Positions 1 through 64,000 of a stretch of DNA of 64,000 nt are shown here, one piece after another. Position numbers and translations under genes: made by a program. This DNA comes from Phycisphaerales bacterium (GTDB taxonomy: Bacteria; Planctomycetota; Phycisphaerae; Phycisphaerales; SM1A02), in the NCBI GenBank assembly GCA_029242715.1, contig JAQWTL010000019.1, positions 1-64,000 of the forward strand, read 5' to 3'. The notes under the pieces were generated by a model. That model was not told the DNA's origin, made no database searches, and saw only the letters and a list, made by a program, of their open reading frames with translations. The stretch's first letter is position 1, and the number at the start of each line of letters is the position of its first letter.

Positions 1-1876
1 TGAGCATCTTCTCCTGGATGCTGTTGCCAGCGACCGCATCGACACGGTTGCCTTCACCGACCGCGGCGAAGATATCCATGGTCCAGCTGTCCTGGCTGCC
101 GGAGATCAGGTTTGCGCCAACGATCACATGATGGAACTCGACGTTTCCGCCACCAGTGTCACAGTTGGAGAACTCGCATGTGGTTGAATCGCCCTGGTAG
201 GCGCCACCAGCGTTGGTGCATTCCGAGGATGTGTATTCTTCAGCACAAGTGATCGAGCTCAGGCAGCAGGCACCTGTTGGTTCAGGCTGCGGGCAATCGG
301 CCTCGGCACAAGTGACATCCTCGCCTTGCCAGTCGCCTCCAAGTGCATTACAGGCCTGGTCGGTGGTATCAGCTTCGCAACTGCCATCGGTAATACAGCA
401 GGCGCCAGTTGGATCTGGAGGCGTTGTGCAATCCACATTGCCGCAGTTCTCATCTGGATACCAGTCGCCGCCAGCACTGTCGCAGGTGGATTCAGGCACG
501 TTGTAGCAGCTGCCCTGGAGGCAGCAGACACCGCCGTTGCCGGCGCCGGAGCCGAGTGTTTCAATGAACTGTTCGCCGGTACCAGCAGCATCAAGCCAGT
601 TACCCATACCTGAATTCCAGGAGCTGGAAAGCTTTCCATAGACGTCATATTCATTGTTGTTGCATGCAGCCAGTCCACCATAGAGCTGGCCGACGACTCG
701 ATGGTCCTGGCTGAAGATTGGTGAACCGGATGAGCCCGGTTCAGTTGTTCCGCCGTCCCAGTCATTGACTCGCCAGAAGCTGCCTTGTGAACTGAGCGTG
801 TCGTTTTCAAAGGAGATGCGTTTCTCTTCGAGGTTTGGATGGTGGATACCAATGCCGTCCTGAGGTGTGACGGTCCGTCGGTCCCAGCCGCAGAATCCCA
901 CGTTGTAGTTGGGATTGGGATTGTTGTTCAGCTCGACCAGGGTGAAGTCGCTGTTGCCACTACCGGCTCGGTAGATGGAGCCACCGGTGGTTGCCTGGTT
1001 GAGGTTGCCGTTGCCATTGCCACCACTGTCGCCACTTCCTGGAGTCCTGCAGTAGCTGTTCTCAAAGTTCCAGTACACGACCAAGGTCTGGTCATTGCCG
1101 GTATTGAGTCCGCAGTGATCTGCGGTGAGGAAGTATGGCGTTTCATCCTGAGCGGTGTTGTTCAGCATGCTGCCGGTGCAAGCAAGGAACCCGCTGTAGG
1201 CGTAGAGGCCAACGCAATCGATTTCATTTTCCCAAGGATCGCCTTCAGGACATACGACGTCGATGTTGCACGATCCAGAACGATCGTTTCCGTAGAGCTT
1301 TGCAGCGCCGAAGCCACGGTAGCCAACATTCACACTGGTCAGGGAAATGCCGTTTTGCACGGCTTCTCGATCAGCATCGTCGCAGGTAATCGAAATGAGG
1401 ATGTCATCACCGGAAATGACTGGGAGCCAGAGTTCGCCGTGGTCCTCGTTATCCAGAGAGGTATAGGGGCCAAGGGAGGAGGTTCCATCAATGCTGTGGA
1501 GCATCAATTCGCCACTGTCGGGCATGGACCAATCTTCAAAGCCGAGGTTGATATGGGGAACACCTTTGCTGGTGACCCGAACCTGCCATCGAAGGCGACC
1601 TTCGGTGTTTCGATCCCAGGTCCCACTGTTCACAGCTGTGATCAGGGTTGCATTGGGAACGGCGAACCGCATGGGCAATCCATCAAGATCCCTTCGAATG
1701 TCATCCTGTTCAAGGAAATCGTAGTCAGGTGATGCAAAATCGATCACAGGAACAACCAACTGGGAAATGCCAGCGGGGTCATTCTTAGCCAGGGCAGTGC
1801 CTGCATGGCTACAGACAAGGAAAGCGGTCAGGGCCCCGAGGGCGACCGCGCCAGTGGATGATGTTCTATTTGTCAT
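1..1876 (-). CDS. secreted trypsin-like (lysyl endopeptidase-type) serine protease with GACC repeats, 3' end off window
   Basis: The frame stays open from the ATG at 1876 to the left edge, giving about 625 residues without a stop. An N-terminal signal peptide is followed by a protease domain. Its triad is visible as TADHCG (His), SDFTLVEL (Asp) and EPGSSGSPIF (Ser), an arrangement typical of lysyl endopeptidase/trypsin-like enzymes. After it come three cysteine-rich units beginning GVCC/GACC (about 160-530), then a module starting VEFHHVIVGANLIS that is cut by the edge and resembles the protein at 49.3-50.2 kb. A GAGAGAGGA ribosome site precedes the ATG. It is probably an exported protease with substrate- or surface-binding tails. 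Cleavage specificity cannot be told from the sequence. Confidence 0.82.
   Translation of the reverse strand, partial: MTNRTSSTGAVALGALTAFLVCSHAGTALAKNDPAGISQLVVPVIDFASPDYDFLEQDDIRRDLDGLPMRFAVPNATLITAVNSGTWDRNTEGRLRWQVRVTSKGVPHINLGFEDWSMPDSGELMLHSIDGTSSLGPYTSLDNEDHGELWLPVISGDDILISITCDDADREAVQNGISLTSVNVGYRGFGAAKLYGNDRSGSCNIDVVCPEGDPWENEIDCVGLYAYSGFLACTGSMLNNTAQDETPYFLTADHCGLNTGNDQTLVVYWNFENSYCRTPGSGDSGGNGNGNLNQATTGGSIYRAGSGNSDFTLVELNNNPNPNYNVGFCGWDRRTVTPQDGIGIHHPNLEEKRISFENDTLSSQGSFWRVNDWDGGTTEPGSSGSPIFSQDHRVVGQLYGGLAACNNNEYDVYGKLSSSWNSGMGNWLDAAGTGEQFIETLGSGAGNGGVCCLQGSCYNVPESTCDSAGGDWYPDENCGNVDCTTPPDPTGACCITDGSCEADTTDQACNALGGDWQGEDVTCAEADCPQPEPTGACCLSSITCAEEYTSSECTNAGGAYQGDSTTCEFSNCDTGGGNVEFHHVIVGANLISGSQDSWTMDIFAAVGEGNRVDAVAGNSIQEKML
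160..530 (-). repeat. three cysteine-rich GACC-type protein repeats
   Basis: Within the protease gene three units of about 35-38 codons follow each other. Each opens with G-(A/V)-C-C, has a central C, then a GG-x-(W/Y) step and a closing Cys pair; for example GACCITDGSC continues to GGDWQGEDVTC. The same unit occurs four times in the protein at 31.7-33.2 kb. Six conserved cysteines per unit suggest a small disulfide-stabilised extracellular fold. Boundaries are approximate. Confidence 0.6.
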
Positions 1877-2067
1877 TGGTCCTCTCTCTGTCACTCAATG
1901 GGGTATTTGGCACCCCCCGATCAGCACTTCAGTCTAGTTCAGGATTCGGCTGACTCTAAGTACGGATTCAACGAAAGCTCGGTTTGAAGCACCTTTTGAA
2001 ACTCCATATGCCCATCTGGGCCCATGATGGGGACCAAATGGGACCTGAAAGGTCTCAGAAATGGTTT

Positions 2068-2520
2068 TCAGTCGGATGAAGCTGCTTGAGAGAGGCAATT
2101 GGTGATGAACTGATCGACAGCAGCCTTATCACCGATTCCCATGACCATGAACTCTTCTTTGATGGTCCCGGTGACATTTGGTGCAGAGATCAGAAGGTTT
2201 TCAATGAATATCGCCAGGGGTTGCCCATCGTGGCCGGAGCTGAAGCGAGAGATCCGGGCTGTTCCAGCGGCATCGAACTCGATCATGGCGGCTGGCCGAT
2301 TTCTCTTGTCATTGACATACCAGGCGTTCTTCACATCGATGATGGTGACGATGGGGCTGGGTTGTACCCAGATATCATCCCCATTGGCCAGCGAATAGTG
2401 CGTCAGGCCTTCGACCTTGTGATCCCAGGCAGGTTTGATGGCAAACATCTCTGCGGGAGTGGAGGCTTGGCATCCAGCAAGAATGAAGATTGCAAGGCAA
2501 CAGGTCATGAATCGGTACAT
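2068..2520 (-). CDS. lipoprotein resembling a stand-alone SecDF P1-head domain
   Basis: The chosen start (MYRFMTCC) gives 150 residues with a lipoprotein signal, LAIFILAGC, so the mature protein begins at that cysteine and should be membrane-anchored. A longer frame exists upstream, but GGGAGA lies about ten bases before this ATG and the lipobox supports it. The C-terminal 70 residues (IEFDAAGTARISRFS, then QPLAIFIENLLISAPNVTG, then VDQFITNCL) follow the pattern of the P1 head subdomain of SecD: a strand ending in a residue-poor turn, then G-x-PLAI-hydrophobic-SAP. No SecD transmembrane region is present. The domain call is by eye; its role is unknown and may be a lipoprotein or secretion accessory factor. 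Confidence 0.6.
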   Translation of the reverse strand: MYRFMTCCLAIFILAGCQASTPAEMFAIKPAWDHKVEGLTHYSLANGDDIWVQPSPIVTIIDVKNAWYVNDKRNRPAAMIEFDAAGTARISRFSSGHDGQPLAIFIENLLISAPNVTGTIKEEFMVMGIGDKAAVDQFITNCLSQAASSD

Positions 2521-2591
2521 CACGTTGAATCTCCCATGGATCATCCGGGGCATGTCGGCCACTTGTTCATCGTGCAATATACGATGGTGGC

Positions 2592-3422
2592 GTGGATGAT
2601 GGACAAGGGCATGCCGGGCGATGGGCATTGATCACGGGGGCTTCCGCTGGGATCGGGGAGGCATTTGCCCGATTGCTTGGTGGGCATGGCTGCTCGTTGA
2701 TTCTGACCAGCCGTAGAACGGAACGCCTGGAGTCCCTGGCAGCCGGCATTCGTGAATCCCATGGCGTGGAGGTTCAATGCCATTCATGTGATCTTGGCCA
2801 GCCAGATGGTGTCGAATCATTGATCAGTTCCATCGATGTAGACGTGGACATACTCATAAACAGTGCGGGATATGCCATTCCCGATTACTTCATCGATTCA
2901 GATTGGGATTCCATTCGCAGGTTCCTTGAGGTGATGGCCATGGCGCCCATTCATCTTTCCCATGCGTACATGCCCGGCATGGTTGATCGTGGTTGGGGCC
3001 GGGTCATTCACGTTTCATCCCTTGCAGGCTTCGTGCCGGAATCGCCAGGAAGCCTGTACGGGCCCAGCAAAAGCTTCATGGTCAGTTATGCCAGGAGCCA
3101 GGCACGGGAACTGAAGGGAAGTGGTGTACACATCACCGCACTCTGCCCAGGTTTTACTCGAACTGAGTTTCACGATGTTCTTGGTAATCGAGAAGAAGTA
3201 GACCGGATGCCACGGTGGATGTGGTCGGAAGTGGATCCTGTTGTGCGTGCGGGTTGGTCTGCTGTAGAGAAGGGGCGTGAGGTCTGCATTCCAGGCCTGG
3301 TCAACAAGGGGATCCAGGCCATGTTCGCGTTGATGCCATCAGCCATTCAGCGAAAACTGCCATATACCCGGATGCCCGGCAGGCATGAAATCAGTGACTC
3401 GGAGCCTGAACGTCACGGTTAG
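2592..3422 (+). CDS. short-chain dehydrogenase/reductase
   Basis: This 276-residue protein is a classical SDR with a Rossmann fold. It has the nucleotide-binding TGASAGIG near residue 15, an NSAG turn, a catalytic Ser in the HVSSLAG segment and the catalytic pair in YGPSK. The tail after the Rossmann fold (KGIQAMFALMPSAIQRKLPYTR) resembles short-chain reductases acting on lipid-like substrates, but the substrate cannot be assigned. The only usable start in frame before the nucleotide loop is a GTG. It diverges from the lipoprotein gene at 2520 and converges with the PEBP gene, whose stop is four bases away. Confidence 0.85.
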   Translation: MDDGQGHAGRWALITGASAGIGEAFARLLGGHGCSLILTSRRTERLESLAAGIRESHGVEVQCHSCDLGQPDGVESLISSIDVDVDILINSAGYAIPDYFIDSDWDSIRRFLEVMAMAPIHLSHAYMPGMVDRGWGRVIHVSSLAGFVPESPGSLYGPSKSFMVSYARSQARELKGSGVHITALCPGFTRTEFHDVLGNREEVDRMPRWMWSEVDPVVRAGWSAVEKGREVCIPGLVNKGIQAMFALMPSAIQRKLPYTRMPGRHEISDSEPERHG

Positions 3423-3426
3423 GCTT

Positions 3427-4065
3427 TCAGATGCCAGTTGCCACACTTGGATTCAGGGAGCAGGTTCCCGTCAGCGTTGCTGAGCCAAGGATGTGCCCTT
3501 CAATGGCAGTGAGCACATCTTCCGCTCTGAAGTCATCGCCTTCGACGGGGCATCGATCCAGGTCAGTGGCGTGAATGATGAAGTTGTAGTGGTGGAGTCG
3601 TTCATCATTCCATGGTGGGGCAGGTCCGTCATATCCGTGATAGTCGCCTCCCATGTCCTTGTCCCCAGCAAACCAATCCGTGAAATTCGTGATCCCCTGG
3701 CGGGAACCGGAGGGTCCAGGCGGGTTTGATTTTCCACCAGCAGTCACGCCATTGCAGCAGGCGCCTTCGTCCAGTTCATGACAGTTGGCAGGAATATCGA
3801 TCATGACCCAGTGGCAGAACTCGCAGCGAGGAAGATCATGCGGAACGCTTCGACCTTCCTGGTTGACATCATCACCAACAGTGGGAACGTCAGGATCCAT
3901 GCACAAGAGCACGAATGAACGGGTTCCCTCTGGTGCATTGCTCCATGAGAGCTGCGGACTCACGTTGTCCGAAAATGTCACGTGTGTTTCCGGATCCATT
4001 CGGCAGAAGCAGTACTTCGCAGGTATGGATTGGCCATGGCTGAAGCTTGCACTGGTGATGTCCAT
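3427..4065 (-). CDS. PEBP/YbhB-type Raf-kinase-inhibitor-like protein
   Basis: This 212-residue cytoplasmic protein belongs to the phosphatidylethanolamine-binding protein family. Typical signatures are SPQLSW near the N-terminus, the anion-pocket segment CMDPDVP, HWVMIDIPA in the middle, then YDGPAPPW and HHYNFIIHATD. Bacterial members (YbhB, YbcL) are about 160-180 residues; the extra length here lies in a Cys/Gly-rich loop and a longer tail. AGGAGA precedes the ATG. The ligand and cellular role of bacterial PEBPs are poorly defined. The gene ends four bases from the convergent SDR gene. Confidence 0.85.
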   Translation of the reverse strand: MDITSASFSHGQSIPAKYCFCRMDPETHVTFSDNVSPQLSWSNAPEGTRSFVLLCMDPDVPTVGDDVNQEGRSVPHDLPRCEFCHWVMIDIPANCHELDEGACCNGVTAGGKSNPPGPSGSRQGITNFTDWFAGDKDMGGDYHGYDGPAPPWNDERLHHYNFIIHATDLDRCPVEGDDFRAEDVLTAIEGHILGSATLTGTCSLNPSVATGI

Positions 4066-4111
4066 TGGTTCTGATCTCCTCTTGGCTCACCGATCAATGA
4101 GGTGTGTCAGC

Positions 4112-5410
4112 CTAGCGTTCGGAGTCAGAAGCTTCCAGTGGGGTACGAACCAGCAGGTGGGCAATTACAGCAAGCACCATGATCCCTGCCAGAATGCCCA
4201 TGCCCCAGCGGAAGTCGGATCCAACAGGCTCATCGTGTCCTCGGTTGGAAGCAATTGCATCGATGAAGACTCCGAACAACCAAACAATGAGGCCGGCAAC
4301 CAGCATGCCGACAAAATTCACGAATGCGATCGCTGTGCCAGCCGCATCCTTGCGGTTGAGTTCAGCAGCCAGGGGATACCCGAGCACGTAGGTGCTGACC
4401 ACCAGGCCCCAGGCCGGCAGTACGACCCATGCCCAGTCACTCGCTGATTCCGGGAGTAGTGCCATCAGGAATGTGCCCAGTGCAGCAAACAGACTGCCAA
4501 TGACCAGGAATGGTTTACGTGTTCCTGTTCGATCCGACAGCCAGCCGACGAGTGGGCAACCGATTCCAATGCCAACATAGAAGAGGGCATACATTCGTGG
4601 CGCTTGATCAACCGGGATGCCAAGGACAGAGTGGAGATCCCGTGGTCCCCAGTTGCCGGCAAATGCCAGTGGGATGTACATCAGGGAGCATCCCAGGCTG
4701 ACAAGCCATGTTGGGCCATGGAATGCGATAGCGCGCAGCCCATGCAAAACGCTTCGCAAATCATGTGGTTTATCACGCCCAGTGCGTTCGAGATGCCAGA
4801 CTGGTCTTTCTGGAACAGCGATCCAGATTGCGATGGTGATGACAACCCCAGCTGCTGCCAGAATCCACATGCCTCTCGCCCACTCAGGTGGTGAACCGAA
4901 GATCTCCTGCAGCAGGAACTCGCCACCGATCGCACCAGCGAATCCCACGCCCGCGGTGAGGCCTGTGAGCATGGCCATTCTCCGATGTGGGAACCATGTC
5001 ATCGCAACATAGACCGCACCGATATAAGCGGAAGCAGAGCCAAGACCAAGTAGAAACCGGCTGGCGGCCAAGCCGGCTGCGTGGGTAACGCCAGCACCGA
5101 TGGCAAGACCGATTACGCAGATCATCGCAGCGATCGTCAGTAGTTTTCGTGATCCAAAGCGGTCAAGCAGAACGCCAACGACCAGTTGCATCGGGGCATA
5201 TGCGTAGTAATAGGCGCCCAATGCGGCACCGATGCCTCCAGCAGAAATATTCATGGACTTCTCAAGATCCGGGAGTATCAGGCTCGGTGCGATCCTGAGA
5301 ATGAATTCGTACAGGAAGAAGAACGCGGGCACGCTCCAGATCACCCAGGCAAGTGGATGACCGGGGCCATGTGCCTCGATCTTTCTCCATCGCTGGGGTT
5401 GCTTGGTCAT
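4112..5410 (-). CDS. MFS transporter, FLYEF subfamily (copy 1)
   Basis: The 432-residue protein has about twelve hydrophobic segments and MFS loop motifs (GVLLDRFGSRK between helices 2 and 3, GWLSDRTGTRKP in the second half). The first helix reads PAFFFLYEFILRIAPS and the second contains YYYAYAPMQLVVGVLL. Both are almost the same in the transporter at 30.3 kb, so the two are paralogues within one window. MFS proteins are proton-coupled or facilitated carriers of small solutes; the substrate is unknown. It sits downstream of the UnbV gene on the same strand with a 38-base gap. Confidence 0.85.
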   Translation of the reverse strand: MTKQPQRWRKIEAHGPGHPLAWVIWSVPAFFFLYEFILRIAPSLILPDLEKSMNISAGGIGAALGAYYYAYAPMQLVVGVLLDRFGSRKLLTIAAMICVIGLAIGAGVTHAAGLAASRFLLGLGSASAYIGAVYVAMTWFPHRRMAMLTGLTAGVGFAGAIGGEFLLQEIFGSPPEWARGMWILAAAGVVITIAIWIAVPERPVWHLERTGRDKPHDLRSVLHGLRAIAFHGPTWLVSLGCSLMYIPLAFAGNWGPRDLHSVLGIPVDQAPRMYALFYVGIGIGCPLVGWLSDRTGTRKPFLVIGSLFAALGTFLMALLPESASDWAWVVLPAWGLVVSTYVLGYPLAAELNRKDAAGTAIAFVNFVGMLVAGLIVWLFGVFIDAIASNRGHDEPVGSDFRWGMGILAGIMVLAVIAHLLVRTPLEASDSER

Positions 5411-5448
5411 GGACTAGGAGGATACCTGCGTGTCAATGTGGATGTTCA

Positions 5449-7170
5449 TCAACTGGTCACTTCCTGCCCCGCACTGCGGCGGATGGTGACTCTCGATTCG
5501 GGCTGGATCTCGTGTCGGGTGGTTGTCCCATCTGGCCAGGTAACGTCAAAGTTCAAGATCGCAGTACCACGGGGTATCGAGAAGGAGGCAGCAGAATCAT
5601 TGGCAGACTGGAAAGCGCCTCCTGAATAGATCCAGCGTGTTGTGACTGGTTGGCTGACTGATCGGATCCTGCTTCCAAGTCCATTCAGGTTCTTAGCTCC
5701 GGGGCGATCATTGATCAGATGGATCATGATGGGTTGGTGGGAGCGTGGGGGGGCAGTTTGATTCTCGATGATCCGGATAGGTCCGTTGAGTTCTGCCGTA
5801 ACCAGATCCAGATCTCCGTCTCCGTCCAGATCTCCCATGGCTCCAGCACGGTCACTGCGTGGAATACCCAGCCAGTTGTCAGTCTTGTCGGCTTTGAGTT
5901 GAATGAAGCGATCGCCTTCCCGGATGAGTACCTGGGGAGGTTGTTTGTATTCGGCATCCATCGTGTCCAGGGTCGCATTGGGATAGACATGGCCATTGAG
6001 GATGATGAGGTCCTCGTCATTGTCGTAATCAAGATCGACAAAGGCCGTGGTCCAACCGAGCCAAGGTCGACTTGGCATTCCCAGTCCGTATTGACGTGTG
6101 CGATCCTGCCAACCTCCTTTGCCCATGCTCCGATGGAGCGTGTTCGTGTCTGCAGAGAAATTGGTCGTGAAGAGATCGGGGTGACCATCTCCGTCTACAT
6201 CACCGATTGCCATGCCCATCGTGGCTTGTTCAGAACCATCCAGGTTGGCTGCCAGTCCACTTTGTCTGCCGGTGTTGATCAACTTCAGGGCGTTGCCATC
6301 CGTTGACTCTGCATGAACAAACAGATCATTTGCCATCGAGTCATTTCCAACGGTGATGTCTTGTTTGTTATCACCATCGAAATCGATGATGACTACATTG
6401 AGTCCATAGGCTGGTGTGATGGAATCAAGTGCCCCTGTTTCAATGGCATCACTGAAGGTGCCATCGCCCTCGTTGACCCAGAGTCGATCGGCCTGAGGCG
6501 TCAACCCCTGTGGGCCAGTCGGCACAGTCTGTCCTTTGTAGGTAGTCGTTGGCGGAAGTTCATTCGGATCGAATTCAAGGTAATTGACGACGTAGAGATC
6601 CAGATCTCCGTCACCATCGACATCGCCGAATGCTGATGATGTGCTCCAGGCATCATCATCAATGCCTGCCATGGCAGTGATGTCTTCGAATGTCCCGTCA
6701 CCGCGATTCCGCAACAAGGCGTTGGGGCCCCAGCAAGTGACATGCAGATCAATGAAGCCATCACCGTCCACATCTCCGGCTGCGGCGCCCATGGCCCAGC
6801 GGTTGAGTGTCATCCCTGACTCAGGAGTGACATCTGTGAAGCGAATCTGCTCCTTTGTGCTGTCATTTCGAAACAGTCGGCAGCCGGGTCCCAGGTGCGG
6901 TGACTCCAGAGTGGCGCCGTTGGCGACGAACAGATCTGGATCGTTGTCGTTGTCAAAATCGAACAGTGCGATGCCGCCGCCTGCAACCTCAAGGATTTCT
7001 CGGGAGGGTGTGCCCCCACATGTCGTCACGAAGTCCAGTCCCGTGCTGTCCGTGACATCCATGAAGTGAATGTCCGGTGGGCTTCCCATTGTTGAGGTTT
7101 CCGATGTTTGGTCATCACAGGAAGCCATCAGCAATGCCAATGTTGCCAGTAAGAACACGAACCTTTTCAT
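5449..7170 (-). CDS. FG-GAP/ASPIC-UnbV (CRTAC1-like) lipoprotein
   Basis: The 573-residue protein starts with a lipoprotein signal (LATLALLMASC). It continues with a beta-propeller built from FG-GAP/VCBS repeats, each carrying a calcium loop such as DVDGDGFIDLHV or DFDNDNDPDLFV. The C-terminal 80 residues match the ASPIC/UnbV pattern: GLGSRIR, a strand region, then a WPDGTTT turn. Its ATG overlaps the stop of the TPR gene upstream by four bases, so the two are translationally coupled and probably act together at the cell surface. CRTAC1-type proteins are known as extracellular calcium-binding scaffolds. No enzyme activity can be assigned. Confidence 0.88.
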   Translation of the reverse strand: MKRFVFLLATLALLMASCDDQTSETSTMGSPPDIHFMDVTDSTGLDFVTTCGGTPSREILEVAGGGIALFDFDNDNDPDLFVANGATLESPHLGPGCRLFRNDSTKEQIRFTDVTPESGMTLNRWAMGAAAGDVDGDGFIDLHVTCWGPNALLRNRGDGTFEDITAMAGIDDDAWSTSSAFGDVDGDGDLDLYVVNYLEFDPNELPPTTTYKGQTVPTGPQGLTPQADRLWVNEGDGTFSDAIETGALDSITPAYGLNVVIIDFDGDNKQDITVGNDSMANDLFVHAESTDGNALKLINTGRQSGLAANLDGSEQATMGMAIGDVDGDGHPDLFTTNFSADTNTLHRSMGKGGWQDRTRQYGLGMPSRPWLGWTTAFVDLDYDNDEDLIILNGHVYPNATLDTMDAEYKQPPQVLIREGDRFIQLKADKTDNWLGIPRSDRAGAMGDLDGDGDLDLVTAELNGPIRIIENQTAPPRSHQPIMIHLINDRPGAKNLNGLGSRIRSVSQPVTTRWIYSGGAFQSANDSAASFSIPRGTAILNFDVTWPDGTTTRHEIQPESRVTIRRSAGQEVTS

Positions 7171-8003
7171 TCGGAAGTTTCCCCCTGTGGCCGCATTCGC
7201 TCTCTGGCCTCTTCAAAGGAAGATTGTGCAAGTTGAGCTTCCTCAGTTCGCCCTTCTTTCTCAAGCAATTGAGAAAGCCTGTACCAGGCTTCGTAGTGGT
7301 CTGGATACAACTCTACGCTCTCCTGCAGAAGGAGGATCGCTTCTTGATTGTTTTCGTCTCGGATCTCTATAACTTCACTGAGTCTTGCCTTTGCCTTTGA
7401 GACCCCTTTGACGCGGTGTGGCAAATCGGCTTGTAACTCGATGGCCAGTTGAAAATGTCTTTCGGCATCATCCAGTTGCCAGGCTTCGATATCCAGAAGA
7501 CCCAGACCGAAGTGGGTGTCTCCTTCTTCAGGATCCATGACCAGGTGTTCTTCAAACGCACGGCGTGCCGGTTCGGGGTTGCCAAGGTAGTAGTGTGTCC
7601 ATCCGAGGAAGTGCCAGGCAGGGGGATAGACAGGTTCGTGTTGGATGGCGTCTTGAAGCCAGGTCAATGCACGGGCATATCTTCGATCGCGATGGTGGCT
7701 GAGCCCCATGAGGAATTCAGCACGTGCATCTTCTGGATGGTCATTCAGCCACTGGCGGATGCGTATTCTGGCTGGTCCAGTTCGCTTATCCTCAATGAGT
7801 TTGAAATGAGCTGAGAGGGTTTCATTGAGAGGAGGCGTTTCAATTGTTTTTTTGTTCGGGCCCGTTCGGCTCGAGATCTTGGACGTCCCAGGGGCTTCAG
7901 AGTCGTCTTGACAGGAGATCATCAGAAAGAGGCATGCAAGGGCCACTATTCTGGGGATCCAGAGGGGTAGGTTCGTGCGAATATTGGTTTGTGCTCGATT
8001 CAC
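7167..8003 (-). CDS. TPR-repeat lipoprotein, partner of UnbV protein
   Basis: The 278-residue protein has a hydrophobic leader ending LFLMISC, a probable lipoprotein cleavage site. Tetratricopeptide repeats follow (for example AEFLMGLSHHRDRRYARALT, then PAWHFLGWTHYYLGNPEPAR and THFGLGLLDIEAWQLDDAER). The start is a GTG with AGGAGG just upstream. It is the first gene of a two-gene operon, its stop overlapping the UnbV start. TPR proteins mediate protein-protein contacts, and UnbV proteins next to TPR proteins are a recurring pairing in planctomycetes. The gene diverges from the DUF1111 gene. Confidence 0.85.
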   Translation of the reverse strand: MNRAQTNIRTNLPLWIPRIVALACLFLMISCQDDSEAPGTSKISSRTGPNKKTIETPPLNETLSAHFKLIEDKRTGPARIRIRQWLNDHPEDARAEFLMGLSHHRDRRYARALTWLQDAIQHEPVYPPAWHFLGWTHYYLGNPEPARRAFEEHLVMDPEEGDTHFGLGLLDIEAWQLDDAERHFQLAIELQADLPHRVKGVSKAKARLSEVIEIRDENNQEAILLLQESVELYPDHYEAWYRLSQLLEKEGRTEEAQLAQSSFEEARERMRPQGETSE

Positions 8004-8080
8004 GGCCCTCCTACGTTACTTTGGAAGGTGGTGCTAGGGCACCTCGCTTGGAGAGAGGCGTGATCAGTCTGAGAAAAAAT

Positions 8081-9748
8081 ATGCTTCAAGTCGTTTCTGC
8101 CAAAGGATTAGCAATGGTCCTGGCGATCCCAATGGTGGCCTTTGGGGATCTCCAGCCCCGTCCAGGCGATCCGCTGCCCGGGTTGACTGAGGGTCAATTG
8201 GAGCGATTTTTCGATGGCCTGGATGCTTATGAGCTGGTCCTGACACCTTCGGCGGGCCTGGGGCCGGTCTTCAACCAGCAAAGTTGTGCTTCATGTCACA
8301 ACAATCCCGTTGGTGGGCCTGGCTCACAGTTTGTCACGCGATTCGGGCAACTGGGTGCCAAGGGTGGGTTTGACCCGCTTGATGAACTTGGCGGAAGCCT
8401 GCTTCAGGCGCAAAGCATCAATGAAGATTGTGCCGAGGTTATTCCTGCAGAAGCGAATGTGACCACTCTTCGTGTGACTCCCGGTGCATTGGCCTATGGC
8501 CTTGTTGAGGCCATCTCTGATGATGACATTCTGGCTGTTCGTGATTCACAAGCTGCATCCATTCAAGGAGAAGCTCGAATGGGCATCCCCCTGGAGGATC
8601 CTGGTGGAACAGAAAGAGTCGGAAGATTTGGATGGAAGGCTCAACTTGCGACTGTTGAATCTTTCAGTGCAGATGCCGCTTTGAATGAAATGGGACTGAC
8701 CAACGCACTGCTCATGGAAGAAGTGGCGCCGCAGGGTGATGACAGTCTCATTGATCTCTGCGATGAGGTTCCTGATCCTGAAGATCCACCAGATGGATCA
8801 AGTGTGACCTTTGTTCACAGAGTCACTGATTTCCAGAGATTTCTGGCGCCGCCTCCGCAGACACCGAAATCCGGGATGTCAGGTGAATTGATCTTCGAGC
8901 AGATTGGCTGCTCGAGCTGTCACGTGCCGTCTTTCACGACTCGTGACGATCCCTTGCTGGAAGATGCCATACGGAATGTCGAGATTCATCCTTATGGTGA
9001 TTTTCTATTGCATGGGATGGGGCTTGCCGGCGACGGAATTGTCGATGGCACTGCCAGTGGCAGTCAGTTGCGAACACCTCCGCTCTGGGGGCTTCGTTTT
9101 CGTAATCCGATCTGGCATGACGGTCGATTTGGTAGCGGTACGTTCGAGGAACGAGTGACCTATGCGATTTATGAACACGGTCTGCTTGCCAGTCAGGGGA
9201 TTGATACTGCCCAGGCATTTGCGGCGCTCAGTGCTTCAGATCAGTCAAAGCTGATCCAATTCCTCGATTCTCTGGGGCGTGTCGAATTCGATTCGGATGG
9301 CTCTCTTGCCATTGATTGGGAAGATGTCTTTGGAAGCGACGATGGCGTCGGGATCCAGGAATGCTACGGGCAGGCCTGCACGCCTGATGACGCCTGTGCA
9401 GTTCATGATGTGAACCAGGATGGAATGGTTGATGAGGATGATCTGCCGTTGTTCCTTGAGGCATTTGATGAGTCCCTCGAGGACTGCAACGCCAACTCGG
9501 AATGGGATGTGATCGAGATCATCCAGAATCCTTCACTGGATGAGGACCAAAATGGACTCATCGATGAATGTGAAGAGTGTCCTGGTGATTTGGATGGTTC
9601 AGGATCCGTTGAAGTCAACGATGTTCTGATTGTTCTGGGCTCGTGGGGGAAATGTCCCGATCCATGCCCGGCTGACCTTGATAATGACGGTGAGGTGGAG
9701 GTTGATGATATCCTAGCTTTGCTGTCCCTCTGGGGGGAATGTCCTTGA
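8081..9748 (+). CDS. secreted DUF1111 di-haem oxidoreductase with dockerin tail
   Basis: About 555 residues from the ATG; a GTG at 8060, behind GGAGAGAG, is an in-frame alternative that gives a longer signal peptide. A signal peptide (LAMVLAIPMVAFG) leads into the DUF1111 fold, which has two covalent haem sites: CASCH near residue 70 and CSSCH near 276. The family's LRTPPLWGLR and HDGR motifs follow. DUF1111 proteins resemble di-haem cytochrome c peroxidases. The C-terminus has two dockerin-like loops (DLDGSGSVEVNDVL and DLDNDGEVEVDDIL) and ends WGECP. A Ca-binding spacer (DENQNGLIDE-like) precedes them. The product is probably an extracellular or envelope-bound redox enzyme; the substrate is unknown. 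Confidence 0.85.
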   Translation: MLQVVSAKGLAMVLAIPMVAFGDLQPRPGDPLPGLTEGQLERFFDGLDAYELVLTPSAGLGPVFNQQSCASCHNNPVGGPGSQFVTRFGQLGAKGGFDPLDELGGSLLQAQSINEDCAEVIPAEANVTTLRVTPGALAYGLVEAISDDDILAVRDSQAASIQGEARMGIPLEDPGGTERVGRFGWKAQLATVESFSADAALNEMGLTNALLMEEVAPQGDDSLIDLCDEVPDPEDPPDGSSVTFVHRVTDFQRFLAPPPQTPKSGMSGELIFEQIGCSSCHVPSFTTRDDPLLEDAIRNVEIHPYGDFLLHGMGLAGDGIVDGTASGSQLRTPPLWGLRFRNPIWHDGRFGSGTFEERVTYAIYEHGLLASQGIDTAQAFAALSASDQSKLIQFLDSLGRVEFDSDGSLAIDWEDVFGSDDGVGIQECYGQACTPDDACAVHDVNQDGMVDEDDLPLFLEAFDESLEDCNANSEWDVIEIIQNPSLDEDQNGLIDECEECPGDLDGSGSVEVNDVLIVLGSWGKCPDPCPADLDNDGEVEVDDILALLSLWGECP

Positions 9749-9801
9749 ACCGTACCCAGACCAAGGTGATTTCAATTCACCAGTAGAGAGAGAGTTTGAT
9801 C

Positions 9802-12192
9802 ATGTTGAAGACAAGTATCCCAATGACGTGCTTCGCCTTGAGTGCAGCACTGGCAAATATATGTCTGGCCGGCGGTGGGGGATGGGTCGACTATGTTGAT
9901 GAAACGAGTTCCCGTCTTTCCTCGGACTCCTCCGTTGGGTCTGGTGATGTCGAGGAGAAGGACTACGCCGTCGGAGACGTCGATAACGACGGTGATGACG
10001 ATCTTGTGGTTGTCCGCAAAGAACCCTTCACATCAACGGGACGGGATGTCAATGTTCTCTTCATGAATGAAGGTGGCATTCTTGTTGACAGGACGGCTAC
10101 TTACGCAGCCAGTTCTGATGTTGCTGGAGATCAGGGCTTCTTGACCCCAACTAATGATCGTGATGTGAAGCTTGCGGATCTAAATGGGGATGGTTGGCTG
10201 GACATCATCACCGCGACGACCTTGACGGACAACGAGTCAAAGCACCTGTCGCATCCCAGGGTCTATATCAATCTGGGCGAAGACAACGGCAATTGGCTGG
10301 GCTTCCGACACGAGGATGCCAGAATCCCTCAGATGCATGCTTCTGCAGGTCCTCGCTTCTGCTCCGTTGCAGCGGGCGATATCGATGGGGATAACGATCT
10401 TGATCTCTACTTTGGGGATTACGACTCTGGTGGAAGCCAGATCTACGACTACAACAACAAACTGCTGGTCAATGATGGCAATGGATACTTCAGTGATGAG
10501 AGTGACGCCCGTCTTAGCTTCGAAATGAGGGAGTCTGCCTTTGGCGCAGCCAGTGTCTTTGCAGACATGAACGATGATGGTTCGATGGACGTCGTGAAGC
10601 AGACATCACTCAATCCGCCGCAGCACGTGGCCATCACCTACAACGATCCTGGAGATCCAGGTGTTTTCAGTGGATATGAGATTCATGATCAGCTCGCGCC
10701 TTACTTCGTCGAGGTCGGCGACCTCAATGGTGATGGCATGCTGGACATGATCGTAGTAGATGATGGTGTTGATTCGTATTACCTGAATACTGGCAATGGA
10801 TCAGATGGTTATGCGAATTTCGATTATCGCACCTTTGATTCCGCCACGAATGGCTTCGGTGGTGATGCCTATATTCACGACCTGAACAACGATGGCAATC
10901 TTGATGTGTTGATCACTGATGTTGATGTCGATATTGCTGGTTGCAGTCGTACGACTCACATCTTCCGCAATCGCGGCGATTTTCCTGATGTGACATTCTC
11001 GATCGAGGATACGGGCATTGATGCTGGTCAACGCACTGGTGTTCATGACATCGGCATCATTGATATCAATGGCGATGGTTGGAAGGATCTGGTGTTCGGC
11101 CGTTGCAGCGGTACACAGGTGTGGATGAATCAGCCGCCTACCGGAATCGTGTTCTCCTATCCCAATGGTCTGCCAGGCTTCCTGGCGCCCGGAGAGGAAA
11201 CGACGATTCGGTTCAAACTGGACCTGATCGGTGAAGGCGAGATTGAGGCTGACAGTGGCAGAATGTTCCTTGGTGTCGATGGCGGTACTCCCAGTGAGTT
11301 GGCTGTGAGCAATCTGGGCGATGACACTTACGAGACAACTTTGCCGGCCGGGGAGTGCACGCAGAAATATGGTTACTGGTTTGAAGCCAGTCTGGACACT
11401 GGTGGGGTCTATGCAGATCCTCCAGCCGCAGGCGGCAACCCTTACGTGTCCCTGGTGGCCAATGGATCCATCGTCGTGCAGCGTGAAGAGTTCGAGTCCG
11501 AGCCATCACCGGTGTGGACTGTTGAGAGTGATCCATCACTTTCAACCGGTGAGTGGGTCCGAGTGGATCCCATCGGAACGATCTATGGAACCGAAACGCC
11601 TCAGCCAGAGGATGATGCAACGGCTGGTTCCGATGCCCTGGTGTGCTACATCACCCAGAACGGTACAGATCCCGAAACGCCAGGTGAAGCAGATGTCGAT
11701 GGAGGGCCTACCCGCCTTCTCTCACCGGTCTTCGATCTGGAGGGCATTGACGGCACGATCTCCTATTCACGCTGGATGTATGACAGCCAGGACGTAGATG
11801 TTCTCGAGACCCATCTGAGTAATGATGGCGGGACTTCATGGACCTTTGTTCATTCAACGAATGGAACCAACCAGTCCTGGGAGACAGCATCTTTCATCGT
11901 GAGTGATTACATCGATCCAACTAGTGAGATGCGTGTTCGTTTCTCCATCGAGGACGGTAGCGATCCCTCTCTCGTTGAAGGTGGTATCGACAACATCAGC
12001 CTGGAGGTCTTGGACTGTGAGACAGCACCATGCCTGGGCGATCTCGATGGAAATGGAACCATCGGGGTTGACGATCTTCTGGAAGTGCTGGCTGACTATG
12101 GTTCATCGGATTCAGAAGCGGATCTCGATGGCAACGGTACTGTGGACGTCAATGATGTCCTGGTCATCATCGCTTCCTGGGGCGATTGCTAG
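9802..12192 (+). CDS. secreted FG-GAP/VCBS repeat protein with dockerin tail
   Basis: The 796-residue protein starts at an ATG preceded by a long GAGAGAGAG ribosome site and has a signal peptide ending CLAGG. The first 450 residues form an FG-GAP beta-propeller with many calcium loops (DVDNDGDDDLVV, DINGDGWKDLVF). A beta-sandwich region follows, and a segment resembling a concanavalin-like lectin or MAM fold (SRWMYDSQDVDVLETHLSNDG) lies near residues 650-740. Two dockerin-like loops from about residue 744 (DLDGNGTIGVDDLL, DLDGNGTVDVNDVL) end the protein at SWGDC. It lies 50 bases downstream of the DUF1111 gene on the same strand. Likely an extracellular adhesive or scaffold protein. Confidence 0.85.
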   Translation: MLKTSIPMTCFALSAALANICLAGGGGWVDYVDETSSRLSSDSSVGSGDVEEKDYAVGDVDNDGDDDLVVVRKEPFTSTGRDVNVLFMNEGGILVDRTATYAASSDVAGDQGFLTPTNDRDVKLADLNGDGWLDIITATTLTDNESKHLSHPRVYINLGEDNGNWLGFRHEDARIPQMHASAGPRFCSVAAGDIDGDNDLDLYFGDYDSGGSQIYDYNNKLLVNDGNGYFSDESDARLSFEMRESAFGAASVFADMNDDGSMDVVKQTSLNPPQHVAITYNDPGDPGVFSGYEIHDQLAPYFVEVGDLNGDGMLDMIVVDDGVDSYYLNTGNGSDGYANFDYRTFDSATNGFGGDAYIHDLNNDGNLDVLITDVDVDIAGCSRTTHIFRNRGDFPDVTFSIEDTGIDAGQRTGVHDIGIIDINGDGWKDLVFGRCSGTQVWMNQPPTGIVFSYPNGLPGFLAPGEETTIRFKLDLIGEGEIEADSGRMFLGVDGGTPSELAVSNLGDDTYETTLPAGECTQKYGYWFEASLDTGGVYADPPAAGGNPYVSLVANGSIVVQREEFESEPSPVWTVESDPSLSTGEWVRVDPIGTIYGTETPQPEDDATAGSDALVCYITQNGTDPETPGEADVDGGPTRLLSPVFDLEGIDGTISYSRWMYDSQDVDVLETHLSNDGGTSWTFVHSTNGTNQSWETASFIVSDYIDPTSEMRVRFSIEDGSDPSLVEGGIDNISLEVLDCETAPCLGDLDGNGTIGVDDLLEVLADYGSSDSEADLDGNGTVDVNDVLVIIASWGDC

Positions 12193-13433
12193 GAATCGTC
12201 AGGAGCAGATTGATTGGAGTTTTCTTGAGGCCGGTTCAGTACTGGTGGCTGCAGGTGCATCGGCAGTTTCACATTTGGCACATGCCAGATGTTCCGGAAA
12301 CGTACCTGGTCGCTGGTTGAAGACGCGTGGTCCTGGAGGAGCAGCCGGCCGGGCGTTGGGCCTTCCTCAATGGATGCACCCGTCTTTACAGGAATTGCCA
12401 CGTCATCATGAACGAGAACATCATTCCAGTAGACCGTCATTCGGGCATCTGAGACCTTGTCGTCGCCATTCCAGCGTGGTGCGGTGTACCACAGATGGTA
12501 GGACTGCCACTGGCCGGCTCCAGTCGAAGCGTTGAATGTGGGCGAGAACAGACGATAGATCGCACCAGCCTCATTGAATCGTGGTGTTGCTGCTGATTCA
12601 TCCAGGTCATGGCGGCCCGGGGTATTCAGGATCTGAAGCTCATAGCGCTCTTGAATCTTGATGCCACTGTTTCCATTGAGTTGGGAATCCGGTACACCAC
12701 CAGGCGGAGACATCCACTCGACGTGATACAGGCCATCACTCAAGGGCAGGCGTGTGAGCAGATCGCCTTTTCCACGATTGACGATCAACGTGTCATCTTC
12801 AATCAGCCAGTCCGCCTTGCCGCCGCCATTTCGCTTGATGAATTGATCCAGATCTGTTCCATCAAAGAGAACAAGAGAGTCTTCTGGTGGTTTCCGATCC
12901 AGTGCGGGGAGAATTGGATGACAACTGGCAGCAAAGTCAGGTCCGGTTGAATTCAGGCGTGGTGTTTCGGTATCGAGTTGTGCCAGAATTGGTTCTGGCC
13001 AGGATGTTGAGGTGATTGTGATGTTGAATTTGGAACCCAAGACGAATGTCGGGATATGAAGAAAAGCACGGCGACCATCCGGCGATTTCACAACCCCCTG
13101 AATCAATGGCGGATCCACGACCTGGTTGTCAGTCAGATCGGCTGCCAATGAGATAGAGACTTGGTCCTGTGTTCCGTTTTCTGGAAGAGGTTCATTGAAC
13201 GTCAGCAGAAGTCCGTCTTGTCGGGTTTCAACCAGGCACTCTGAGGGGTAGGCCTGGTTGTCAGTGGCGGGCTCTGCAGTGGGGGAGGGTGATGGGGATT
13301 TGATCGGGGGGTGTTCGGGAATCAATGGCGCTTCCCCTGGAGGTCGAGCGCACAGGCACGAGAGCATGATCGTGAGCAACATGATGGTCAAGAAGATACT
13401 CTCCAGAGATCGATCTTGGGGTGCATGCCCCAC
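12189..13433 (-). CDS. DUF1080 (3-keto-disaccharide hydrolase-type) exported protein
   Basis: About 414 residues from a GTG at 13433; an ATG at 13382 (MLLTIMLSCLC) is an alternative start nearer the hydrophobic leader. A proline-rich linker follows the leader, then a beta-rich domain of about 100 residues. The DUF1080/3-keto-glycoside hydrolase fold fills the C-terminal half (SLVLFDGTDLDQF, GIKIQERYELQILN, VYWNDVLVHDD, GRLLLQDHAS). DUF1080 domains are lectin-like jelly rolls abundant in planctomycetes and linked to sugar breakdown. Its stop overlaps that of the convergent FG-GAP gene by four bases. It faces away from a sugar epimerase gene, which fits a carbohydrate role. Confidence 0.8.
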   Translation of the reverse strand: MGHAPQDRSLESIFLTIMLLTIMLSCLCARPPGEAPLIPEHPPIKSPSPSPTAEPATDNQAYPSECLVETRQDGLLLTFNEPLPENGTQDQVSISLAADLTDNQVVDPPLIQGVVKSPDGRRAFLHIPTFVLGSKFNITITSTSWPEPILAQLDTETPRLNSTGPDFAASCHPILPALDRKPPEDSLVLFDGTDLDQFIKRNGGGKADWLIEDDTLIVNRGKGDLLTRLPLSDGLYHVEWMSPPGGVPDSQLNGNSGIKIQERYELQILNTPGRHDLDESAATPRFNEAGAIYRLFSPTFNASTGAGQWQSYHLWYTAPRWNGDDKVSDARMTVYWNDVLVHDDVAIPVKTGASIEEGPTPGRLLLQDHASSTSDQVRFRNIWHVPNVKLPMHLQPPVLNRPQENSNQSAPDDS

Positions 13434-13467
13434 GCAGTGCCCTGTCGGGCGGTGGAGTCACGCAACG

Positions 13468-14388
13468 ATGACTGAATCATCCAGGCCTTCCAGTGCCATC
13501 CTGGAATTATCACACCCTGCCAGTGGTCAGCGATTGCACTTGGCGCCAGCTGCGGGCTTCTGTGGTGTGTCATGGACGGTGAATGATGAAGAGTACTTGC
13601 ATCTGAATCAGCCACTGGATCAGTTTCTTCAAGAAGAGCACACAGGTGGCCTTCCACTCCTGTATCCATGGGCAAACCGTCTTCGTGATGATTGCTGGTC
13701 CTTCGCAGACAAGCAGATCGACCTTTCGAATTGTCAAGGCGTCCACCGGGACTCGAATGGTCGACCAATGCATGGAGTTCTCCTTCGTTGGTCCCGATGG
13801 GAAACGTCAGGAACCGATGGTGGATGCATGGCGATCATTGAATGGGAATCAGATGAGCAGTTGATGAAAGTGTTTCCGTTTGCTCACAAGCTTCAGGTTC
13901 AATGGACTCTGGATTCCGGTGGCCTTGAAGTGCGAACAAGCGTGACGGCAGGCAGTGCCCGTGTCCCTGTCAGCTTTGGCTGGCATCCTTATCTCGTGCT
14001 CCCAGGTGTTTCACGGGATGACATCATGTTGCATCTTCCTGATGTGGCCAGTGTGGCACTTGATGAAGACGGGCTGCCTCTAAAAGAGGCGGAGTCATCT
14101 CCTGCTGGTGGTTCCTGTGCCCTTCGAAACAAGGAATGGGATGACTGCTACTCGGGAATCAAGAATGGTGATGAAGTCGTGATGAGTGGTCTGGGGAAAG
14201 GTCTGCGTATGACCTTCAATGAAGGATGGCGTCACATGCAGATCTATTCACCGACTGGAGCAGACTATGTCTGCATAGAACCCATGACCGCTTTGACAGC
14301 AGCCTTGTCAGACGAAGATCCCGCCATGCCGGTGGTTGATCCAGGCTGTACCTTCGTCGGAACGTTCCGAATCAGTCCAATCAGTTGA
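13468..14388 (+). CDS. aldose 1-epimerase family protein
   Basis: From the ATG at 13468 (GGTGGAG lies 11 bases upstream) the protein has 306 residues. It matches the galactose mutarotase fold: WANRLRD near residue 65, HGVLLRWSRWE, then the catalytic-histidine stretch SFGWHPYLVLPG and a late IYSPTGADYVCIEPMT where the acid/base Glu is expected. Members interconvert alpha and beta anomers of hexoses or hexose-6-phosphates in the cytoplasm. There is no signal peptide. It ends 12 bases from the convergent PhoX-like gene. Confidence 0.85.
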   Translation: MTESSRPSSAILELSHPASGQRLHLAPAAGFCGVSWTVNDEEYLHLNQPLDQFLQEEHTGGLPLLYPWANRLRDDCWSFADKQIDLSNCQGVHRDSNGRPMHGVLLRWSRWETSGTDGGCMAIIEWESDEQLMKVFPFAHKLQVQWTLDSGGLEVRTSVTAGSARVPVSFGWHPYLVLPGVSRDDIMLHLPDVASVALDEDGLPLKEAESSPAGGSCALRNKEWDDCYSGIKNGDEVVMSGLGKGLRMTFNEGWRHMQIYSPTGADYVCIEPMTALTAALSDEDPAMPVVDPGCTFVGTFRISPIS

Positions 14389-14400
14389 TTGTGCTTGGAT

Positions 14401-15834
14401 TCAGGACCGCCATGGCCCACGAATGGCGAGCGTGAGACCGGGATTCTGGATGTTCACGAAGAGAGTCGAGGCATCGGGAGAGAAGGCTGCCCCAGCGAAT
14501 TCCGATTCATTCATGGCATTGCGGCCGAGTTTGTAGAACATTCCAGCCGGGGTAACGCCCAGAAGAAACTGCTCTTCTGAACCGTCTTCACATACCACGA
14601 GATCTCCCCAGGGAGAGACCGTGAGATTGTCAGCATGTTCCACAACAGCGGCATCGTTGGGCTCTGCAAGCAACATCAGTTTTCCCCGTGGCGCCAGGCG
14701 TTCCAAAGGAGTTCCTTCCACAGCCGGATCTGCTGGCCGGTATCGCCAGATCTGGCCTCTTTGATTGGCACCACCAGTGGTGCATGCGAAATAGATTTCT
14801 CCATTGCCTGCCCACATGCCTTCGCCTCGGGCAAACAGGGCGGCACCTTTCTCAGCCGCCTGATAGCGGAGTGAATCATCAATCGAATCAACATTATCCA
14901 GGGCTATCCAGCGAACCGTCTTGGACGCTCCTGGTTTGATGTGAACAGGTGATTCCCAATGTCGAAGATCTGCCGTTGGCTGGCCACTGATGGCAAGTGC
15001 CTGCAGTTGTCCACCTTTGAGATAGTTCTCCGAGTCGATGGGAATAAACCGGTAGATGCAGCCATCATTGCGATCCTCGGTGAGATACACGATGCCGGTT
15101 CGGGCATCGATGGCTACGGCTTCGTGATTCATGCGTCCCATGGACTTGATCGGTTCTGGCGTGACCAGGCCGGATCCGGGCGTTCCTGGAACCTCAAAGA
15201 CATATCCATGCGGCTTGGTCCAGTTTGGCTTGTGCTCTGGCCCGACAACGGACTCTTCACAGGAGAGCCATGTATTCCTCGGCGTGACACCTCCTGCACA
15301 GTTGTGCTCGGTACCGACCAGAGCGAGTTCATGGCTAATCAACTGTCCGGGTTCTGTTCCGCCACGGGTGTCGTATACCAGTCGTGTGCAGCCGCCTCGA
15401 GAAGGCGATGGGCCACCATCTTCGGACTTGCCCGGGTCATATACCTTTGAGATGTCGATCTTGGAGAGCCGTGAGAGCTCGGGATCAAAGGGGCCGATGC
15501 AACGGTGCCCAGGAGAGATCTCATGGTTTCTCACCAGGACAGTTGTTCCGTTGGGGCCGGCAAATGCGCCCATGCCATCATGCTTGCCAGGCACGATGAA
15601 ACCATCATTCATCGTATCGCCTGCAATGGAGATGACCTGATAGGTAAACCCCTTGGGGAGATCGATCACTGCTGCAGGATCTGGCTCTAGAGGTCCGTAG
15701 CCCGGAGTTGCCAGTTTCAACAACCAGTCGGCCTGAACGGATCCTTCCAGAAAGCGGCCAAGTCCAGCGAAACCAACAGATGTCGCGGCGGCTTTCCGCA
15801 TGAACTGTCGGCGATCAAATCGATTGAATGCCAT
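14401..15834 (-). CDS. PhoX-like (DUF839) Tat-exported protein
   Basis: The 477-residue protein opens with a textbook twin-arginine signal (RRQFMRKAAATSVGFAG), so it should be exported folded. The rest matches the PhoX/DUF839 family. Landmarks are LVRNHEISPGHRC, the RGGCTRLVYDTRGG segment, NTWLSCEESV, GRMNHEAVAIDARTGIVYLTEDR and a late DNLTVSPWGDLVVCEDG. PhoX phosphatases are calcium/iron enzymes that strip phosphate from organic esters outside the cytoplasm. Other DUF839 proteins have no proven activity, so phosphatase function is plausible but not certain. Confidence 0.85.
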   Translation of the reverse strand: MAFNRFDRRQFMRKAAATSVGFAGLGRFLEGSVQADWLLKLATPGYGPLEPDPAAVIDLPKGFTYQVISIAGDTMNDGFIVPGKHDGMGAFAGPNGTTVLVRNHEISPGHRCIGPFDPELSRLSKIDISKVYDPGKSEDGGPSPSRGGCTRLVYDTRGGTEPGQLISHELALVGTEHNCAGGVTPRNTWLSCEESVVGPEHKPNWTKPHGYVFEVPGTPGSGLVTPEPIKSMGRMNHEAVAIDARTGIVYLTEDRNDGCIYRFIPIDSENYLKGGQLQALAISGQPTADLRHWESPVHIKPGASKTVRWIALDNVDSIDDSLRYQAAEKGAALFARGEGMWAGNGEIYFACTTGGANQRGQIWRYRPADPAVEGTPLERLAPRGKLMLLAEPNDAAVVEHADNLTVSPWGDLVVCEDGSEEQFLLGVTPAGMFYKLGRNAMNESEFAGAAFSPDASTLFVNIQNPGLTLAIRGPWRS

Positions 15835-15865
15835 ATCTCGGCATGGTCCTTTGCAAGTGCTTCAG

Positions 15866-15933
15866 GCGACCGTGGGTCGCTCAGATTTCATGTGACGATC
15901 ATGCGCCACCGGGTCCGGGCTGGAAACCGGACC
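15866..15933. repeat. two small hairpins in the leader between hydroxy-acid oxidase and PhoX-like genes
   Basis: Two inverted repeats lie in the 172-base gap. GCGACC (15866-15871) pairs with GGTCGC (15875-15880) across a three-base loop. GGTCCGG (15912-15918) pairs with CCGGACC (15927-15933) across an eight-base loop. No T-run follows either on the minus strand, so they are not standard terminators. They lie upstream of the PhoX-like start and might act in mRNA processing or stability. Confidence 0.35.
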
Positions 15934-16007
15934 ATCACAGTATCCTCCGAAACATGTGTTGGTTTGGCACATGTCTCAATTCCTTGTGATCCTGTGGATT
16001 CACGCCC

Positions 16008-17090
16008 TCAGCAGGGGCCAAGCAGATCTTGGGTGATCTGATCAACGGAGCGACAGCCGCATAAGGCCATCCCTCGATCGAATTCCGCCTGGAGAATGGA
16101 CCAGACATGATCGACGCCAGCTTCTCCATTGGCTGCCAGCCCCCAGAGGATGGGGCGGCCAATGAGTGTCGCGGTGGCACCGGCAGCGATCGCCTTGATG
16201 ACATCAGTTCCTCGACGAATTCCACCATCCACCCAGACTTCAGCTCGTTTGTCGACTGCCTCGCAGATCGAAGGAAGTACTTCAAAGGTGGCAGGGGAAG
16301 TATCCAGTTGTCTCCCCCCATGGTTGGAGACGAGTACAGCGGAAACCCCGTTGTCGACGGCGCGAATGGCATCATCTGGTCTGCAGATGCCCTTGAGGAC
16401 AATGGGCAGATCCGTGATTTCCCGGAGCCATTCAACATGTTCCCATCGCAGCGACGGATCAAGATGTTCATGACAGAATTCTGCGAGTCCTGATCCGCCT
16501 TTTGAGGAGAGTGACAGGGCCCCATCGGCTGTGAGGTTCCGGATCTCCATTCCATCAGGTAATGAGAACTGGTCTCGAACACACCGTTCGCGATTTCCCC
16601 AGACAGGCGCATCAACGGTCAACACGATGGCCTTGCACCCGGCAGATTCAACTCGTCTTATGAGATCCTTGCTGACTTCACGGTCACGGTAGAGATAGAG
16701 CTGGAACAGAACGGGTCCAGTAGCAGCCTTCGTGACATCTTCGACGTCGACAGTTGACAAACTACTGAGCACCATGGCCGTACCGGCTGAACTCGTTGCG
16801 CGTGCGGTAGCAACTTCTCCAGCATCATTCGCGAGTCGATGAAAGGCTGTCGGAGCTGCAATCACAGGTAATGAAATGTCATGTCCAAGGATGCTGGTTC
16901 CGGTGCATCGCTTGGCTACGTCCGCGAGAATTCGGTAATGAAGGCGGGCTCGGCCCCAGGCAGCTTCGTTTTCCCGAAGGGTGATTTCGTCGTCTGCGGC
17001 ACTTGCGTAGTAATTCCAAGCCATCTCGGAAAGTGAGGATTGACCCCTAGAGGCGTATTCACGAAGGTTCAGGGGGGTCGATTCATGCAT
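16008..17090 (-). CDS. FMN-dependent alpha-hydroxy-acid oxidase/dehydrogenase
   Basis: The 360-residue protein follows the glycolate oxidase/L-lactate dehydrogenase family throughout. It has the N-terminal WNYYASAADDE helix, PVIAAPTAFHRLA, FQLYLYRDRE, the flavin-contacting lysine in VLKGICRPDDA, the active-site histidine in SNHGGRQLD, and the phosphate-binding DGGIRRGTDVIKA and IGRPILWGLA. The enzyme oxidises a 2-hydroxy acid to the 2-oxo acid with FMN in the cytoplasm. Whether electrons go to oxygen or to the respiratory chain, and the exact substrate (lactate, glycolate or another), are not resolved. It diverges from the PEP-CTERM-like gene at 17200. Confidence 0.9.
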   Translation of the reverse strand: MHESTPLNLREYASRGQSSLSEMAWNYYASAADDEITLRENEAAWGRARLHYRILADVAKRCTGTSILGHDISLPVIAAPTAFHRLANDAGEVATARATSSAGTAMVLSSLSTVDVEDVTKAATGPVLFQLYLYRDREVSKDLIRRVESAGCKAIVLTVDAPVWGNRERCVRDQFSLPDGMEIRNLTADGALSLSSKGGSGLAEFCHEHLDPSLRWEHVEWLREITDLPIVLKGICRPDDAIRAVDNGVSAVLVSNHGGRQLDTSPATFEVLPSICEAVDKRAEVWVDGGIRRGTDVIKAIAAGATATLIGRPILWGLAANGEAGVDHVWSILQAEFDRGMALCGCRSVDQITQDLLGPC

Positions 17091-17199
17091 TCTGTGCGGT
17101 CTTTTCTTGGACTATGCTTCCCCAGAGGGTAGCCTCTTGTTGGATCTATTACCGGCCAGGGCCTTCGCGAGGCCTCCCCGGATAACAGGGAGAGAGTCC

Positions 17200-17922
17200 A
17201 TGTTCCGTCATATTTTATCAGCGGTTGGCTGCATCGTTCTCACGACATCCTTGGCGACGGCGTCAACGTACCGTGGGCCATCTTATGTCGAGCCCGGTGA
17301 TGATGCCGGTTCCTCACGTGACGATGCGGCGGACGTCAAGAATCCAAACGGCACGGGCCAGATCAATTCCATCAGTGGTTCATTGACTGGTGGCGGAGGC
17401 TTGGTCAACCTGGATGGTGACTACCAGGATGTGTTCAGGATCTTTATCAAAGATCCCTGGGCATTCAAGATCCAGCTTGGTGACATGGGAACGAACATCC
17501 CTGACTCCATGATGTTCCTCTTCAATGAGTTTGGTAATCCCGTGATGGCAAGTGACAACACGAGTTCACAGAACTTCAATCCGATTCTGGAAAACCTTGA
17601 AGGTGAGTTCTTCAATGAATCCGGCATCTACTATCTCGCCATCACTTCCGCACCATCGGAAGCATTGATTGATCTTGGTGGCGGAGCGGTTGTCCCACTG
17701 TTCAATCTGGTCGAGTTCCCATTCGGAACCGTCGGGCCAGCTCCAGACGCTGGCCAATACCAGTGGACAGATGGTTGGTCACCACCCACAGATTCGAACA
17801 ATATCGGCGATTACTTCATGTACGTCGATGGCGTTGAATCATTGCCACTCGTTCCAGGGCCTGCGGGACTTGCTGTCCTCGGCATGGCTGGCATCATGGG
17901 CAGTCGTCGACGTCGCCGTTGA
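17200..17922 (+). CDS. secreted protein with PEP-CTERM-like anchor
   Basis: The 240-residue protein begins at an ATG behind GGGAGAGAG, has a signal peptide (HILSAVGCIVLTTSLATA) and a beta-rich middle resembling bacterial pre-peptidase or jelly-roll domains (DVFRIFIKDPWAFKIQ, YYLAITSAPSEALIDLGG). It ends VPGPAGLAVLGMAGIMG followed by five arginines. That is the planctomycete form of the PEP-CTERM sorting tail, normally processed by an exosortase; none is encoded here. A GC-rich hairpin (GGCCT/AGGCC around TCGCG, about 17159-17173) lies in its leader. It converges with the kinase gene. Function unknown, probably envelope or extracellular. Confidence 0.75.
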   Translation: MFRHILSAVGCIVLTTSLATASTYRGPSYVEPGDDAGSSRDDAADVKNPNGTGQINSISGSLTGGGGLVNLDGDYQDVFRIFIKDPWAFKIQLGDMGTNIPDSMMFLFNEFGNPVMASDNTSSQNFNPILENLEGEFFNESGIYYLAITSAPSEALIDLGGGAVVPLFNLVEFPFGTVGPAPDAGQYQWTDGWSPPTDSNNIGDYFMYVDGVESLPLVPGPAGLAVLGMAGIMGSRRRRR

Positions 17923-17951
17923 TCGAGTGCCAGCACCCCGATGAAGTCGTC

Positions 17952-20681
17952 TCAATCACTGGTTGTTGAAACAGCCGGTGGTTGTGCATGTGATTGAAAG
18001 ATCTCTGCTTCACTGACCTTGCCTTGTTCTGAAAGAATGATGGCAAGGTCGCGGGCTACGGCACGAGCATGGGGTCTCTCAAGATATCCTTCCGACTCAA
18101 GGCTATTCCAGGCAGAACGCAGTCTTGCTTCAGCGTCCTGGGCGTGGCCTGATTGCCAGGCAGCGAGACCATTGAGGCGATCAATGGCTACGGAGTCTTC
18201 AGGCTTCTTTGAAGAGGCATAGTGGGTCTCAAGTCGTTCGATGATTGGCCTTGCCTGCTCGAGATCATTCCGGCGGATCAGGATCTCTGCGAGCACTTCA
18301 TCGGCATCAGTGACCAATCGATGGGTGGGTGACAAACGGCCGAATCGCTCCAGGCGAGCTTGCCGGATGAGGGCTTCGGCACGTTCAAACTCTCCGCGTC
18401 GCAACGCCAACTGCGCCAGGAGTACCTGGCCATTGGATATCCGTTTGGGTGAACCATTGAGTTCCTTGACGGTCTGTGCACGCTCGAGGTCCGCTGTCGC
18501 ACCATCCAGATCATCAATGGACAACTTGGCCAGGCCTGAACTACTGAGCATGTTGGCAACCCTCCAGTCGGCTTTGGGGTCTGCGCCACCTTGGATCATC
18601 ATGTCGATGGCGCGATCCAATTTTGGAATCGCCTTTTCGGGTTGCCTGAAGAGATGCTGGTAGGCCAGCGAGTTGAGTACATCGGCCATATCCAGCTGGA
18701 GTTCGCGACGCAGGTCCGGATCCGACTCGGTTTCCAGTCGTGCCTCCATGAGACGTAACGCTTCTTCAAACAGTACCCTCGCCTGCTGGGTCTCCTTGTT
18801 CGCCTGCAGAATGAAGGCGAGGTGTCTCATCGTGATGAGGGTGTCTTCATGATCAGCGGGAAGCCAGCGTTTTCGAAGCTCAAAGGCTTGCTTGTAATGC
18901 CGGGCAGATTCCTGTTTCTGTCCCTTCAGCCATGCCAATCGGCCAAGGTTATGAAGTACGAAGCTCATCTTGGCTGAATCGCTGAGCCCAAGTTTTTCAT
19001 AGGACTCCCGTGCATCTGTCAGGGCTTCTTCTGCCTCGCCAAATCGTGAGAGGCTCATGAAGTTTTTGCCCAGATCGATATTCAGGCGTGCGGAGAGATC
19101 AGGGAACTCGGCCAGGTTCGCGTTGATGATGCCGGACCAGCGTTGCATGATCTCGACCATGCTCCGAGCAGCCATTGGTTGATCCGGGTTTTCCAGATCC
19201 AGCTCGCCCAGCAGTGCGGTAGCGCTGACAAGCATTTGATCAGATGTCCGATTGAAATGATCTGCTTTTTCCCAGAGAACTGTCATGAAGATCGCAAATG
19301 CAGCCAGCACCATGACCGCTGCTGCTGCTGCGGATACGGGCAACCAGTGCCGCCTGAGAAACTTGCGAGCGACGTACCAGGCATCATCACGCCGGGCTTC
19401 AATGGCTTCTCCCTTGAGCCAATGTCGGACGTCATCGGCCAGTGCCATGGGCGACTGGTAACGGCGATCGACATCCTTGTCGAGGGCACGGAGGAGGACC
19501 GTCTCGATATCGCGATCGATTGTTTCATCAAGACTTGAGGGTGAGACAGGAGGTTCATTCATGATGGCGTTGACCATCTGAGCAATCGAACCCGTCACCC
19601 TGTAGGGGCGTTGGCCGAGCAGGAATTCATAGAGGATGACGCCTAGCGCATAGACGTCCGTCCTGGTATCGACCCTGTCCGGATCGCCGGAGACCTGTTC
19701 AGGTGAGGCGAAGGCGAACGTGCCCATGAACTCGCCTGCTGCAGTCATTTCGTATTGCGACTCGGTGACCTGGGCAGTTTCGGTGGCTTTGGCAAGACCG
19801 AAATCAAGCACATGTGGCGCACCATCATGATCAACCATGATGTTGGCTGGCTTCAGGTCACGGTGGATGATGCCACGTTGATGGGCGAAGCTGACCGCAT
19901 CGCATGCCTTGACGAAGAGCTTCGCTTTTTCCCGCATGTCGGGATCGCGAAGAGATCCACCTTTCGTTTTAACCTTGTAATCCGTCAGGGCGACCCCGTC
20001 GATGAATTCCATCGCCAGGAATGCATTACCCTCATCCGTGAGTCCGCTGTCATACAACGTCACGATATTGGGATGCTTCAAAGAGGCGACCAGTTCGACT
20101 TCCCGTTCGAATCGCATTTTCTGTCGGTCGTTGGCGAAGCTTCCCTGGAGCATCACCTTCAGGGCAACGTCCCGTTTGGCAGCAATCTGACGGGCGAGGA
20201 AGACAGCGCCCTGGGCGCCCCGGTCGATTTCTCGAAGGACTTCGTACCCCTGAGGCGTTGGCGCATCGAGCATTGATTTGCCGGGCTTTACCTGTTCCCG
20301 GTGAACCTCCGCAAGCTCCTCGAAGAGATTCGCATCATTCTTCAGTTGCTCGATTTCCTCACGAACGCTTCCATCATCTTCTTGCTCAAGCCAGATCTCG
20401 ACAGCAGGATCAACACGCCTTCCCTCAGCAATCTTGTGCATGTCGACGACGGTCGGCCGCCTTGGAACAAGATCAACAGATCCAGACGTCGAATCAGGCG
20501 CTTCACTGGCATCGGAGACATCGAGTTCGGCGATGCCCAGTTCTTCCCGGGCTTTCTGAAGAAGGTGGCCTTCGGGGTCATTGGTGTTGAGCCAGGTCAT
20601 GACCTCAGATTCAACGGTTCCACCTGAGACGATGGCATGGAGTTCTTCTTCGGTGGGGCGACGTTGCCTGGAGGAGGTCAC
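17952..20681 (-). CDS. transmembrane Ser/Thr protein kinase with TPR sensor domain
   Basis: This 909-residue protein has a Pkn2-type kinase domain at residues 145-420: Gly loop IDRGAQGAVF, Lys175 in VALKVML, HRDLKPAN at 273-280 and DFG at 293-295. A transmembrane helix at about 446-470 follows, then about 400 residues of tetratricopeptide repeats outside the membrane. Before the kinase, two copies of a 40-residue motif occur (residues 9-49 and 76-116), both running PT-x4-H-x-I-x2-G and then V-x3-V-x2-WL. They resemble cysteine-free versions of small anti-sigma domains. The GTG start overlaps the stop of the sigma factor gene, so kinase and sigma factor are co-made and probably form one signalling unit. 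Confidence 0.9.
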   Translation of the reverse strand: MTSSRQRRPTEEELHAIVSGGTVESEVMTWLNTNDPEGHLLQKAREELGIAELDVSDASEAPDSTSGSVDLVPRRPTVVDMHKIAEGRRVDPAVEIWLEQEDDGSVREEIEQLKNDANLFEELAEVHREQVKPGKSMLDAPTPQGYEVLREIDRGAQGAVFLARQIAAKRDVALKVMLQGSFANDRQKMRFEREVELVASLKHPNIVTLYDSGLTDEGNAFLAMEFIDGVALTDYKVKTKGGSLRDPDMREKAKLFVKACDAVSFAHQRGIIHRDLKPANIMVDHDGAPHVLDFGLAKATETAQVTESQYEMTAAGEFMGTFAFASPEQVSGDPDRVDTRTDVYALGVILYEFLLGQRPYRVTGSIAQMVNAIMNEPPVSPSSLDETIDRDIETVLLRALDKDVDRRYQSPMALADDVRHWLKGEAIEARRDDAWYVARKFLRRHWLPVSAAAAAVMVLAAFAIFMTVLWEKADHFNRTSDQMLVSATALLGELDLENPDQPMAARSMVEIMQRWSGIINANLAEFPDLSARLNIDLGKNFMSLSRFGEAEEALTDARESYEKLGLSDSAKMSFVLHNLGRLAWLKGQKQESARHYKQAFELRKRWLPADHEDTLITMRHLAFILQANKETQQARVLFEEALRLMEARLETESDPDLRRELQLDMADVLNSLAYQHLFRQPEKAIPKLDRAIDMMIQGGADPKADWRVANMLSSSGLAKLSIDDLDGATADLERAQTVKELNGSPKRISNGQVLLAQLALRRGEFERAEALIRQARLERFGRLSPTHRLVTDADEVLAEILIRRNDLEQARPIIERLETHYASSKKPEDSVAIDRLNGLAAWQSGHAQDAEARLRSAWNSLESEGYLERPHARAVARDLAIILSEQGKVSEAEIFQSHAQPPAVSTTSD

Positions 20682-21283
20682 ACCGCGTCCTCATCGTAGA
20701 GCGACTCGATCGACGCCACAATCTCTTTCAGTTTGGCAGCGACACGGCTCTTGGCGAGATAGACATCGTTCTCCGAGATGTCGAGTTCAGCAGCAACTGC
20801 AGCAACCGATTGTTGCTGCAAGGCGACCATCTCGAAAGCTCGAACGGTCTTGTCAGCGATCTTGGTGGAGTTCTTCAATTGCTCCATCGCCGTTCGCAGG
20901 ATGGTCATACGACGTTCCGTATTCCACGCTTCTTCGATTTCAGCCTCACGAGGCAAGTCGACGATTGCAGACTCCCCACGGCTGACACGGCTGGTAGCAC
21001 GTTTGCGATAGATGCCTGCTACACGGAAGCGGGCGATTCCAAGCAACCAGGAACGGAGTCGGCCGCGATCCCGGTCATACTTGCCTTCGCGATATTCCTT
21101 GATGAACTGGACCATGGTTTCCTGGGCAACGTCAACGGCATCCGCCTCGGGCAGTCCGAGTCGACGGGAAAAGCCGATCAGGATCGGTCGATAGCGCTCA
21201 TCAAACTCTCTCCACGCAGCTTCGTTGTCGGCCTCGTGGAGATTGTTGAGCAGGGCAGTAGTTGTTCGGCTGGCCTCGGCCAT
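20678..21283 (-). CDS. ECF-type RNA polymerase sigma factor
   Basis: The 201-residue protein has sigma region 2 (AWREFDERYRPILIGFSRRLG, with ADAVDVAQETMVQFIKEY and RSWLLGIARFRV). A linker follows, then region 4 with a helix-turn-helix (QQQSVAAVAAELDISENDVYLAKSRV). It resembles planctomycete ECF groups that travel with Ser/Thr kinases. It directs RNA polymerase to a dedicated promoter set. Its last codon overlaps the kinase GTG (GTGA), which implies stoichiometric expression and control by the kinase. No classical anti-sigma gene is adjacent. Confidence 0.9.
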   Translation of the reverse strand: MAEASRTTTALLNNLHEADNEAAWREFDERYRPILIGFSRRLGLPEADAVDVAQETMVQFIKEYREGKYDRDRGRLRSWLLGIARFRVAGIYRKRATSRVSRGESAIVDLPREAEIEEAWNTERRMTILRTAMEQLKNSTKIADKTVRAFEMVALQQQSVAAVAAELDISENDVYLAKSRVAAKLKEIVASIESLYDEDAV

Positions 21284-21338
21284 CTGCTCAGCATACTAAG
21301 GACGGGCTCCGAGCATGCATTTATAGCCGAGGAAGTGC

Positions 21339-22421
21339 TCAGAGGACCTGTTCAGCCTTCGGATAGGACCCCAGGACAGAGAAGGCACGGCAGAGCTTTC
21401 GAGCATTCTCGAGGGCCTCGAGCATCACGGGGTCTTCCTGGTGTGCATCGGCATCGATGAAGAACGAGTAGGCCCAGTTCTCCTGACCACTGGGTCGCTT
21501 GTCGATATGGCTGAGGTTGATGCCGGCATCTCGGAATACGGCGAGGACATCCACAAGGGCGCCAGGCTCATGTGAGGTCGTGAACATGATGCTGGTTCGG
21601 TCTCGTCCCGATGGGCGGGCTGCTTCCCGTGCAATGACCAGGAAGCGGGTGATGTTGCCGGGGTTGTCCTCGATCCCAGCGCTTAGAACATTGACGCTGT
21701 GGAGTTTGCCAGCCAGCCTGGAGCCGATGGCTGCGAGATCGTCACTGACAGCAGCATCGAGCACAGCTGCCGATGAGGAGGCGACTGCTATCTGCTCGGC
21801 GTTCGGCAGATTGTTATCCAGCCAGCGTCTGCACTGAGTGAAGATCTGTGGCTTGCTCGCGATGCGGCGAATGCGGTCCTTCGGAATGTTGGAAAGCAGG
21901 CAGTGGGAGACCGAGATCAGGGCTTCCGCATAGACGGTGACGCTGTATTGGGCAAAGGCATCGAGTGTGTCGGTGATGCTGCCCCCCGTCGAGTTTTCGT
22001 AGGGGACCAGTCCGTAGGTGCAGTTGCCTGACATGACTTCGCGGAAGACAGCGGAGATGTCCTCGAACTCCTGGAATTCAACAGAGGATCCAAAGTGTCT
22101 TACGGCTGCCACGTGGCTGAATGAACCAGCCGGCCCCAGGTAGCCGATCGTGACGCCTCGCTCCAGGCGGAAGCTGCCAGACATCAGTTCACGCCAGATC
22201 GCTTCGATCGCCCGATCAGGAAGCGGGCCAGTATTGGCATTGAGGACACGATCAAGAACCTGCCTTTCCCGATGGGGCGCATAGATTGGCGTGTCACTGC
22301 CTCGCTTGCTTTCCCCGACGGAGACCACAATCTGTGCTCGCTCGTTGAGCAGTTCAATGAGACGACCATCGATGGAATCGATGCGTTCTCTCAGTTCTTG
22401 AATATCGGGCTGGTCGGTCAT
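21339..22421 (-). CDS. pheA: bifunctional chorismate mutase/prephenate dehydratase (P-protein)
   Basis: The 360-residue protein has the three-part layout of the P-protein. Residues 1-90 are an AroQ chorismate mutase (LRERIDSIDGRLIELLNER). Residues 95-275 are prephenate dehydratase (IGYLGPAGSFSHVAA, YENSTGGSITDTLD, and the NITRFLVIA motif with its catalytic Thr). The remainder is an ACT domain (PGALVDVLAVFRDAGINLSHI). It makes phenylpyruvate from chorismate in two steps and is usually inhibited by phenylalanine through the ACT domain. The usual ESRP ligand motif reads DKRP here. The ATG overlaps the stop of the upstream MFS gene by four bases. Confidence 0.93.
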   Translation of the reverse strand: MTDQPDIQELRERIDSIDGRLIELLNERAQIVVSVGESKRGSDTPIYAPHRERQVLDRVLNANTGPLPDRAIEAIWRELMSGSFRLERGVTIGYLGPAGSFSHVAAVRHFGSSVEFQEFEDISAVFREVMSGNCTYGLVPYENSTGGSITDTLDAFAQYSVTVYAEALISVSHCLLSNIPKDRIRRIASKPQIFTQCRRWLDNNLPNAEQIAVASSSAAVLDAAVSDDLAAIGSRLAGKLHSVNVLSAGIEDNPGNITRFLVIAREAARPSGRDRTSIMFTTSHEPGALVDVLAVFRDAGINLSHIDKRPSGQENWAYSFFIDADAHQEDPVMLEALENARKLCRAFSVLGSYPKAEQVL

Positions 22422-23731
22422 GAGGAGGTTCCAGAATCTGCAGTATCCCTTGTGTCAGCATCTGGTGCCGGAACAATCTTGTGATGGACAGTTCCAGATG
22501 CGAAGAAGAGCATGCCGAGGACACCTGAGCCAACAACGACGCACAAGGCGGCAAAGGCCGCTCCGAATCCCGCTTCTGTTTCAGCCAGCCAGCCAGTGAT
22601 CCAGGGGCAGGCCACTCCGGATATCGAGAAGAAGGTGACGATCACGCCAGTGGCCATGCCAGCTCTCTTCTGAAAGAGATCTGCACAGATCGAATAGTAG
22701 GGGCTGTTGGGTGCCATCGAGAAGCCAATCGCCAGGGAAACGAATATGACCGCCCACGTTACTGAGCCAATGAAGATCACGGGTATGAAACAAAGTACCG
22801 CGAGCACCTGGCAAATCCAGATCAGATGAACACGGGCGGTTCGCACACGACCTGTCTTGGCCATGATTCTGTCCGAGAGCCAGCCGGCAATGGGCATCAG
22901 GATGATTGCCAGAACCCATGGAAGCGTGCTTGAGAAGCCCACTTCCTGGAGCTTCATGTCCCATGTCTGCTCGAGGTAACCCGGGAGCCATGACAACCCG
23001 AAGAAGAGAACCCAACCGAAGGCAAAGAAGGACCAGCCGGTTGCTAGCAGGGTTGGATTCGTGAGGAGGTGACGCAGAGGCACTTTCGGCTGGCTCTGTT
23101 TGTGCCGAGGTGCTGACGTTGCAGGGGGTTGCCGGTAGAGCAGCAGAAAGACGATTCCCAGAAGTCCGCCAATCACACCGAGGCTGATGAATGACCATCG
23201 CCAACCGATATCCAGAATGAGCGACGCCAGAATCAAACCACCGAGCAGCAAGGCCAGCGGGACCCCCAGCAGGGAGAGGGACAACGCACGCCCGAGTTCA
23301 GATGGTCGCATCCAATCAACCAGGGCGCGGTTCATCGCAGGGAAATTCACCCCTTCACCGATTCCCAGTAGCACTCGCAGCGCCAGGAACATCCAGAAGA
23401 CTTCTACCAATCCCTGGAGCAACATGACCACAGACCAGGTGAAGAGCCCGATGCTCCAGACCAGTTTCACGCCACATCGATCCAGCAAGAAACCTGACAA
23501 GACATTGACACTGAGCGTCCCGATAGCGAAGGCCGACATCAGCATTCCGAAGGACGCATCTTGGATGCCGAAGTCCGATTGAATGGGCTTGATGGCAAAC
23601 GAGATGATCACCCGGTCCAGGTAATTGACCAGGCCGAGCAGGAAGCAGAACCCGGCAATGGCGAACCGGTAGCGGCTCAATTGGTGTGCTGGAAGGCTGC
23701 TGGGGAGAGGGGAAGGCGTCATGATGCTCAT
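22418..23731 (-). CDS. MFS transporter (ACS-like family)
   Basis: From the ATG at 23731 the protein has 437 residues and about twelve helices. The first helix carries LVNYLDRVIISFAIKPIQ, typical of the anion:cation symporter branch, whose members often carry organic acids such as hexuronates or phthalate. A GTG at 23779 would add 16 residues but lacks a clear ribosome site, and a good site on the opposite strand lies between the two starts. Its stop overlaps the pheA start (ATGA), an unusual partner for a biosynthetic gene. The substrate is unknown; an aromatic or shikimate-pathway acid is one guess from context. Confidence 0.85.
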   Translation of the reverse strand: MSIMTPSPLPSSLPAHQLSRYRFAIAGFCFLLGLVNYLDRVIISFAIKPIQSDFGIQDASFGMLMSAFAIGTLSVNVLSGFLLDRCGVKLVWSIGLFTWSVVMLLQGLVEVFWMFLALRVLLGIGEGVNFPAMNRALVDWMRPSELGRALSLSLLGVPLALLLGGLILASLILDIGWRWSFISLGVIGGLLGIVFLLLYRQPPATSAPRHKQSQPKVPLRHLLTNPTLLATGWSFFAFGWVLFFGLSWLPGYLEQTWDMKLQEVGFSSTLPWVLAIILMPIAGWLSDRIMAKTGRVRTARVHLIWICQVLAVLCFIPVIFIGSVTWAVIFVSLAIGFSMAPNSPYYSICADLFQKRAGMATGVIVTFFSISGVACPWITGWLAETEAGFGAAFAALCVVVGSGVLGMLFFASGTVHHKIVPAPDADTRDTADSGTSS

Positions 23732-23798
23732 AAAGGAGGTTCTGATGGAACCAACAGGGGTGCTGAGCAGAATAACCACTCAGGAAACCCGCTCTTAG
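23732..23798 (+). other. possible leader peptide with perfect Shine-Dalgarno
   Basis: AAAGGAGG at 23732-23739 is followed five bases later by an ATG at 23745. This opens a 17-codon frame (MEPTGVLSRITTQETRS) ending at 23798, 58 bases before the agmatine-deiminase-like gene. It is among the strongest ribosome sites seen in the window and belongs to no longer gene. It may be a leader peptide or a chance match in a divergent promoter region. Confidence 0.25.
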
Positions 23799-23856
23799 GC
23801 TTGCTTGAAGGCTATTTCGGGTGTCCAATGGATAGGAAGAGAAGAGGTTTCCCCCC

Positions 23857-25476
23857 ATGTCAGTTTTCCCCCTCGTGGCCCTTGCCATCGCGATCAGTGC
23901 TGCTGAACAGTTTCAGGGCCCCCCGATCTCGGATGAACCCATTCTTCGTGATGGACAACTGGTCTTTCCCGAAGGTGCTCATATTCCAAAATCCATGACG
24001 CAGACAGAGCTGGACTTTCTGGACGGCCAGATCATCCAGACACCTCGCGGCGTGACACCACCTCCCGTGGGTCCCATCCGGGGTGCATCGGAGTACGAGG
24101 ACATGGCCGGAATTCTCCTGGCCTGGGAGGGCTATTCCTCGATCGTTGCTGAGATGGCAGCAGCCATCACGACGGTCGGAAACGCCAAGGTCTTCATTGC
24201 CTGCGATTCCAACAGCGAGGCCAACACGGCCCGCAACTCATGTATTTCAGCAGGTGCCAATTCTGCAAATGTGATCACGGTGGTGCGTACGACCAACACC
24301 GTCTGGATTCGCGACTATGGCCCACGCTACGTATACGAGGGCGACTGCCGGGTCATCGTTGACCACACGTACAACAGGCCACGGCCCAATGACAATGCCT
24401 ACAGTTCATACTTTGGTCCGCAGTTCGGGCACGAGGTCTACGAGATTCCCTTGGTACATGGTGGCGGCAACTACCACCTCAATGGCATCGGCACCAGTGC
24501 AGCAACCGAGTTGATCATGAATGAGAATCCTGGTTTATCCGAATCCCAGATCGTGCAGTACTGGCGTGACTATCAGAATGTCGACACCTACATTCATGAT
24601 GCCTTTCCCACATCAGTCGACTACACCCAGCACATCGACATGTGGATGTTGATGTGTGGTGATGACCGCATCATCATCAGCGACTGGCCGACGCAATCGG
24701 GCAGCACGCAGGATCAGATCTGCGACTGGGCTGCCGGTTATTACCAGGGTCTCGGCTGGGATGTGTTCCGTGTACCCGCTTTCTCGCAGGGTGGAACCCA
24801 CTACACCTATGCCAACATGGTGGTCTGCAACGGCGTGGTGCTGTTGCCCAAGTACAACGACATTTCAGATACCTATGACAACCAGGCAGTCGCTGCGGTG
24901 CAGGCCGCCATGCCTGATCGAGAGGTCGTTCAGATCACCTGTGACAGCCTGGCCTATTCCGCCGGCGTCATGCATTGCATCTGCATGCACATGCCGGCAC
25001 ATGCCGGTGGCATCTACCCAACGACCTGCCTGCAGACACCAGTCGAGGGGATCATTGACCCCGATGACTGCCCCAATATCTCCTGGATCAGCGACGATGA
25101 TGAGTTCGATGTCACCTCTGTCGATATCCAGTACTCCACCAATGACGGGGCCACATGGACAACCCTCCAGGCAGGCCTCTCGCCAGCTGGATCAACGACT
25201 GTTTGCATCCCGGATACGCCGACCACTCAAGGCCGTCTGCAAGTACTGGCCCGTGACGGAGATGGCAACACAGGCGGTCAAATCAGTGGCACCATCATCA
25301 TCGAAGGCGATGCCCTCGAAGGTGATGTGGACGGCGATGGTGATGTCGATGTCGTTGATGTCCTGGCCGTGATTGCCGACTGGGACTGCGTCGATGACTG
25401 TGCAGGGGATGTGAACGGCGACTCCATCGTGAATGTCGAGGACATTCTCGTGGTACTGGCCAACTTCGGTTTATGA
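23857..25476 (+). CDS. secreted agmatine deiminase/peptidyl-arginine deiminase-like protein with dockerin tail
   Basis: The 539-residue protein has a signal peptide, then a guanidino-modifying fold of the agmatine deiminase/Porphyromonas-type PAD family. WIRDYGP lies near residue 149, HGGGN near 201, the catalytic histidine in QHIDMW near 258, and the cysteine in GVMHCICMHMP near 373. An Ig-like beta domain follows (VDIQYSTNDGATWTTLQ), then two dockerin loops (DVDGDGDVDVVDVL, DVNGDSIVNVEDIL) and an end at ANFGL. The family hydrolyses a guanidinium group to a ureido group plus ammonia. Export suggests agmatine or peptidyl-arginine outside the cell as substrate, but which is not clear. Confidence 0.85.
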   Translation: MSVFPLVALAIAISAAEQFQGPPISDEPILRDGQLVFPEGAHIPKSMTQTELDFLDGQIIQTPRGVTPPPVGPIRGASEYEDMAGILLAWEGYSSIVAEMAAAITTVGNAKVFIACDSNSEANTARNSCISAGANSANVITVVRTTNTVWIRDYGPRYVYEGDCRVIVDHTYNRPRPNDNAYSSYFGPQFGHEVYEIPLVHGGGNYHLNGIGTSAATELIMNENPGLSESQIVQYWRDYQNVDTYIHDAFPTSVDYTQHIDMWMLMCGDDRIIISDWPTQSGSTQDQICDWAAGYYQGLGWDVFRVPAFSQGGTHYTYANMVVCNGVVLLPKYNDISDTYDNQAVAAVQAAMPDREVVQITCDSLAYSAGVMHCICMHMPAHAGGIYPTTCLQTPVEGIIDPDDCPNISWISDDDEFDVTSVDIQYSTNDGATWTTLQAGLSPAGSTTVCIPDTPTTQGRLQVLARDGDGNTGGQISGTIIIEGDALEGDVDGDGDVDVVDVLAVIADWDCVDDCAGDVNGDSIVNVEDILVVLANFGL

Positions 25477-25509
25477 ACCGACTCTGGTCCGGCGTGCTAC
25501 GATTCGGAC

Positions 25510-25899
25510 ATGAACAAGCCGAACATGGTCCTTGTAGCAATTGTCTTCGGTGTCCTGCTCATTCTTCAGGGCATTGGTTTCTGGTTGGCAACTGGGTTTG
25601 AACCAGCTCGCTTCACCGCAGCGATCCCAGCCTTTTTCGGGATTGCGCTGTTGTTTCTGGGAATCCTCTCGGGACTCTTTCCGCGGATTCGCATGCACTT
25701 GATGCACGTGACGATCCTGGTTGCTCTTGTTGGCATTGCCGGCGGCATCGTCATGGGATTGAAGAGCCTGCGGGCTGAAGAGATCAGCTGGTCGAAGGTA
25801 TGGGACCAGGGAATCTTGGCGCTGTTATGCCTGATCTACTTTGGCTATTGCATCGCGAGTTTCATACGTGCACGTAAGAACCGAGCTTCAGCCGAGTGA
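25510..25899 (+). CDS. small four-helix membrane protein, unknown function
   Basis: The 129-residue protein has four hydrophobic segments (about residues 6-26, 36-55, 63-82 and 97-115) and a basic tail, IRARKNRASAE. It lacks a signal peptide and any recognised motif. It starts 33 bases after the dockerin gene, so it may share its transcript. Its 3' end overlaps that of the convergent ytoQ-like gene by 12 bases. I do not recognise the family. Confidence 0.65.
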   Translation: MNKPNMVLVAIVFGVLLILQGIGFWLATGFEPARFTAAIPAFFGIALLFLGILSGLFPRIRMHLMHVTILVALVGIAGGIVMGLKSLRAEEISWSKVWDQGILALLCLIYFGYCIASFIRARKNRASAE

Positions 25900-26346
25900 C
25901 CCTTCGATCGCGTAGCGAAGCAAGGACACGACCTGTTCAGGTTGACGTGCTACCGCTTGAGCGGCAGCATCGACTTCCTTGAGGGCATGATCGTGCTCTT
26001 CCGGGTGCAGGATGATCAACGGTTTGCCCATGGCGGCGGCCTGCCCTGCATCAAAGGCAGCGTTCCACTGGCGATATTTCTCACCAAAGCGGATGACGAC
26101 CACATCGGCTCTCTGGATGAAGGTCCGGGTACGGATGGCATTCACCGAGGCACCCTTGTGGTCTGTCCAGAAGCTGGATTCTTCTTCACCCAGGATGGCA
26201 ACGCCGCAGCAATCGCTGGAATCGTGGTCTGTCACGGGAGCAACGAAATCAACCGGCAATCCTGCTGCTTCAGCGCCACTGCGAATGCGATCTCGCCAAT
26301 CACTGTGGATCTCGCCACCGAGGTAGACAGTCCAACGTTGACTCAC
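25888..26346 (-). CDS. YtoQ family protein
   Basis: The 152-residue protein resembles Bacillus subtilis YtoQ in length and pattern: VYLGGEIHSDWRDRI at the start, PVTDHDSSD in the middle, ADVVVIRFGEKYRQWNAAFDAG and then GKPLIILHPEEHDHALKE. The fold looks like a nucleoside 2-deoxyribosyltransferase-type Rossmann domain, in which glutamates and an aspartate act on a nucleoside, but YtoQ has no established function. Its ATG overlaps the stop of greA by four bases, so it is co-translated with a transcript-cleavage factor. Confidence 0.85.
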   Translation of the reverse strand: MSQRWTVYLGGEIHSDWRDRIRSGAEAAGLPVDFVAPVTDHDSSDCCGVAILGEEESSFWTDHKGASVNAIRTRTFIQRADVVVIRFGEKYRQWNAAFDAGQAAAMGKPLIILHPEEHDHALKEVDAAAQAVARQPEQVVSLLRYAIEGSLG

Positions 26347-26807
26347 AGCAGTTCCACGATTTCGAAGCGTTTCTCGCCACGAGGCAGGTCGGCTCGAATC
26401 GTCTCACCGAGTCGGGCTTTCATCAGAGCCGTGCCCAGTGCGGAGGTGGGGGTGACCTCGATGCATTCCGGGTCAAAATCACCACTCATGTCACCGACCA
26501 GGCGATAGATCTGTTCCTCACCGCTCTTGACGTCCTTGAGTTTCACCGTGGCTCCGATGAAGACCATGTTTTCGGGCAGATTGGTAGTGTCGGTAACGAT
26601 CGCGGTCGACAATCGTTCTTCAAGCTGCCTGATTCGGGCTTCATTCATGCCCTGGTCTTCGCGGGCGGCATGGTACTCGGCGTTTTCCTTCAGATCGCCA
26701 AGTTCACGTGCTTGGCCGATACGGTCCGAGAGTTCCTTGCGTTGCCGCTGGCGAGTTGCAAGTTCTTCTTCAAGCTTGTCCTTGTCGGCTTGGGTCATGT
26801 AGTCCAT
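26343..26807 (-). CDS. greA: transcription elongation factor GreA
   Basis: The 154-residue protein has the GreA layout. An N-terminal antiparallel coiled coil (residues 1-75) carries RELGDLKENAEYHAAREDQG, whose acidic tip enters the RNA polymerase secondary channel. A C-terminal FKBP-like domain follows (GATVKLKDVKSGEEQIYRLV, then TPTSALGTALMKARLG). GreA stimulates cleavage of backtracked transcripts. The ATG is preceded by GAGAGACAG. It sits between a lipoprotein gene upstream and the overlapping ytoQ-like gene. Confidence 0.93.
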   Translation of the reverse strand: MDYMTQADKDKLEEELATRQRQRKELSDRIGQARELGDLKENAEYHAAREDQGMNEARIRQLEERLSTAIVTDTTNLPENMVFIGATVKLKDVKSGEEQIYRLVGDMSGDFDPECIEVTPTSALGTALMKARLGETIRADLPRGEKRFEIVELL

Positions 26808-26816
26808 TGCTGTCTC

Positions 26817-27254
26817 TCACTTGGATCCAAATTCACCATCCATCGCTGAGGCGGTGGTGTTGTCGTCGGGTTGTATTGTCAGGGACGTCCGGCTCCGGAG
26901 CAATCCGCCTTCACGCACCATGACTGTGAAGGTCATCTCATCAGCCCCTGGGTCCTCTGCGGTATCGACCTGAACACTGATCAGGTCCTCTGATTTGCTG
27001 TTTCCATCACCAATATGGATCTGGGCTGATTCACCACTTCGGCAGATCAGTGTCGGGGCAGAGACGATCTGATCATTGCTGAACTTGGCATTCAGGTGCT
27101 TTGTGATGACGACGTGAACCTGCCACTGATCGCCCTTCAGCGAGGTGGCGGTGACATCTGTTCCCCAGCCTGCAGGGGGGGCACAACTGAAGAGCACTGG
27201 CAGCATGGCCAGTCCCAGAGCAGACATCAAGAATTTTCCGGAGATGTAATTCAT
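26817..27254 (-). CDS. hypothetical lipoprotein
   Basis: From the ATG at 27254 the protein has 145 residues with a lipoprotein leader (LGLAMLPVLFSC) and a beta-rich mature part. That part reads like a single immunoglobulin-type sandwich (GDQWQVHVVITKHL, AQIHIGDGNSKSEDLISVQV, DEMTFTVMVREGG). A GTG four codons upstream is an alternative start. No catalytic motif is visible. It ends nine bases before greA, in the same direction, so the two may be one transcript. Function unknown. Confidence 0.65.
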   Translation of the reverse strand: MNYISGKFLMSALGLAMLPVLFSCAPPAGWGTDVTATSLKGDQWQVHVVITKHLNAKFSNDQIVSAPTLICRSGESAQIHIGDGNSKSEDLISVQVDTAEDPGADEMTFTVMVREGGLLRSRTSLTIQPDDNTTASAMDGEFGSK

Positions 27255-27277
27255 GTTCGGGTTCACATAATGAAGAG

Positions 27278-27301
27278 GTGGGCTTCACCAGCCCACTGGT
27301 G
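27278..27301. promoter_or_regulatory. overlapping inverted repeats in a divergent promoter region
   Basis: GTGGGCT (27278-27284) pairs with AGCCCAC (27290-27296), and the overlapping CACCAG (27286-27291) pairs with CTGGTG (27296-27301). The two hairpins exclude each other. They lie between divergent starts at 27254 and 27333, so the dyad could be an operator or an mRNA switch. No protein or RNA family match is claimed. Confidence 0.3.
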
Positions 27302-27332
27302 GAGGATAGCATCTGAATCCGGAGAACTGAGC

Positions 27333-28322
27333 ATGAGCACAGATGGAACAGCCCCCGACCCACGAGAATCGGCTGCCAAGGCGCCTTTCCTGCTTTCAAC
27401 ATGGTCCTTTGGCCAGCGAGCCAACGAAGCGGCCTGGCCAGCATTGGCTGCTGGTGGATCAGCCATGGAGGCGGTGGAAGCTGTCAGTGTTTTCTGTGAG
27501 GACGATCCGGAGATCGATTCGGTTGGTTATGGGGGCCTGCCTGATCGAGACGGCGAGATGTCCCTGGATGGATGCATCATGGCATCACCACAGCAATGTG
27601 GCAGCGTGTGTGCTCTGAGACGCCACCGTCATCCCGTCACCATTGCACGCCTCGTGATGGAACATACGCCACACATCATGCTGGCTGGTTCTGGAGCAGA
27701 TGAGTTTGCCGATGCTCATGGCCAACCAGTCGAGGAACTTCTGTCTCCAAGGGCCCGAGAGGCGTGGCTCAAGTGGAAGGCGGAGCACCCCGATCAGGCC
27801 CGTGGCATCCGGCCGTTTGATCGTGATCGTGGCGGACAGCTCTTCGCTGCTGGCAGCAATGACGAAGCCCGCTGGAAGGACAAGCATGACACCATCGGTG
27901 TCCTTGCGATTGATGAGCGGGGCAAACTGGCTGGCGCCTGTTCAACCAGTGGAATGCCCTGGAAAGTTCCCGGGCGTGTTGGAGATTCGCCCATCATCGG
28001 CCATGGTCTGTATGTCGATCCGGATGGGGGAGCAGCCGTGGCGACAGGTACTGGTGAACTGGTGATGGCGATCTGTGGAAGTTTCCTGGCAGTCGAGATG
28101 ATGCGTGGAGGTGGAATGCCGCGTGATGCCATCATGGAAGTACTCAACAGAATTGCTCGCCGGGATGATCTGGCATCTGAGCATCAACTTGCGATCATTG
28201 CATTGCGTCCAGATGGACACTGGGCCTCCGGGGCTCTTCGTCCTGGTTTCAGGCTGGCTGCCAGCGATGCTGGCGGGCATCAGTTGCTGGAACCGGAGAT
28301 GGTGCTGTTTCCTGAATCCTGA
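27333..28322 (+). CDS. glycosylasparaginase/isoaspartyl peptidase (Ntn hydrolase)
   Basis: From an ATG preceded by GGAGAAC the protein has 329 residues and no signal peptide. It fits the N-terminal-nucleophile asparaginase-2 family. STWSFGQRANEAAW is near the start and IDSVGYGGLPD marks the alpha chain. The autocleavage site is at the aspartate-threonine of KHDTIGVLAID, which frees the catalytic Thr, and the substrate pocket lies in SGMPWKVPGRVGDSPIIGHG and GTGELVM. The family cleaves GlcNAc-Asn or isoaspartyl bonds. The W-F and GRVGDSP segments favour the glycosylasparaginase branch. It is a cytoplasmic catabolic enzyme by prediction. Confidence 0.87.
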   Translation: MSTDGTAPDPRESAAKAPFLLSTWSFGQRANEAAWPALAAGGSAMEAVEAVSVFCEDDPEIDSVGYGGLPDRDGEMSLDGCIMASPQQCGSVCALRRHRHPVTIARLVMEHTPHIMLAGSGADEFADAHGQPVEELLSPRAREAWLKWKAEHPDQARGIRPFDRDRGGQLFAAGSNDEARWKDKHDTIGVLAIDERGKLAGACSTSGMPWKVPGRVGDSPIIGHGLYVDPDGGAAVATGTGELVMAICGSFLAVEMMRGGGMPRDAIMEVLNRIARRDDLASEHQLAIIALRPDGHWASGALRPGFRLAASDAGGHQLLEPEMVLFPES

Positions 28323-28376
28323 ACATTTGCTGACTGCTGACACGGACCCTCTCATGCGTGCTACATTCATTCTGCC

Positions 28377-29351
28377 ATGACGCAACCCGCAGAGATTGGC
28401 AAGGCGGATCGATTTGCCGCCATTGATGTCGGAAGTAATAGCGTCAAGCTTTCAATTGCGATCAGAGGCACCGGTAAACGGCCAGATCTCATTGACACAG
28501 CTCGGGTCGTGACACAACTGGGTCAGCATGCCGGAAAGGACGGGAGGCTGGACCCGGACGCCGTGGAACGGACGGCGGTCGCAATTGCAAAATTGTCAGA
28601 TGAAGCCAGGTCACAGGGCGCTACCGTGATCCGTTCTGTTGCTACCAGTGCAGCACGTGAAACACCTGATGGTGATCAGTTCAAGAGTCGGGTTGAAGAG
28701 TTGTCAGGAATCGATCTGGAAATCATTTCCGGTGAACGCGAGGCAGATCTCATCTTCCAAGCCGTTTCATCACACCACATCGTGGACGATCGCTCCAGCC
28801 TGGTGTTCGACACCGGTGGTGGGAGCACCGAGATCATTCTGGCGATGAACAATGAAGTCAAGCACAGAGGATCTTTCCCGATAGGCGCTCTGCGCCTGGC
28901 TGAGCGGTTTGAGGCCATGGGGCGTACCAGTGGGAAGGTTGCATCCGCTATCCGATCACATGTCAGGGAGATGGTGGAGGGCATCAGGGAGAAGGCAGGT
29001 GATGCGAGTATCGCCGTCGGCACTGGCGGTACATGCACAGCTTTGGCATTGCTTGACATCGGTCCATTGCCGATCCCAAAGAGTGGCAAGCCTCCAGCAA
29101 TCCTTCGTGAGAATCACACCATGGCCAGGGAGACGGTCGAAGAGACGTTGACATGGCTCAGGAAGATGGATCTCGCAGAACGCAAGGAAAAGACGGGTCT
29201 GCGGACACGTCGTGCCGAAATCATTGTCGCGGGTGCCTGCATCGTTGCAGAACTCATGACTGTTTTCGACATGGAATGGGTCGCGATGCTTGACGTCGGT
29301 CTGCGTGACGGGCTTCTACTGGAAATGATTCAGCAGTCTGACCCGTCCTGA
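28377..29351 (+). CDS. Ppx/GppA-family phosphatase
   Basis: The 324-residue protein has the actin-like ATPase fold of exopolyphosphatase/GppA. AAIDVGSNSVKLSIA is phosphate loop 1, TSAARETPDG follows, then the catalytic ISGEREADLIF and the second phosphate loop VFDTGGGSTEII, and later AVGTGGTCTALA. It is short (E. coli GppA and Ppx are about 500 residues), lacking the C-terminal HD-like domains. Members remove phosphate from polyphosphate or from pppGpp, so a role in phosphate storage or the stringent response is likely. It is 54 bases downstream of the glycosylasparaginase gene. Confidence 0.88.
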   Translation: MTQPAEIGKADRFAAIDVGSNSVKLSIAIRGTGKRPDLIDTARVVTQLGQHAGKDGRLDPDAVERTAVAIAKLSDEARSQGATVIRSVATSAARETPDGDQFKSRVEELSGIDLEIISGEREADLIFQAVSSHHIVDDRSSLVFDTGGGSTEIILAMNNEVKHRGSFPIGALRLAERFEAMGRTSGKVASAIRSHVREMVEGIREKAGDASIAVGTGGTCTALALLDIGPLPIPKSGKPPAILRENHTMARETVEETLTWLRKMDLAERKEKTGLRTRRAEIIVAGACIVAELMTVFDMEWVAMLDVGLRDGLLLEMIQQSDPS

Positions 29352-29366
29352 ACCTGATTTCGACAA

Positions 29367-30260
29367 TCACAGTCGCCGAGTGAGTGCCTGGCTCAATGCA
29401 ATGGCGGCGGCTGGGGCATGTCTGAAAAACAAAGAGGGTTCCACCAGTTCGACCTCATTGACCAGATGCGTGTCACCGTTCTGAAGGAGGTCAACGCGGG
29501 CATACAGAGGAGATATGCCATCATGTTCACCGGTCCATCCGGGATGGGCCTTGATGACATCCATGACATTCTCAGCGAGATCTCTTGCTGGACCGGTGTC
29601 CGTGCCAGGATGATCCGTGGCGCCGAAATCATCCTGAACACGATAGTCCCCTGGAGTCGGAATCTTCTGGACGGCATGTGACCATTTGCCATCAATGAAA
29701 ATCCCAGACCATTCACCTTTGGTTTCAACCTGTTCAAGGTAAGGCTGGACCAGCATGCTCTGGTGCAGGAGCATCTTGTCGAGGTGTTCCTGGGCAGCGC
29801 GCAAGCTTTCGGTTTCATGATCGAATCGCATGGTGCCAAATGCTGTTGCTCCGACGAGGGGCTTGATGAAACCGCGAGGCCAGCCTTCATTCGTGAGAAT
29901 GCTGTCCAGGCCTACTGGTGTTCCTTGCTCCAGCCAGCATGTCGGAACAATGGGAATCTGTTGTGATTCCAGATCCTGCAGGTAGGACTTTCGGGTATTC
30001 CATTGAATGGTCTGCATGGGATTAAAGAGTCTGGTGAGAGAACTCACGGTGCTGGCCCATTCAAGGAATCGCTCTAATTGTTGAACGTAATCCCAGGTAG
30101 TCCTGATGAGGCAGGCGTCGTATGCGGCCCAGTCGACAGTTTCATCCGTCCAGATCTCATGGGAGAAATCGATCCCAAGGGTCACGAGGGCATCATGCAG
30201 TGGGGCGTCATCGACTTCCCAATCAGGAAGTGAGCTACATGTGGCGATTGCAAGTCGCAT
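29367..30260 (-). CDS. ATP-grasp domain protein (glutathione synthetase-like)
   Basis: The 297-residue protein matches a RimK/glutathione-synthetase-like ATP-grasp family. The N-terminal half (DACLIRTTWDYVQQLERFLEW) leads into a pre-ATP-grasp segment. The ATP-binding lysine lies in WPRGFIKPLVGATAFGT, SMLVQPYLEQV follows, and the metal-binding end is ARVDLLQNGDTHLVNEVELVEPSLFF. These enzymes join a carboxylate to an amine or thiol using ATP. No partner gene identifies the substrate. It diverges from the second FLYEF MFS gene, whose start lies about 60 bases away. Confidence 0.8.
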   Translation of the reverse strand: MRLAIATCSSLPDWEVDDAPLHDALVTLGIDFSHEIWTDETVDWAAYDACLIRTTWDYVQQLERFLEWASTVSSLTRLFNPMQTIQWNTRKSYLQDLESQQIPIVPTCWLEQGTPVGLDSILTNEGWPRGFIKPLVGATAFGTMRFDHETESLRAAQEHLDKMLLHQSMLVQPYLEQVETKGEWSGIFIDGKWSHAVQKIPTPGDYRVQDDFGATDHPGTDTGPARDLAENVMDVIKAHPGWTGEHDGISPLYARVDLLQNGDTHLVNEVELVEPSLFFRHAPAAAIALSQALTRRL

Positions 30261-30323
30261 GGTTCAGGCATGGTACCTCTTCATACGAAACAGCCAGCCC
30301 ATCGCTACACTCTCCAGATCACC

Positions 30324-31655
30324 ATGACGGCTCCTGTCCCTGCTTCCATCGATTTGCATAACACCTTTCCGGGTGGTCGATTCAAGGCCTGGATAGCGTG
30401 GTCGATGCCAGCACTCTTCTTCCTGTATGAATTCATGATCCGGGTGACTCCTGGTGTCATCGAGGGAAATCTTCAGGAACAGTTTCATGCCAGTCCAGGC
30501 ATGCTCGGCTTCCAGATGAGTCTCTACTACTACGCATACGCCCCGATGCAGTTGATCGTGGGAGTCCTGCTTGACCGCTTCGGGGGCCGAAGCCCGATGG
30601 CCATTGCGGCCATGATCTGCGGTGCGGGTTGTCTGCTCTTTGCCGTTTCGACGGGACTCTATGGGCTGGGCGGTGCGAGATTCCTGATGGGATTCGGTTC
30701 GGCCTTTGCCTATGTTGGAACTGTTTATATCGCCGCAATCTGGTTTCCTGGTGGTCGTATCGCACTGCTTTCAGGTGTGACAGCAACGCTTGGCATGCTG
30801 GGGGCGGTCTCGGCGGAAGCGCTTCTGGGTTTTCTACTGGAAGTCGTGACCTGGAGCCAGGCGTTTGACATCTTTGCTGTTTCAGCGGTGGTCATTGCTC
30901 TTTTGATGTGGATACTTGTTCCAAAGAGTCCCGACTGGTATCTGTCACAGGTTGCCAAGGCGCGAGAGAAGCATGGGGCGAGTCTGCTTTCAGGATTCAA
31001 GTGTGTCGTCCGAAGCCGGCAGACGTGGCTTCTGGCCTTCGTGACCGCGATCATCTACCTGCCGATCGGTACCTTTGCAGCCTTGTGGGGTGTTCGTTAT
31101 CTGGAAGTCGTCATGGGTTTCAGTACTACCAACTCCGGCCCTGCTGTTTCGATGATGTTCGTTGGACTCGGGATCAGTGGTCCGTTGATTGGATGGCTTT
31201 CGGATCGTCATTGCTATCGAGCGATCTATCTCAAGATCGGAACAGTGATGGGGCTGTTGTGTTCTGGGGGTTTGTTGCTGTTGCCATCGGGAAATGACTG
31301 GGCGGTCTACGCTCTGTTGTTCATGCTGGGCGCCTCCTCTGGCACCGTGATCCTGGCGTTTCCTCTGGCCATGGAGCACAACCCCAGCCACAGTCGTGGC
31401 ACGGCCATGACATTCGTCAATTTCATGCAGATGATCTGTGCAGGTTTCGGGCAGTGGGTGGTCGGGATCCTTCTGGACTCGGCCTCCGAAGGAGGCAAGC
31501 AGGTCCATTCAGTCGATCCTGGTGATTTCCGTCAGGCCTTCCTGATACTGCCAGTTTCTCTGCTGATCGGGGTTTTCTTGGCCTTCTTCCTCAAAGATGC
31601 CCCTCGAGGGGCTGTCCACGAGTCTGCCGTGGACTCTGCACCACTTGCTGATTGA
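30324..31655 (+). CDS. MFS transporter, FLYEF subfamily (copy 2)
   Basis: From the ATG at 30324 the protein has 443 residues; an ATG at 30270 is a possible longer start. There are twelve hydrophobic segments. PALFFLYEFMIRVTPG and YYYAYAPMQLIVGVLLDRFG nearly repeat the same places in the protein at 4.1-5.4 kb, and GWLSDRHCYRA is the second-half loop. The two copies probably arose by gene duplication or both stem from a large lineage family. The substrate is unknown. Confidence 0.85.
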   Translation: MTAPVPASIDLHNTFPGGRFKAWIAWSMPALFFLYEFMIRVTPGVIEGNLQEQFHASPGMLGFQMSLYYYAYAPMQLIVGVLLDRFGGRSPMAIAAMICGAGCLLFAVSTGLYGLGGARFLMGFGSAFAYVGTVYIAAIWFPGGRIALLSGVTATLGMLGAVSAEALLGFLLEVVTWSQAFDIFAVSAVVIALLMWILVPKSPDWYLSQVAKAREKHGASLLSGFKCVVRSRQTWLLAFVTAIIYLPIGTFAALWGVRYLEVVMGFSTTNSGPAVSMMFVGLGISGPLIGWLSDRHCYRAIYLKIGTVMGLLCSGGLLLLPSGNDWAVYALLFMLGASSGTVILAFPLAMEHNPSHSRGTAMTFVNFMQMICAGFGQWVVGILLDSASEGGKQVHSVDPGDFRQAFLILPVSLLIGVFLAFFLKDAPRGAVHESAVDSAPLAD

Positions 31656-31729
31656 CTTCGCCTCGCAAGGCATCACAATGAATCGGGTGGGGCCTGCCCT
31701 GCAGATTTCATGAGAGAAAGGTGTCACTC

Positions 31730-33229
31730 ATGGCCCTCGTCAGCCTCCCATACAAGTTGCTTTCACCTCTGTTGGCCGCCATGACTGCCACGATGTCCCT
31801 TGCTGGGGAGTCTCGGCTGGTGCCAATTGAAGCAAGGTTGGATTCAATTGATGTCCTCTCGATCACCCATGCCCCGTCCAGTCCGGAGGCGACCGTGACC
31901 ACTCGTCGGGCACTTGCTCGTGGTGGATGCCCTCCGGAAACATATGCATTGACGGACTCAGATTTCGGGCCAGGCCAATATGTTTTGCAAGCTGGTTTCG
32001 AGCAGGGTGAAAGTGCTGCGATCTCCTTCTCGCTTCCTGCCCAGGCTTTTCCCGCGAAGCTGGATCTTGCAGAGATCCTCTTTGCAACTTTCAATGCGAC
32101 CGTTCAAACAACGACTGAATGGTCGATCAGGGTCTATTCAGGCACGCCTGACACAGGTGTCTTGGTAGCGAGTTATTCTTCGGACGATGTGACTCTGCCT
32201 CACCTGGTGATGCCACCGGGAACCAACGGAACGATCATCGCCTTCGGCATCGATCCCAGTGATCCGAAGCAGATCTACATTCCCGATAACGGAAGCGGTG
32301 AGGTCACGATCGCCTTCAGGATTGATGCGCATAACGCCCCGGGCAACCCCTGCCTGGCACCACCAAATGAAAACATGAATGCGTTTCCGACCACTGATAC
32401 CAGTGGACTGCAGTTTCCAGGAGGCAACTGGCTGGATCTTGTCGATGGCGCATTCTGTGTCTGTGGTTCGGGCTGGAAGTCATTTCAGCAGTTGCCATCT
32501 TTATGTCGCCCGAGCGGTGACTGGGTGATTCGAGCGACCTTGACGCCATTCGACTGCGAGGCCGCGATGGGCGCCTGCTGCAACTCTGATGGCACCTGTG
32601 ATGACTTGACTGCAAGCGAATGTGCCGTTGTCGAGGGTGATTACCAGGGTGAAGGAACGGCGTGTGCCGATGACCAGTGTCCCGAGCCGACCGGTGCCTG
32701 CTGCGTATCCTCGACAGGTGAGTGTGTAGATGCCTCTGAAGCATTATGTGATGCCTTCTCAGGCAGTTGGCTGATAGGCCAGGCCTGTGCAGATGTTGTC
32801 TGCTTCCCAATTGGGGCCTGTTGTCTGCTGGATGGCTCATGCGTTCCGGATTCGACACCCGAATCTTGCACCGCATTCGATGGTACGTTCCAAGGTGATG
32901 CCACTGAGTGTGATGTTGTCGAGTGTCCTGAACCACAGGGATGGTGCTGTACCAAATCGGGCGATTGCTTTGAGCTCACCGAGGCAACGTGCAATGCATT
33001 TGGCGGTTCATGGGGCGGAATTGGATCAGGCTGCTCTGATGCGGATGCCTGTGAAGAGAGCCCGGACTGCCCGGGTGACACCACGGGAGACGGCGTTGTC
33101 GATGTTAATGATGTCCTGGATGTCCTCGCCAATTATGGTGGCAGTGGAAGCAACGGTGATGCTGATGGCGACGGAGACATCGATGTTGACGACATCCTCG
33201 AAGTCATCAACGGCTGGGGTGATTGCTGA
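31730..33229 (+). CDS. secreted GACC-repeat protein with dockerin tail
   Basis: The 499-residue protein starts at an ATG with GAGAAAGG upstream and has a signal peptide (LLAAMTATMSLAG). The first 280 residues are beta-rich (PGQYVLQAGFEQGESAAISF) without a recognised family. Four cysteine-rich units of about 37 residues follow, beginning GACCNSDGTC and ending with a GWCC unit. Two dockerin loops (DTTGDGVVDVNDVL, DADGDGDIDVDDIL) close the protein at NGWGDC. The cysteine units match those of the left-edge protease. It is probably extracellular, and the repeats may bind another surface protein. Confidence 0.82.
   Translation: MALVSLPYKLLSPLLAAMTATMSLAGESRLVPIEARLDSIDVLSITHAPSSPEATVTTRRALARGGCPPETYALTDSDFGPGQYVLQAGFEQGESAAISFSLPAQAFPAKLDLAEILFATFNATVQTTTEWSIRVYSGTPDTGVLVASYSSDDVTLPHLVMPPGTNGTIIAFGIDPSDPKQIYIPDNGSGEVTIAFRIDAHNAPGNPCLAPPNENMNAFPTTDTSGLQFPGGNWLDLVDGAFCVCGSGWKSFQQLPSLCRPSGDWVIRATLTPFDCEAAMGACCNSDGTCDDLTASECAVVEGDYQGEGTACADDQCPEPTGACCVSSTGECVDASEALCDAFSGSWLIGQACADVVCFPIGACCLLDGSCVPDSTPESCTAFDGTFQGDATECDVVECPEPQGWCCTKSGDCFELTEATCNAFGGSWGGIGSGCSDADACEESPDCPGDTTGDGVVDVNDVLDVLANYGGSGSNGDADGDGDIDVDDILEVINGWGDC
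32570..33052 (+). repeat. four tandem GACC-type cysteine repeats (protein level)
   Basis: Four consecutive units of about 36-40 codons start GACCNS, GACCVS, GACCLL and GWCCTK. Each carries six cysteines with similar spacing and a G-(S/T/D)-(W/F/Y) step before the fourth or fifth cysteine. The DNA units are diverged, so the repeat is visible mainly in the protein. The same unit occurs three times near the left edge of the window. Confidence 0.65.
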
Positions 33230-33251
33230 GCGTGTGAGAACCGGACAGCGG

Positions 33252-34001
33252 TCAATCTGAATCTGGAGACGCATTCACAGGTTCAAGTGATCTCAGTCGG
33301 CCATTTGCAATACCAAGGGCTTCTTCGGAGAGATCGATGCCAACTCCGCGGCGCCGAGTTCGCTTTGCGGCAACGATTGTTGTTCCTGAGCCGCAGAAGG
33401 GATCCAGCACCAGCCCATCCTCCGGGCAGCAGGCCTGGACCAGGAGTTCAAGCAGTGCCATGGGCTTCTGTGTTGGCCAGCCGGTGCGTTCATGGGCCAT
33501 GTTGTTGATTGACGGGATGTCCAGGACATCTGTTGCCTTCTTCAACTGGCCTTTCAGCCTTTGACTGGTGGCGGGCACCATGGGTGCCTTGAAGAAATAA
33601 TTCGGGCTCTTTGCATAGAACAGGATGTCATCGTGCTTTCTGGCGAAGCGCCGTGGCGAGGAGCCACCCAGTCCATACCGCCAAATCAGGTGATTCACGA
33701 AGGCATCGGGCCCGAGCAATTCATCCAACAGTACTCGCAGATGGTGGACTTGCCGCCAGTCGCAATGCACGAGAATCGATCCATCAGGATGAAGGTGTGT
33801 CAGGATCGCTTCGATACGAGGTCGCATGAAGTCCATGTACAGGCTGGCATCTTCAAGGCGATCCTCGAAGGCAGCCCCATCACGGCCTTCCATCTTACGC
33901 CCAACTCCAAACGGCGGATCCAGATAGGCCAGGTCTGCATTCAGGGTGTCTATTCCACCCAGAACGTCAAGACAATCACCGTGATGGAGTACAGGATCCA
34001 C
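33252..34001 (-). CDS. orphan DNA N6-adenine methyltransferase, beta class
   Basis: The 249-residue protein has the motif order of beta-class amino-methyltransferases. Catalytic motif IV (YLDPPFGVG) comes first, a target-recognition region follows (LIWRYGLGGSSPRRFARKHD), then GWPTQKPMALLELL, and the AdoMet-binding motif I (LDPFCGSGTTIVAAKR) is near the C-terminus. DPPF favours N6-adenine over N4-cytosine as target. The start is a GTG; an upstream in-frame ATG is blocked by a TAG. No restriction enzyme or specificity gene is nearby, so a solitary regulatory or replication-linked methylase is likely. The recognition sequence cannot be read from the protein. Confidence 0.85.
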   Translation of the reverse strand: MDPVLHHGDCLDVLGGIDTLNADLAYLDPPFGVGRKMEGRDGAAFEDRLEDASLYMDFMRPRIEAILTHLHPDGSILVHCDWRQVHHLRVLLDELLGPDAFVNHLIWRYGLGGSSPRRFARKHDDILFYAKSPNYFFKAPMVPATSQRLKGQLKKATDVLDIPSINNMAHERTGWPTQKPMALLELLVQACCPEDGLVLDPFCGSGTTIVAAKRTRRRGVGIDLSEEALGIANGRLRSLEPVNASPDSD

Positions 34002-34034
34002 GGTTCGATGCTATCGCATGTTTCGGTGCTGTGT

Positions 34035-34775
34035 TCAGTGCCGTCGTCGACGCTTCAGGCCATAGCCTGCAAAGGCCAGCAGGAGCAGACCTGATGGTGC
34101 GGGAATCGCTGTGATTTCGAATGTCAGGTATTCAAAATCCGGTCCACCACTATCGGAGTCCTGGAAACCAAGTGTCTCGGCATAGCTCCACATGCCAGCC
34201 TGCATTGTGAGGAACTGGATCGGTTCTTGAGTTGACAGGCCACCTTGATCAACCGCGTTCATGTAGAACGAGCCATTGTTGCCCTCTTCAAGGCTTGATA
34301 CCGACATGGCTTCAGAATTGACACCGGGAATCCAGTTGAACGCGCCGCTGAGCATGGTGTTATTGCCTACCGGGAAGACATCGAATGTTCCTCCGGCATC
34401 AATGTTGTATTGCCACGTGGCTGATTGTGGAACAGTGGCTTGAGAGGTTACGACGGTGGGTTTGCCCGGAGTGTCTGGATACTGGACGCCATCGAACATG
34501 GTGAGTACTGACAGTCCAGCAGCCGTATCTGCAAGCAAGATCGAAATTCGTCCCTGTGTCTCGATACCGTCCTTCTGGAGTGCGGCATTGACGGTGTTCA
34601 TGTCGGCCGTGGAGAAACCAGTGCCTGGTGTTGACAGGATGTCACTGAACTCGCCAGATGCGATATTGATCTCCGTTCCTGACCAGGAGACGAAGCGTGC
34701 CGCTGATTCGGCGATTACCGGGGTACTCGCCGCCAAGGTGAACATGGCTGCGAGCAAGTGCCGCATGGGATTCAT
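34035..34775 (-). CDS. secreted protein with PEP-CTERM-like anchor
   Basis: From the ATG at 34775 (AAGGAAC upstream) the protein has 246 residues and a signal peptide (HLLAAMFTLAASTPVIA). A beta-rich domain follows with no recognised family (RFVSWSGTEINIASGEFSDI). The end, IPAPSGLLLLAFAGYGLK with four arginines and His, is a PEP-CTERM-like tail of the same kind as at 17.9 kb. It should be exported, and processed if the cell has an exosortase. Function unknown. Confidence 0.72.
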   Translation of the reverse strand: MNPMRHLLAAMFTLAASTPVIAESAARFVSWSGTEINIASGEFSDILSTPGTGFSTADMNTVNAALQKDGIETQGRISILLADTAAGLSVLTMFDGVQYPDTPGKPTVVTSQATVPQSATWQYNIDAGGTFDVFPVGNNTMLSGAFNWIPGVNSEAMSVSSLEEGNNGSFYMNAVDQGGLSTQEPIQFLTMQAGMWSYAETLGFQDSDSGGPDFEYLTFEITAIPAPSGLLLLAFAGYGLKRRRRH

Positions 34776-34893
34776 CAACAAGTTCCTTGCTCTTCCTCAA
34801 CCGCCCTCAGCGGCATCGAAACCCAGTATACCCAAGGGCTTGCAAGGAACAAGCAGGATCAGCCAGAAGGGCTCTGGAGAGCTCCAGGAGGGG

Positions 34894-36339
34894 CTAGAGC
34901 AGGGGGCTGAGCATTCCAGCAGCATTTCGTGCAAGGCGACGCTTCCATCCTGCATTGAGCCATTCCTGGCCCTTGATTTCAGTGGAATCGTTCTGATACG
35001 ACAGCTGCAGCAGCCGTAGTTGCCCGGCAAAATCGGGGTTCCAGCCAAGCATGTTGACCTCGAAGTTGAGCTCCATGCTCCTGCGATCCAGATTGGCCGA
35101 GCCGAGCATGAACAGTTGCCGATCGACCGTAAGCGTCTTGGCATGAAGCAACCCGGCGTTGAAATGATAGATCCGGACCCCCGCTCGAAGGATGTCCTCA
35201 TAGTGGCTTCGACTTGCCAGTGATACGAGCCGGGAGTCATTTCTGGCGGGCAGAATGAGTGTTGTTGCTACGCCACGCCGCGCCGCGGCAATGAGCGCGG
35301 TCTCTGTTGCAACATCAGGCACAAAGTAGGGCGTTGTGAGAATGATTTCCTCGCTGGCCACGTGGAAGCATGACTGGAGGACCATCGTGAAACTTCCATG
35401 GTCGAGGTTTGGTCCACTGGCGATGATCTGGACGTCGGCCCCGTCCTGTTGGACGTGAGGAAGTTCTTCGTAGAGACCCTCGACGGTTTCGCCTGTTTCC
35501 AGGAACCAGTCTTCCAGGAAAAGTTCCTGAAGATCATGTACCGCTGGTCCGTTGATCCGGACCATGCAGTCAACCCAGGGCGCGAACTTCGCCTTGGGTG
35601 CAAATGACGGATCAGCGATGTTCTGGCTGCCCACATAGCCAATCTTGTTATCAATGACGACGATCTTGCGGTGGTTTCGAAGATCGATCCGGGCAATGGT
35701 GATTCGAAAAAGGCTGGCAGGCAGGGCTTCCACGACCTGAACACCATCTGCTTCCATCTCGCGGCTCAGATCTGAACGCAGAAAATCCCTGGATCCCATG
35801 GAGTCCACCAGGACCCGGCAGTGAACACCGCGTTTGGCCGCAGCTCGCAGGGCAGAGGCTACCTGACGCCCCGTATCGTCCGCCAGGTAGATGTAGGTCA
35901 ACAGGTGAACATTACGTGTCGCATTCTCGATGTCTTCGAGCAGTGGTTTCAGGAAGTTTTCAGAATCGATTTCCAGATCGAGATGATTGCCACCCAGGAG
36001 ATCAGAGGGGCACAGGTTTTCAGCCAGAGTGAACACTCGCCGATAGGGCGAAGGCGTTCGAGGTTCCATGCCAGGGAGATCTTCAAGATCAGGTTGCTCG
36101 TTGGGTGCATTATTAGCATGCAGCGATATGTGTCGGTGGTGCCTTACTCTGCCGAAATAGATTCCACCTACAAGCAGGTAGGCCAGAGCACCCAGGTATG
36201 GAATAAGGATGATGAACACCACCCAGGCAAGTCTTGTTTCGCTGGTCCCACGACGACGCAGCAGGATATGCATCAGTAGCACGATGAATATTGCGGCATC
36301 GACGACGATCAGGCTCAGGATGATGAGGAGGTGAATCAC
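34894..36339 (-). CDS. cls: cardiolipin synthase-like phospholipase D family protein
   Basis: The GTG at 36339 overlaps the stop of the upstream gene (GTGA) and puts the first transmembrane helix at the N-terminus, giving 481 residues. Two hydrophobic helices precede two phospholipase D domains with HKD motifs: NHRKIVVID in the first and LHAKTLTVD with GSANLDRRS in the second. Bacterial cardiolipin synthase of this kind joins two phosphatidylglycerols in the inner membrane. It is the last gene of the murC operon, which ties lipid synthesis to cell-wall synthesis and division. Confidence 0.87.
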   Translation of the reverse strand: MIHLLIILSLIVVDAAIFIVLLMHILLRRRGTSETRLAWVVFIILIPYLGALAYLLVGGIYFGRVRHHRHISLHANNAPNEQPDLEDLPGMEPRTPSPYRRVFTLAENLCPSDLLGGNHLDLEIDSENFLKPLLEDIENATRNVHLLTYIYLADDTGRQVASALRAAAKRGVHCRVLVDSMGSRDFLRSDLSREMEADGVQVVEALPASLFRITIARIDLRNHRKIVVIDNKIGYVGSQNIADPSFAPKAKFAPWVDCMVRINGPAVHDLQELFLEDWFLETGETVEGLYEELPHVQQDGADVQIIASGPNLDHGSFTMVLQSCFHVASEEIILTTPYFVPDVATETALIAAARRGVATTLILPARNDSRLVSLASRSHYEDILRAGVRIYHFNAGLLHAKTLTVDRQLFMLGSANLDRRSMELNFEVNMLGWNPDFAGQLRLLQLSYQNDSTEIKGQEWLNAGWKRRLARNAAGMLSPLL

Positions 36340-37022
36340 TTTGGTGATGTTCCCGTTTGTTCCCGAACCTCGCAACCCGCGAGCGATGTAAATAAGAACC
36401 AGCAGATCATGGCTAGCACCCAGACGGCAGTAGTGATGATCCACTCCTGTGCGATTGGAGAATCATTTCCGGCACTGGCCATGGTCCAGAGGCTGCTGAG
36501 GGGACTGAATCCTGCCATCCAGGAGGCTGAATCATCAAACCACAGGACAACGGGTGCCACCAGGGCCATCAGCAGACAGCAGGCCATCATGGCCACCCGT
36601 CGGCCCGGGCGTGTCCGGCAACGTCCCCACGCGGCAAGGGCACCGGCCAGAAGGCCCCAGCCTGTGAGGGTCATGGCGATCAGGACCGTTCGAGGCATGG
36701 TCCAGGTGGTGACGAGGCCTGCTGGCCATGCAATCAGTTGAGCCGTCAGCAGCAGGATGCTTGTTTCCCTGAGTGTTCGCTGGGTTGAGAGGGGACGTGT
36801 GGTGGCCATTGCGGCCATCGGCCAGACAACGATCAGTCCGATGGCCGCCATGACCAGCATGAGGCGGACACCCGGTAGCCATGTTTCTGGTGATGGCAAC
36901 AACGGACGCTTGAGTCCGATGACGAGAACCCAGGAGATCAACAGCCAGGTTGAACCAAAAAAGACTACGAGCCGTTGGGCCAGGAACGGACTTCCGGCTA
37001 CGGGGACAAGCCGTCTGTTCAC
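36336..37022 (-). CDS. six-helix membrane protein between ftsQ and cls
   Basis: The 228-residue protein has about six hydrophobic segments and no recognised motif; it contains several tryptophans and arginines at helix ends. It overlaps ftsQ upstream and cls downstream by four bases each, so it is co-translated with both. The site is where ftsA would stand in many cell-wall clusters, but it is not FtsA, which is a soluble actin-like protein. I do not recognise the family. The context suggests a cell-envelope or division role. Confidence 0.65.
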   Translation of the reverse strand: MNRRLVPVAGSPFLAQRLVVFFGSTWLLISWVLVIGLKRPLLPSPETWLPGVRLMLVMAAIGLIVVWPMAAMATTRPLSTQRTLRETSILLLTAQLIAWPAGLVTTWTMPRTVLIAMTLTGWGLLAGALAAWGRCRTRPGRRVAMMACCLLMALVAPVVLWFDDSASWMAGFSPLSSLWTMASAGNDSPIAQEWIITTAVWVLAMICWFLFTSLAGCEVREQTGTSPK

Positions 37023-37900
37023 CTCTTGACCACGACGGACGCGTCAGTAATGTCGACTTCGCCTGGGTGGTACTGGTCGATACGACCAGAGATCTGATAC
37101 AGGCGATCAAGTCTTGCGACCTTGCGTTCCAGGAGTGATTCCATGGCACGCTCGTCACCAGGAGCCGAGCCCCAGATCACACGGCTGCCATTGTCGGTGA
37201 TCAGCACCAGACTGCCTGTTGCGGGGTAACGGGAAAGGTCAATGGCCTCGACCTGCTGGATCCATTCAGCCTGCTGGATGTGATCCAGGACACGCATGGC
37301 TGCTGTCAGGTCGCCGCCTGACCAGGTCTCGCGTGGATGTGTCGGTCGGCTGTAGCGAGGGTTGATGATCGTGACGACATGGACATCGCCACTGACGCCA
37401 CAACCCGCAGGAAGTACACGAGCGGCTTGGTCGATCAGAGTCGTTCCGTGACGATCCCGTACACGCGCCATGGGCGTCACCAGCGTGGCATCAATCGTGA
37501 CTTCCTGGCGGCCGGAACGTCGGACCTGAGCAACCTCCTGGAAAAAACCCGAATCGAGCAGGCGCTGGCGGGTGGCTTCCAGGTCTGCTCGTGAAAGAGA
37601 GGTTCCCTGCAACTGCGATTCGCCCACGGATCTGAGGTGTTCCATCAGACTCGGGCCAGCCCAGAGCGGGGGGTGCTCAAATCGGACTTCGACCTGGTCG
37701 ACTGGCTGTTCAACTCGTCTGCCGATCGCGGGGATGAAGGCAATGAAGGTAATCATGGCAGCTGCGATGCCAAAGCCCATCCAGCCTCTTCGGCCTGCAG
37801 GAGTCATCGACCACTGCCATAGATTGACCGGTGCCGTGAAGCAGCGATCAAACCACCGCCCATCACTGGCGGAACGCGAATTGGAGCGACGTGAACCCAT
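37019..37900 (-). CDS. ftsQ: FtsQ-like cell division protein
   Basis: The 293-residue protein has a short cytoplasmic N-terminus, one transmembrane helix at about residues 41-60, and a periplasmic part. That part starts with a POTRA-like region (LRSVGESQLQGTSLSRADL) and continues with a beta domain (GSLVLITDNGSRVIWGSAP and YHPGEVDITDASVVVKR). This layout, and the place directly after ddl, are those of FtsQ/DivIB, which recruits late division proteins. Sequence alone is weakly conserved in the family, so the call rests partly on position. The stop overlaps the next gene. Confidence 0.7.
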   Translation of the reverse strand: MGSRRSNSRSASDGRWFDRCFTAPVNLWQWSMTPAGRRGWMGFGIAAAMITFIAFIPAIGRRVEQPVDQVEVRFEHPPLWAGPSLMEHLRSVGESQLQGTSLSRADLEATRQRLLDSGFFQEVAQVRRSGRQEVTIDATLVTPMARVRDRHGTTLIDQAARVLPAGCGVSGDVHVVTIINPRYSRPTHPRETWSGGDLTAAMRVLDHIQQAEWIQQVEAIDLSRYPATGSLVLITDNGSRVIWGSAPGDERAMESLLERKVARLDRLYQISGRIDQYHPGEVDITDASVVVKR

Positions 37901-37911
37901 GTCTCGTCAGA

Positions 37912-38853
37912 TCATCGGCTTGCGGGCCCGGGACCCTTGAGAGAGGAGGGTTCCGGGGAGTCAATTGCCATGTCCACCAGCTTCTGGCAGAGGACTGGCA
38001 GTGGCCAGCCCCTGGCAGCAGCGGCTTTGGGCAGCAGGGAGTGGTCGGTAAAGCCGGGCATCGTGTTGATCTCCAGTAACCATGGGCCCTGGTCATCAAG
38101 AAGGAAGTCCACTCGGGACAGGTGCCGCACGCCGAGCCCCTTGTGCAGGGCCATCGCTGCTGAGGTCATGGCATCCTGCAAGATGGGATCGATCTGTGGA
38201 TTGATCACATAGTTGGTGTCGTCCCGCTGGTACTTCGCTTCGTAGTCATAGAGGCCCTGTGCAGCTTGGATCTCGATGATTGGCAGGGTTTCATCGCCGA
38301 TGATTCCAACGGTCAGTTCCCGGCCATCGACATAGGTTTCAACAAGCACACCTTCACCATGCGATGCCATTCGGGCAATCGCTTCATCTCTTTGAAGTTC
38401 CGTTCTGGCGACATTCAGATCGAGACTGGACCCCTCTGCTACTGGCTTGACGACTACTGGTGGTGGCAGAGTGGAGATCATGGAAGATTGCAGGCATTCC
38501 CATGGTGGCGTCAGGATTCCGAGTTCTGTGGCGATCTGTTTGGTCTGGACCTTGTTCATGGCAGCAGCAGCAGCCAGAGCGCCACATCCAACAAATGGTC
38601 GGCCGTCTGATTCAAGAAGCTGCTGAAGTTGACCACCTTCGCCCCAGGGGCCATGCAGGACCGGGAAGATGACATCGGCGTCGATCTTGCCCAGATCCAA
38701 TTCGCCATCTCGTGGAATGACATGCTCTATGACCGTTTCGCGATCAGCTTTCCGGAGGGCTTCAGCAACGGAAGCACCGGAGGCCAGGCTGACATCATGC
38801 TCGCCATCCGGACCACCCATCAGCACCGCGATGATTGAACGTTCAGATGTCAT
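37912..38853 (-). CDS. ddl: D-alanine--D-alanine ligase
   Basis: The 313-residue ATP-grasp enzyme has VLMGGPDGEHDVSLASG at the start, HGPWGEGGQLQQLLE in the first domain, and the VDFLLDDQGPWLLEINTMPG motif that ligates magnesium at the end. It joins two D-alanines for the peptidoglycan stem in the cytoplasm. The ATG overlaps the murB stop by four bases; ftsQ follows after 11 bases. HDVS in place of the commoner HEVS is a conservative change. Confidence 0.93.
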   Translation of the reverse strand: MTSERSIIAVLMGGPDGEHDVSLASGASVAEALRKADRETVIEHVIPRDGELDLGKIDADVIFPVLHGPWGEGGQLQQLLESDGRPFVGCGALAAAAAMNKVQTKQIATELGILTPPWECLQSSMISTLPPPVVVKPVAEGSSLDLNVARTELQRDEAIARMASHGEGVLVETYVDGRELTVGIIGDETLPIIEIQAAQGLYDYEAKYQRDDTNYVINPQIDPILQDAMTSAAMALHKGLGVRHLSRVDFLLDDQGPWLLEINTMPGFTDHSLLPKAAAARGWPLPVLCQKLVDMAIDSPEPSSLKGPGPASR

Positions 38854-39797
38854 GGCATCGGAGCCCCGGGATCATCGCACCAGATCACGACCTCGGGTTG
38901 AATCGTCGTACCGCAGTGTTCCAGGACACGCTGCTGAACCTGTTTCATCAGTTTCATGACATCACGTGCTGTTGCCTGCGGTGTCGTGGAGATGAAATTG
39001 GCATGGCGATCACTGACGGTGGCGCCTCCAACAGAAAGTCCCTTGAGCCCGGCCTCATCGATGAGCCGACCTGCAGGAAGCCGAGTGCCCTCTACGCTCG
39101 GATTTCGAAAGGCGCAGCCAGCAGAACTGTCGGCCATTGGTTGGGAGGCAGACTTCTGGGCAAAGATCTCACGAACGCGGCCGCGGACCGCCATGGGGTC
39201 ATCTGGTTGGAGGTGGAGGATTGCCGAGAGGATGATTCCATTGGGGAGATTGCTCTTCCGGTAGTCGAACTTGAGCTGTTCGGTTTCAAGTTCCAGTCGA
39301 TTACCTTCCATGTCCAGCATTGAAACGGATTCCACGGCCTGGCCGATATCGCCAAAGCTGCCACCGGCATTCATTCGCAGCGCACCGCCCAGTGTTCCCG
39401 GGATACCAGCCAGTTGACTGATTCCATCAAGGCCCTGGCGAGCACTTTCATTGACCATCTTGAAGAGATCGGCTCCGGCCATTGCCAGCATGCGATCAAC
39501 CTCGCCATCCTTGTTGTATCGGCGACGTGTGAAGGTCTCGTGATCCAGTTGAAGAACGATTCCGTCAACGCCTGCATCATCGACGAGGAGGTTGGCGCCT
39601 CCGCCCAGCACCCGGACTGGTGTACCGGACTGATGGCATCGCCGAAGCAGAGTGGCCAGAGAGTCCTCGGTCTCGGGCTTGATGAGCATCTCGGTGCGGC
39701 CACCGATGCCAAACCATGTTCTGGCACCAATGGGTGCATCAAACTCGATTTTCAGATCAAGACCACCAACCAGGCTTGAACGGGCAGAGTCCATCAT
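38850..39797 (-). CDS. murB: UDP-N-acetylmuramate dehydrogenase
   Basis: The 315-residue FAD enzyme has NTWFGIGG-like RTWFGIGGRTEMLIKP at the N-terminus. Flavin contacts follow in VRVLGGGANLLVDD and LAGIPGTLGGALRMNAGG, and the catalytic serine lies in SSAGCAFRNP. Its length fits the short type II MurB. It reduces UDP-GlcNAc enolpyruvate to UDP-MurNAc with NADPH. It overlaps murC upstream and ddl downstream by four bases each, so the three are translationally coupled. Confidence 0.93.
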   Translation of the reverse strand: MMDSARSSLVGGLDLKIEFDAPIGARTWFGIGGRTEMLIKPETEDSLATLLRRCHQSGTPVRVLGGGANLLVDDAGVDGIVLQLDHETFTRRRYNKDGEVDRMLAMAGADLFKMVNESARQGLDGISQLAGIPGTLGGALRMNAGGSFGDIGQAVESVSMLDMEGNRLELETEQLKFDYRKSNLPNGIILSAILHLQPDDPMAVRGRVREIFAQKSASQPMADSSAGCAFRNPSVEGTRLPAGRLIDEAGLKGLSVGGATVSDRHANFISTTPQATARDVMKLMKQVQQRVLEHCGTTIQPEVVIWCDDPGAPMP

Positions 39798-41263
39798 GTT
39801 GTTCCAGCCATGAAGTCACGTCCGATCGTCCAGACTGGCCCGGCGCCCATGATCACGACCAGGTCACCATCGCGACATTCTGTTGCGAGGTACTCGGTGA
39901 TGTCATCAAACTCCGGGATGTGCCTGGCCAGTACGCCTCGCTCGTCAAGTTTCTCAACGAGATCAACCGCGCTGACCCGTTGCTTCTCAGCGAGTGAATC
40001 CCGCACGAAGTAGATCCGGGGCATGATGACCTCGTCGGCACTGGCAAAGCTTTCGGCAAAGTGATCCAGCAGGAATCGTGTTCGGCTGTGCTGGTGAGGC
40101 TGGAATACGCAGATGAGACGATCCGGTTTCTCGGCCAGTTTCAGTGCCTTCAGGGTCTGCTCGATTTCAGTTGGGTGATGGCCATAGTCGTCATAGACGA
40201 CTGCGGTTCCTCCATCCGCTGTAGATCTCTCGCCCAGCCTCTGCATGCGGCGGTCAAGGCCGTTGAACGTGGCCATGGCATTGGAGGCATCTTCCCATTC
40301 GGCACCAAGTTGATGGGCAAGAATGACAGCGGCGGCAGCATTCATCGCATTGTGGCCGCCGGGCATGTGGTTGGTCCATTGCGTCACCCACATGCCTTCA
40401 CGAAGAATGCCGACACGCAGCACGTTGGCGTCGTACACGACCTGGTAATCAGCTTCAGGATGAAAGCCGAAGGTTGATACATGGCAGGCAAGACTTGGAG
40501 TGATCGCTTGTCTCCGGGCGCCAGTGTGGGCGATCAGCAGAGAACCACCTTCTTCAGCAGGAGGCAGGAGGCTTGCGAATTCACCAAAGGCTTCGATGAT
40601 CGCTTCAAGCGAGCCATAGATATCGAGGTGGTCTTCCTCGATGTTGTTGATCAGGGCCAGGTCGGGTCGGTGATGATGAAAAGATCGGTTGAACTCGCAA
40701 GCTTCACACACCAGGATGCCCGGCTCGCCTTCGTGAGGCCCCTGGGGCACGGTCGGGGCGCCGGCACGTGCACCGCCACCGATCTGGTTGCAACTGGCGC
40801 CGATGATGAAGCTGGGGTCGAGCCCGCATTCGATCAGGATGTGGCAGAGCATTGATGCCGTCGTGCTCTTGCCATGGGTTCCACTGATGGCGATGCTCAG
40901 GTGATGTCGCTGGAGTTGTCCCAGTGCTTCGGCGTAGGTCAGGACCGGGATGCCAAGGGATCGTGCTGCGGTGACCTCTGGGTGATCCTCCGGAATCGCG
41001 GCGGAGGCGATCAGCAGTTCGGTTCCATCCGGGATGTTCTGGGAAGGTTGGCCCAGGTTCAGCCTGATCCCTCCGGCGGCGAGGGCCTCGGTTATCTCGG
41101 TGGGTGACTGGTCTGAGCCGGTGCAATGGCATTCCCGAGCCATCAGCATGCGAGCCAGGCCGCTCATGCCACAACCCCCGATTCCAACGAGATGAAGACG
41201 CCTGCCGGGTCGCAGATCGATGTCTTCTCGTCCGGTCTCTTCAGGAGCAGTCAAGGCGGGCAT
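39794..41263 (-). CDS. murC: UDP-N-acetylmuramate--L-alanine ligase
   Basis: From the ATG at 41263 the protein has 489 residues; an ATG at 41317 would add 18 residues and lie only 11 bases from the divergent regulator start. The Rossmann N-terminus reads LHLVGIGGCGMSGLARM, the ATP loop is ISGTHGKSTTASM, and the Mur-ligase signatures VYDDYGHHPTEIEQTLKAL and VFQPHQHSRTR follow. It adds L-alanine to UDP-MurNAc, the first stem residue. It heads a six-gene operon of murC, murB, ddl, ftsQ, a membrane protein and cls. Confidence 0.93.
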   Translation of the reverse strand: MPALTAPEETGREDIDLRPGRRLHLVGIGGCGMSGLARMLMARECHCTGSDQSPTEITEALAAGGIRLNLGQPSQNIPDGTELLIASAAIPEDHPEVTAARSLGIPVLTYAEALGQLQRHHLSIAISGTHGKSTTASMLCHILIECGLDPSFIIGASCNQIGGGARAGAPTVPQGPHEGEPGILVCEACEFNRSFHHHRPDLALINNIEEDHLDIYGSLEAIIEAFGEFASLLPPAEEGGSLLIAHTGARRQAITPSLACHVSTFGFHPEADYQVVYDANVLRVGILREGMWVTQWTNHMPGGHNAMNAAAAVILAHQLGAEWEDASNAMATFNGLDRRMQRLGERSTADGGTAVVYDDYGHHPTEIEQTLKALKLAEKPDRLICVFQPHQHSRTRFLLDHFAESFASADEVIMPRIYFVRDSLAEKQRVSAVDLVEKLDERGVLARHIPEFDDITEYLATECRDGDLVVIMGAGPVWTIGRDFMAGTT

Positions 41264-41328
41264 TCCCGGAGTGTAGTGGCGGGGGTGGGGGAGGCGAGGA
41301 ATCTGTCGGTTTGTCATACACTTCGGTC

Positions 41329-42708
41329 ATGTCGACAGCAGATCACGAGGCTATTCACGCGCAACTTCTCATTGTCGAGGACGAAACCGACCATGCCGAG
41401 GTCATGGCCGAGGCTCTCAGGCGTCTGGGGCACGTCTGCACGATCGTGGATGGAGTGACTTCCGCGGAGGAGGAACTTCGCCTGGGCAGCTTCGATGTGA
41501 TCGTGACCGATCTGAGTATGGAGAAGCCTGACTCTGGCCTGGAGGTTCTGCGGTATGCCCGCGAGCATCAGTCTGATTCCGAGGTCATCATGGTCACGGC
41601 CCATGGTGATGTGGGTACGGCCAAGGCGGCGCTTCAGGGTGGCGCGTATGACTTCATCGAGAAGCCACTGGATCTCGAGGTCTTCCGGAACCTGGTGAAC
41701 CGTGCCGTCGAAACCGTTCGACTGCGTCATCACAATGTCCGGTTGCAGGGCAAGGTTGATTCGGCCTTCGGCTTTGAGGGAATCATCGGAGACTCTGCGC
41801 CGATGCGCAAGGTCATCCAGACCATCAAGCAGGTCGGCCCGAGCATGATTCCGGTTCTCATCACAGGCGAGTCGGGAACCGGCAAGGAACTCATCGCCCG
41901 CGCGATTCACAACCAGTCCCAGCGCGTCGAAAAGCGTTATGTCGCCTTCAACTGTGCTGGCCAGAGCGAGAGCCTCCTGGAGGATCAGCTCTTTGGTCAC
42001 GTGAAGGGCGCCTTCACTGGTGCGGAGAAGGATCGTGAGGGCGTCTTCGAGTACGCCGACCATGGAACATTGTTCCTTGATGAGATCGGTGACATGCCAC
42101 TGCCCATGCAATCCAAGCTCCTTCGGGTGCTTGAAACCGGCGAGGTTATTCGACTTGGTACCAACACCGACCATCATGTGGATGTGAGGTTCGTGAGCGC
42201 AACCAATCGCGACCTCAAGCATCAGATCGAGAAGGAAGAATTCCGCGAGGATCTCTACTTCCGGATCAATGGCGCCGAGATCCACCTGCCACCACTTCGC
42301 GAGCGTCGAGAGGACATTCCGTTGCTCGTGAACCACGCAGCCGGTCGCTTTGCCAGCGAACAGGGCAAGCCCCAGCCGGACTTCACCGAGGCGGCCATGC
42401 TCCGACTGGTCGCCTACAACTGGCCAGGCAACATCCGTCAGTTGTTCAATGTCATTCAGCGAATGGTGGTGATGGCGACGACACCGCACATCGATGTGGC
42501 CGAGGTTCCCGATGATGTTCGAATGACCGATGAGGACGAGCACCTGCACATGGGAGCGCTTGCCGGAATCGGACTGGATCGCCTTGAGAAGGAAGCCATG
42601 CGGCAGACGCTGGCGATGACGGGCGGTAATCGCGAGCAGACGGCGGAGCTATTGGGCATCGGCGAGCGGACGCTCTATCGAAAGCTCAAGGAATATGGCC
42701 TGAAGTAG
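41329..42708 (+). CDS. sigma-54-dependent response regulator, NtrC family
   Basis: The 459-residue protein has a receiver domain (residues 10-125) with the phospho-acceptor Asp in VIVTDLSM and the lysine in DFIEKPLD. A complete AAA+ domain follows: Walker [11 protein letters not shown], the sigma-54 contact loop GAFTGAE, and Walker [12 protein letters not shown]. It ends in a Fis-type helix-turn-helix ([19 protein letters not shown]). It activates sigma-54 promoters on phosphorylation. No histidine kinase is adjacent. The ATG is 65 bases from the chosen murC start, so it may share a regulatory region with the wall operon. Confidence 0.93.
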
Positions 42709-42744
42709 GCTTGACCAGGCTTCAAGAACTGCCATCATGGTGGC

Positions 42745-43410
42745 ATGTTCATGACACCCCTGATCGTCGTGGCGTCCTCCGTACTGGCAGGAGCCGATAC
42801 CGCCATCTGGCCGGTTTCCATCGAAACTTCCGGTGAAGATGTTTCCTGGACCAGTCCCTCAGCGGTTCGTCCCGATGGATTGGAGTATGAACTCGAGGTC
42901 ATCCTCACAGGGGTAGCTGTCGATGTCAGCTACCTGGGAATCGGATTCGGCCCGATCGATGTGACTGATCAGTTGCCTGATTCATCTTTCGGAGGTGTCA
43001 TCGATGGACCGTGCCCAATTGATGGTGGCACGACTTCGATCATTGAACCGCCGCCGCCTGATCCAGTGACGATTGCCTTCGACATCTCCTTGCTGCTGGA
43101 TGGCACAGGGCAAGGAAACATCTTGATGGAGAACATCGTTCTCGGAACGGCTACAACCGAGATTCCGATCTTCGGCGAGGTCACGGTTCAACTCGAGAAG
43201 ATCTACGTCGATATGGAAATGACTGTTGATGTACCCCTGCTACCTTGTGCAACGGATATCAACGGCGATGCCCAGACCGATGTCAATGACATCCTTCTGC
43301 TCCTGGCGGCCTACGGGACCACCGATCCGGATTCGGATATCGATGGTGATGGGATAGTCGGGGTCAACGATGTCCTTCAGTTGATCGCCGGTTGGGGGCC
43401 TTGCAACTGA
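42745..43410 (+). CDS. secreted dockerin-tail protein, unknown domain
   Basis: The 221-residue protein has a short signal peptide (PLIVVASSVLAGA). A beta-rich domain of about 150 residues follows that I do not recognise (GLEYELEVILTGVAVDVSY, VTIAFDISLLLDGTGQG). Two dockerin loops (DINGDAQTDVNDIL, DIDGDGIVGVNDVL) end it at GWGPCN. It lies 36 bases after the NtrC-type gene on the same strand. The dockerin tail says it works outside the cytoplasm. Confidence 0.75.
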   Translation: MFMTPLIVVASSVLAGADTAIWPVSIETSGEDVSWTSPSAVRPDGLEYELEVILTGVAVDVSYLGIGFGPIDVTDQLPDSSFGGVIDGPCPIDGGTTSIIEPPPPDPVTIAFDISLLLDGTGQGNILMENIVLGTATTEIPIFGEVTVQLEKIYVDMEMTVDVPLLPCATDINGDAQTDVNDILLLLAAYGTTDPDSDIDGDGIVGVNDVLQLIAGWGPCN

Positions 43411-43487
43411 GCAAGGGCTCTTTATTTGGAATCTCAATTGGCAGGGGATATTCCCCGGTCTACTCTCGTATTGGAAGGAGAGACCCG

Positions 43488-43512
43488 CCAGGGCCGCGCC
43501 CCTTGGCCCTGG
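43488..43512 (+). repeat. GC hairpin before arylsulfotransferase gene
   Basis: CCAGGGCC (43488-43495) pairs perfectly with GGCCCTGG (43505-43512) around a nine-base loop. The right arm ends where the GGGAG ribosome site begins, just before the ATG at 43524. No T-run follows, so it is not a terminator. It could hold the ribosome site in a structure or end the preceding message weakly. Confidence 0.4.
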
Positions 43513-43523
43513 GAGCACTCGTT

Positions 43524-44912
43524 ATGAAATCCTTGCTTGCCACCAGTGTTCTGATGATGGTTGCACCTGCCATGGCGTTTGAAGCCTGGGAGGGCTACAC
43601 GCTCTATAACCCGACCAACGGGCAGAACACGCATCGGACCACCCTGATTGATAATGATGAGCAGATCATCCACCAGTGGTTCGGGGCCGATTCAATTGCC
43701 AGTACGCCCTATCTCATGCCGGGTGGTGAACTGATCCGGCCATGTCGAGCCAACGGTCCGATGAACGGCGCCGCCAAGGGTGGTCGCATTCAACGCATCG
43801 CGCTGGATGGCACGATCCTGTGGGACTACACGCTCTCCGATGAAAACAACCAACCGCATCATGACATCTGCGTCATGCCCAATGGCAACATTCTCATGGT
43901 GGCCTGGGAACGCAAGACCCAGGCAGAAGGCCAGGCTGCTGGACGCCAGAATCTCAACAGCGAGATCTGGCCCACGCAGATTCTCGAAGTCGAGCCCACC
44001 GGCCCAACCAGCGGCGACATCGTGTGGGAATGGCATCTCTGGGATCACATGGTCCAGGACATCAGTGCCAGTTATCCCAATTACGGTGTGATCTCGGAAC
44101 ATCCGGAAAAGTTCGATATCAACAAGGGGAACGTCGGCCAGGGATCGAGCCCCGGTGACTGGATTCACGTCAACGCACTCGACTACCACCCTGAACTCGA
44201 TCAGATCGTCTTCAGTTCGAATCAATTGGATGAGATTTTCATCATCGATCATGGCATCACGACCGAGGAAGCGGCCGGTCCAGCCGGTGACATCCTGTAT
44301 CGCTGGGGCAACCCATCCAACTATGAACGCACCGGGGCTCATGTCCTGTGGAATGTGCACGGCGTGAACTGGATTGATGAAGGACTTGAGGGGGAAAACA
44401 ACCTGTTGTTGTTCAATAACGGCAATGATGACTTCACCTCGGATGTCATCGAGTTCATCCCGCCGCTTCTTCCAGATGGAACCTATGGACTGGATACCGG
44501 CCAGGCCTACGAGCCAGTGCCCGGTGATTATGTCTTCTTCTACGAACAATCCGGATTCCACGGGAATCACCTGTGTGGGGTGTACAAGCTTCCCAACGGC
44601 AACTATCTCGCGACCGATGGTCCGAACAACGAGATTCGTGAAATCGAATCCGATGGCAGCATCGCATGGCAGCACTTCACACCAAGTGACATCATGCGAG
44701 CAAACAAGTATTCGCTGGATATCCTGGATCCGGTGTCAGAACACTGTGATGGCGATGCCAATGGTGACGGCCAGGTCGATGTGAACGACATCCTCGAGGT
44801 CGTCGGGGCCTATGGTTCCAATGATGGTTCAGGCGATGCAGATGGCGATGGGGACAGCGATGCTTCAGACATCCTTGTGATTCTGGCGACATGGGGAAGC
44901 AATTGCGATTGA
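43524..44912 (+). CDS. secreted arylsulfotransferase (ASST)-like protein with dockerin tail
   Basis: The 462-residue protein has a signal peptide (LLATSVLMMVAPAMAF). A beta-propeller like bacterial aryl-sulfate sulfotransferase follows, with blades such as GGRIQRIALDGTILWDY, HHDICVMPNGNILMVAWE, WIHVNALDYHPELDQIVFSS and NEIREIESDGSIAWQH. The paired histidines in HHDICVM and the later HVNALDY and VHGVNW are the places expected for the active site. A dockerin doublet (DANGDGQVDVNDIL, DADGDGDSDASDIL) ends it. ASST moves sulfate between phenols in the periplasm; here the acceptor is unknown and a non-enzymatic role is possible. Confidence 0.8.
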   Translation: MKSLLATSVLMMVAPAMAFEAWEGYTLYNPTNGQNTHRTTLIDNDEQIIHQWFGADSIASTPYLMPGGELIRPCRANGPMNGAAKGGRIQRIALDGTILWDYTLSDENNQPHHDICVMPNGNILMVAWERKTQAEGQAAGRQNLNSEIWPTQILEVEPTGPTSGDIVWEWHLWDHMVQDISASYPNYGVISEHPEKFDINKGNVGQGSSPGDWIHVNALDYHPELDQIVFSSNQLDEIFIIDHGITTEEAAGPAGDILYRWGNPSNYERTGAHVLWNVHGVNWIDEGLEGENNLLLFNNGNDDFTSDVIEFIPPLLPDGTYGLDTGQAYEPVPGDYVFFYEQSGFHGNHLCGVYKLPNGNYLATDGPNNEIREIESDGSIAWQHFTPSDIMRANKYSLDILDPVSEHCDGDANGDGQVDVNDILEVVGAYGSNDGSGDADGDGDSDASDILVILATWGSNCD

Positions 44913-44951
44913 AAGCATGGCTGGTTTGAGGTCCGCTACAATCTGGCTCCC

Positions 44952-45614
44952 ATGTCACGTCGCACCATACAACTCGATACCCCCGTTCACCAATGGCTGA
45001 TGACCCATACGCTTCGGGAAGTTCCCATCATGCGAGAACTTCGAGAAGCCATGGAAGATCATCCCGAGGGTGAGATGCAGACCTCGCCCGAGCAGGTCCA
45101 GTTGCTGGGTGTTCTGCTCAAGACCATGCAGGCCAAACGTGTGATCGAAGTCGGCGTATTCACGGGATACAGCGCCATGGGGATGGCCATGGCGCTTCCA
45201 GATGACGGAGTGGTTGTTGCCTGCGATCTGGATCCCGGTCACATGGCCGTCGCACAGTCGTGGTGGGATCGTGGTGGTGTGTCGGATCGCATCATTCCAC
45301 GGGTTGGTCCGGCTTCTGAGAGTCTTGCCGCGATGATCGAAGCAGGGGAGGCCGGCACGTACGACTTCATTTACGTGGATGCCGACAAGGAAAGCTATCC
45401 CTCGTATTACGAGCAGGGACTTGAACTGCTGCGTCCCGGAGGGTTGTTGACCTTCGACAACATGTTGCGAGGTGGTCGCGTGGCGGATCCTGAAGTCAAC
45501 GATGAATCAACCGTTGCCACCCGCGAGTTGGCCGCCAAACTGCTGAGCGATGATCGTGTTGAATACAGCTTGAATCCCATTGGCGATGGCTTGGCGATCG
45601 CGATGCTCAAGTAG
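44952..45614 (+). CDS. class I SAM O-methyltransferase, CCoAOMT-like
   Basis: The 220-residue protein has the small-molecule O-methyltransferase pattern. Its N-terminal helices lead to MQTSPEQVQLLGVLLKTM; motif I is VIEVGVFTGYSAMGMA, then VVACDLDPGHM, YDFIYVDADKESYPSYYE (metal-binding aspartates) and LLTFDNMLRGG. The family moves a methyl group from S-adenosylmethionine to a hydroxyl of catechol-type substrates with a divalent metal. No signal peptide; cytoplasmic. It begins 39 bases after the ASST-like gene, and the substrate is unknown. Confidence 0.9.
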   Translation: MSRRTIQLDTPVHQWLMTHTLREVPIMRELREAMEDHPEGEMQTSPEQVQLLGVLLKTMQAKRVIEVGVFTGYSAMGMAMALPDDGVVVACDLDPGHMAVAQSWWDRGGVSDRIIPRVGPASESLAAMIEAGEAGTYDFIYVDADKESYPSYYEQGLELLRPGGLLTFDNMLRGGRVADPEVNDESTVATRELAAKLLSDDRVEYSLNPIGDGLAIAMLK

Positions 45615-45628
45615 CTCGCTTCTGGCAA

Positions 45629-46957
45629 TCAGAATCGATCAAGCGCATCCCGACTTCCGGGTTTGAAGTGCAGGGACTGGCCTCGGTGCTGATCGTAGGC
45701 TTCAAAGTCAAATGGCCTGAGAGCCCACACCAGTACAACGGCAATCGTCATGGCTGCGCTCATGGCATACATCCACCAAGACGTTGCGACAATGACATCC
45801 GTTGAACGAAGTGCCCAGTTCAATGTGAGCGGTCCCACCACGCCTGCTAAGGCGAAGGCGAAGAGGGTGGCCTTGATGCCAACATTGAGATTTGCATGAC
45901 CAAACAAGACGATTGTGAGCATGCCCCAGAGGCTCTTGCCCGCAGCAAACAGGCTGCCGACCAGACACATCATCACGGCCAGGAAGCCGATCTCTTTGAA
46001 ATGAGGGAGTCCAATGGCCGCGGTCAAGAGAAGAAGGGCTTGTCCACCGGTGAACAAGAGGAACATGGGTTTGAGTCGAAAGTGGTCTGCTACCAGTCCA
46101 CAGATCAGACGAGACACACCGTAGGAGACCAGGAAGGCGACTGCGACCAGGGACGCGGTCATGGTTGTGACGTGGTAGGCATGCTGGGCCAGAGACTGCA
46201 CGATGATTTTGAAGCCGAAGCCTGGCGTCAGAAAGATCAGCAGAAAGATCGACATGACCCAGTAGGGCTTTGATCCAACCAACTGACCAAGGGGCATCGC
46301 CGGTTTGTCAGTAGTCGCCGCTTGTATAGAAGCGGGAGGATCTCGGAGCTTCACAACTGCGATCCAGGAAACAAGCAGCACCAGGACTGCCGTGCCGATC
46401 AGGGCCCACTCAAGTCCCCAGCGTTCGATAGCCATGGGCGCGACGAAGGAATAAGCCGCAGCCCACAAGCCAAACATCAACCCGAAGACACCCGACTGCA
46501 GTCCCAGACGACCCATGGTGCGTCCCCAACTCAATATCACCTGAGTTGAATGAGTGAAACAACGACCCGTTGCGATTCCAGCAATGAATGAGGCAACCAG
46601 CAGCAACCACAGTGAACCTCTCCAGCAGGCCACGGCTGCGACGATGACGGCCAGGCTCAGAATCGCATTGGCAATCAGCCATCGCCGTACGGCCCTTGCG
46701 CTCCATTTCCGGGTTAGCCACTCCAGGCTGAAACTGAATCCGGTTCCCATGAATACCGACGCGCCCGCGAGGGCACCAGGCCATCCGTTGAGCACATGTT
46801 TCGGGTCCAGTATTTCATTGATTGGCTTGATGAGTGCATTGAAGCCATACATCGGCATGACATAGGCGGTCATGAGAAGAGACTGAATGATCAGAATTCG
46901 GAACCAGAAATAATGGTGATCAGTATCTGCCGAGTGAGGGGCATTCGTCTGGTTCAT
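45629..46957 (-). CDS. MFS transporter coupled to PrpF-like gene
   Basis: The 442-residue protein has about twelve hydrophobic helices and an MFS layout; it resembles the oxalate:formate antiporter-like branch (MYGFNALIKPINEIL, FSLEWLTRKWSARAVRRW). Its ATG overlaps the PrpF stop by four bases (ATGA), so transporter and isomerase are made together. A carrier for a tricarboxylate or dicarboxylate acted on by the PrpF protein is a fair inference. It converges with the O-methyltransferase gene, 14 bases away. Confidence 0.83.
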   Translation of the reverse strand: MNQTNAPHSADTDHHYFWFRILIIQSLLMTAYVMPMYGFNALIKPINEILDPKHVLNGWPGALAGASVFMGTGFSFSLEWLTRKWSARAVRRWLIANAILSLAVIVAAVACWRGSLWLLLVASFIAGIATGRCFTHSTQVILSWGRTMGRLGLQSGVFGLMFGLWAAAYSFVAPMAIERWGLEWALIGTAVLVLLVSWIAVVKLRDPPASIQAATTDKPAMPLGQLVGSKPYWVMSIFLLIFLTPGFGFKIIVQSLAQHAYHVTTMTASLVAVAFLVSYGVSRLICGLVADHFRLKPMFLLFTGGQALLLLTAAIGLPHFKEIGFLAVMMCLVGSLFAAGKSLWGMLTIVLFGHANLNVGIKATLFAFALAGVVGPLTLNWALRSTDVIVATSWWMYAMSAAMTIAVVLVWALRPFDFEAYDQHRGQSLHFKPGSRDALDRF

Positions 46958-48030
46958 GCTTGATCATTCGGGACCATGAGAATGCCATCCATGATGGGGC
47001 GTGCTGTTCGAATGATGCCGGCGCTGCTGACGGTACCATCGTCTGCCATGGTGAGAATGACCTGCACGTGTCCGCTTGGGTGCTCTATGGTGACAGTTCT
47101 CGAGTGCCCCTCTTCATGCACGCTGATGTCTTCTGCGACCGATCCTGGAATAGTCGTCGCGATGGCGATGGCGATGGCGCCGGTGATGGCGTGCGCGGCA
47201 TGACAGTGCTTCGGTGTGAAGTAGCGTGAACAGATGCTGCCACCAGCGGTGGGTGGGGAGAGCAGGGCGATCTTGGGAATCACTCGATCTGTGGCATCAC
47301 CAAGTCCCATTTTCAAGGAGGCTGCTTGGCGGATGGACTCGATCTTGACCATGAGGGGATGATCATGGTCCAGGGTCTCGGGGGTTTCGTGCCCTGATTC
47401 ACCGACATCGGTGGCATGCATGAGCACCACTGGATTAGCGCTATCAATACAGGTCACCGGCACCCCTTCGATTTCTTCGCGGGGGGCTCCGGTGGGGGTG
47501 ACGGACCCGGTCAGTGGTCCGAGGACATCCAGGAAATCGAGTTGGATCGGGGCGGCTGTCCCCGGGACCCCATCGATGGTGGCCTGGCCATCGACACGCA
47601 GTTTGCCATCAGGGGTCTGAACCCGTGCGTGAATGCGAGAGCCCGTGTTGATGTTGTAGATACGGACCACGGTCTCGGAATCAGATGCTGCGACGAGGCC
47701 ACGCAGGATCGCGAAAGGTCCTACGCCCGAGAGAATATTGCCGCAGTTGGCGGAGGTGTCCACGATCGGCTGATCAACGACAACCTGAGCAAACAGGTAA
47801 TCCACGTCGATGTCTTTCCGATCTGATGGAGAGATGATGGCTACTTTGCTGCTGAGGCTGTCTCCGCCACCGAGTCCATCGATCTGACGGAGATCAGGTG
47901 AGCCCATGGCCCGCAACAACAAGTGATCACGCACTTGTTGGTCCTTGGGTAGTTCATCTGCAAGGAAATAGGCGCCCTTGGAGGTGCCGCCTCGCATCCA
48001 GAGGCATGGAATCTGTGCCATTTTCTTCAT
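46954..48030 (-). CDS. PrpF family isomerase (methylaconitate/oxalomesaconate type)
   Basis: The 358-residue protein belongs to the PrpF family with its diaminopimelate-epimerase-like fold. Signatures are CLWMRGGTSKGAYF at the start, IDGLGGGDSLSSKVAII, then IVDTSANCGNILSGVGPFAI with its catalytic cysteine. Relatives isomerise 2-methylaconitate or tautomerise 4-oxalomesaconate. No prpBCD or gal genes are near, so the substrate is open. It forms an operon with the overlapping MFS gene downstream. Confidence 0.87.
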   Translation of the reverse strand: MKKMAQIPCLWMRGGTSKGAYFLADELPKDQQVRDHLLLRAMGSPDLRQIDGLGGGDSLSSKVAIISPSDRKDIDVDYLFAQVVVDQPIVDTSANCGNILSGVGPFAILRGLVAASDSETVVRIYNINTGSRIHARVQTPDGKLRVDGQATIDGVPGTAAPIQLDFLDVLGPLTGSVTPTGAPREEIEGVPVTCIDSANPVVLMHATDVGESGHETPETLDHDHPLMVKIESIRQAASLKMGLGDATDRVIPKIALLSPPTAGGSICSRYFTPKHCHAAHAITGAIAIAIATTIPGSVAEDISVHEEGHSRTVTIEHPSGHVQVILTMADDGTVSSAGIIRTARPIMDGILMVPNDQA

Positions 48031-48191
48031 GCGATCAAGTGCCTTCTTGTTGTCTCGTCTATCCTAAGGCATAGGGCCTGCGAGTCTCTGCAAGGCATTC
48101 TGAAGACTGGATTTGCCACGTGCAATGTGGCCAGATACCCTTTGAAGGCACGGATGCTGAATGGGGTTTCCTGTCATCCGGAAAGGGCTTC

Positions 48192-49148
48192 ATGGCAACT
48201 CCTCCGCATTCTGTAGATGCAATTGATACCAAGCAGGCTGATGACCCTCGTCTAGCCCTTCCGGACACCATTGTCCGCGGCCAGGTCATATGGACGTATG
48301 CCATCGCCATCTCGCTGATTCATATTCTTGCTTTGGCAGCGGTTATCCCATGGCTTTTCAGTTGGACAGGGCTGATCATCATGATTCTTGGGATCCATGT
48401 ATTTGGCCAGGGAATCAACCTCTGTTATCACAGGATCCTCACGCATAACAGCGCCAAGTTGCCGAAGTGGCTGGAACGCTCATTTGTAGTCATTGCCTTG
48501 TGCTGCATGGAAGATACACCTGCGAAATGGGTTTCAATCCATCGTTATCACCACAAGCATTCAGATGAACAGGACGATCCTCATAGCCCACTGGTGACCT
48601 TCATCTGGGGCCACATCGGCTGGTTACTCATCAGAAACAAGGCCACCCACAACATCGACACCTATCGCCAGTTCGCTGGTGATGTACTGCGTGATCCCTT
48701 CTATATGCGATTGGAGAAGGGTTTCATCTGGGTCTGGATCTATGTCTTGCACGCCGTCCTGTTCTTCCTGGCAGGCTTCGTCATTGGTTGGGCGGTTGAC
48801 GGGACGGTCATGGCCGGCGTTCAGTTTGGCCTGAGCCTCTTTGTCTGGGGTGTCCTTGTGAGAACAGTGGTCGTCTGGCACATCACATGGTCTGTCAACT
48901 CACTGTCACACATGTTCGGATACTCCAACTACAAGACCGAGGATGAAAGTCGCAACAACTGGCTGGTCGCTCTGATGACAGTCGGTGAGGGGTGGCACAA
49001 CAATCATCATCATGATCCTTCCAGCGCTTCCAACCAGCATCGCTGGTGGGAAATGGATGTGACCTGGTGGGAGATCCGGCTGCTGGAAAAGATGGGATTG
49101 GCGAAGAACGTCAAGCGGCCCAAGTTGGACCACAGTGATCACGACTGA
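48192..49148 (+). CDS. fatty acid desaturase (delta-9 type)
   Basis: From the ATG at 48192 (GAAAGGG upstream) the protein has 318 residues and about four transmembrane helices. All three histidine boxes of acyl desaturases are present: HRILTH, HRYHHKHSD and the late GEGWHNNHHHDP. They hold the di-iron centre that puts a double bond into an acyl chain in the membrane using oxygen, so the organism should be able to live with oxygen. Acyl-CoA or lipid-bound substrate cannot be told apart. No partner electron-carrier gene is adjacent. Confidence 0.9.
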   Translation: MATPPHSVDAIDTKQADDPRLALPDTIVRGQVIWTYAIAISLIHILALAAVIPWLFSWTGLIIMILGIHVFGQGINLCYHRILTHNSAKLPKWLERSFVVIALCCMEDTPAKWVSIHRYHHKHSDEQDDPHSPLVTFIWGHIGWLLIRNKATHNIDTYRQFAGDVLRDPFYMRLEKGFIWVWIYVLHAVLFFLAGFVIGWAVDGTVMAGVQFGLSLFVWGVLVRTVVVWHITWSVNSLSHMFGYSNYKTEDESRNNWLVALMTVGEGWHNNHHHDPSSASNQHRWWEMDVTWWEIRLLEKMGLAKNVKRPKLDHSDHD

Positions 49149-49340
49149 TCCGTTGCCTGCGATTTCTCATTATTCAATCGGTGGCATCTGACCAGTTGTG
49201 CTGGTGTTTGCGATGTTACTGGGGAACTCATTCAATCCAGATCCGGGATGATTTCCTCGCCATCAACATCGATGGAGAGCATGGCATCTATGGCAACGTC
49301 CAGATGTTTATGAGCAAACTCCTTGGTCACCAGTTGATCC

Positions 49341-50237
49341 TTGTGTGCCGTCTTGATCCCGCCTTGCATGAGCGGCATATCCGAGACCAGTGAAATTGTT
49401 CAATTCCATCATGCGATTGTGGGAAGTGGTCTGCTTTCAATCGAAGATCCGAACTGGACGGTGGATGTCTATGCCGCTGTACCAGAAGGCATGAGAGTCG
49501 ATGCAGTTGCTGGTAACAATTTGCAACAAAAGATGATCACATCAACGTACGGTTTTTATCAGGACTCCAATGGCGGTCCAACCTCGGTTGACATCAATCC
49601 CTATTTCTATGAATTCGCGCCTGATCTGGAGTGGGACAGTCGTGTCACGATCGGAGCACTGGACCAGACAGGTGCTCCATATGATTCCAACCAGTTGGGA
49701 AGCGTCGGTATCGACTGGACTGATTTTGAAAATGGCGGCGATTTGTCGGTTGGCAATGGAACCTGGTACATCCTGCCAGTTGATCAACAGGGCCAGGCGA
49801 TGCCGTTTGTATCGCACGACTGCACCGAGCAGCATGGTGTTCTGATTGCGAGATTGACGGCCATGGGTCTCGACTCAACGGTGATGGTGGAGGCGCTGGT
49901 ACAAGGACGCGATGCGAGCGGAACTACATGGCAGGACACAATCAACTATTCGTTTGATTACCAGGCCAACGAGGACTGCAACGAAAACCTGATTCCAGAC
50001 AGCTGTGATATTGCCAATGGAACAAGCAACGATACTGATGGCAATGGGATTCCCGATGAATGCGAAGCGGGTTGCGAGGGCGACGTCGATGGCGATGGAG
50101 ACGCCGATGTTGATGACGCGCTTGATCTGATCAGCGCCTGGGGAGAGACGGGATCACATCAGGCTGATTTAAATGATGATCAGATCGTGGATGTCAATGA
50201 CCTGCTCCTTCTCCTTGATTGGTTTGGGAACTGCTGA
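49341..50237 (+). CDS. dockerin-tail protein with FHH module; signal peptide apparently frameshifted
   Basis: The frame from 49341 (weak TTG; an ATG is at 49368) encodes a module beginning VQFHHAIVG. It matches the end of the left-edge protease (RVDAVAGNNLQQKM against RVDAVAGNSIQEKM). A calcium spacer (DTDGNGIPDECE) and a dockerin doublet ending DWFGNC follow. No signal peptide is in frame. One is found just upstream in another frame from ATG 49310 (MSKLLGHQLILV). Restoring two bases in the TGTG run near 49342-49345 would give MSKLLGHQLILVCAVLIP. So the gene may be a fresh pseudogene, a slippage variant or a sequencing error. Confidence 0.65.
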   Translation: MCAVLIPPCMSGISETSEIVQFHHAIVGSGLLSIEDPNWTVDVYAAVPEGMRVDAVAGNNLQQKMITSTYGFYQDSNGGPTSVDINPYFYEFAPDLEWDSRVTIGALDQTGAPYDSNQLGSVGIDWTDFENGGDLSVGNGTWYILPVDQQGQAMPFVSHDCTEQHGVLIARLTAMGLDSTVMVEALVQGRDASGTTWQDTINYSFDYQANEDCNENLIPDSCDIANGTSNDTDGNGIPDECEAGCEGDVDGDGDADVDDALDLISAWGETGSHQADLNDDQIVDVNDLLLLLDWFGNC

Positions 50238-50336
50238 TCAGACTGAAGATCAATTCCATATTTCGAGTGTGAGTTTTCAAAGGGTGAAATAGAACGAGAT
50301 CCATCCTGCGAATTCTCTCTTCTTCTCTCGATACTG

Positions 50337-50370
50337 CTCCATCTGATGGCAACATCGGATGGAGTTTTTT
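50337..50370 (+). terminator. intrinsic terminator
   Basis: A 12-base stem, CTCCATCTGATG (50337-50348) with CATCGGATGGAG (50353-50364), pairs fully with one G-U pair around the tetraloop GCAA. It is followed at once by six T residues. It lies 100 bases after the stop of the dockerin gene and before the esterase gene, so it should end the upstream transcript. It is the clearest terminator in the window. Confidence 0.88.
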
Positions 50371-50477
50371 ACAGGCATGAAATCAGTCATGGGCTTTGAT
50401 GTGGTGCTCTGATACGCGTCATGAATTGCCTTCCCGACTGGGATTTTGTACGGTTCTCTGCACGGTCAGGAGGCCAT

Positions 50478-52403
50478 ATGAAAAGCATGCTCACATTGGT
50501 TATTGCTTCAACGGTTCAGTTTGCTGTCCATGCAAGTGTTCAGGCGGATCTTTCTGTGGCAAACCTGTTTTCTGATCACATGGTTCTCCAGCAGGGTGTT
50601 GAAAATTCAATATGGGGTTGGGCGGATCCAGAATCCGAGGTGGCCATCGTTGTTTCAGGGCACCCTCCGGTCAAGAGCAATTCAGATGAAGGCGGGCGAT
50701 GGCAAGCTGAATTGCCCATTCTTGATGCCAGTTCTGATGCCATTGAGATCACGGTTGAATCGGGGGATGACAGCATCAAGATCACGGATGTTCTGGTTGG
50801 AGAGGTGTGGTTCTGTTCGGGCCAATCCAACATGGCATGGCGTGTTCACAGTTGCGATAAATACGAAGAGTTCAAGGCTGATGCGGATCGGCCGACGATT
50901 CGCATGTTCACACTCGGATTATCTTCTGTAGATGCTCCGACCCGGGATGTTGAAGGCAGGTGGGTTGTTTGTTCTCCTGAGACGGTCGGTGATTTTTCCG
51001 GCACGGCCTATCACATGGGGCGGACGATTTCAGACGAACTTGATGTTCCTGTCGGTCTCGTGAATTCCAGTTGGGGGGGAAGTTCAGCGGAAGCCTGGAT
51101 TGATCCTGAGCGTTTGTCATGGGTCTCTCCCGGACGAAGGGTGCAGAAGCAATTCCAGGAACTGGAACGTGAACGTCTTCTGGATCGCGATCAGTTCGTG
51201 CAGATAGACATGGATGATTCGACATGGCTTGAAGGAGCGATTCCGGGTCATACACGTGCATTTGGAATTGCGGATGATGTCGATGGCATCTTCTGGACGC
51301 GTATTCCCCTTGAAATACCAAAGCGATGGACGGGACGCCCACTTCGCCTTTCCTTGGGAATGGTGGATGATGATGACATTACGTATTTCAATGGAGTGAA
51401 GGTCGGCAGCACCAACGGGTGGCAACAGCCACGTCGCTATGACATTCCTGCCAGACTTGTGAGCCCGGGACCTGCCATGGTGGCGATGCGTGTGACCGAT
51501 GGGGCAGGGCCTGGAGGAATTCACGGAGAGTCGGAAACACTCTTCGTGCATCCCATTGATGATCCGGATGATCGAATCAGCCTTGCAGGGCCTGCACGAA
51601 TGCTTGTGGCAGCTGAGGTCCAGAACCTTGCTAATCAACACAAGCCAAGCCACCTGTACAACGGAATGTTGTATCCGATCAAGGACTATACGTTTGCGGG
51701 TGCAGCTTGGTATCAGGGGGAGAACAACGCTATCGGTGAAGGGCGTGCCGATGAGTACCATCTCCTGCTGCCTCTCATGATCGAGAGTTGGCGGGAGACC
51801 TTTGATGACCCGGACATGCCTTTTCTGATTGTGCAGTTACCCAACTGGGACCATGGTGATGGGACCTGGAATTACCCCAGGCTTCGGGAAGCTCAGCGAC
51901 TGACACATCAATCTGTGCCAGGGACCGGCCTTATCGTGACTACGGATATCGGTGACTCCGGGGATATCCATCCCCGAAACAAGCATGACGTTGGTGACAG
52001 ACTTGGCCGATGGGCACTGGTTGACGTGTATGGGGTGGAGGGCATTGTTCAGGCGGGGCCGATTCCACGCCGGGCGATATGGTCGCCAGATCAAGTCACG
52101 ATTGAATTCGACACCTTTGGATCTCGACTGGCAGTTCGGGGCAAGGACGGTTCTCCTGCACTGTCCCCTTATCGCAGAGAGGTCGCTGGCTTTGAGGTGG
52201 TGGATTCTGAGGGGGATATCAGGCGGATTGGGGCCATCATTGGCAATGGTGGGAAGGTCATTGTGAAATTGCCGGAAACTGCCCGTTCTACCCCCCTTAT
52301 CCGATATTCCTGGGCTCCAGATCCATCCAAAGCGAACCTGATCAATGCCAATGGCATGCCGGCTTCACAATTTGAATATCATAGAAGTGAGAGTCCCGAT
52401 TGA
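50478..52403 (+). CDS. secreted sialate O-acetylesterase-like protein
   Basis: From the ATG at 50478, with AGGAGG eight bases upstream, the protein has 641 residues and a signal peptide. It has the family's opening VANLFSDHMVLQQ, an Ig-like domain, the nucleophile block WFCSGQSNMAW with its catalytic Ser, SSWGGSSAEAW, AAWYQGENNA and a late DIGDSGDIHPRNKHDVG with the Asp-His pair. A jelly-roll insert (LRLSLGMVDDDDITYFNGVKV) lies in the middle. These esterases remove acetyl groups from sialic acids or, in environmental bacteria, from acetylated xylan and other glycans. It probably acts on algal or plant polysaccharide in the periplasm. Confidence 0.9.
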   Translation: MKSMLTLVIASTVQFAVHASVQADLSVANLFSDHMVLQQGVENSIWGWADPESEVAIVVSGHPPVKSNSDEGGRWQAELPILDASSDAIEITVESGDDSIKITDVLVGEVWFCSGQSNMAWRVHSCDKYEEFKADADRPTIRMFTLGLSSVDAPTRDVEGRWVVCSPETVGDFSGTAYHMGRTISDELDVPVGLVNSSWGGSSAEAWIDPERLSWVSPGRRVQKQFQELERERLLDRDQFVQIDMDDSTWLEGAIPGHTRAFGIADDVDGIFWTRIPLEIPKRWTGRPLRLSLGMVDDDDITYFNGVKVGSTNGWQQPRRYDIPARLVSPGPAMVAMRVTDGAGPGGIHGESETLFVHPIDDPDDRISLAGPARMLVAAEVQNLANQHKPSHLYNGMLYPIKDYTFAGAAWYQGENNAIGEGRADEYHLLLPLMIESWRETFDDPDMPFLIVQLPNWDHGDGTWNYPRLREAQRLTHQSVPGTGLIVTTDIGDSGDIHPRNKHDVGDRLGRWALVDVYGVEGIVQAGPIPRRAIWSPDQVTIEFDTFGSRLAVRGKDGSPALSPYRREVAGFEVVDSEGDIRRIGAIIGNGGKVIVKLPETARSTPLIRYSWAPDPSKANLINANGMPASQFEYHRSESPD

Positions 52404-52464
52404 GGGGGCCCTGCTATCGGATTCAAACTGGAGCCCCATCGCTATGACAGGAAGGGGCATTGAA

Positions 52465-53202
52465 ATGGAGACACTGAGAATGACATGCAATTGTGAAGGT
52501 TCAGAGCATACGACATCCAGGCGTGCAGCCATGGGAGGTGCAATCGGTATGGGACTACTTGCTGGATTGCCCCTGGCCGCCATGGCCCAGTCTACAACAC
52601 AGGTTCGTAAGGATATTCCATCGCCTGACCAGGCAATCGATATGCTCATGGCCGGTAACAAACGATTCATTGATGGTGACATGCTTCCGCATGACCACAT
52701 CACTACGCGAGAGAAATTGGATGCGGGCCAGCAGCCGATTGCGGCAGTCATTCGATGTGCAGATTCTCGCTCAGCACCAGAAGTGATTTTCGATCAAGGC
52801 ATTGGTGATCTCTTTGTCTGTGCAGTTGCGGGTAATGTCCCAACAGATGAGTTGATCGCCAGTATTGAATATTCCGTTGCTGTCCTCAAGACTCCATTGA
52901 TTGTGGTCATGGGTCACAGTAAATGCGGTGCTGTTGATGAATCCTTGAAGAATTTCAATGACATTGAAGCATTGCCAGGCCGTCTTCCTTCGCTGATCTC
53001 GCAGATCCTTCCAGCGGCCATTCAGGCAGGTGGAAAGCCAGGCGATGAGGCACTCGTCAACGCCATTCGCTACAACGTTCAGAATGGCATGCGGCGGATG
53101 CCAACAGTTTCTTCGATTATCAGTGGAGCTGTGGAATCAGGAAGTGTCAAGATCGTTGGTGGTGTCTATGACATGCCTAGCGGTCGATTTGAAATGGTTT
53201 AG
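52465..53202 (+). CDS. Tat-exported beta-class carbonic anhydrase
   Basis: The ATG at 52465 follows GGAAGGGG and gives 245 residues. A twin-arginine leader (SRRAAMGGAIGMGLLAGLPLAAMA) precedes a beta carbonic anhydrase with the zinc ligands and catalytic dyad in VIRCADSRSAPE and VVMGHSKCGAVDE. It interconverts CO2 and bicarbonate, here outside the cytoplasm. That is sensible for bicarbonate supply or pH control at the envelope. A terminator hairpin follows 18 bases after the stop. Long flanks before the leader in frame are unlikely to be coding. Confidence 0.9.
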   Translation: METLRMTCNCEGSEHTTSRRAAMGGAIGMGLLAGLPLAAMAQSTTQVRKDIPSPDQAIDMLMAGNKRFIDGDMLPHDHITTREKLDAGQQPIAAVIRCADSRSAPEVIFDQGIGDLFVCAVAGNVPTDELIASIEYSVAVLKTPLIVVMGHSKCGAVDESLKNFNDIEALPGRLPSLISQILPAAIQAGGKPGDEALVNAIRYNVQNGMRRMPTVSSIISGAVESGSVKIVGGVYDMPSGRFEMV

Positions 53203-53219
53203 GGGTGATCATTGATATT

Positions 53220-53247
53220 GGCTCGTAAAGACCTTTAGGAGCCTTTT
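53220..53247 (+). terminator. intrinsic terminator of carbonic anhydrase gene
   Basis: GGCTC (53220-53224) pairs with GAGCC (53239-53243); within it TAAAG (53226-53230) pairs with CTTTA (53233-53237), with one G-G mismatch between the two stems. Four T residues follow. It begins 18 bases after the carbonic anhydrase stop. The AGGAG in its right arm also serves as the only ribosome site of the small frame at 53251. Confidence 0.7.
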
Positions 53248-53250
53248 ACC

Positions 53251-53442
53251 GTGAGTTATCTCTCCACGATTTGTTATTTGATTTCGTTATCTCTACCGGC
53301 CTGGGCGCATGCGCCCAGGCCGGTTCTTGATTCTTCTGACACACCTCCACGGGAAGCTCGGGTGGAGATTGTCGAGAAGGACGGCTATCGCGTCATCACG
53401 TCCAATGCTGTCCCGGGGCAAGCCACCCCGGCCAGGTCGTGA
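53251..53442 (+). pseudogene. small signal-peptide frame, possible remnant of a YHYH-type secreted protein gene
   Basis: A GTG opens 63 codons with a signal peptide (LSTICYLISLSLPAWAHA) and a short mature part ending VEIVEKDGYRVITSNAVPG. That stretch recalls the front of planctomycete YHYH-domain proteins (ITSNGIPDHATGQFPN type, from memory). The frame then breaks, while another frame goes on with SHPGQVVN, the next part of that pattern, and everything after about 53470 is missing. So it may be a truncated, frameshifted remnant. It may instead be a genuine small secreted peptide. A 30-base palindrome lies inside it. Confidence 0.35.
53295..53324. repeat. perfect 30-base palindrome
   Basis: The stretch begins ACCGGCCTGGGCGCA and its second half is the exact reverse complement, TGCGCCCAGGCCGGT. 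As RNA it can form a 13-base stem with a four-base loop. TTCTTGATTCTTC follows, a poor T-run. It lies within the small frame at 53251, where it codes for the signal peptide cleavage region. It could be a second terminator for the carbonic anhydrase transcript or a protein-binding site. Confidence 0.75.
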
Positions 53443-53471
53443 ACGTCCATCTCGATCGCGTCCTGTTCCGC

Positions 53472-54233
53472 CTAATCGATGATGATGCTGGAGCAGGTCA
53501 GGCCGCCTTCGGCCTTGGCAAGCTCTGAAGCCGGCACGGGATGAACATTGAATCCACGGGCTTCGATCCGCTTGCGTGTCTGGATGAACTCTTCCGGGAA
53601 CAGAACCGAGTCACCGAGCCTGATGGCATTACAGGCGAAAGGTTCATCTGGATGACATTCCAATGGCTCAAGTTCGTCAAAGTCTTCGATATCTACCCAG
53701 TTCCTGTTGAGCAGGAGCACGCCATCTCCCAGGTAGGTGCAGGCTGTCTTCAGGTGAAGTGCTTCGCCGTGTCGAATGGTTATGACGTCATATCCCAGTG
53801 GTTCGAGATGTGATCGCAGTTCCAGGATGCCTGCTTCATTCGTTCGTGAGGCACACCCGACATGAACCTGGTTTTCAATTCGAAGGACATCGCCTCCTTC
53901 GAGGTTCCCGTCATTCGTGAGCCTGACGACCGGGCGGAATTCCGCCAGGGCTTCACCGACCGTGTCCACTTCTCCTCGGCGGCTTGCCGCACCGGGATTC
54001 GTCAATATGGCGAGTTCGGGTACCACGACGGCCGTGTCCTCAACGAAGACGGCATCAGGTTGGTGATCCAGTTGGGGAAGTTGCTGGATCTCACATCCAA
54101 GGAGCCTCAGGGCGTCCACGTAGGTGGCATGCTGGGAACGGGCATGATCCAGATCGATCGTCTCTTGGTCCATGTGGGTCAATTCACAATTGTGGATGGA
54201 CTCACTGACGGTTCTGACGAAAGCAATAGGCAT
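53472..54233 (-). CDS. dimethylarginine dimethylaminohydrolase-like enzyme
   Basis: From the ATG at 54233 the protein has 253 residues and matches the DDAH branch of guanidino hydrolases. PDAVFVEDTAVV is near residue 65, LTNDGNLEGGDVLRI in the middle, then the catalytic histidine in ALHLKTACTYLGDGVLL, and the nucleophilic cysteine in AEGGLTCSSIIID at the very end. The family splits methylarginines to citrulline and methylamines, and the same fold includes arginine deiminases. It is the second guanidine-modifying enzyme in the window. No signal peptide, so cytoplasmic. Confidence 0.87.
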   Translation of the reverse strand: MPIAFVRTVSESIHNCELTHMDQETIDLDHARSQHATYVDALRLLGCEIQQLPQLDHQPDAVFVEDTAVVVPELAILTNPGAASRRGEVDTVGEALAEFRPVVRLTNDGNLEGGDVLRIENQVHVGCASRTNEAGILELRSHLEPLGYDVITIRHGEALHLKTACTYLGDGVLLLNRNWVDIEDFDELEPLECHPDEPFACNAIRLGDSVLFPEEFIQTRKRIEARGFNVHPVPASELAKAEGGLTCSSIIID

Positions 54234-54391
54234 GGCGGTTTCCAGAAAGTGATCGCGGGCCATGCATGGTAATACGGATCCTAAGGGGCCGCTTTCAAGA
54301 GGGAGATATGTCAATAACTCCGGATCTTTACGTGCTTCAGATGTGTATCACCTGACTGCGAGGAAGGCCTGGGGGGCGTTCTCGTTGTCAT

Positions 54392-54934
54392 TCAGTTCTC
54401 GCCATCCTCGATCGTAATCCAGCCAGTCGAGGCGCTGATTCTTACGGTGGTCGCATGCGACTCGTTGCGTAGTTTCAACAACCTTGGGGGGCCGGGGATC
54501 TCCAGGCCACCAAGGGCATCAAATACCAGGAGGTCCTGCGACAGTCCTGTGGATTCCAACTGGACTCCTTGAGCAACCTGCCCACGTCCGTTGCCCAGTC
54601 TGAGGGAGATCGGTGAGCCATTGATTTCATCGAGCAGGGGAGTGTCGGGTGAATCGGCATCAACCAACTGCCATCCGCCGCCATCCGAATCAAATCGAAC
54701 AGCAATCCGCTGATCAGGATGCGCAAGTGCCATCACTTGAGCACGCTCGATATCTGAACGAAGTATCACGGCGGCAGCATGAACTGAACCAGGTTGACCA
54801 TTTCGAATCATCGGCACTGCAAAGAGCGCCATGAGTCCGATCAACATCACAACCATCACCATCTCCACCATTGTGAAGGCGGTTCTCGAACGGCATCGGA
54901 GGCAATGAAACGCAGATTTGCGTGAGGATCTCAT
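54392..54934 (-). CDS. type II/IV pseudopilin, GspH/FimT-like
   Basis: The 180-residue protein has a prepilin leader, RTAFTMVEMVMVVMLIGLMA, in which the glutamate at +5 is kept but the usual Gly before Phe is Ala. A globular beta domain follows (RIAVRFDSDGGGWQLVDAD). It is the last of four overlapping or near-adjacent pseudopilin genes; its start overlaps the previous stop. The GspH/FimT assignment rests on order and size. Such minor pilins cap a secretion pseudopilus or pilus. Confidence 0.75.
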   Translation of the reverse strand: MRSSRKSAFHCLRCRSRTAFTMVEMVMVVMLIGLMALFAVPMIRNGQPGSVHAAAVILRSDIERAQVMALAHPDQRIAVRFDSDGGGWQLVDADSPDTPLLDEINGSPISLRLGNGRGQVAQGVQLESTGLSQDLLVFDALGGLEIPGPPRLLKLRNESHATTVRISASTGWITIEDGEN

Positions 54935-56535
54935 TGGGAGGCCTCCGCTTGCAGCAACTTGATTGATTCTTCCCAGTGTCCTGTGTCACCACCATGTATG
55001 AGCAGTTGGACATCGACCGGGATCTCTCGATCACTGGGGTTGTTCGACCAGGCCCCATCGGCAGCAAGACCATAACGGGATGTTGATGCTCCAGATTCCT
55101 GATCGGATTCGCTTGTATCAAGGAAGCCCAACTCCTCAGCCCACTGCTTGAATCGCTGGGCCAGTTTGCGGTTGATGCGACCACGAATGCCTTCGTTTTC
55201 GGCAGCTAGCTTTGTTGCGCTGGTGCCACTGTCAAGCCCATGGTCATACAGCACCATGGCATTGTGTCGCGTCCGCAGGAAATCAACAGCAAGACGTCCC
55301 GCCAACTTGGATTCGTCACGAATTTCGAGCTGGGCATCTGGAGCCTCAATGACAGCCTTGACCAGGCTTGAGCCGCTGATCAGCCATGGGGGAGCATCGG
55401 AGGCATTGCCTGCAGAGGTGATATGGAAGCGTGAGGCGTCATACCACCTGGGGCTTTCGCCATGGTCGATTTCATTGCCACCATCATCACCCAGATAGGC
55501 ATCTCGAAGGGTGACCTCGCCACCGCAGACCAGATTCAGAGTTGCACCAGGTGCCAATGTGATACTGGCATTCTCAATCACGAAGGAATCCCGGATGGTC
55601 ATGGTCGTTTCGCCAGTAACCCGGAGTGTTGTTCCGCTATCCAATTCGAATGAATCCAGAACGATATTCGAGCTTTCTGGCAGATCCACGGTTGTGCCCG
55701 AGCCCAGCCGCAGCGTCGAGGGATGTTCTTCCCAGTCATCATGACGCGGATTGAACCATCCTTCTCCATCAGCATTTCCAGTCGTTGCTGGTAGGAACTG
55801 GGCAGTTGCCTTCGGCCCGAAGACGTCGATGGCGGGTCGACTACGGATCCGCATGTCAGTTTCGTTGCGCAACAACGAATGTGACGCTGTCTCGTCATGG
55901 ACCAGTGTCCAGTCCACAGCAGTGACACGAGGTCCAATATCGATGCTTCTTGGCGACATGGCGTCTGTTCCGATGAACACACGGCGGCCAAGTGATGTCA
56001 TGGGGGCCGCTTCCCAGCGGCCAACGGTTGATTTGCCCTGTAGCCGCATTCCACTGTGCACCCAGACGGCGAATCCGCTCAAATCGTCACTGTCAGCATC
56101 GCCCACATTGGTAACCGAGGCAATGGCTTCTACCTGTTGGACAAGGTTCTCGACTCTTGCAGTCACGAGTACACGAATGGTGTCGGCGCCTTCTACAGGT
56201 GGCAGATCAGTAGCGACATCCAGTATTTCGACATCAACGGACCCCTGTCCGATCTGGTGGTTCGAGAGCAGGAACCCTTGATCATGTGTTGTTCGCCAGG
56301 GTGTATTGGTCTGCATGATGGCGATGGCCAGTTCCAGGCCACTGGATGCTACGGCTCGAGCCTGTGCAGTTCTCGCGACATTGCGGCTCACTGGTACAGC
56401 GTTATCCTGGCTGGCCAACCAGCCAAGAGTGAGCGTCGTTGCAGTTCCCATCGTGACCAGGACAAGTAGCAACGCGACACCACGTCGAGGCGTCCGTGCA
56501 CTGGATGGCCGAAGGATGAAAGTGGGGTCAGGCAA
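54931..56535 (-). CDS. PilX/GspK-like pseudopilin with beta-helix-like body
   Basis: The TTG start is supported by GAGGAG eight bases upstream; the protein has 534 residues. An N-terminal leader with a hydrophobic helix (RRGVALLLVLVTMGTATTLT) is typical of the PilX/GspK type, which lacks the +5 glutamate. The body is long; a run of short strands near residues 280-350 (SNIVLDSFELDSGTTLRV, ENASITLAPGATLNLVCGG) looks like a right-handed beta-helix. It is far longer than most GspK proteins (about 330). Its stop overlaps the next pseudopilin start. Function in pilus tip assembly is inferred from context. Confidence 0.7.
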   Translation of the reverse strand: MPDPTFILRPSSARTPRRGVALLLVLVTMGTATTLTLGWLASQDNAVPVSRNVARTAQARAVASSGLELAIAIMQTNTPWRTTHDQGFLLSNHQIGQGSVDVEILDVATDLPPVEGADTIRVLVTARVENLVQQVEAIASVTNVGDADSDDLSGFAVWVHSGMRLQGKSTVGRWEAAPMTSLGRRVFIGTDAMSPRSIDIGPRVTAVDWTLVHDETASHSLLRNETDMRIRSRPAIDVFGPKATAQFLPATTGNADGEGWFNPRHDDWEEHPSTLRLGSGTTVDLPESSNIVLDSFELDSGTTLRVTGETTMTIRDSFVIENASITLAPGATLNLVCGGEVTLRDAYLGDDGGNEIDHGESPRWYDASRFHITSAGNASDAPPWLISGSSLVKAVIEAPDAQLEIRDESKLAGRLAVDFLRTRHNAMVLYDHGLDSGTSATKLAAENEGIRGRINRKLAQRFKQWAEELGFLDTSESDQESGASTSRYGLAADGAWSNNPSDREIPVDVQLLIHGGDTGHWEESIKLLQAEASQ

Positions 56536-56538
56536 GGA

Positions 56539-57183
56539 TCAGTTCTCCTCGTCTGGTTTTTGATGGACTCTGATTGATTCTGCTGCAAACGTCTTTTCAG
56601 TGGCCTCATCTACGGAAAGAATCATGGCAGCTTCTACCAGCGTGACATCAAGATCATTGCTGGTATTGCCGGACAATTCGAGGTCGTTGACACCTTCAAT
56701 CAGAGGCAGCTTGCAGATGAGCCCTCGATTACTGAAGGATGAGAGGACCGATTTCCAGTCCGTGGAACTGGCGTCCGTGTATTCGGTGTCCGCCAGGAGC
56801 CGTGCAGGTTCTGACCAGTCATTTGGAAAGCAGATGAAATGCACATCCATGATCCCCGTATCTGAATCAAGTTTGATCCATCGGACTTCACTGGCATGCA
56901 CGCTGCCACCGTCCCGACTGTCTTCCAGCCAGAGGGTGATTTCATCATCTTCAAGATCAAGAACGCAGTGTGCTCTTGCGATGTAGGAAGACAGTCTTGA
57001 TTGTGCCAGACCTGCCCGGATCAGACTGCTGCGAGTGTCCTGGCTGGCAGTGACTTCATCAGTAACGGCCGCCATCATGGTGGTAAGGGAGGCTCCGACC
57101 ATGGCAGTGATCGTCATTGCCAGGACAGTTTCAATCAAAGTCATGCCGCGTGCATGTCTGGATCGCTGCTCAGTTGACTTCAT
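56539..57183 (-). CDS. pseudopilin, GspJ/PulJ-like
   Basis: The 214-residue protein has a prepilin leader HARGMTLIETVLAMTITAMV with Gly at -1 and Glu at +5. A soluble domain follows (SSYIARAHCVLDLEDDEIT, VRWIKLDSDTGIMDVHFI). It overlaps the preceding pseudopilin stop by four bases and is followed three bases later by the PilX/GspK-like gene. Size and order fit GspJ in a minor-pilin set I-J-K-H. Confidence 0.75.
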   Translation of the reverse strand: MKSTEQRSRHARGMTLIETVLAMTITAMVGASLTTMMAAVTDEVTASQDTRSSLIRAGLAQSRLSSYIARAHCVLDLEDDEITLWLEDSRDGGSVHASEVRWIKLDSDTGIMDVHFICFPNDWSEPARLLADTEYTDASSTDWKSVLSSFSNRGLICKLPLIEGVNDLELSGNTSNDLDVTLVEAAMILSVDEATEKTFAAESIRVHQKPDEEN

Positions 57184-57677
57184 CGTGACTGTGGCTCCGG
57201 CAAGAATCGAATGACTTCAGCAATCGTGTCGCCCATGGCATCACGTGCTGTTACGCGAACATTCCGGCCGTCAATACGAACGGCGAGAGTTGGAATGTCA
57301 TGGCGGGCTTCAACGAGTTCGACGCTCAGGCTCAACTGCTGGTAGGCATCTGGAAGAAGTACTCCCGACCCTGCTTCGATCAATCCCGGCTCTTCGATGT
57401 AGCCTTCCCAGCCGGGAAGTTGATCCCAGCCATCAGTGGTGTGGGCGATCGCCGTGACGCGAGCCATCAGCATTTCAACGGCCAGCCCGGCTGACATCGA
57501 CTGGCGGGCCAGATTGGCATGCTGCCGCCCAGAGGCCAATGCAGACATCACTGCAGTGACTGTGGCGACAAGCAGACCAATGGCAATCAGGGACTCGAAG
57601 AGGGTGAGACCTCTTCGACCCTGCCGCTTGGGGCCTGCTGGGCTGTGGATGGCATGCTGGGTGGATATCCGGATCAC
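57180..57677 (-). CDS. pseudopilin, GspI/PilV-like
   Basis: A GTG at 57677, with GGGAG six bases upstream, starts 165 residues; a GTG ten codons earlier is possible but lacks that site. The leader RRGLTLFESLIAIGLLVATV has Gly before the cut and Glu at +5. The soluble part has TLAVRIDGRNVRVTARDAMG. It is the first gene of the four-gene pseudopilin operon and diverges from the LptF-like gene. No secretin, ATPase or prepilin peptidase gene is nearby. Confidence 0.72.
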   Translation of the reverse strand: MIRISTQHAIHSPAGPKRQGRRGLTLFESLIAIGLLVATVTAVMSALASGRQHANLARQSMSAGLAVEMLMARVTAIAHTTDGWDQLPGWEGYIEEPGLIEAGSGVLLPDAYQQLSLSVELVEARHDIPTLAVRIDGRNVRVTARDAMGDTIAEVIRFLPEPQSR

Positions 57678-57897
57678 ATCTGGCTCCCTGGGACCGGCTG
57701 GATGCACGATCCCCTGCGTACTTTTCGGTCAGCGAAGGCCTTGCCTGAAAGGGCTGCTGGCGATTGATAGGTCGGAATCTCCTGGTGGTGGTCGGACAAC
57801 CAGACCAGCCCTCATGATCCGAACCAAGCGGCTTCAGGCAGCCTCTGGAGGCTTTGAAGGGCCTGGGGGAAGCTTGGCTGGATCTTCAGGGGGTCAA

Positions 57898-57913
57898 AGG
57901 GCGATAATGCCCT
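57898..57913 (+). promoter_or_regulatory. hairpin overlapping the ribosome site of the first Lpt permease gene
   Basis: AGGGC (57898-57902) pairs with GCCCT (57909-57913) around GATAAT, one base before the ATG at 57915. The left arm contains the AAAGGGCG that would bind the ribosome, so folding would hide it. This could tune translation; it may also be chance, since the stem is only five bases. Confidence 0.3.
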
Positions 57914-57914
57914 G

Positions 57915-59537
57915 ATGCCGTGGCGGCTCTACCGTTACATCCTCGGTGAATTGCTTCGGCAAGTGGTGCTGACCACGGCCATCCTTGTCACCATCATTGC
58001 CTTTGGAGCAGTCATCAAACCCCTGGCGGGGGACAGCATCCTGACGACTGCTCAGGTGCTGAAGTACGTGACTCTGGCCATGATCCCGATGCTTCAGTAC
58101 GCCCTGCCCTTTGCGGCTGGCTTTGCCGCCACACTGACATTGCATCGACTGGCTACGGAGAACGAGATTATCTCGATGGCAACCAGTGGAATGAGTTACC
58201 GGGCGATCTTTGCCCCCGTCCTTGGCCTGGGCATCATTCTGCTGATCATCATGGTGATTCTGACACAGGCCATCATTCCACGTTTCTTCGGCCTCATGTC
58301 AGTAACCCTCACAGGTGATGTGAAGCAGTTGATCTCTACCTCCATCGAGCGAGGGGTCCCCTTTGAATTCAGCGAACTGCAGATCTATGCAGAGGAATTC
58401 GAGTCGATACAGGATCCAGATACCGATGCGGATGAGAGGATCCTGCTCCGTCGGGTAGTTGCTTCGCAGCTTGATGAGAATGGGGTTCCTGAAAGTGATG
58501 TGACAGCGGCTGGCGCTGTGATCGACATCTACAACCTTGAACAGGTCTCGTTGATCAAACTGGCAATGTCTGACACGGTGTCATGGGATGCCTCATCGAA
58601 TAGTCTTCGTGGTTCTCCACGAATTGAGCCAACGCATGCAATCCCGGTCCCTCGGCCTGATCGCAGTGATCCGGAGCATCTCACCAGGTGGCAGCTATCG
58701 GATGCCAGAGCACACCCTGAGCGTTCCCTTTATGTCCAGGAAGTCGGGCTCCTTCTGGCCAAGACACTGAACGATCACCTGGTTTCAGAAGGACTCAATG
58801 AACAGCTTCAAAATCATGGCAAACTGGCGATTCCCAAAGTCGGCCCAACCAAGCGCATCTACGAGATTGAGGCCGATGTTGTCCAGGATGGCGTACTGCT
58901 CAATACAAACGGGGATTCGATTGTCATCACCGAGTTGATCGAGGATGTCCCAAGCCGGAAATTCACGGCAGACCGAGCCATGCTGGCTCGCCAGCGAATC
59001 CTTGGTCCATCAGGTGAGCGGTTCGCCTTGCAGTTATATGGCCTGGATGTGGAATCACTCGATGCACCGCTTCGTCCGAACAGGAGGGAGAAGCTGATCA
59101 TCACCGGCCTTGATGCGGCAGGGGATACGGCCCAGTATCCGATCAATACTCCATTGAGTGACATATTCGAGGCCGCCGAACCGATCCGAGCCGAATCTCC
59201 AGCCGTTGAGCATGCGATTCGATTCGTCAATCTTCGAATAGACAGCCTCATGGGTCGCATCGATGCCCAGGTCGTCAGACGCAGCACGTTGTCTTTCACA
59301 GCTTGTCTGTTGCTACTGCTTGGAGCAGTCCTGGCGGTCCAGATGCGAAGCATGCCACCCTTGGGTGTTTATATCTGGGCCTTTCTTCCGGCACTGCTGG
59401 ACTTGATTCTCATTGCCAGCGGGACCGGGATGATCCGGAACGGCGATCTCATGACCGGAACCATCGTCGCCTGGTCAGGGAATGCCATCCTGGCATTATT
59501 GATCCTCTTTGTGTTTCAGAGAGTCAGCAGGAACTGA
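57915..59537 (+). CDS. LptF/LptG family permease (first copy)
   Basis: The 540-residue protein has the YjgP/YjgQ layout: three N-terminal helices (YILGELLRQVVLTTAILV at the start, MIPMLQYALPFAAGFAATL next), a long periplasmic beta-jellyroll middle, and three C-terminal helices (LSFTACLLLLLGAVLAVQM). E. coli LptF is about 366 residues; the extra length is in the middle domain. With LptB and LptC such proteins pull lipopolysaccharide out of the inner membrane. The next gene, a second copy, starts three bases after its stop. No LptB or LptC gene is seen. Confidence 0.87.
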   Translation: MPWRLYRYILGELLRQVVLTTAILVTIIAFGAVIKPLAGDSILTTAQVLKYVTLAMIPMLQYALPFAAGFAATLTLHRLATENEIISMATSGMSYRAIFAPVLGLGIILLIIMVILTQAIIPRFFGLMSVTLTGDVKQLISTSIERGVPFEFSELQIYAEEFESIQDPDTDADERILLRRVVASQLDENGVPESDVTAAGAVIDIYNLEQVSLIKLAMSDTVSWDASSNSLRGSPRIEPTHAIPVPRPDRSDPEHLTRWQLSDARAHPERSLYVQEVGLLLAKTLNDHLVSEGLNEQLQNHGKLAIPKVGPTKRIYEIEADVVQDGVLLNTNGDSIVITELIEDVPSRKFTADRAMLARQRILGPSGERFALQLYGLDVESLDAPLRPNRREKLIITGLDAAGDTAQYPINTPLSDIFEAAEPIRAESPAVEHAIRFVNLRIDSLMGRIDAQVVRRSTLSFTACLLLLLGAVLAVQMRSMPPLGVYIWAFLPALLDLILIASGTGMIRNGDLMTGTIVAWSGNAILALLILFVFQRVSRN

Positions 59538-59540
59538 TTG

Positions 59541-60665
59541 ATGACCAAGATCGATCGTCATGTCGGCCTCCGAATGCTCGCGAATTTCGTGTTGCTGTTC
59601 ATTCTGCTCTATCTCTTTGCAGCGGTCATTGACATCATCCTGAACCTCGAGGTCTTCTCGACGATCGCGGATAAATCACTTCCCGAGGAAGCGGGCACGA
59701 TCAGGCGAATCCTTGCTGCGGCCGGTATTGCATTGGGTTATCACCTGCCTCAGGTTTTTCAGTTCTATGCATGGTTGTGGGGTCTTCTGGCCATTGGGGC
59801 GATGGCATTCACGGTCTCGCAGATGAGCAGGCATCGTGAACTTGTAGCGCTCCTTGCCAGTGGTTGGAACCTGCAGAGGGTCGCACTTCCTCTGATCATT
59901 GTGACAGCCGGTCTTGGAGGCCTCCAGGTAATCAACCAGGAGCTCATCCTGCCCCAACTTGCCCCATTACTTCTTCGCAACCACGTGCAGGCAGGCCAGC
60001 CGGGCCTTCGATCATTTCCGGTACCAATTACCGTCGATTCCAATCGAAGGCTTCTGCAGGCCGGTGCGTTTCAACCGGACTCGGGGCAATTGACCCAGCC
60101 GAATTTCATCGAACGAAGCTCTGCGGGATTGGCTGTTCGACGAGTCCGGGCAGATTCGGCAACCTGGGATCCTGTACGAGAAGGTTGGATTCTCGAAAAC
60201 GGAATATCCACGACTCTCGAGCGAGATGATGGCGAGGTTGCCCGAGCTGGCAGACCTACTGAGGAAACCTTCGTGGAAACGGATCTGTCGCCACGGATAC
60301 TGCTGATGCGACGGCACGGCGCACTGGCTGGCATGTTGTCGACTCTGCAGATTCTGGATTTGCTTGATGGGCCTGAGACGAGGGAATCTTCTGCATTACG
60401 ACGCAGCCTCTGGAGTCGTTACGTGGCCATCATCGTGAACATTCTCATTCTGCTGGTGGCTTTGCCGTTCTTCCTCGATCGACTTCCTGTAGGCCTTGTC
60501 CAGCGAACAGTGTCTTGTGCTGCAGTGGTGTTGCCGTTGTATGTCATAGTTGCGGCAACAATGCTTGTACCGCTTCCAGGGATTTCACCATTGCTCGGCG
60601 TCTTCCTGCCACTTGTTCTGCTGCTGCCTCTGGGGATGGCACGCTATGGATGGCTCAGAACCTGA
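59541..60665 (+). CDS. LptF/LptG family permease (second copy)
   Basis: The 374-residue protein has the same six-helix layout as its neighbour (FVLLFILLYLFAAVIDIILN early, AWLWGLLAIGAMAFTVSQMS, then a periplasmic middle and a late YVAIIVNILILLVALPFFLD). The ATG is three bases after the previous stop. The two should form the LptFG heterodimer of the lipopolysaccharide exporter, which indicates an outer membrane with LPS-like lipid. Which is F and which is G is not decided. It converges with the ABC permease gene, two bases apart. Confidence 0.88.
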   Translation: MTKIDRHVGLRMLANFVLLFILLYLFAAVIDIILNLEVFSTIADKSLPEEAGTIRRILAAAGIALGYHLPQVFQFYAWLWGLLAIGAMAFTVSQMSRHRELVALLASGWNLQRVALPLIIVTAGLGGLQVINQELILPQLAPLLLRNHVQAGQPGLRSFPVPITVDSNRRLLQAGAFQPDSGQLTQPNFIERSSAGLAVRRVRADSATWDPVREGWILENGISTTLERDDGEVARAGRPTEETFVETDLSPRILLMRRHGALAGMLSTLQILDLLDGPETRESSALRRSLWSRYVAIIVNILILLVALPFFLDRLPVGLVQRTVSCAAVVLPLYVIVAATMLVPLPGISPLLGVFLPLVLLLPLGMARYGWLRT

Positions 60666-60667
60666 TG

Positions 60668-61432
60668 TCAGCGGCGGGATACGACGGCAGTTGCCGTAAT
60701 GATTGCAGCAACGGCAACAGCAATCGTGATTCCAATCATGCCCCAGTCTGGTGATCCGGTCAGAGATGATCGAATGGCGGTGGTGCACCATGTCAGGGGA
60801 TTGCACCAGGCAACGATTTCAAGCCATCTTGATGCACCATGTACGGGAAAAACTGAGCCGGAGAGCAACCACATCGGCATGAATACCAGATTCATGACAC
60901 TGTGAAACGATGCGGAACTGGTACATCGCCAGGCAAAGGCCAGGCCAAGAGCCGCCATCGTGAGGCTTGTCATCGCCAGTGCGAAAAGTGCCAGCAAAAT
61001 CTCCAGCGCACTTGGTGTCAGTCCAACGAGTGGAATAGCGGCCAGCAGGATCCCGGCTTGCAGGAAGGCAACGGTGCCGCTGCCCAGGGATCGGCCCATG
61101 GCGATGGAGGTTCTGGGTACAGGTGATACGAGGACTGCCTGGAGCCATCCTGACTGTCGGTCTTCGATGGTCGAGAGGCTGCTGAAGATGGCGGAAAAGA
61201 CCGCGACAAGTGTCATCATTCCGGGCAGTAGCCAGGCCGCGAACGGGATGGTTTCATCCGGTGCAATCTCTGGTGAGAAGCTTCGTGCAAATCCACTGCC
61301 CAGCAAGACCCAGATGATGGCAGAGGTGCCGATGGCCGCAATCCAGCGTCCAGGCTGTCGGAGGAATCTCAATAGTTCACGCCGCCAGACGATCCATGTA
61401 CAAGTCTGAATTGCTGGAGTCATGCGTGTCAT
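60668..61432 (-). CDS. ABC-2 type transporter permease
   Basis: The 254-residue protein has six hydrophobic segments in the ABC-2 layout: an N-terminal TCTWIVWRRELLRFLRQPGR elbow, WLLPGMMTLVAVFSAIFSSL, GSGTVAFLQAGILLAAIPLV, a re-entrant stretch NLVFMPMWLLSGSVFPVHGA, and the end helix. Such permeases export drugs, polysaccharides or lipids, or help in assembly of cell-surface parts. The ATG overlaps the ATPase stop by four bases, so the two form an exporter. Substrate unknown. Confidence 0.87.
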   Translation of the reverse strand: MTRMTPAIQTCTWIVWRRELLRFLRQPGRWIAAIGTSAIIWVLLGSGFARSFSPEIAPDETIPFAAWLLPGMMTLVAVFSAIFSSLSTIEDRQSGWLQAVLVSPVPRTSIAMGRSLGSGTVAFLQAGILLAAIPLVGLTPSALEILLALFALAMTSLTMAALGLAFAWRCTSSASFHSVMNLVFMPMWLLSGSVFPVHGASRWLEIVAWCNPLTWCTTAIRSSLTGSPDWGMIGITIAVAVAAIITATAVVSRR

Positions 61433-62385
61433 GAAGCCGGACCTTCCATGGTGGAGAGATCACGGCCACTCTTCTGAGCGAAGACATCTGCCAAGGTCGG
61501 CCTGAGTACTGACAGTTCGATGCCCTGTGAGAGAAGATCCTCGACGATGGGATCACCATGGCCGCTCACGGGACATGTCCAGGCGTCGCCCTGTTTTGAC
61601 CAGCCTTCATCTGAAGGTGGTTCGAAATCCGTTTCATAGATCCGAAGGATTCTGGCGCCAATCTGCTGGCACAGAGATTCGGGGCTTCCATCAGCCACGC
61701 AGCGTCCTTCGTCAAGCATGATGACTCGCTGGGCTCGAGCAGCCTCTTCCACAAGATGGGTACTCATGATGATCGCCCGTTCATCAGAACAATTGACTTT
61801 CGCAAGATGATCCAGGCAGCTTTGCCTGGCCAACGGGTCGAGGCCGGTCGTTGGTTCATCCAGCAGGAGGAGGCCGGGTTCGTGGATCATGGCGCGGGCA
61901 AGGTCCGCACGGCGTGCCAGTCCGCCAGATAGAGCAGCAACCCTGTCATGAGCTCGCTCCGCGAGTCCAGAACGTTTGAGGGCTTCGGAGATCCGATCCA
62001 TTGCGTCTTGTCGTTTGAGCCCTTGGAGCCGTGCCAGATCGAGGAGATTCTCTTCTATGGTCAATCTTGGATCCAAAGCGGTTACCTGGAAAACGACGCC
62101 AATGGCGCCACGATCCAGAGTTTCCACTGGTTCGCCCAGGACGGCACACGTTCCCGAAGTGGGTTGAAGTTGACCGGAGGCGACGTTCAGAAGTGTCGAC
62201 TTGCCCGAACCGTTGGGTCCAAGCAGCGCAACCCATTCACCACGATTGATATCCAGATCCAATTCATTGAGGGCAACACGCTTGGTCTTTCCCCGCCCAT
62301 GGATCTGGGTGAGCTTTCTGAGGCTTAATGCCGAACCGGTAGTTCGGGGCGCTTCAATGTGATCACGAGGATCTATGGCATTCAC
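61429..62385 (-). CDS. ABC transporter ATP-binding protein
   Basis: The 318-residue ATPase has Walker A (LLGPNGSGKSTLLNVA), a Q-loop region, the signature LSGGLARRADLARAM (LSGGL in place of LSGGQ), Walker B (GLLLLDEPTTGLDP) and the H-loop in IIMSTHLVEEA. A C-terminal extension of about 80 residues is typical of the NatA/CcmA-type exporters. It is co-made with the ABC-2 permease whose start it overlaps. The parvulin lipoprotein gene ends eight bases upstream, so all three could be one transcript. Confidence 0.9.
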   Translation of the reverse strand: MNAIDPRDHIEAPRTTGSALSLRKLTQIHGRGKTKRVALNELDLDINRGEWVALLGPNGSGKSTLLNVASGQLQPTSGTCAVLGEPVETLDRGAIGVVFQVTALDPRLTIEENLLDLARLQGLKRQDAMDRISEALKRSGLAERAHDRVAALSGGLARRADLARAMIHEPGLLLLDEPTTGLDPLARQSCLDHLAKVNCSDERAIIMSTHLVEEAARAQRVIMLDEGRCVADGSPESLCQQIGARILRIYETDFEPPSDEGWSKQGDAWTCPVSGHGDPIVEDLLSQGIELSVLRPTLADVFAQKSGRDLSTMEGPAS

Positions 62386-62393
62386 GGCGTGGC

Positions 62394-63347
62394 CTACTCC
62401 GGTTCTGTTGCCTGGAAGGAAGCCTCCAGGGAACCATCAAACAATCGCATCTTCGGCTCATCCCTCAATCGGTATGCTTCTTGCTGCATGAGCAGTCTTT
62501 CCTGTGACTGGCGTACCTGTTCATGCAAATCCTGTTCAAGGCTTTCATAGGTGAGGCCATCAGCAGGCATGCTCTCCTCAAGCCGGGCTACCAGATAGCG
62601 ATCACCAAGCAGTACAGGGTTGGTGTGTTTCCCTGGTTGAAGTTCATCAATTGCCTGGCACATGGCAGTTGGGAAGGAAGGATCGACGGTGCTGAAGGGG
62701 TCCAGCAATCCGCCACGATCCCGGCTGGAATCAATGGACCAGTCCACTGCAAGTCGTGAGAAATCGGTGCCTTTGTCCAGTTGTTCAACGATGTAAGCGG
62801 CTCGTGAATAGGAGGCAACGACAATCACACGCACCCGCACTCTGGGGCCATGTGTGATCTGCCACACGAGTCTCATGGATTCCGCCTCGACCAGGACATC
62901 TCGTTGGACCAGGGCTCGTAATGCAGCATTTCTCCAGAGAAGGCTGCGATAACGAGCAGGTCCCAGGCCCTCCGCGTCTTTCAAGGTCTCAAGAAGCCGA
63001 CGGGCTACATCCGGATCATCATCCAGTTCCTCAAGCAATCGAAGTTCTTCGGCTTCGATGAGGGCGTCCGTCACTTCGATCTGATCTTCTTTGAGCCTCT
63101 CCCTGAGAGCATGTTCCAGCCGAATCTCCCGGATCACCTCGCCTCCAGCAGCTTCGAGCAGCCGTTCACGCATATCCATGAGAGTGACCGGGTCTCGGTC
63201 CATGAGGGCAAGCGGGCGGGCAGCTGGAGGAGTATTCGCTGGCAGAGCCTCCGGTTTACGGGTGGGGTTCGTTGGCACATTGGTCGATCGATCGACCGTA
63301 CATCCTGCCATGCACAGGAGAAGGAAGCTGAAAAAGAGTGGCCGCAT
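62394..63347 (-). CDS. parvulin-type peptidyl-prolyl isomerase lipoprotein
   Basis: From the ATG at 63347 the protein has 317 residues and a lipoprotein leader (FFSFLLLCMAGC). A helical chaperone-like region follows, as in SurA or PrsA. A parvulin domain is recognisable at the end: VIVVASYSRAAYIVEQLDKG, DFSRLAVDWSIDSSRDRGG, AIDELQPGKHTNPVLLGDRY. It should assist folding of exported proteins in the periplasm. The parvulin active-site cysteine/histidine set is not evident to me, so it may act mainly as a chaperone. It diverges from flgI. Confidence 0.82.
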   Translation of the reverse strand: MRPLFFSFLLLCMAGCTVDRSTNVPTNPTRKPEALPANTPPAARPLALMDRDPVTLMDMRERLLEAAGGEVIREIRLEHALRERLKEDQIEVTDALIEAEELRLLEELDDDPDVARRLLETLKDAEGLGPARYRSLLWRNAALRALVQRDVLVEAESMRLVWQITHGPRVRVRVIVVASYSRAAYIVEQLDKGTDFSRLAVDWSIDSSRDRGGLLDPFSTVDPSFPTAMCQAIDELQPGKHTNPVLLGDRYLVARLEESMPADGLTYESLEQDLHEQVRQSQERLLMQQEAYRLRDEPKMRLFDGSLEASFQATEPE

Positions 63348-63471
63348 CGGGATAGGTGAATCGTGATTCGCTTCCTTGTCAACTGGGGGGGCCTGATGGG
63401 GGATTGGCAGGGTATTTGCATCCCCTTGGTAGGTATTCGGCCCAAAGGGGCCAGTTTCGAGGAGAACGACG

Positions 63472-64000
63472 ATGCGTGGCCTCTCAAGGTGGTGTTGCTG
63501 GCTTGGTATTGCGTTGAGCATTGCGCTGAGCGCAGAAAGTGCCGACGCGACTTCACTACAGGATCTTGTCAGATTGCGTGGGCATGACCGAGTCGTGCTC
63601 CAGGGACTTGGAATCGTGGTTGGGCTCGATGGAACAGGAGACACCTCCAAAGACTCCTACGTGGCGGTTCGTCCTTATGCGGAACTCCTGGCCAATCTGG
63701 GTGATCCTGTTGGGGGTCTCAATGAACTCTCCAAGGTGGGTGCCTTTGCCATCGTGCTGGTCCAGATGGAAATTCCACCGGCGGGGGCCATGGATGGCAC
63801 TCGACTGGACGTCTCGGTAGACACCCTCTTCAACGCCGAGAGCCTTGCTGGTGGAAGACTCGTGTTCTCACCGCTCAGGCTTCCTCGTCCCCACAAGGAC
63901 AATCCTCCGATCATGGCCTTTGCCACTGGGCCAATCGTCATCGAGGGGCAAACCCTGACCAATGGTCGTGTTCGTGAAGGTGGCCAGGTCATCCGGGACA
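63472..64000 (+). CDS. flgI: flagellar P-ring protein FlgI, 5' part
   Basis: The ATG at 63472 follows GAGGAGAAC. The visible 176 residues carry a signal peptide (RWCCWLGIALSIALSAESA) and then the FlgI pattern LQDLVRLRGHDRVVLQGLG, VVGLDGTGDT, NELSKVGAFAIVLVQMEIPP and GTRLDVSVDTLFNAESLAGG. FlgI forms the ring around the flagellar rod in the peptidoglycan layer, so the organism should be flagellated and have a murein layer. The frame is open at the right edge; the rest lies outside the window. Confidence 0.92.
   Translation, partial: MRGLSRWCCWLGIALSIALSAESADATSLQDLVRLRGHDRVVLQGLGIVVGLDGTGDTSKDSYVAVRPYAELLANLGDPVGGLNELSKVGAFAIVLVQMEIPPAGAMDGTRLDVSVDTLFNAESLAGGRLVFSPLRLPRPHKDNPPIMAFATGPIVIEGQTLTNGRVREGGQVIRD

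Follow-up and report, generated by a model that had tools for sequence, protein, structure and literature searches.

The window, the whole stretch of 64,000 nucleotides that was analysed, contains on its reverse strand a gene for an extracytoplasmic function (ECF)-type sigma factor that is overlapped at its stop codon by a gene for a large serine/threonine protein kinase (STPK). The features of this locus are as follows.

20678..21283, reverse strand: ECF-type sigma factor, 201 amino acids (Sigma70_r2, E 1.4e-8)
21257..21265, reverse strand: sigma residues T7 to T9, candidate phosphosite or helix cap
21131..21142, reverse strand: acidic motif DAVD of sigma region 2.2, residues 48 to 51
20678..20681, reverse strand: GTGA overlap of 4 bases, shared by the kinase start and the sigma stop
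17952..20681, reverse strand: Hanks-type Ser/Thr kinase, 909 amino acids, GTG start, with a predicted membrane helix and a TPR C-terminus
20535..20660, reverse strand: copy 1 of an anti-sigma-like unit, kinase residues 8 to 49, with modelled helices at 11 to 18, 25 to 34, and 39 to 47 and without the long last helix
20292..20459, reverse strand: copy 2, apparently the complete unit, kinase residues 75 to 130, with modelled helices at 78 to 85, 92 to 100, and 105 to 130
19437..20246, reverse strand: kinase catalytic domain, residues 146 to 415 (VALK at 172 to 175, HRDLKP from 273, DFG from 293)
19275..19331, reverse strand: predicted transmembrane helix, residues 451 to 469 (mean hydropathy 2.52 over 19 residues)
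18003..19091, reverse strand: TPR region, residues about 531 to 893 (TPR_12, TPR_10, and TPR_19 matches)

The sigma open reading frame scored 48.6 bits against TIGR02937 (sigma70-ECF), above the cut-off of 42.9, and 50.2 bits against TIGR02989, the Rhodopirellula/Verrucomicrobium family, below the cut-off of 124.55. The kinase was recognized in the Pfam scan by Pkinase (E 1.4e-43, 149.6 bits) and TPR_12 (E 3.9e-21), and the VALK lysine, HRD, and DFG are all in place, which makes it a member of the Hanks-type Ser/Thr kinases; its nearest solved chains are those of PknB. Of 29 named relatives of full length, 27 have a predicted membrane helix after the kinase domain. Because this is the only transmembrane helix predicted in the window kinase, the TPR region is expected to lie across the membrane from the kinase domain. 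The same genome contains a second sigma-kinase pair, in which a paralogous kinase is encoded behind its own sigma gene.

An earlier note on this DNA had described a duplicated motif in the kinase N-terminus, with copies of 40 residues each (9 to 49 and 76 to 116), and a GTGA overlap of the kinase start with the sigma stop. The overlap is present as described, and the motif PT-x4-H-x-I-x2-G-x2-V-x3-V-x2-WL occurs letter for letter at kinase residues 9 to 31 and 76 to 98. Local alignment of the two copies gave a score of 61 with 12 of 29 residues identical, a score reached by none of 5000 shuffles (maximum, 54), and hhalign related them at 86.7%. The equal extent of the copies did not hold, since in the structure model copy 2 continues into the predicted helix 105 to 130, which is absent from copy 1. 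Copy 2 is the unit that was aligned with the single domain of relatives. Doubling of the unit is confined to the genus of the window, where it was present in five of six genomes, and the doubling together with the overlap at offset -4 recurs in four genomes of that genus (G289 to G292); the sixth, G156, contained no match to the window kinase N-terminus at E<=0.1. When this N-terminus was searched against the window's own genome, the only match besides the query itself was weak (E 0.243).

The order of sigma gene followed by kinase gene was found in 259 of the 288 loci tried with a stricter extraction, corresponding to 195 distinct pairs; these loci, which are partly redundant, had been selected because they hold a related sigma gene or a related kinase gene. 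The stricter extraction lost 6 of 88 loci in one set and 23 of 200 in another, some of these 23 (L078, L101, and L142, for example) having a kinase under a looser extraction, and the weak matches outside the sigma family (L250 to L262) were left out of it. In a set of 122 loci, twelve (L070 to L081) were retrieved through the kinase N-terminus rather than the sigma factor, and the row set drawn from 112 left out L116, L161, and L163 through a filter on the kinase-loop pattern. Of the 195 distinct pairs, 153 have an open kinase frame that reaches upstream past the sigma stop, and 86 offer a start codon at offset -4, whichever start is chosen. That offset was the one chosen in 59 of 112 pairs, a count that is biased because the procedure picked the start nearest -4. 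The kinase is thus encoded beside an ECF sigma factor both in the window, where the genes overlap, and in relatives, where the order is the same. A natural fusion of sigma factor and kinase was not found in L178, one locus with a very long frame; this frame extends upstream of the sigma gene and stops at the sigma stop, with the kinase in another frame.

In 159 of the 195 distinct pairs, the kinase encoded next after a related sigma gene has a single domain with the motif H-x3-C-x2-C, and 155 of these 159 zinc-type pairs have a further cysteine 15 to 60 residues upstream of the motif. The zinc ligands are missing in the window's genus and in some related genera, and H-x3-C-x2-C was not found in either window copy, the motif being a trait of the zinc subtype and not of the class as a whole. 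A profile built from 87 of 115 listed zinc-type N-termini was searched against the PDB, where the best three of ten matches were RsiW (5wuq, E 1.4e-4), RslA (3hug, 0.0049), and DdvA (8rlz, 0.011), with ChrR matched at E 0.25; zf-HC2 was matched at E<=0.1 by 28 of the 87 N-termini. The kinase N-termini of the zinc-type relatives are thus homologous to class I anti-sigma domains. RsiW, RslA, and ChrR (2z2s) are themselves zinc-type domains of this class with an H-x3-C-x2-C unit beside an ECF sigma gene, as in the zinc-type relatives of the window kinase; here, in contrast, the domain shares one chain with a Hanks-type kinase and in the window is zinc-less and doubled.

The earlier note had also compared the copies, by eye, to anti-sigma domains without the zinc cysteines, a likeness that is supported by way of relatives. 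In a one-against-one hhalign comparison, the profile of the zinc type (121 rows) was matched at 96.5% (E 8.6e-10) by the zinc-less units that genera g16, g23, and g27 have as single copies (12 rows), and copy 1 matched these zinc-less units at 98.6%. Compared with the zinc type directly, the window copies gave weak hhalign matches (copy 1, 51%; copy 2, 38%). Against the zinc-type HMM, copy 1 scored 7.9 bits, more than all of 2000 shuffles (best, 6.3), and copy 2 gave only split matches of 3.2 and 1.8 bits, less than its best shuffle (7.8). Searched at E<=0.1 with the profile of 87 zinc-type N-termini, the window's own genome gave a single hit; this was the paralogous kinase, matched in its zinc-less N-terminus (E 2.8e-8), and the window kinase was not found at that threshold. 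Linked in this way through zinc-less intermediates, the window copies are best taken as putative zinc-less anti-sigma-like domains. Zinc-less class I domains are known in RseA and RskA, which resemble the window copies in their missing zinc ligands, have no kinase on the chain, and work with release by proteolysis. About 44% of class I anti-sigma domains have no zinc motif, according to PMC7406223. The earlier note had made its model depend on relatives with the gene pair keeping the motif; no doubling was seen outside the genus, but the domain itself is present in most pairs.

Taken on their own, the zinc-less members resemble generic helices. Class I anti-sigma domains combine a three-helix bundle with a further helix for sigma region 2; in the model of the window N-terminus, copy 1 has three short helices and copy 2 has two short helices and one long one. 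Foldseek gave this model no structural match at E<=0.001 (best, E 1.1). The PDB matches of a profile of a mostly zinc-less set (A3) were to designed helical proteins and to helical proteins of other kinds, none of the 24 being an anti-sigma factor. No Pfam family matched the window N-terminus alone at E<=1. The sole NCBIfam match, TIGR02268 (E 0.0089), scored below its cut-off (15.4 bits; cut-off, 76.15) and was dismissed as chance. These results, and the failure of the zinc-type profile to reach the window kinase, would suit an ordinary helical kinase tail that resembles anti-sigma domains by chance among short helices, with the gene overlap serving translational coupling in an operon. Such a tail is nevertheless very improbable, given the zinc-type domain at the same position beside a related partner gene in relatives, the profile links through zinc-less units and the matched paralogue, and the covariation of the domain with the cognate sigma factor in relatives.

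This covariation was observed among 158 cognate zinc-type pairs, in which the mean of the top 10 couplings between domain and sigma factor was 1.21; the highest value among 40 within-clade re-pairings was 1.12. Last-helix residues 56 to 66 held 15 of the top 30 couplings (re-paired mean, 7.2; maximum, 14), and the best single coupling was equalled in 1 of 40 random re-pairings. Within these zinc-type pairs the last helix covaries with sigma regions 4 and 2, and D51 of the DAxD motif is among the covarying sigma positions, as is region 4; the helix-by-sigma4 tests were picked post hoc from the coupling list, unlike the top-10 and top-25 tests. A one-chain AlphaFold2 model of sigma factor, linker, and domain from L045 (cognate chain only), a fold that used 15 of 19 same-frame loci, had a pLDDT of 86.3 and a pTM of 0.79, with 91 to 94 per block of ten residues in the domain and 84 in the next block. 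This model fits known sigma factors domain by domain only, with a whole-sigma rmsd of about 12 A on several anti-sigma-bound chains. Binding of the sigma factor by the N-terminal domain is thus well supported in the zinc-type relatives. The proposal of the earlier note that the kinase holds the sigma factor through its motifs is upheld for the single domain of these relatives; in the window's own pair, homology suggests that binding would occur likewise, and copy 1 is without the covarying helix. In an earlier covariation run of 120 pairs, sigma R186 and a helix-1 Glu were among the top pairs, and they fell outside the top 30 in the larger set; such a pair would fit the description in PMC7406223.

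The window kinase is probably a transmembrane receptor kinase that is also an anti-sigma factor. Its cytoplasmic N-terminus would act as a class I anti-sigma domain and bind the sigma factor, chiefly by gripping regions 4 and 2 with the long last helix, so that bound sigma factor would be kept off RNA polymerase and close to the membrane. The single membrane helix would connect the kinase domain to the outside TPR region, which is taken as the sensor. A signal would alter the kinase domain, and a phosphate placed on the anti-sigma domain, on its linker, or on the sigma factor itself may then change the grip such that the sigma factor is freed (or reloaded).

Conserved Ser/Thr residues, which the earlier note had proposed to look for in the sigma factor of relatives, were found close to its start: T7 was present in all 112 aligned relatives, and Ser or Thr occupied positions 8 and 9 in 111 of 112 each. 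Such residues would also fit a docking arm, in which the N-terminal domain recruits the sigma factor for activation through phosphorylation by the kinase domain, like that of EcfP by PknT and of EcfK by PknS. In these ECF43 systems an STPK gene lies beside an ECF sigma gene, as in the window. The transmembrane kinase PknS has an N-terminal stretch of 81 residues, predicted as three to four helices, that is attached through a flexible linker, and no anti-sigma domain is named in the portion of that paper available to us (PMC13147305). Planctomycete groups near STPK genes have likewise been placed under phosphorylation regulation (PMC8999054 and PMC8103513). In EcfP, however, the sequence STTA replaces DAED and the protein is inactive until phosphorylated (PMC8999054), whereas the window sigma factor has DAVD, not uncharged residues, at this site and its family keeps DAxD, with residue 48 acidic in 103 and residue 51 in all of the 112 aligned relatives. 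The retention of this acidic motif, whose absence is the reason that EcfP needs phosphorylation, argues against EcfP-type activation. Profile matches also place the domain in a family of inhibitors, and D51 and region 4, which are among the covarying sigma positions, are surfaces for polymerase and promoter. A docking arm is accordingly unlikely, and we favour a kinase that itself serves as the anti-sigma factor.

Phosphorylation and zinc anti-sigma factors are already connected in mycobacteria, where the STPK PknB phosphorylates the anti-sigma factor RshA and SigH is freed (PMC8999054 and PMC13147305). There the anti-sigma factor and kinase are separate proteins; in the window they would be one chain. 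The planctomycete groups ECF59, ECF61, ECF62, and ECF217 are listed as phosphorylation-regulated because of a nearby STPK gene, with no mention of an anti-sigma domain in their kinases in the accessible part of PMC8999054; the window pair shares the nearby STPK, and its sigma factor has no ECF group assignment. Our literature search did not find an anti-sigma domain inside an ECF-paired STPK; the 2021 ECF reclassification, a 2012 comparative genomics study of planctomycetes, and supplements were outside its scope, and we do not claim that the arrangement is unreported. If the proposed reading is correct, an anti-sigma domain within the kinase would account for the retention of the DAxD motif in such sigma factors, each pair would gain a defined binding site to mutate, and two main bacterial signalling routes would be tied on one protein, which may both hold the sigma factor and decide the time of its release.

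In the window's genus the domain has been doubled and would have lost its zinc ligands, with copy 2 as the putative complete sigma-binding unit and copy 1 as a shorter extra. Mean pairwise identity across the five doubled genomes is 0.64 for copy 1, near that of copy 2 (0.68) and far above that of the linker between them (0.32). This conservation, the missing covarying helix of copy 1, and the presence of a second sigma-kinase pair in the genome would be compatible with a separate job for copy 1, which might hold a second sigma factor or cover copy 2 at rest and so add a two-site switch to the main explanation; with the placement of copy 1 not fixed in the model of the window N-terminus (pTM 0.41), such a role is rather doubtful. 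Somewhat less tentatively, an acidic turn may stand in place of the zinc knuckle, where binding of another ion is possible although unproven, and the complete and partial units may form a clamp with a two-step grip. The look of this turn, and one EF-hand_9 match (E 0.029, in 1 of 29 members), had prompted an EF-hand reading of the zinc-less copies, which was rejected since Leu or Ile, not Glu, mostly occupies the last loop position (Ala in copy 1) and since in the model only residues 101 to 104 separate helices 92 to 100 and 105 to 130. The motif histidine varies within the genus, being R and H in L070 and L and Q in L073. The zinc-less and doubled branch forms a natural series for the contributions of zinc and of the last helix.

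The window's ECF-type sigma factor gene and its Hanks-type Ser/Thr kinase gene overlap as GTGA, with the GTG start of the kinase lying over the sigma stop. The kinase N-terminus carries two copies of an anti-sigma-like unit (copy 1, residues 8-49; copy 2, residues 75-130) that are identical at 12 of 29 residues, with an alignment score of 61 that none of 5,000 shuffles equaled. The overlap and the duplication proposed in the earlier note are therefore both present, and the feature is real and meaningful. Lysine, HRD, and DFG residues are all present in the kinase, which is therefore predicted to be active. The pair comprises the following features:

20678-21283, minus strand: ECF-type sigma factor, 201 residues
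17952-20681, minus strand: kinase, 909 residues, GTG start
20568-20582: acidic turn of copy 1
20370-20381: acidic turn of copy 2
Kinase residues 146-415: catalytic domain
Kinase residues 451-469: single predicted membrane helix
C-terminal of the membrane helix: TPR region, predicted to lie outside

Matches to the sigma factor were found in 176 of 201 genomes sampled within the order (E ≤ 0.001) and in 91 of 392 sampled within the phylum (E ≤ 1e-10), many of the weaker ones being other ECF sigma factors. A kinase gene lay directly 3' of the sigma gene in 112 of 122 loci in a first extraction, and a stricter extraction retained pairs at 259 of 288 loci, from which removal of near-identical sigma factors left 195 distinct pairs. 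In 86 of these a kinase start codon is available at -4, and in 153 the open frame of the kinase extends upstream across the sigma stop codon. The kinase N-terminus contains the motif H-x3-C-x2-C in 159 of the 195, with an additional cysteine 15 to 60 residues upstream in 155 of the 159. The pair with this zinc-type domain is widespread in the order and also occurs elsewhere in the phylum (for example, at loci L175, L188, and L195). A membrane helix is predicted behind the kinase domain in 27 of 29 full-length named relatives, one of which (L234) has several. This general arrangement, in which an ECF-paired receptor kinase carries an anti-sigma domain, matters more as a finding than the doubling.

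When 87 zinc-type N-termini were built into a profile and compared with the PDB, 10 matches were obtained at E ≤ 10. RsiW (1.4e-4), RslA (0.0049), and DdvA (0.011), an antisigma factor, ranked highest, and ChrR (0.25) came next; the remainder were copper chaperones, a CHAT protein, and a collagen fusion. Together with zf-HC2 matches at E ≤ 0.1 in 28 of the 87, these results indicate that the domain is of the class I anti-sigma type. Neither section 20 of a survey of planctomycete kinase architectures (PMC11032199) mentions such a domain nor does its main text contain "zinc" or "anti-sigma," and among the papers found by literature search, none was seen to name in its main text an anti-sigma domain inside an ECF-paired kinase. 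In 8rot_B, a 991-residue CHAT-domain protein of solved structure, residues 7-47 weakly match the anti-sigma profile (E 0.28), which hints that other enzyme fusions of the domain may exist.

For 158 zinc-type pairs, all distinct (effective number, 140), mean-field couplings linking the sigma factor to the kinase N-terminus were computed and set against 40 random and 40 within-clade re-pairings as controls. The top 10 couplings averaged 1.21 (maximum of 1.14 for random and 1.12 for within-clade re-pairings) and the top 25 averaged 1.06 (0.94 and 0.97); the single best coupling was not significant, being attained by 1 of the 40 random re-pairings. Residues 56-66 of the reference locus L045, in the last helix of the domain, accounted for 15 of the top 30 pairs (against a mean of 7.2 and a maximum of 14 after re-pairing). 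Of these 15, 10 involved sigma residues at or beyond 120 (at most 8 after re-pairing). The top pairs also include D51 from the DAxD motif of the sigma factor. Parts of PMC7406223 describe covariation of helix 4 with region 2 and of helix 1 with region 4 in the ASDI class, whereas the strongest block here joins the long last helix to region 4; the agreement is thus in kind and not in every detail described there. A single-chain model of the L045 sigma factor, linker, and domain (mean pLDDT, 86.3; pTM, 0.79; domain pLDDT of 91 to 94 at chain residues 221-260 and 84 at 261-270) suggests that the sigma and domain parts of this cognate chain may pack together, since such a pTM is high for a chain of three flexibly joined small parts. 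The whole model superposed at about 12 Å on several anti-sigma-bound sigma factors and at about 21 to 26 Å on polymerase-bound chains, in alignments that hardly span the anti-sigma part; it appears nearer the former, yet like neither.

Residue 51 of the sigma factor is acidic in all 112 aligned relatives. With DAxD kept, the window sigma factor, unlike EcfP, should be capable of binding polymerase unmodified and would then need an inhibitor; parts of PMC8103513 describe the motif as replaced in STPK-regulated ECFs and describe a phosphorylated serine in ECF59. The inhibitor would be the N-terminus of the adjoining kinase, linked through the kinase domain to the membrane helix and the outside TPR region, and the sigma factor would be released through phosphorylation. 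As passages in PMC8999054 and PMC13147305 describe for mycobacteria, PknB phosphorylates RshA and SigH is freed; by this analogy release by phosphorylation is the most economical guess, though here it would take place inside one protein. We consider it probable that the kinase N-terminus is an anti-sigma factor; its control by phosphorylation is an inference.

The earlier note had also likened the window copies to anti-sigma domains lacking zinc, a likeness that holds through intermediates but is weak when the copies are tested directly. Zinc-less N-termini from three genera (g16, g23, and g27; 12 rows) matched the zinc-type profile (121 rows) at 96.5% probability (E 8.6e-10, a one-against-one hhalign value, as are all in these profile comparisons), and copy 1 (5 rows) matched that zinc-less set at 98.6% and was matched to copy 2 at 86.7%. 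Compared directly with the zinc type, copies 1 and 2 reached 51% and 38%; copy 1 scored 7.9 bits against the zinc-type HMM, above all of its 2,000 shuffles, and copy 2 did not exceed its shuffles. No anti-sigma factor was among the PDB matches of a profile of the mostly zinc-less set (A3). In the window's own genome, the zinc-type profile matched one place at E ≤ 0.1, the zinc-less start of a paralogous kinase whose gene follows a sigma gene of its own (E 2.8e-8), and the window kinase was not among the matches. Because of this miss, the reading of the kinase N-terminus as an anti-sigma factor is slightly lowered in probability and a chance likeness to anti-sigma domains slightly raised, to a level that is still very improbable. 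In a model of kinase residues 1-143 (pLDDT, 83.3; pTM, 0.41), two helical units are well predicted, but the model does not fix their relative placement; the final helix of copy 2 has 26 residues, and copy 1 stops after residue 47 save for a short helical turn.

Mapped on a FastTree phylogeny of 187 sigma factors, the kinase zinc motif requires at least five changes. All five doubled rows fall together in a single clade (support, 100), nested within a larger, uniformly zinc-less set of 18 rows; the branch leading to that larger set is poorly supported (36). The larger set includes L328 and L332 (genus g5), where, as read by eye, the first part of the domain is lost and only the last helix is left. 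Most of the domain is gone from the L328, L332, and L333 kinases; what they retain is this helix (D..FL.EL or D..LLAEF), whose counterpart in relatives shows the covariation with the sigma factor. In place of the zinc knuckle, the zinc-less copies have an acidic turn two or three residues longer. It reads D-x-D-G-[ST]-[VI] in single-copy relatives, the two window versions are EDDGSV and NDPEGHL, and it occupies the same place in L041-L043, L074, L077, and L079; it somewhat resembles an EF-hand loop but is without the last acidic residue of an EF hand. No doubling was found outside the window's genus among 191 N-termini screened; besides the five doubled rows, the high scorers were L099 and L187, judged by eye to have a Gly-rich and a long low-complexity stretch, respectively. 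Among the genus's six genomes, G156 had no match to the window kinase N-terminus. Mean pairwise identity within the genus was 0.64 for copy 1 and 0.68 for copy 2 versus 0.32 for the linker (0.85 for the sigma factor), and these values are consistent with selection acting on both copies. Within the general arrangement, the doubled form lacking zinc is a variant at the level of this genus.

The window's own genome has 27 Pkinase matches in total and a second sigma-kinase pair (G000:C9:46217-49300; L095 and L351), whose kinase begins with a single zinc-less anti-sigma-type domain. Convergent with the window pair is a plus-strand gene (17107-17922) for a secreted protein with, by eye, a PEP-CTERM-like sorting end (GPAGLAVLGMAGIMGSRRRRR), and the plus-strand gene at 23857-25476 encodes a protein that, by eye, resembles a secreted agmatine deiminase and whose C-terminus is dockerin-like (DVDGDGDVDVVD... 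DVNGDSIVNVED).
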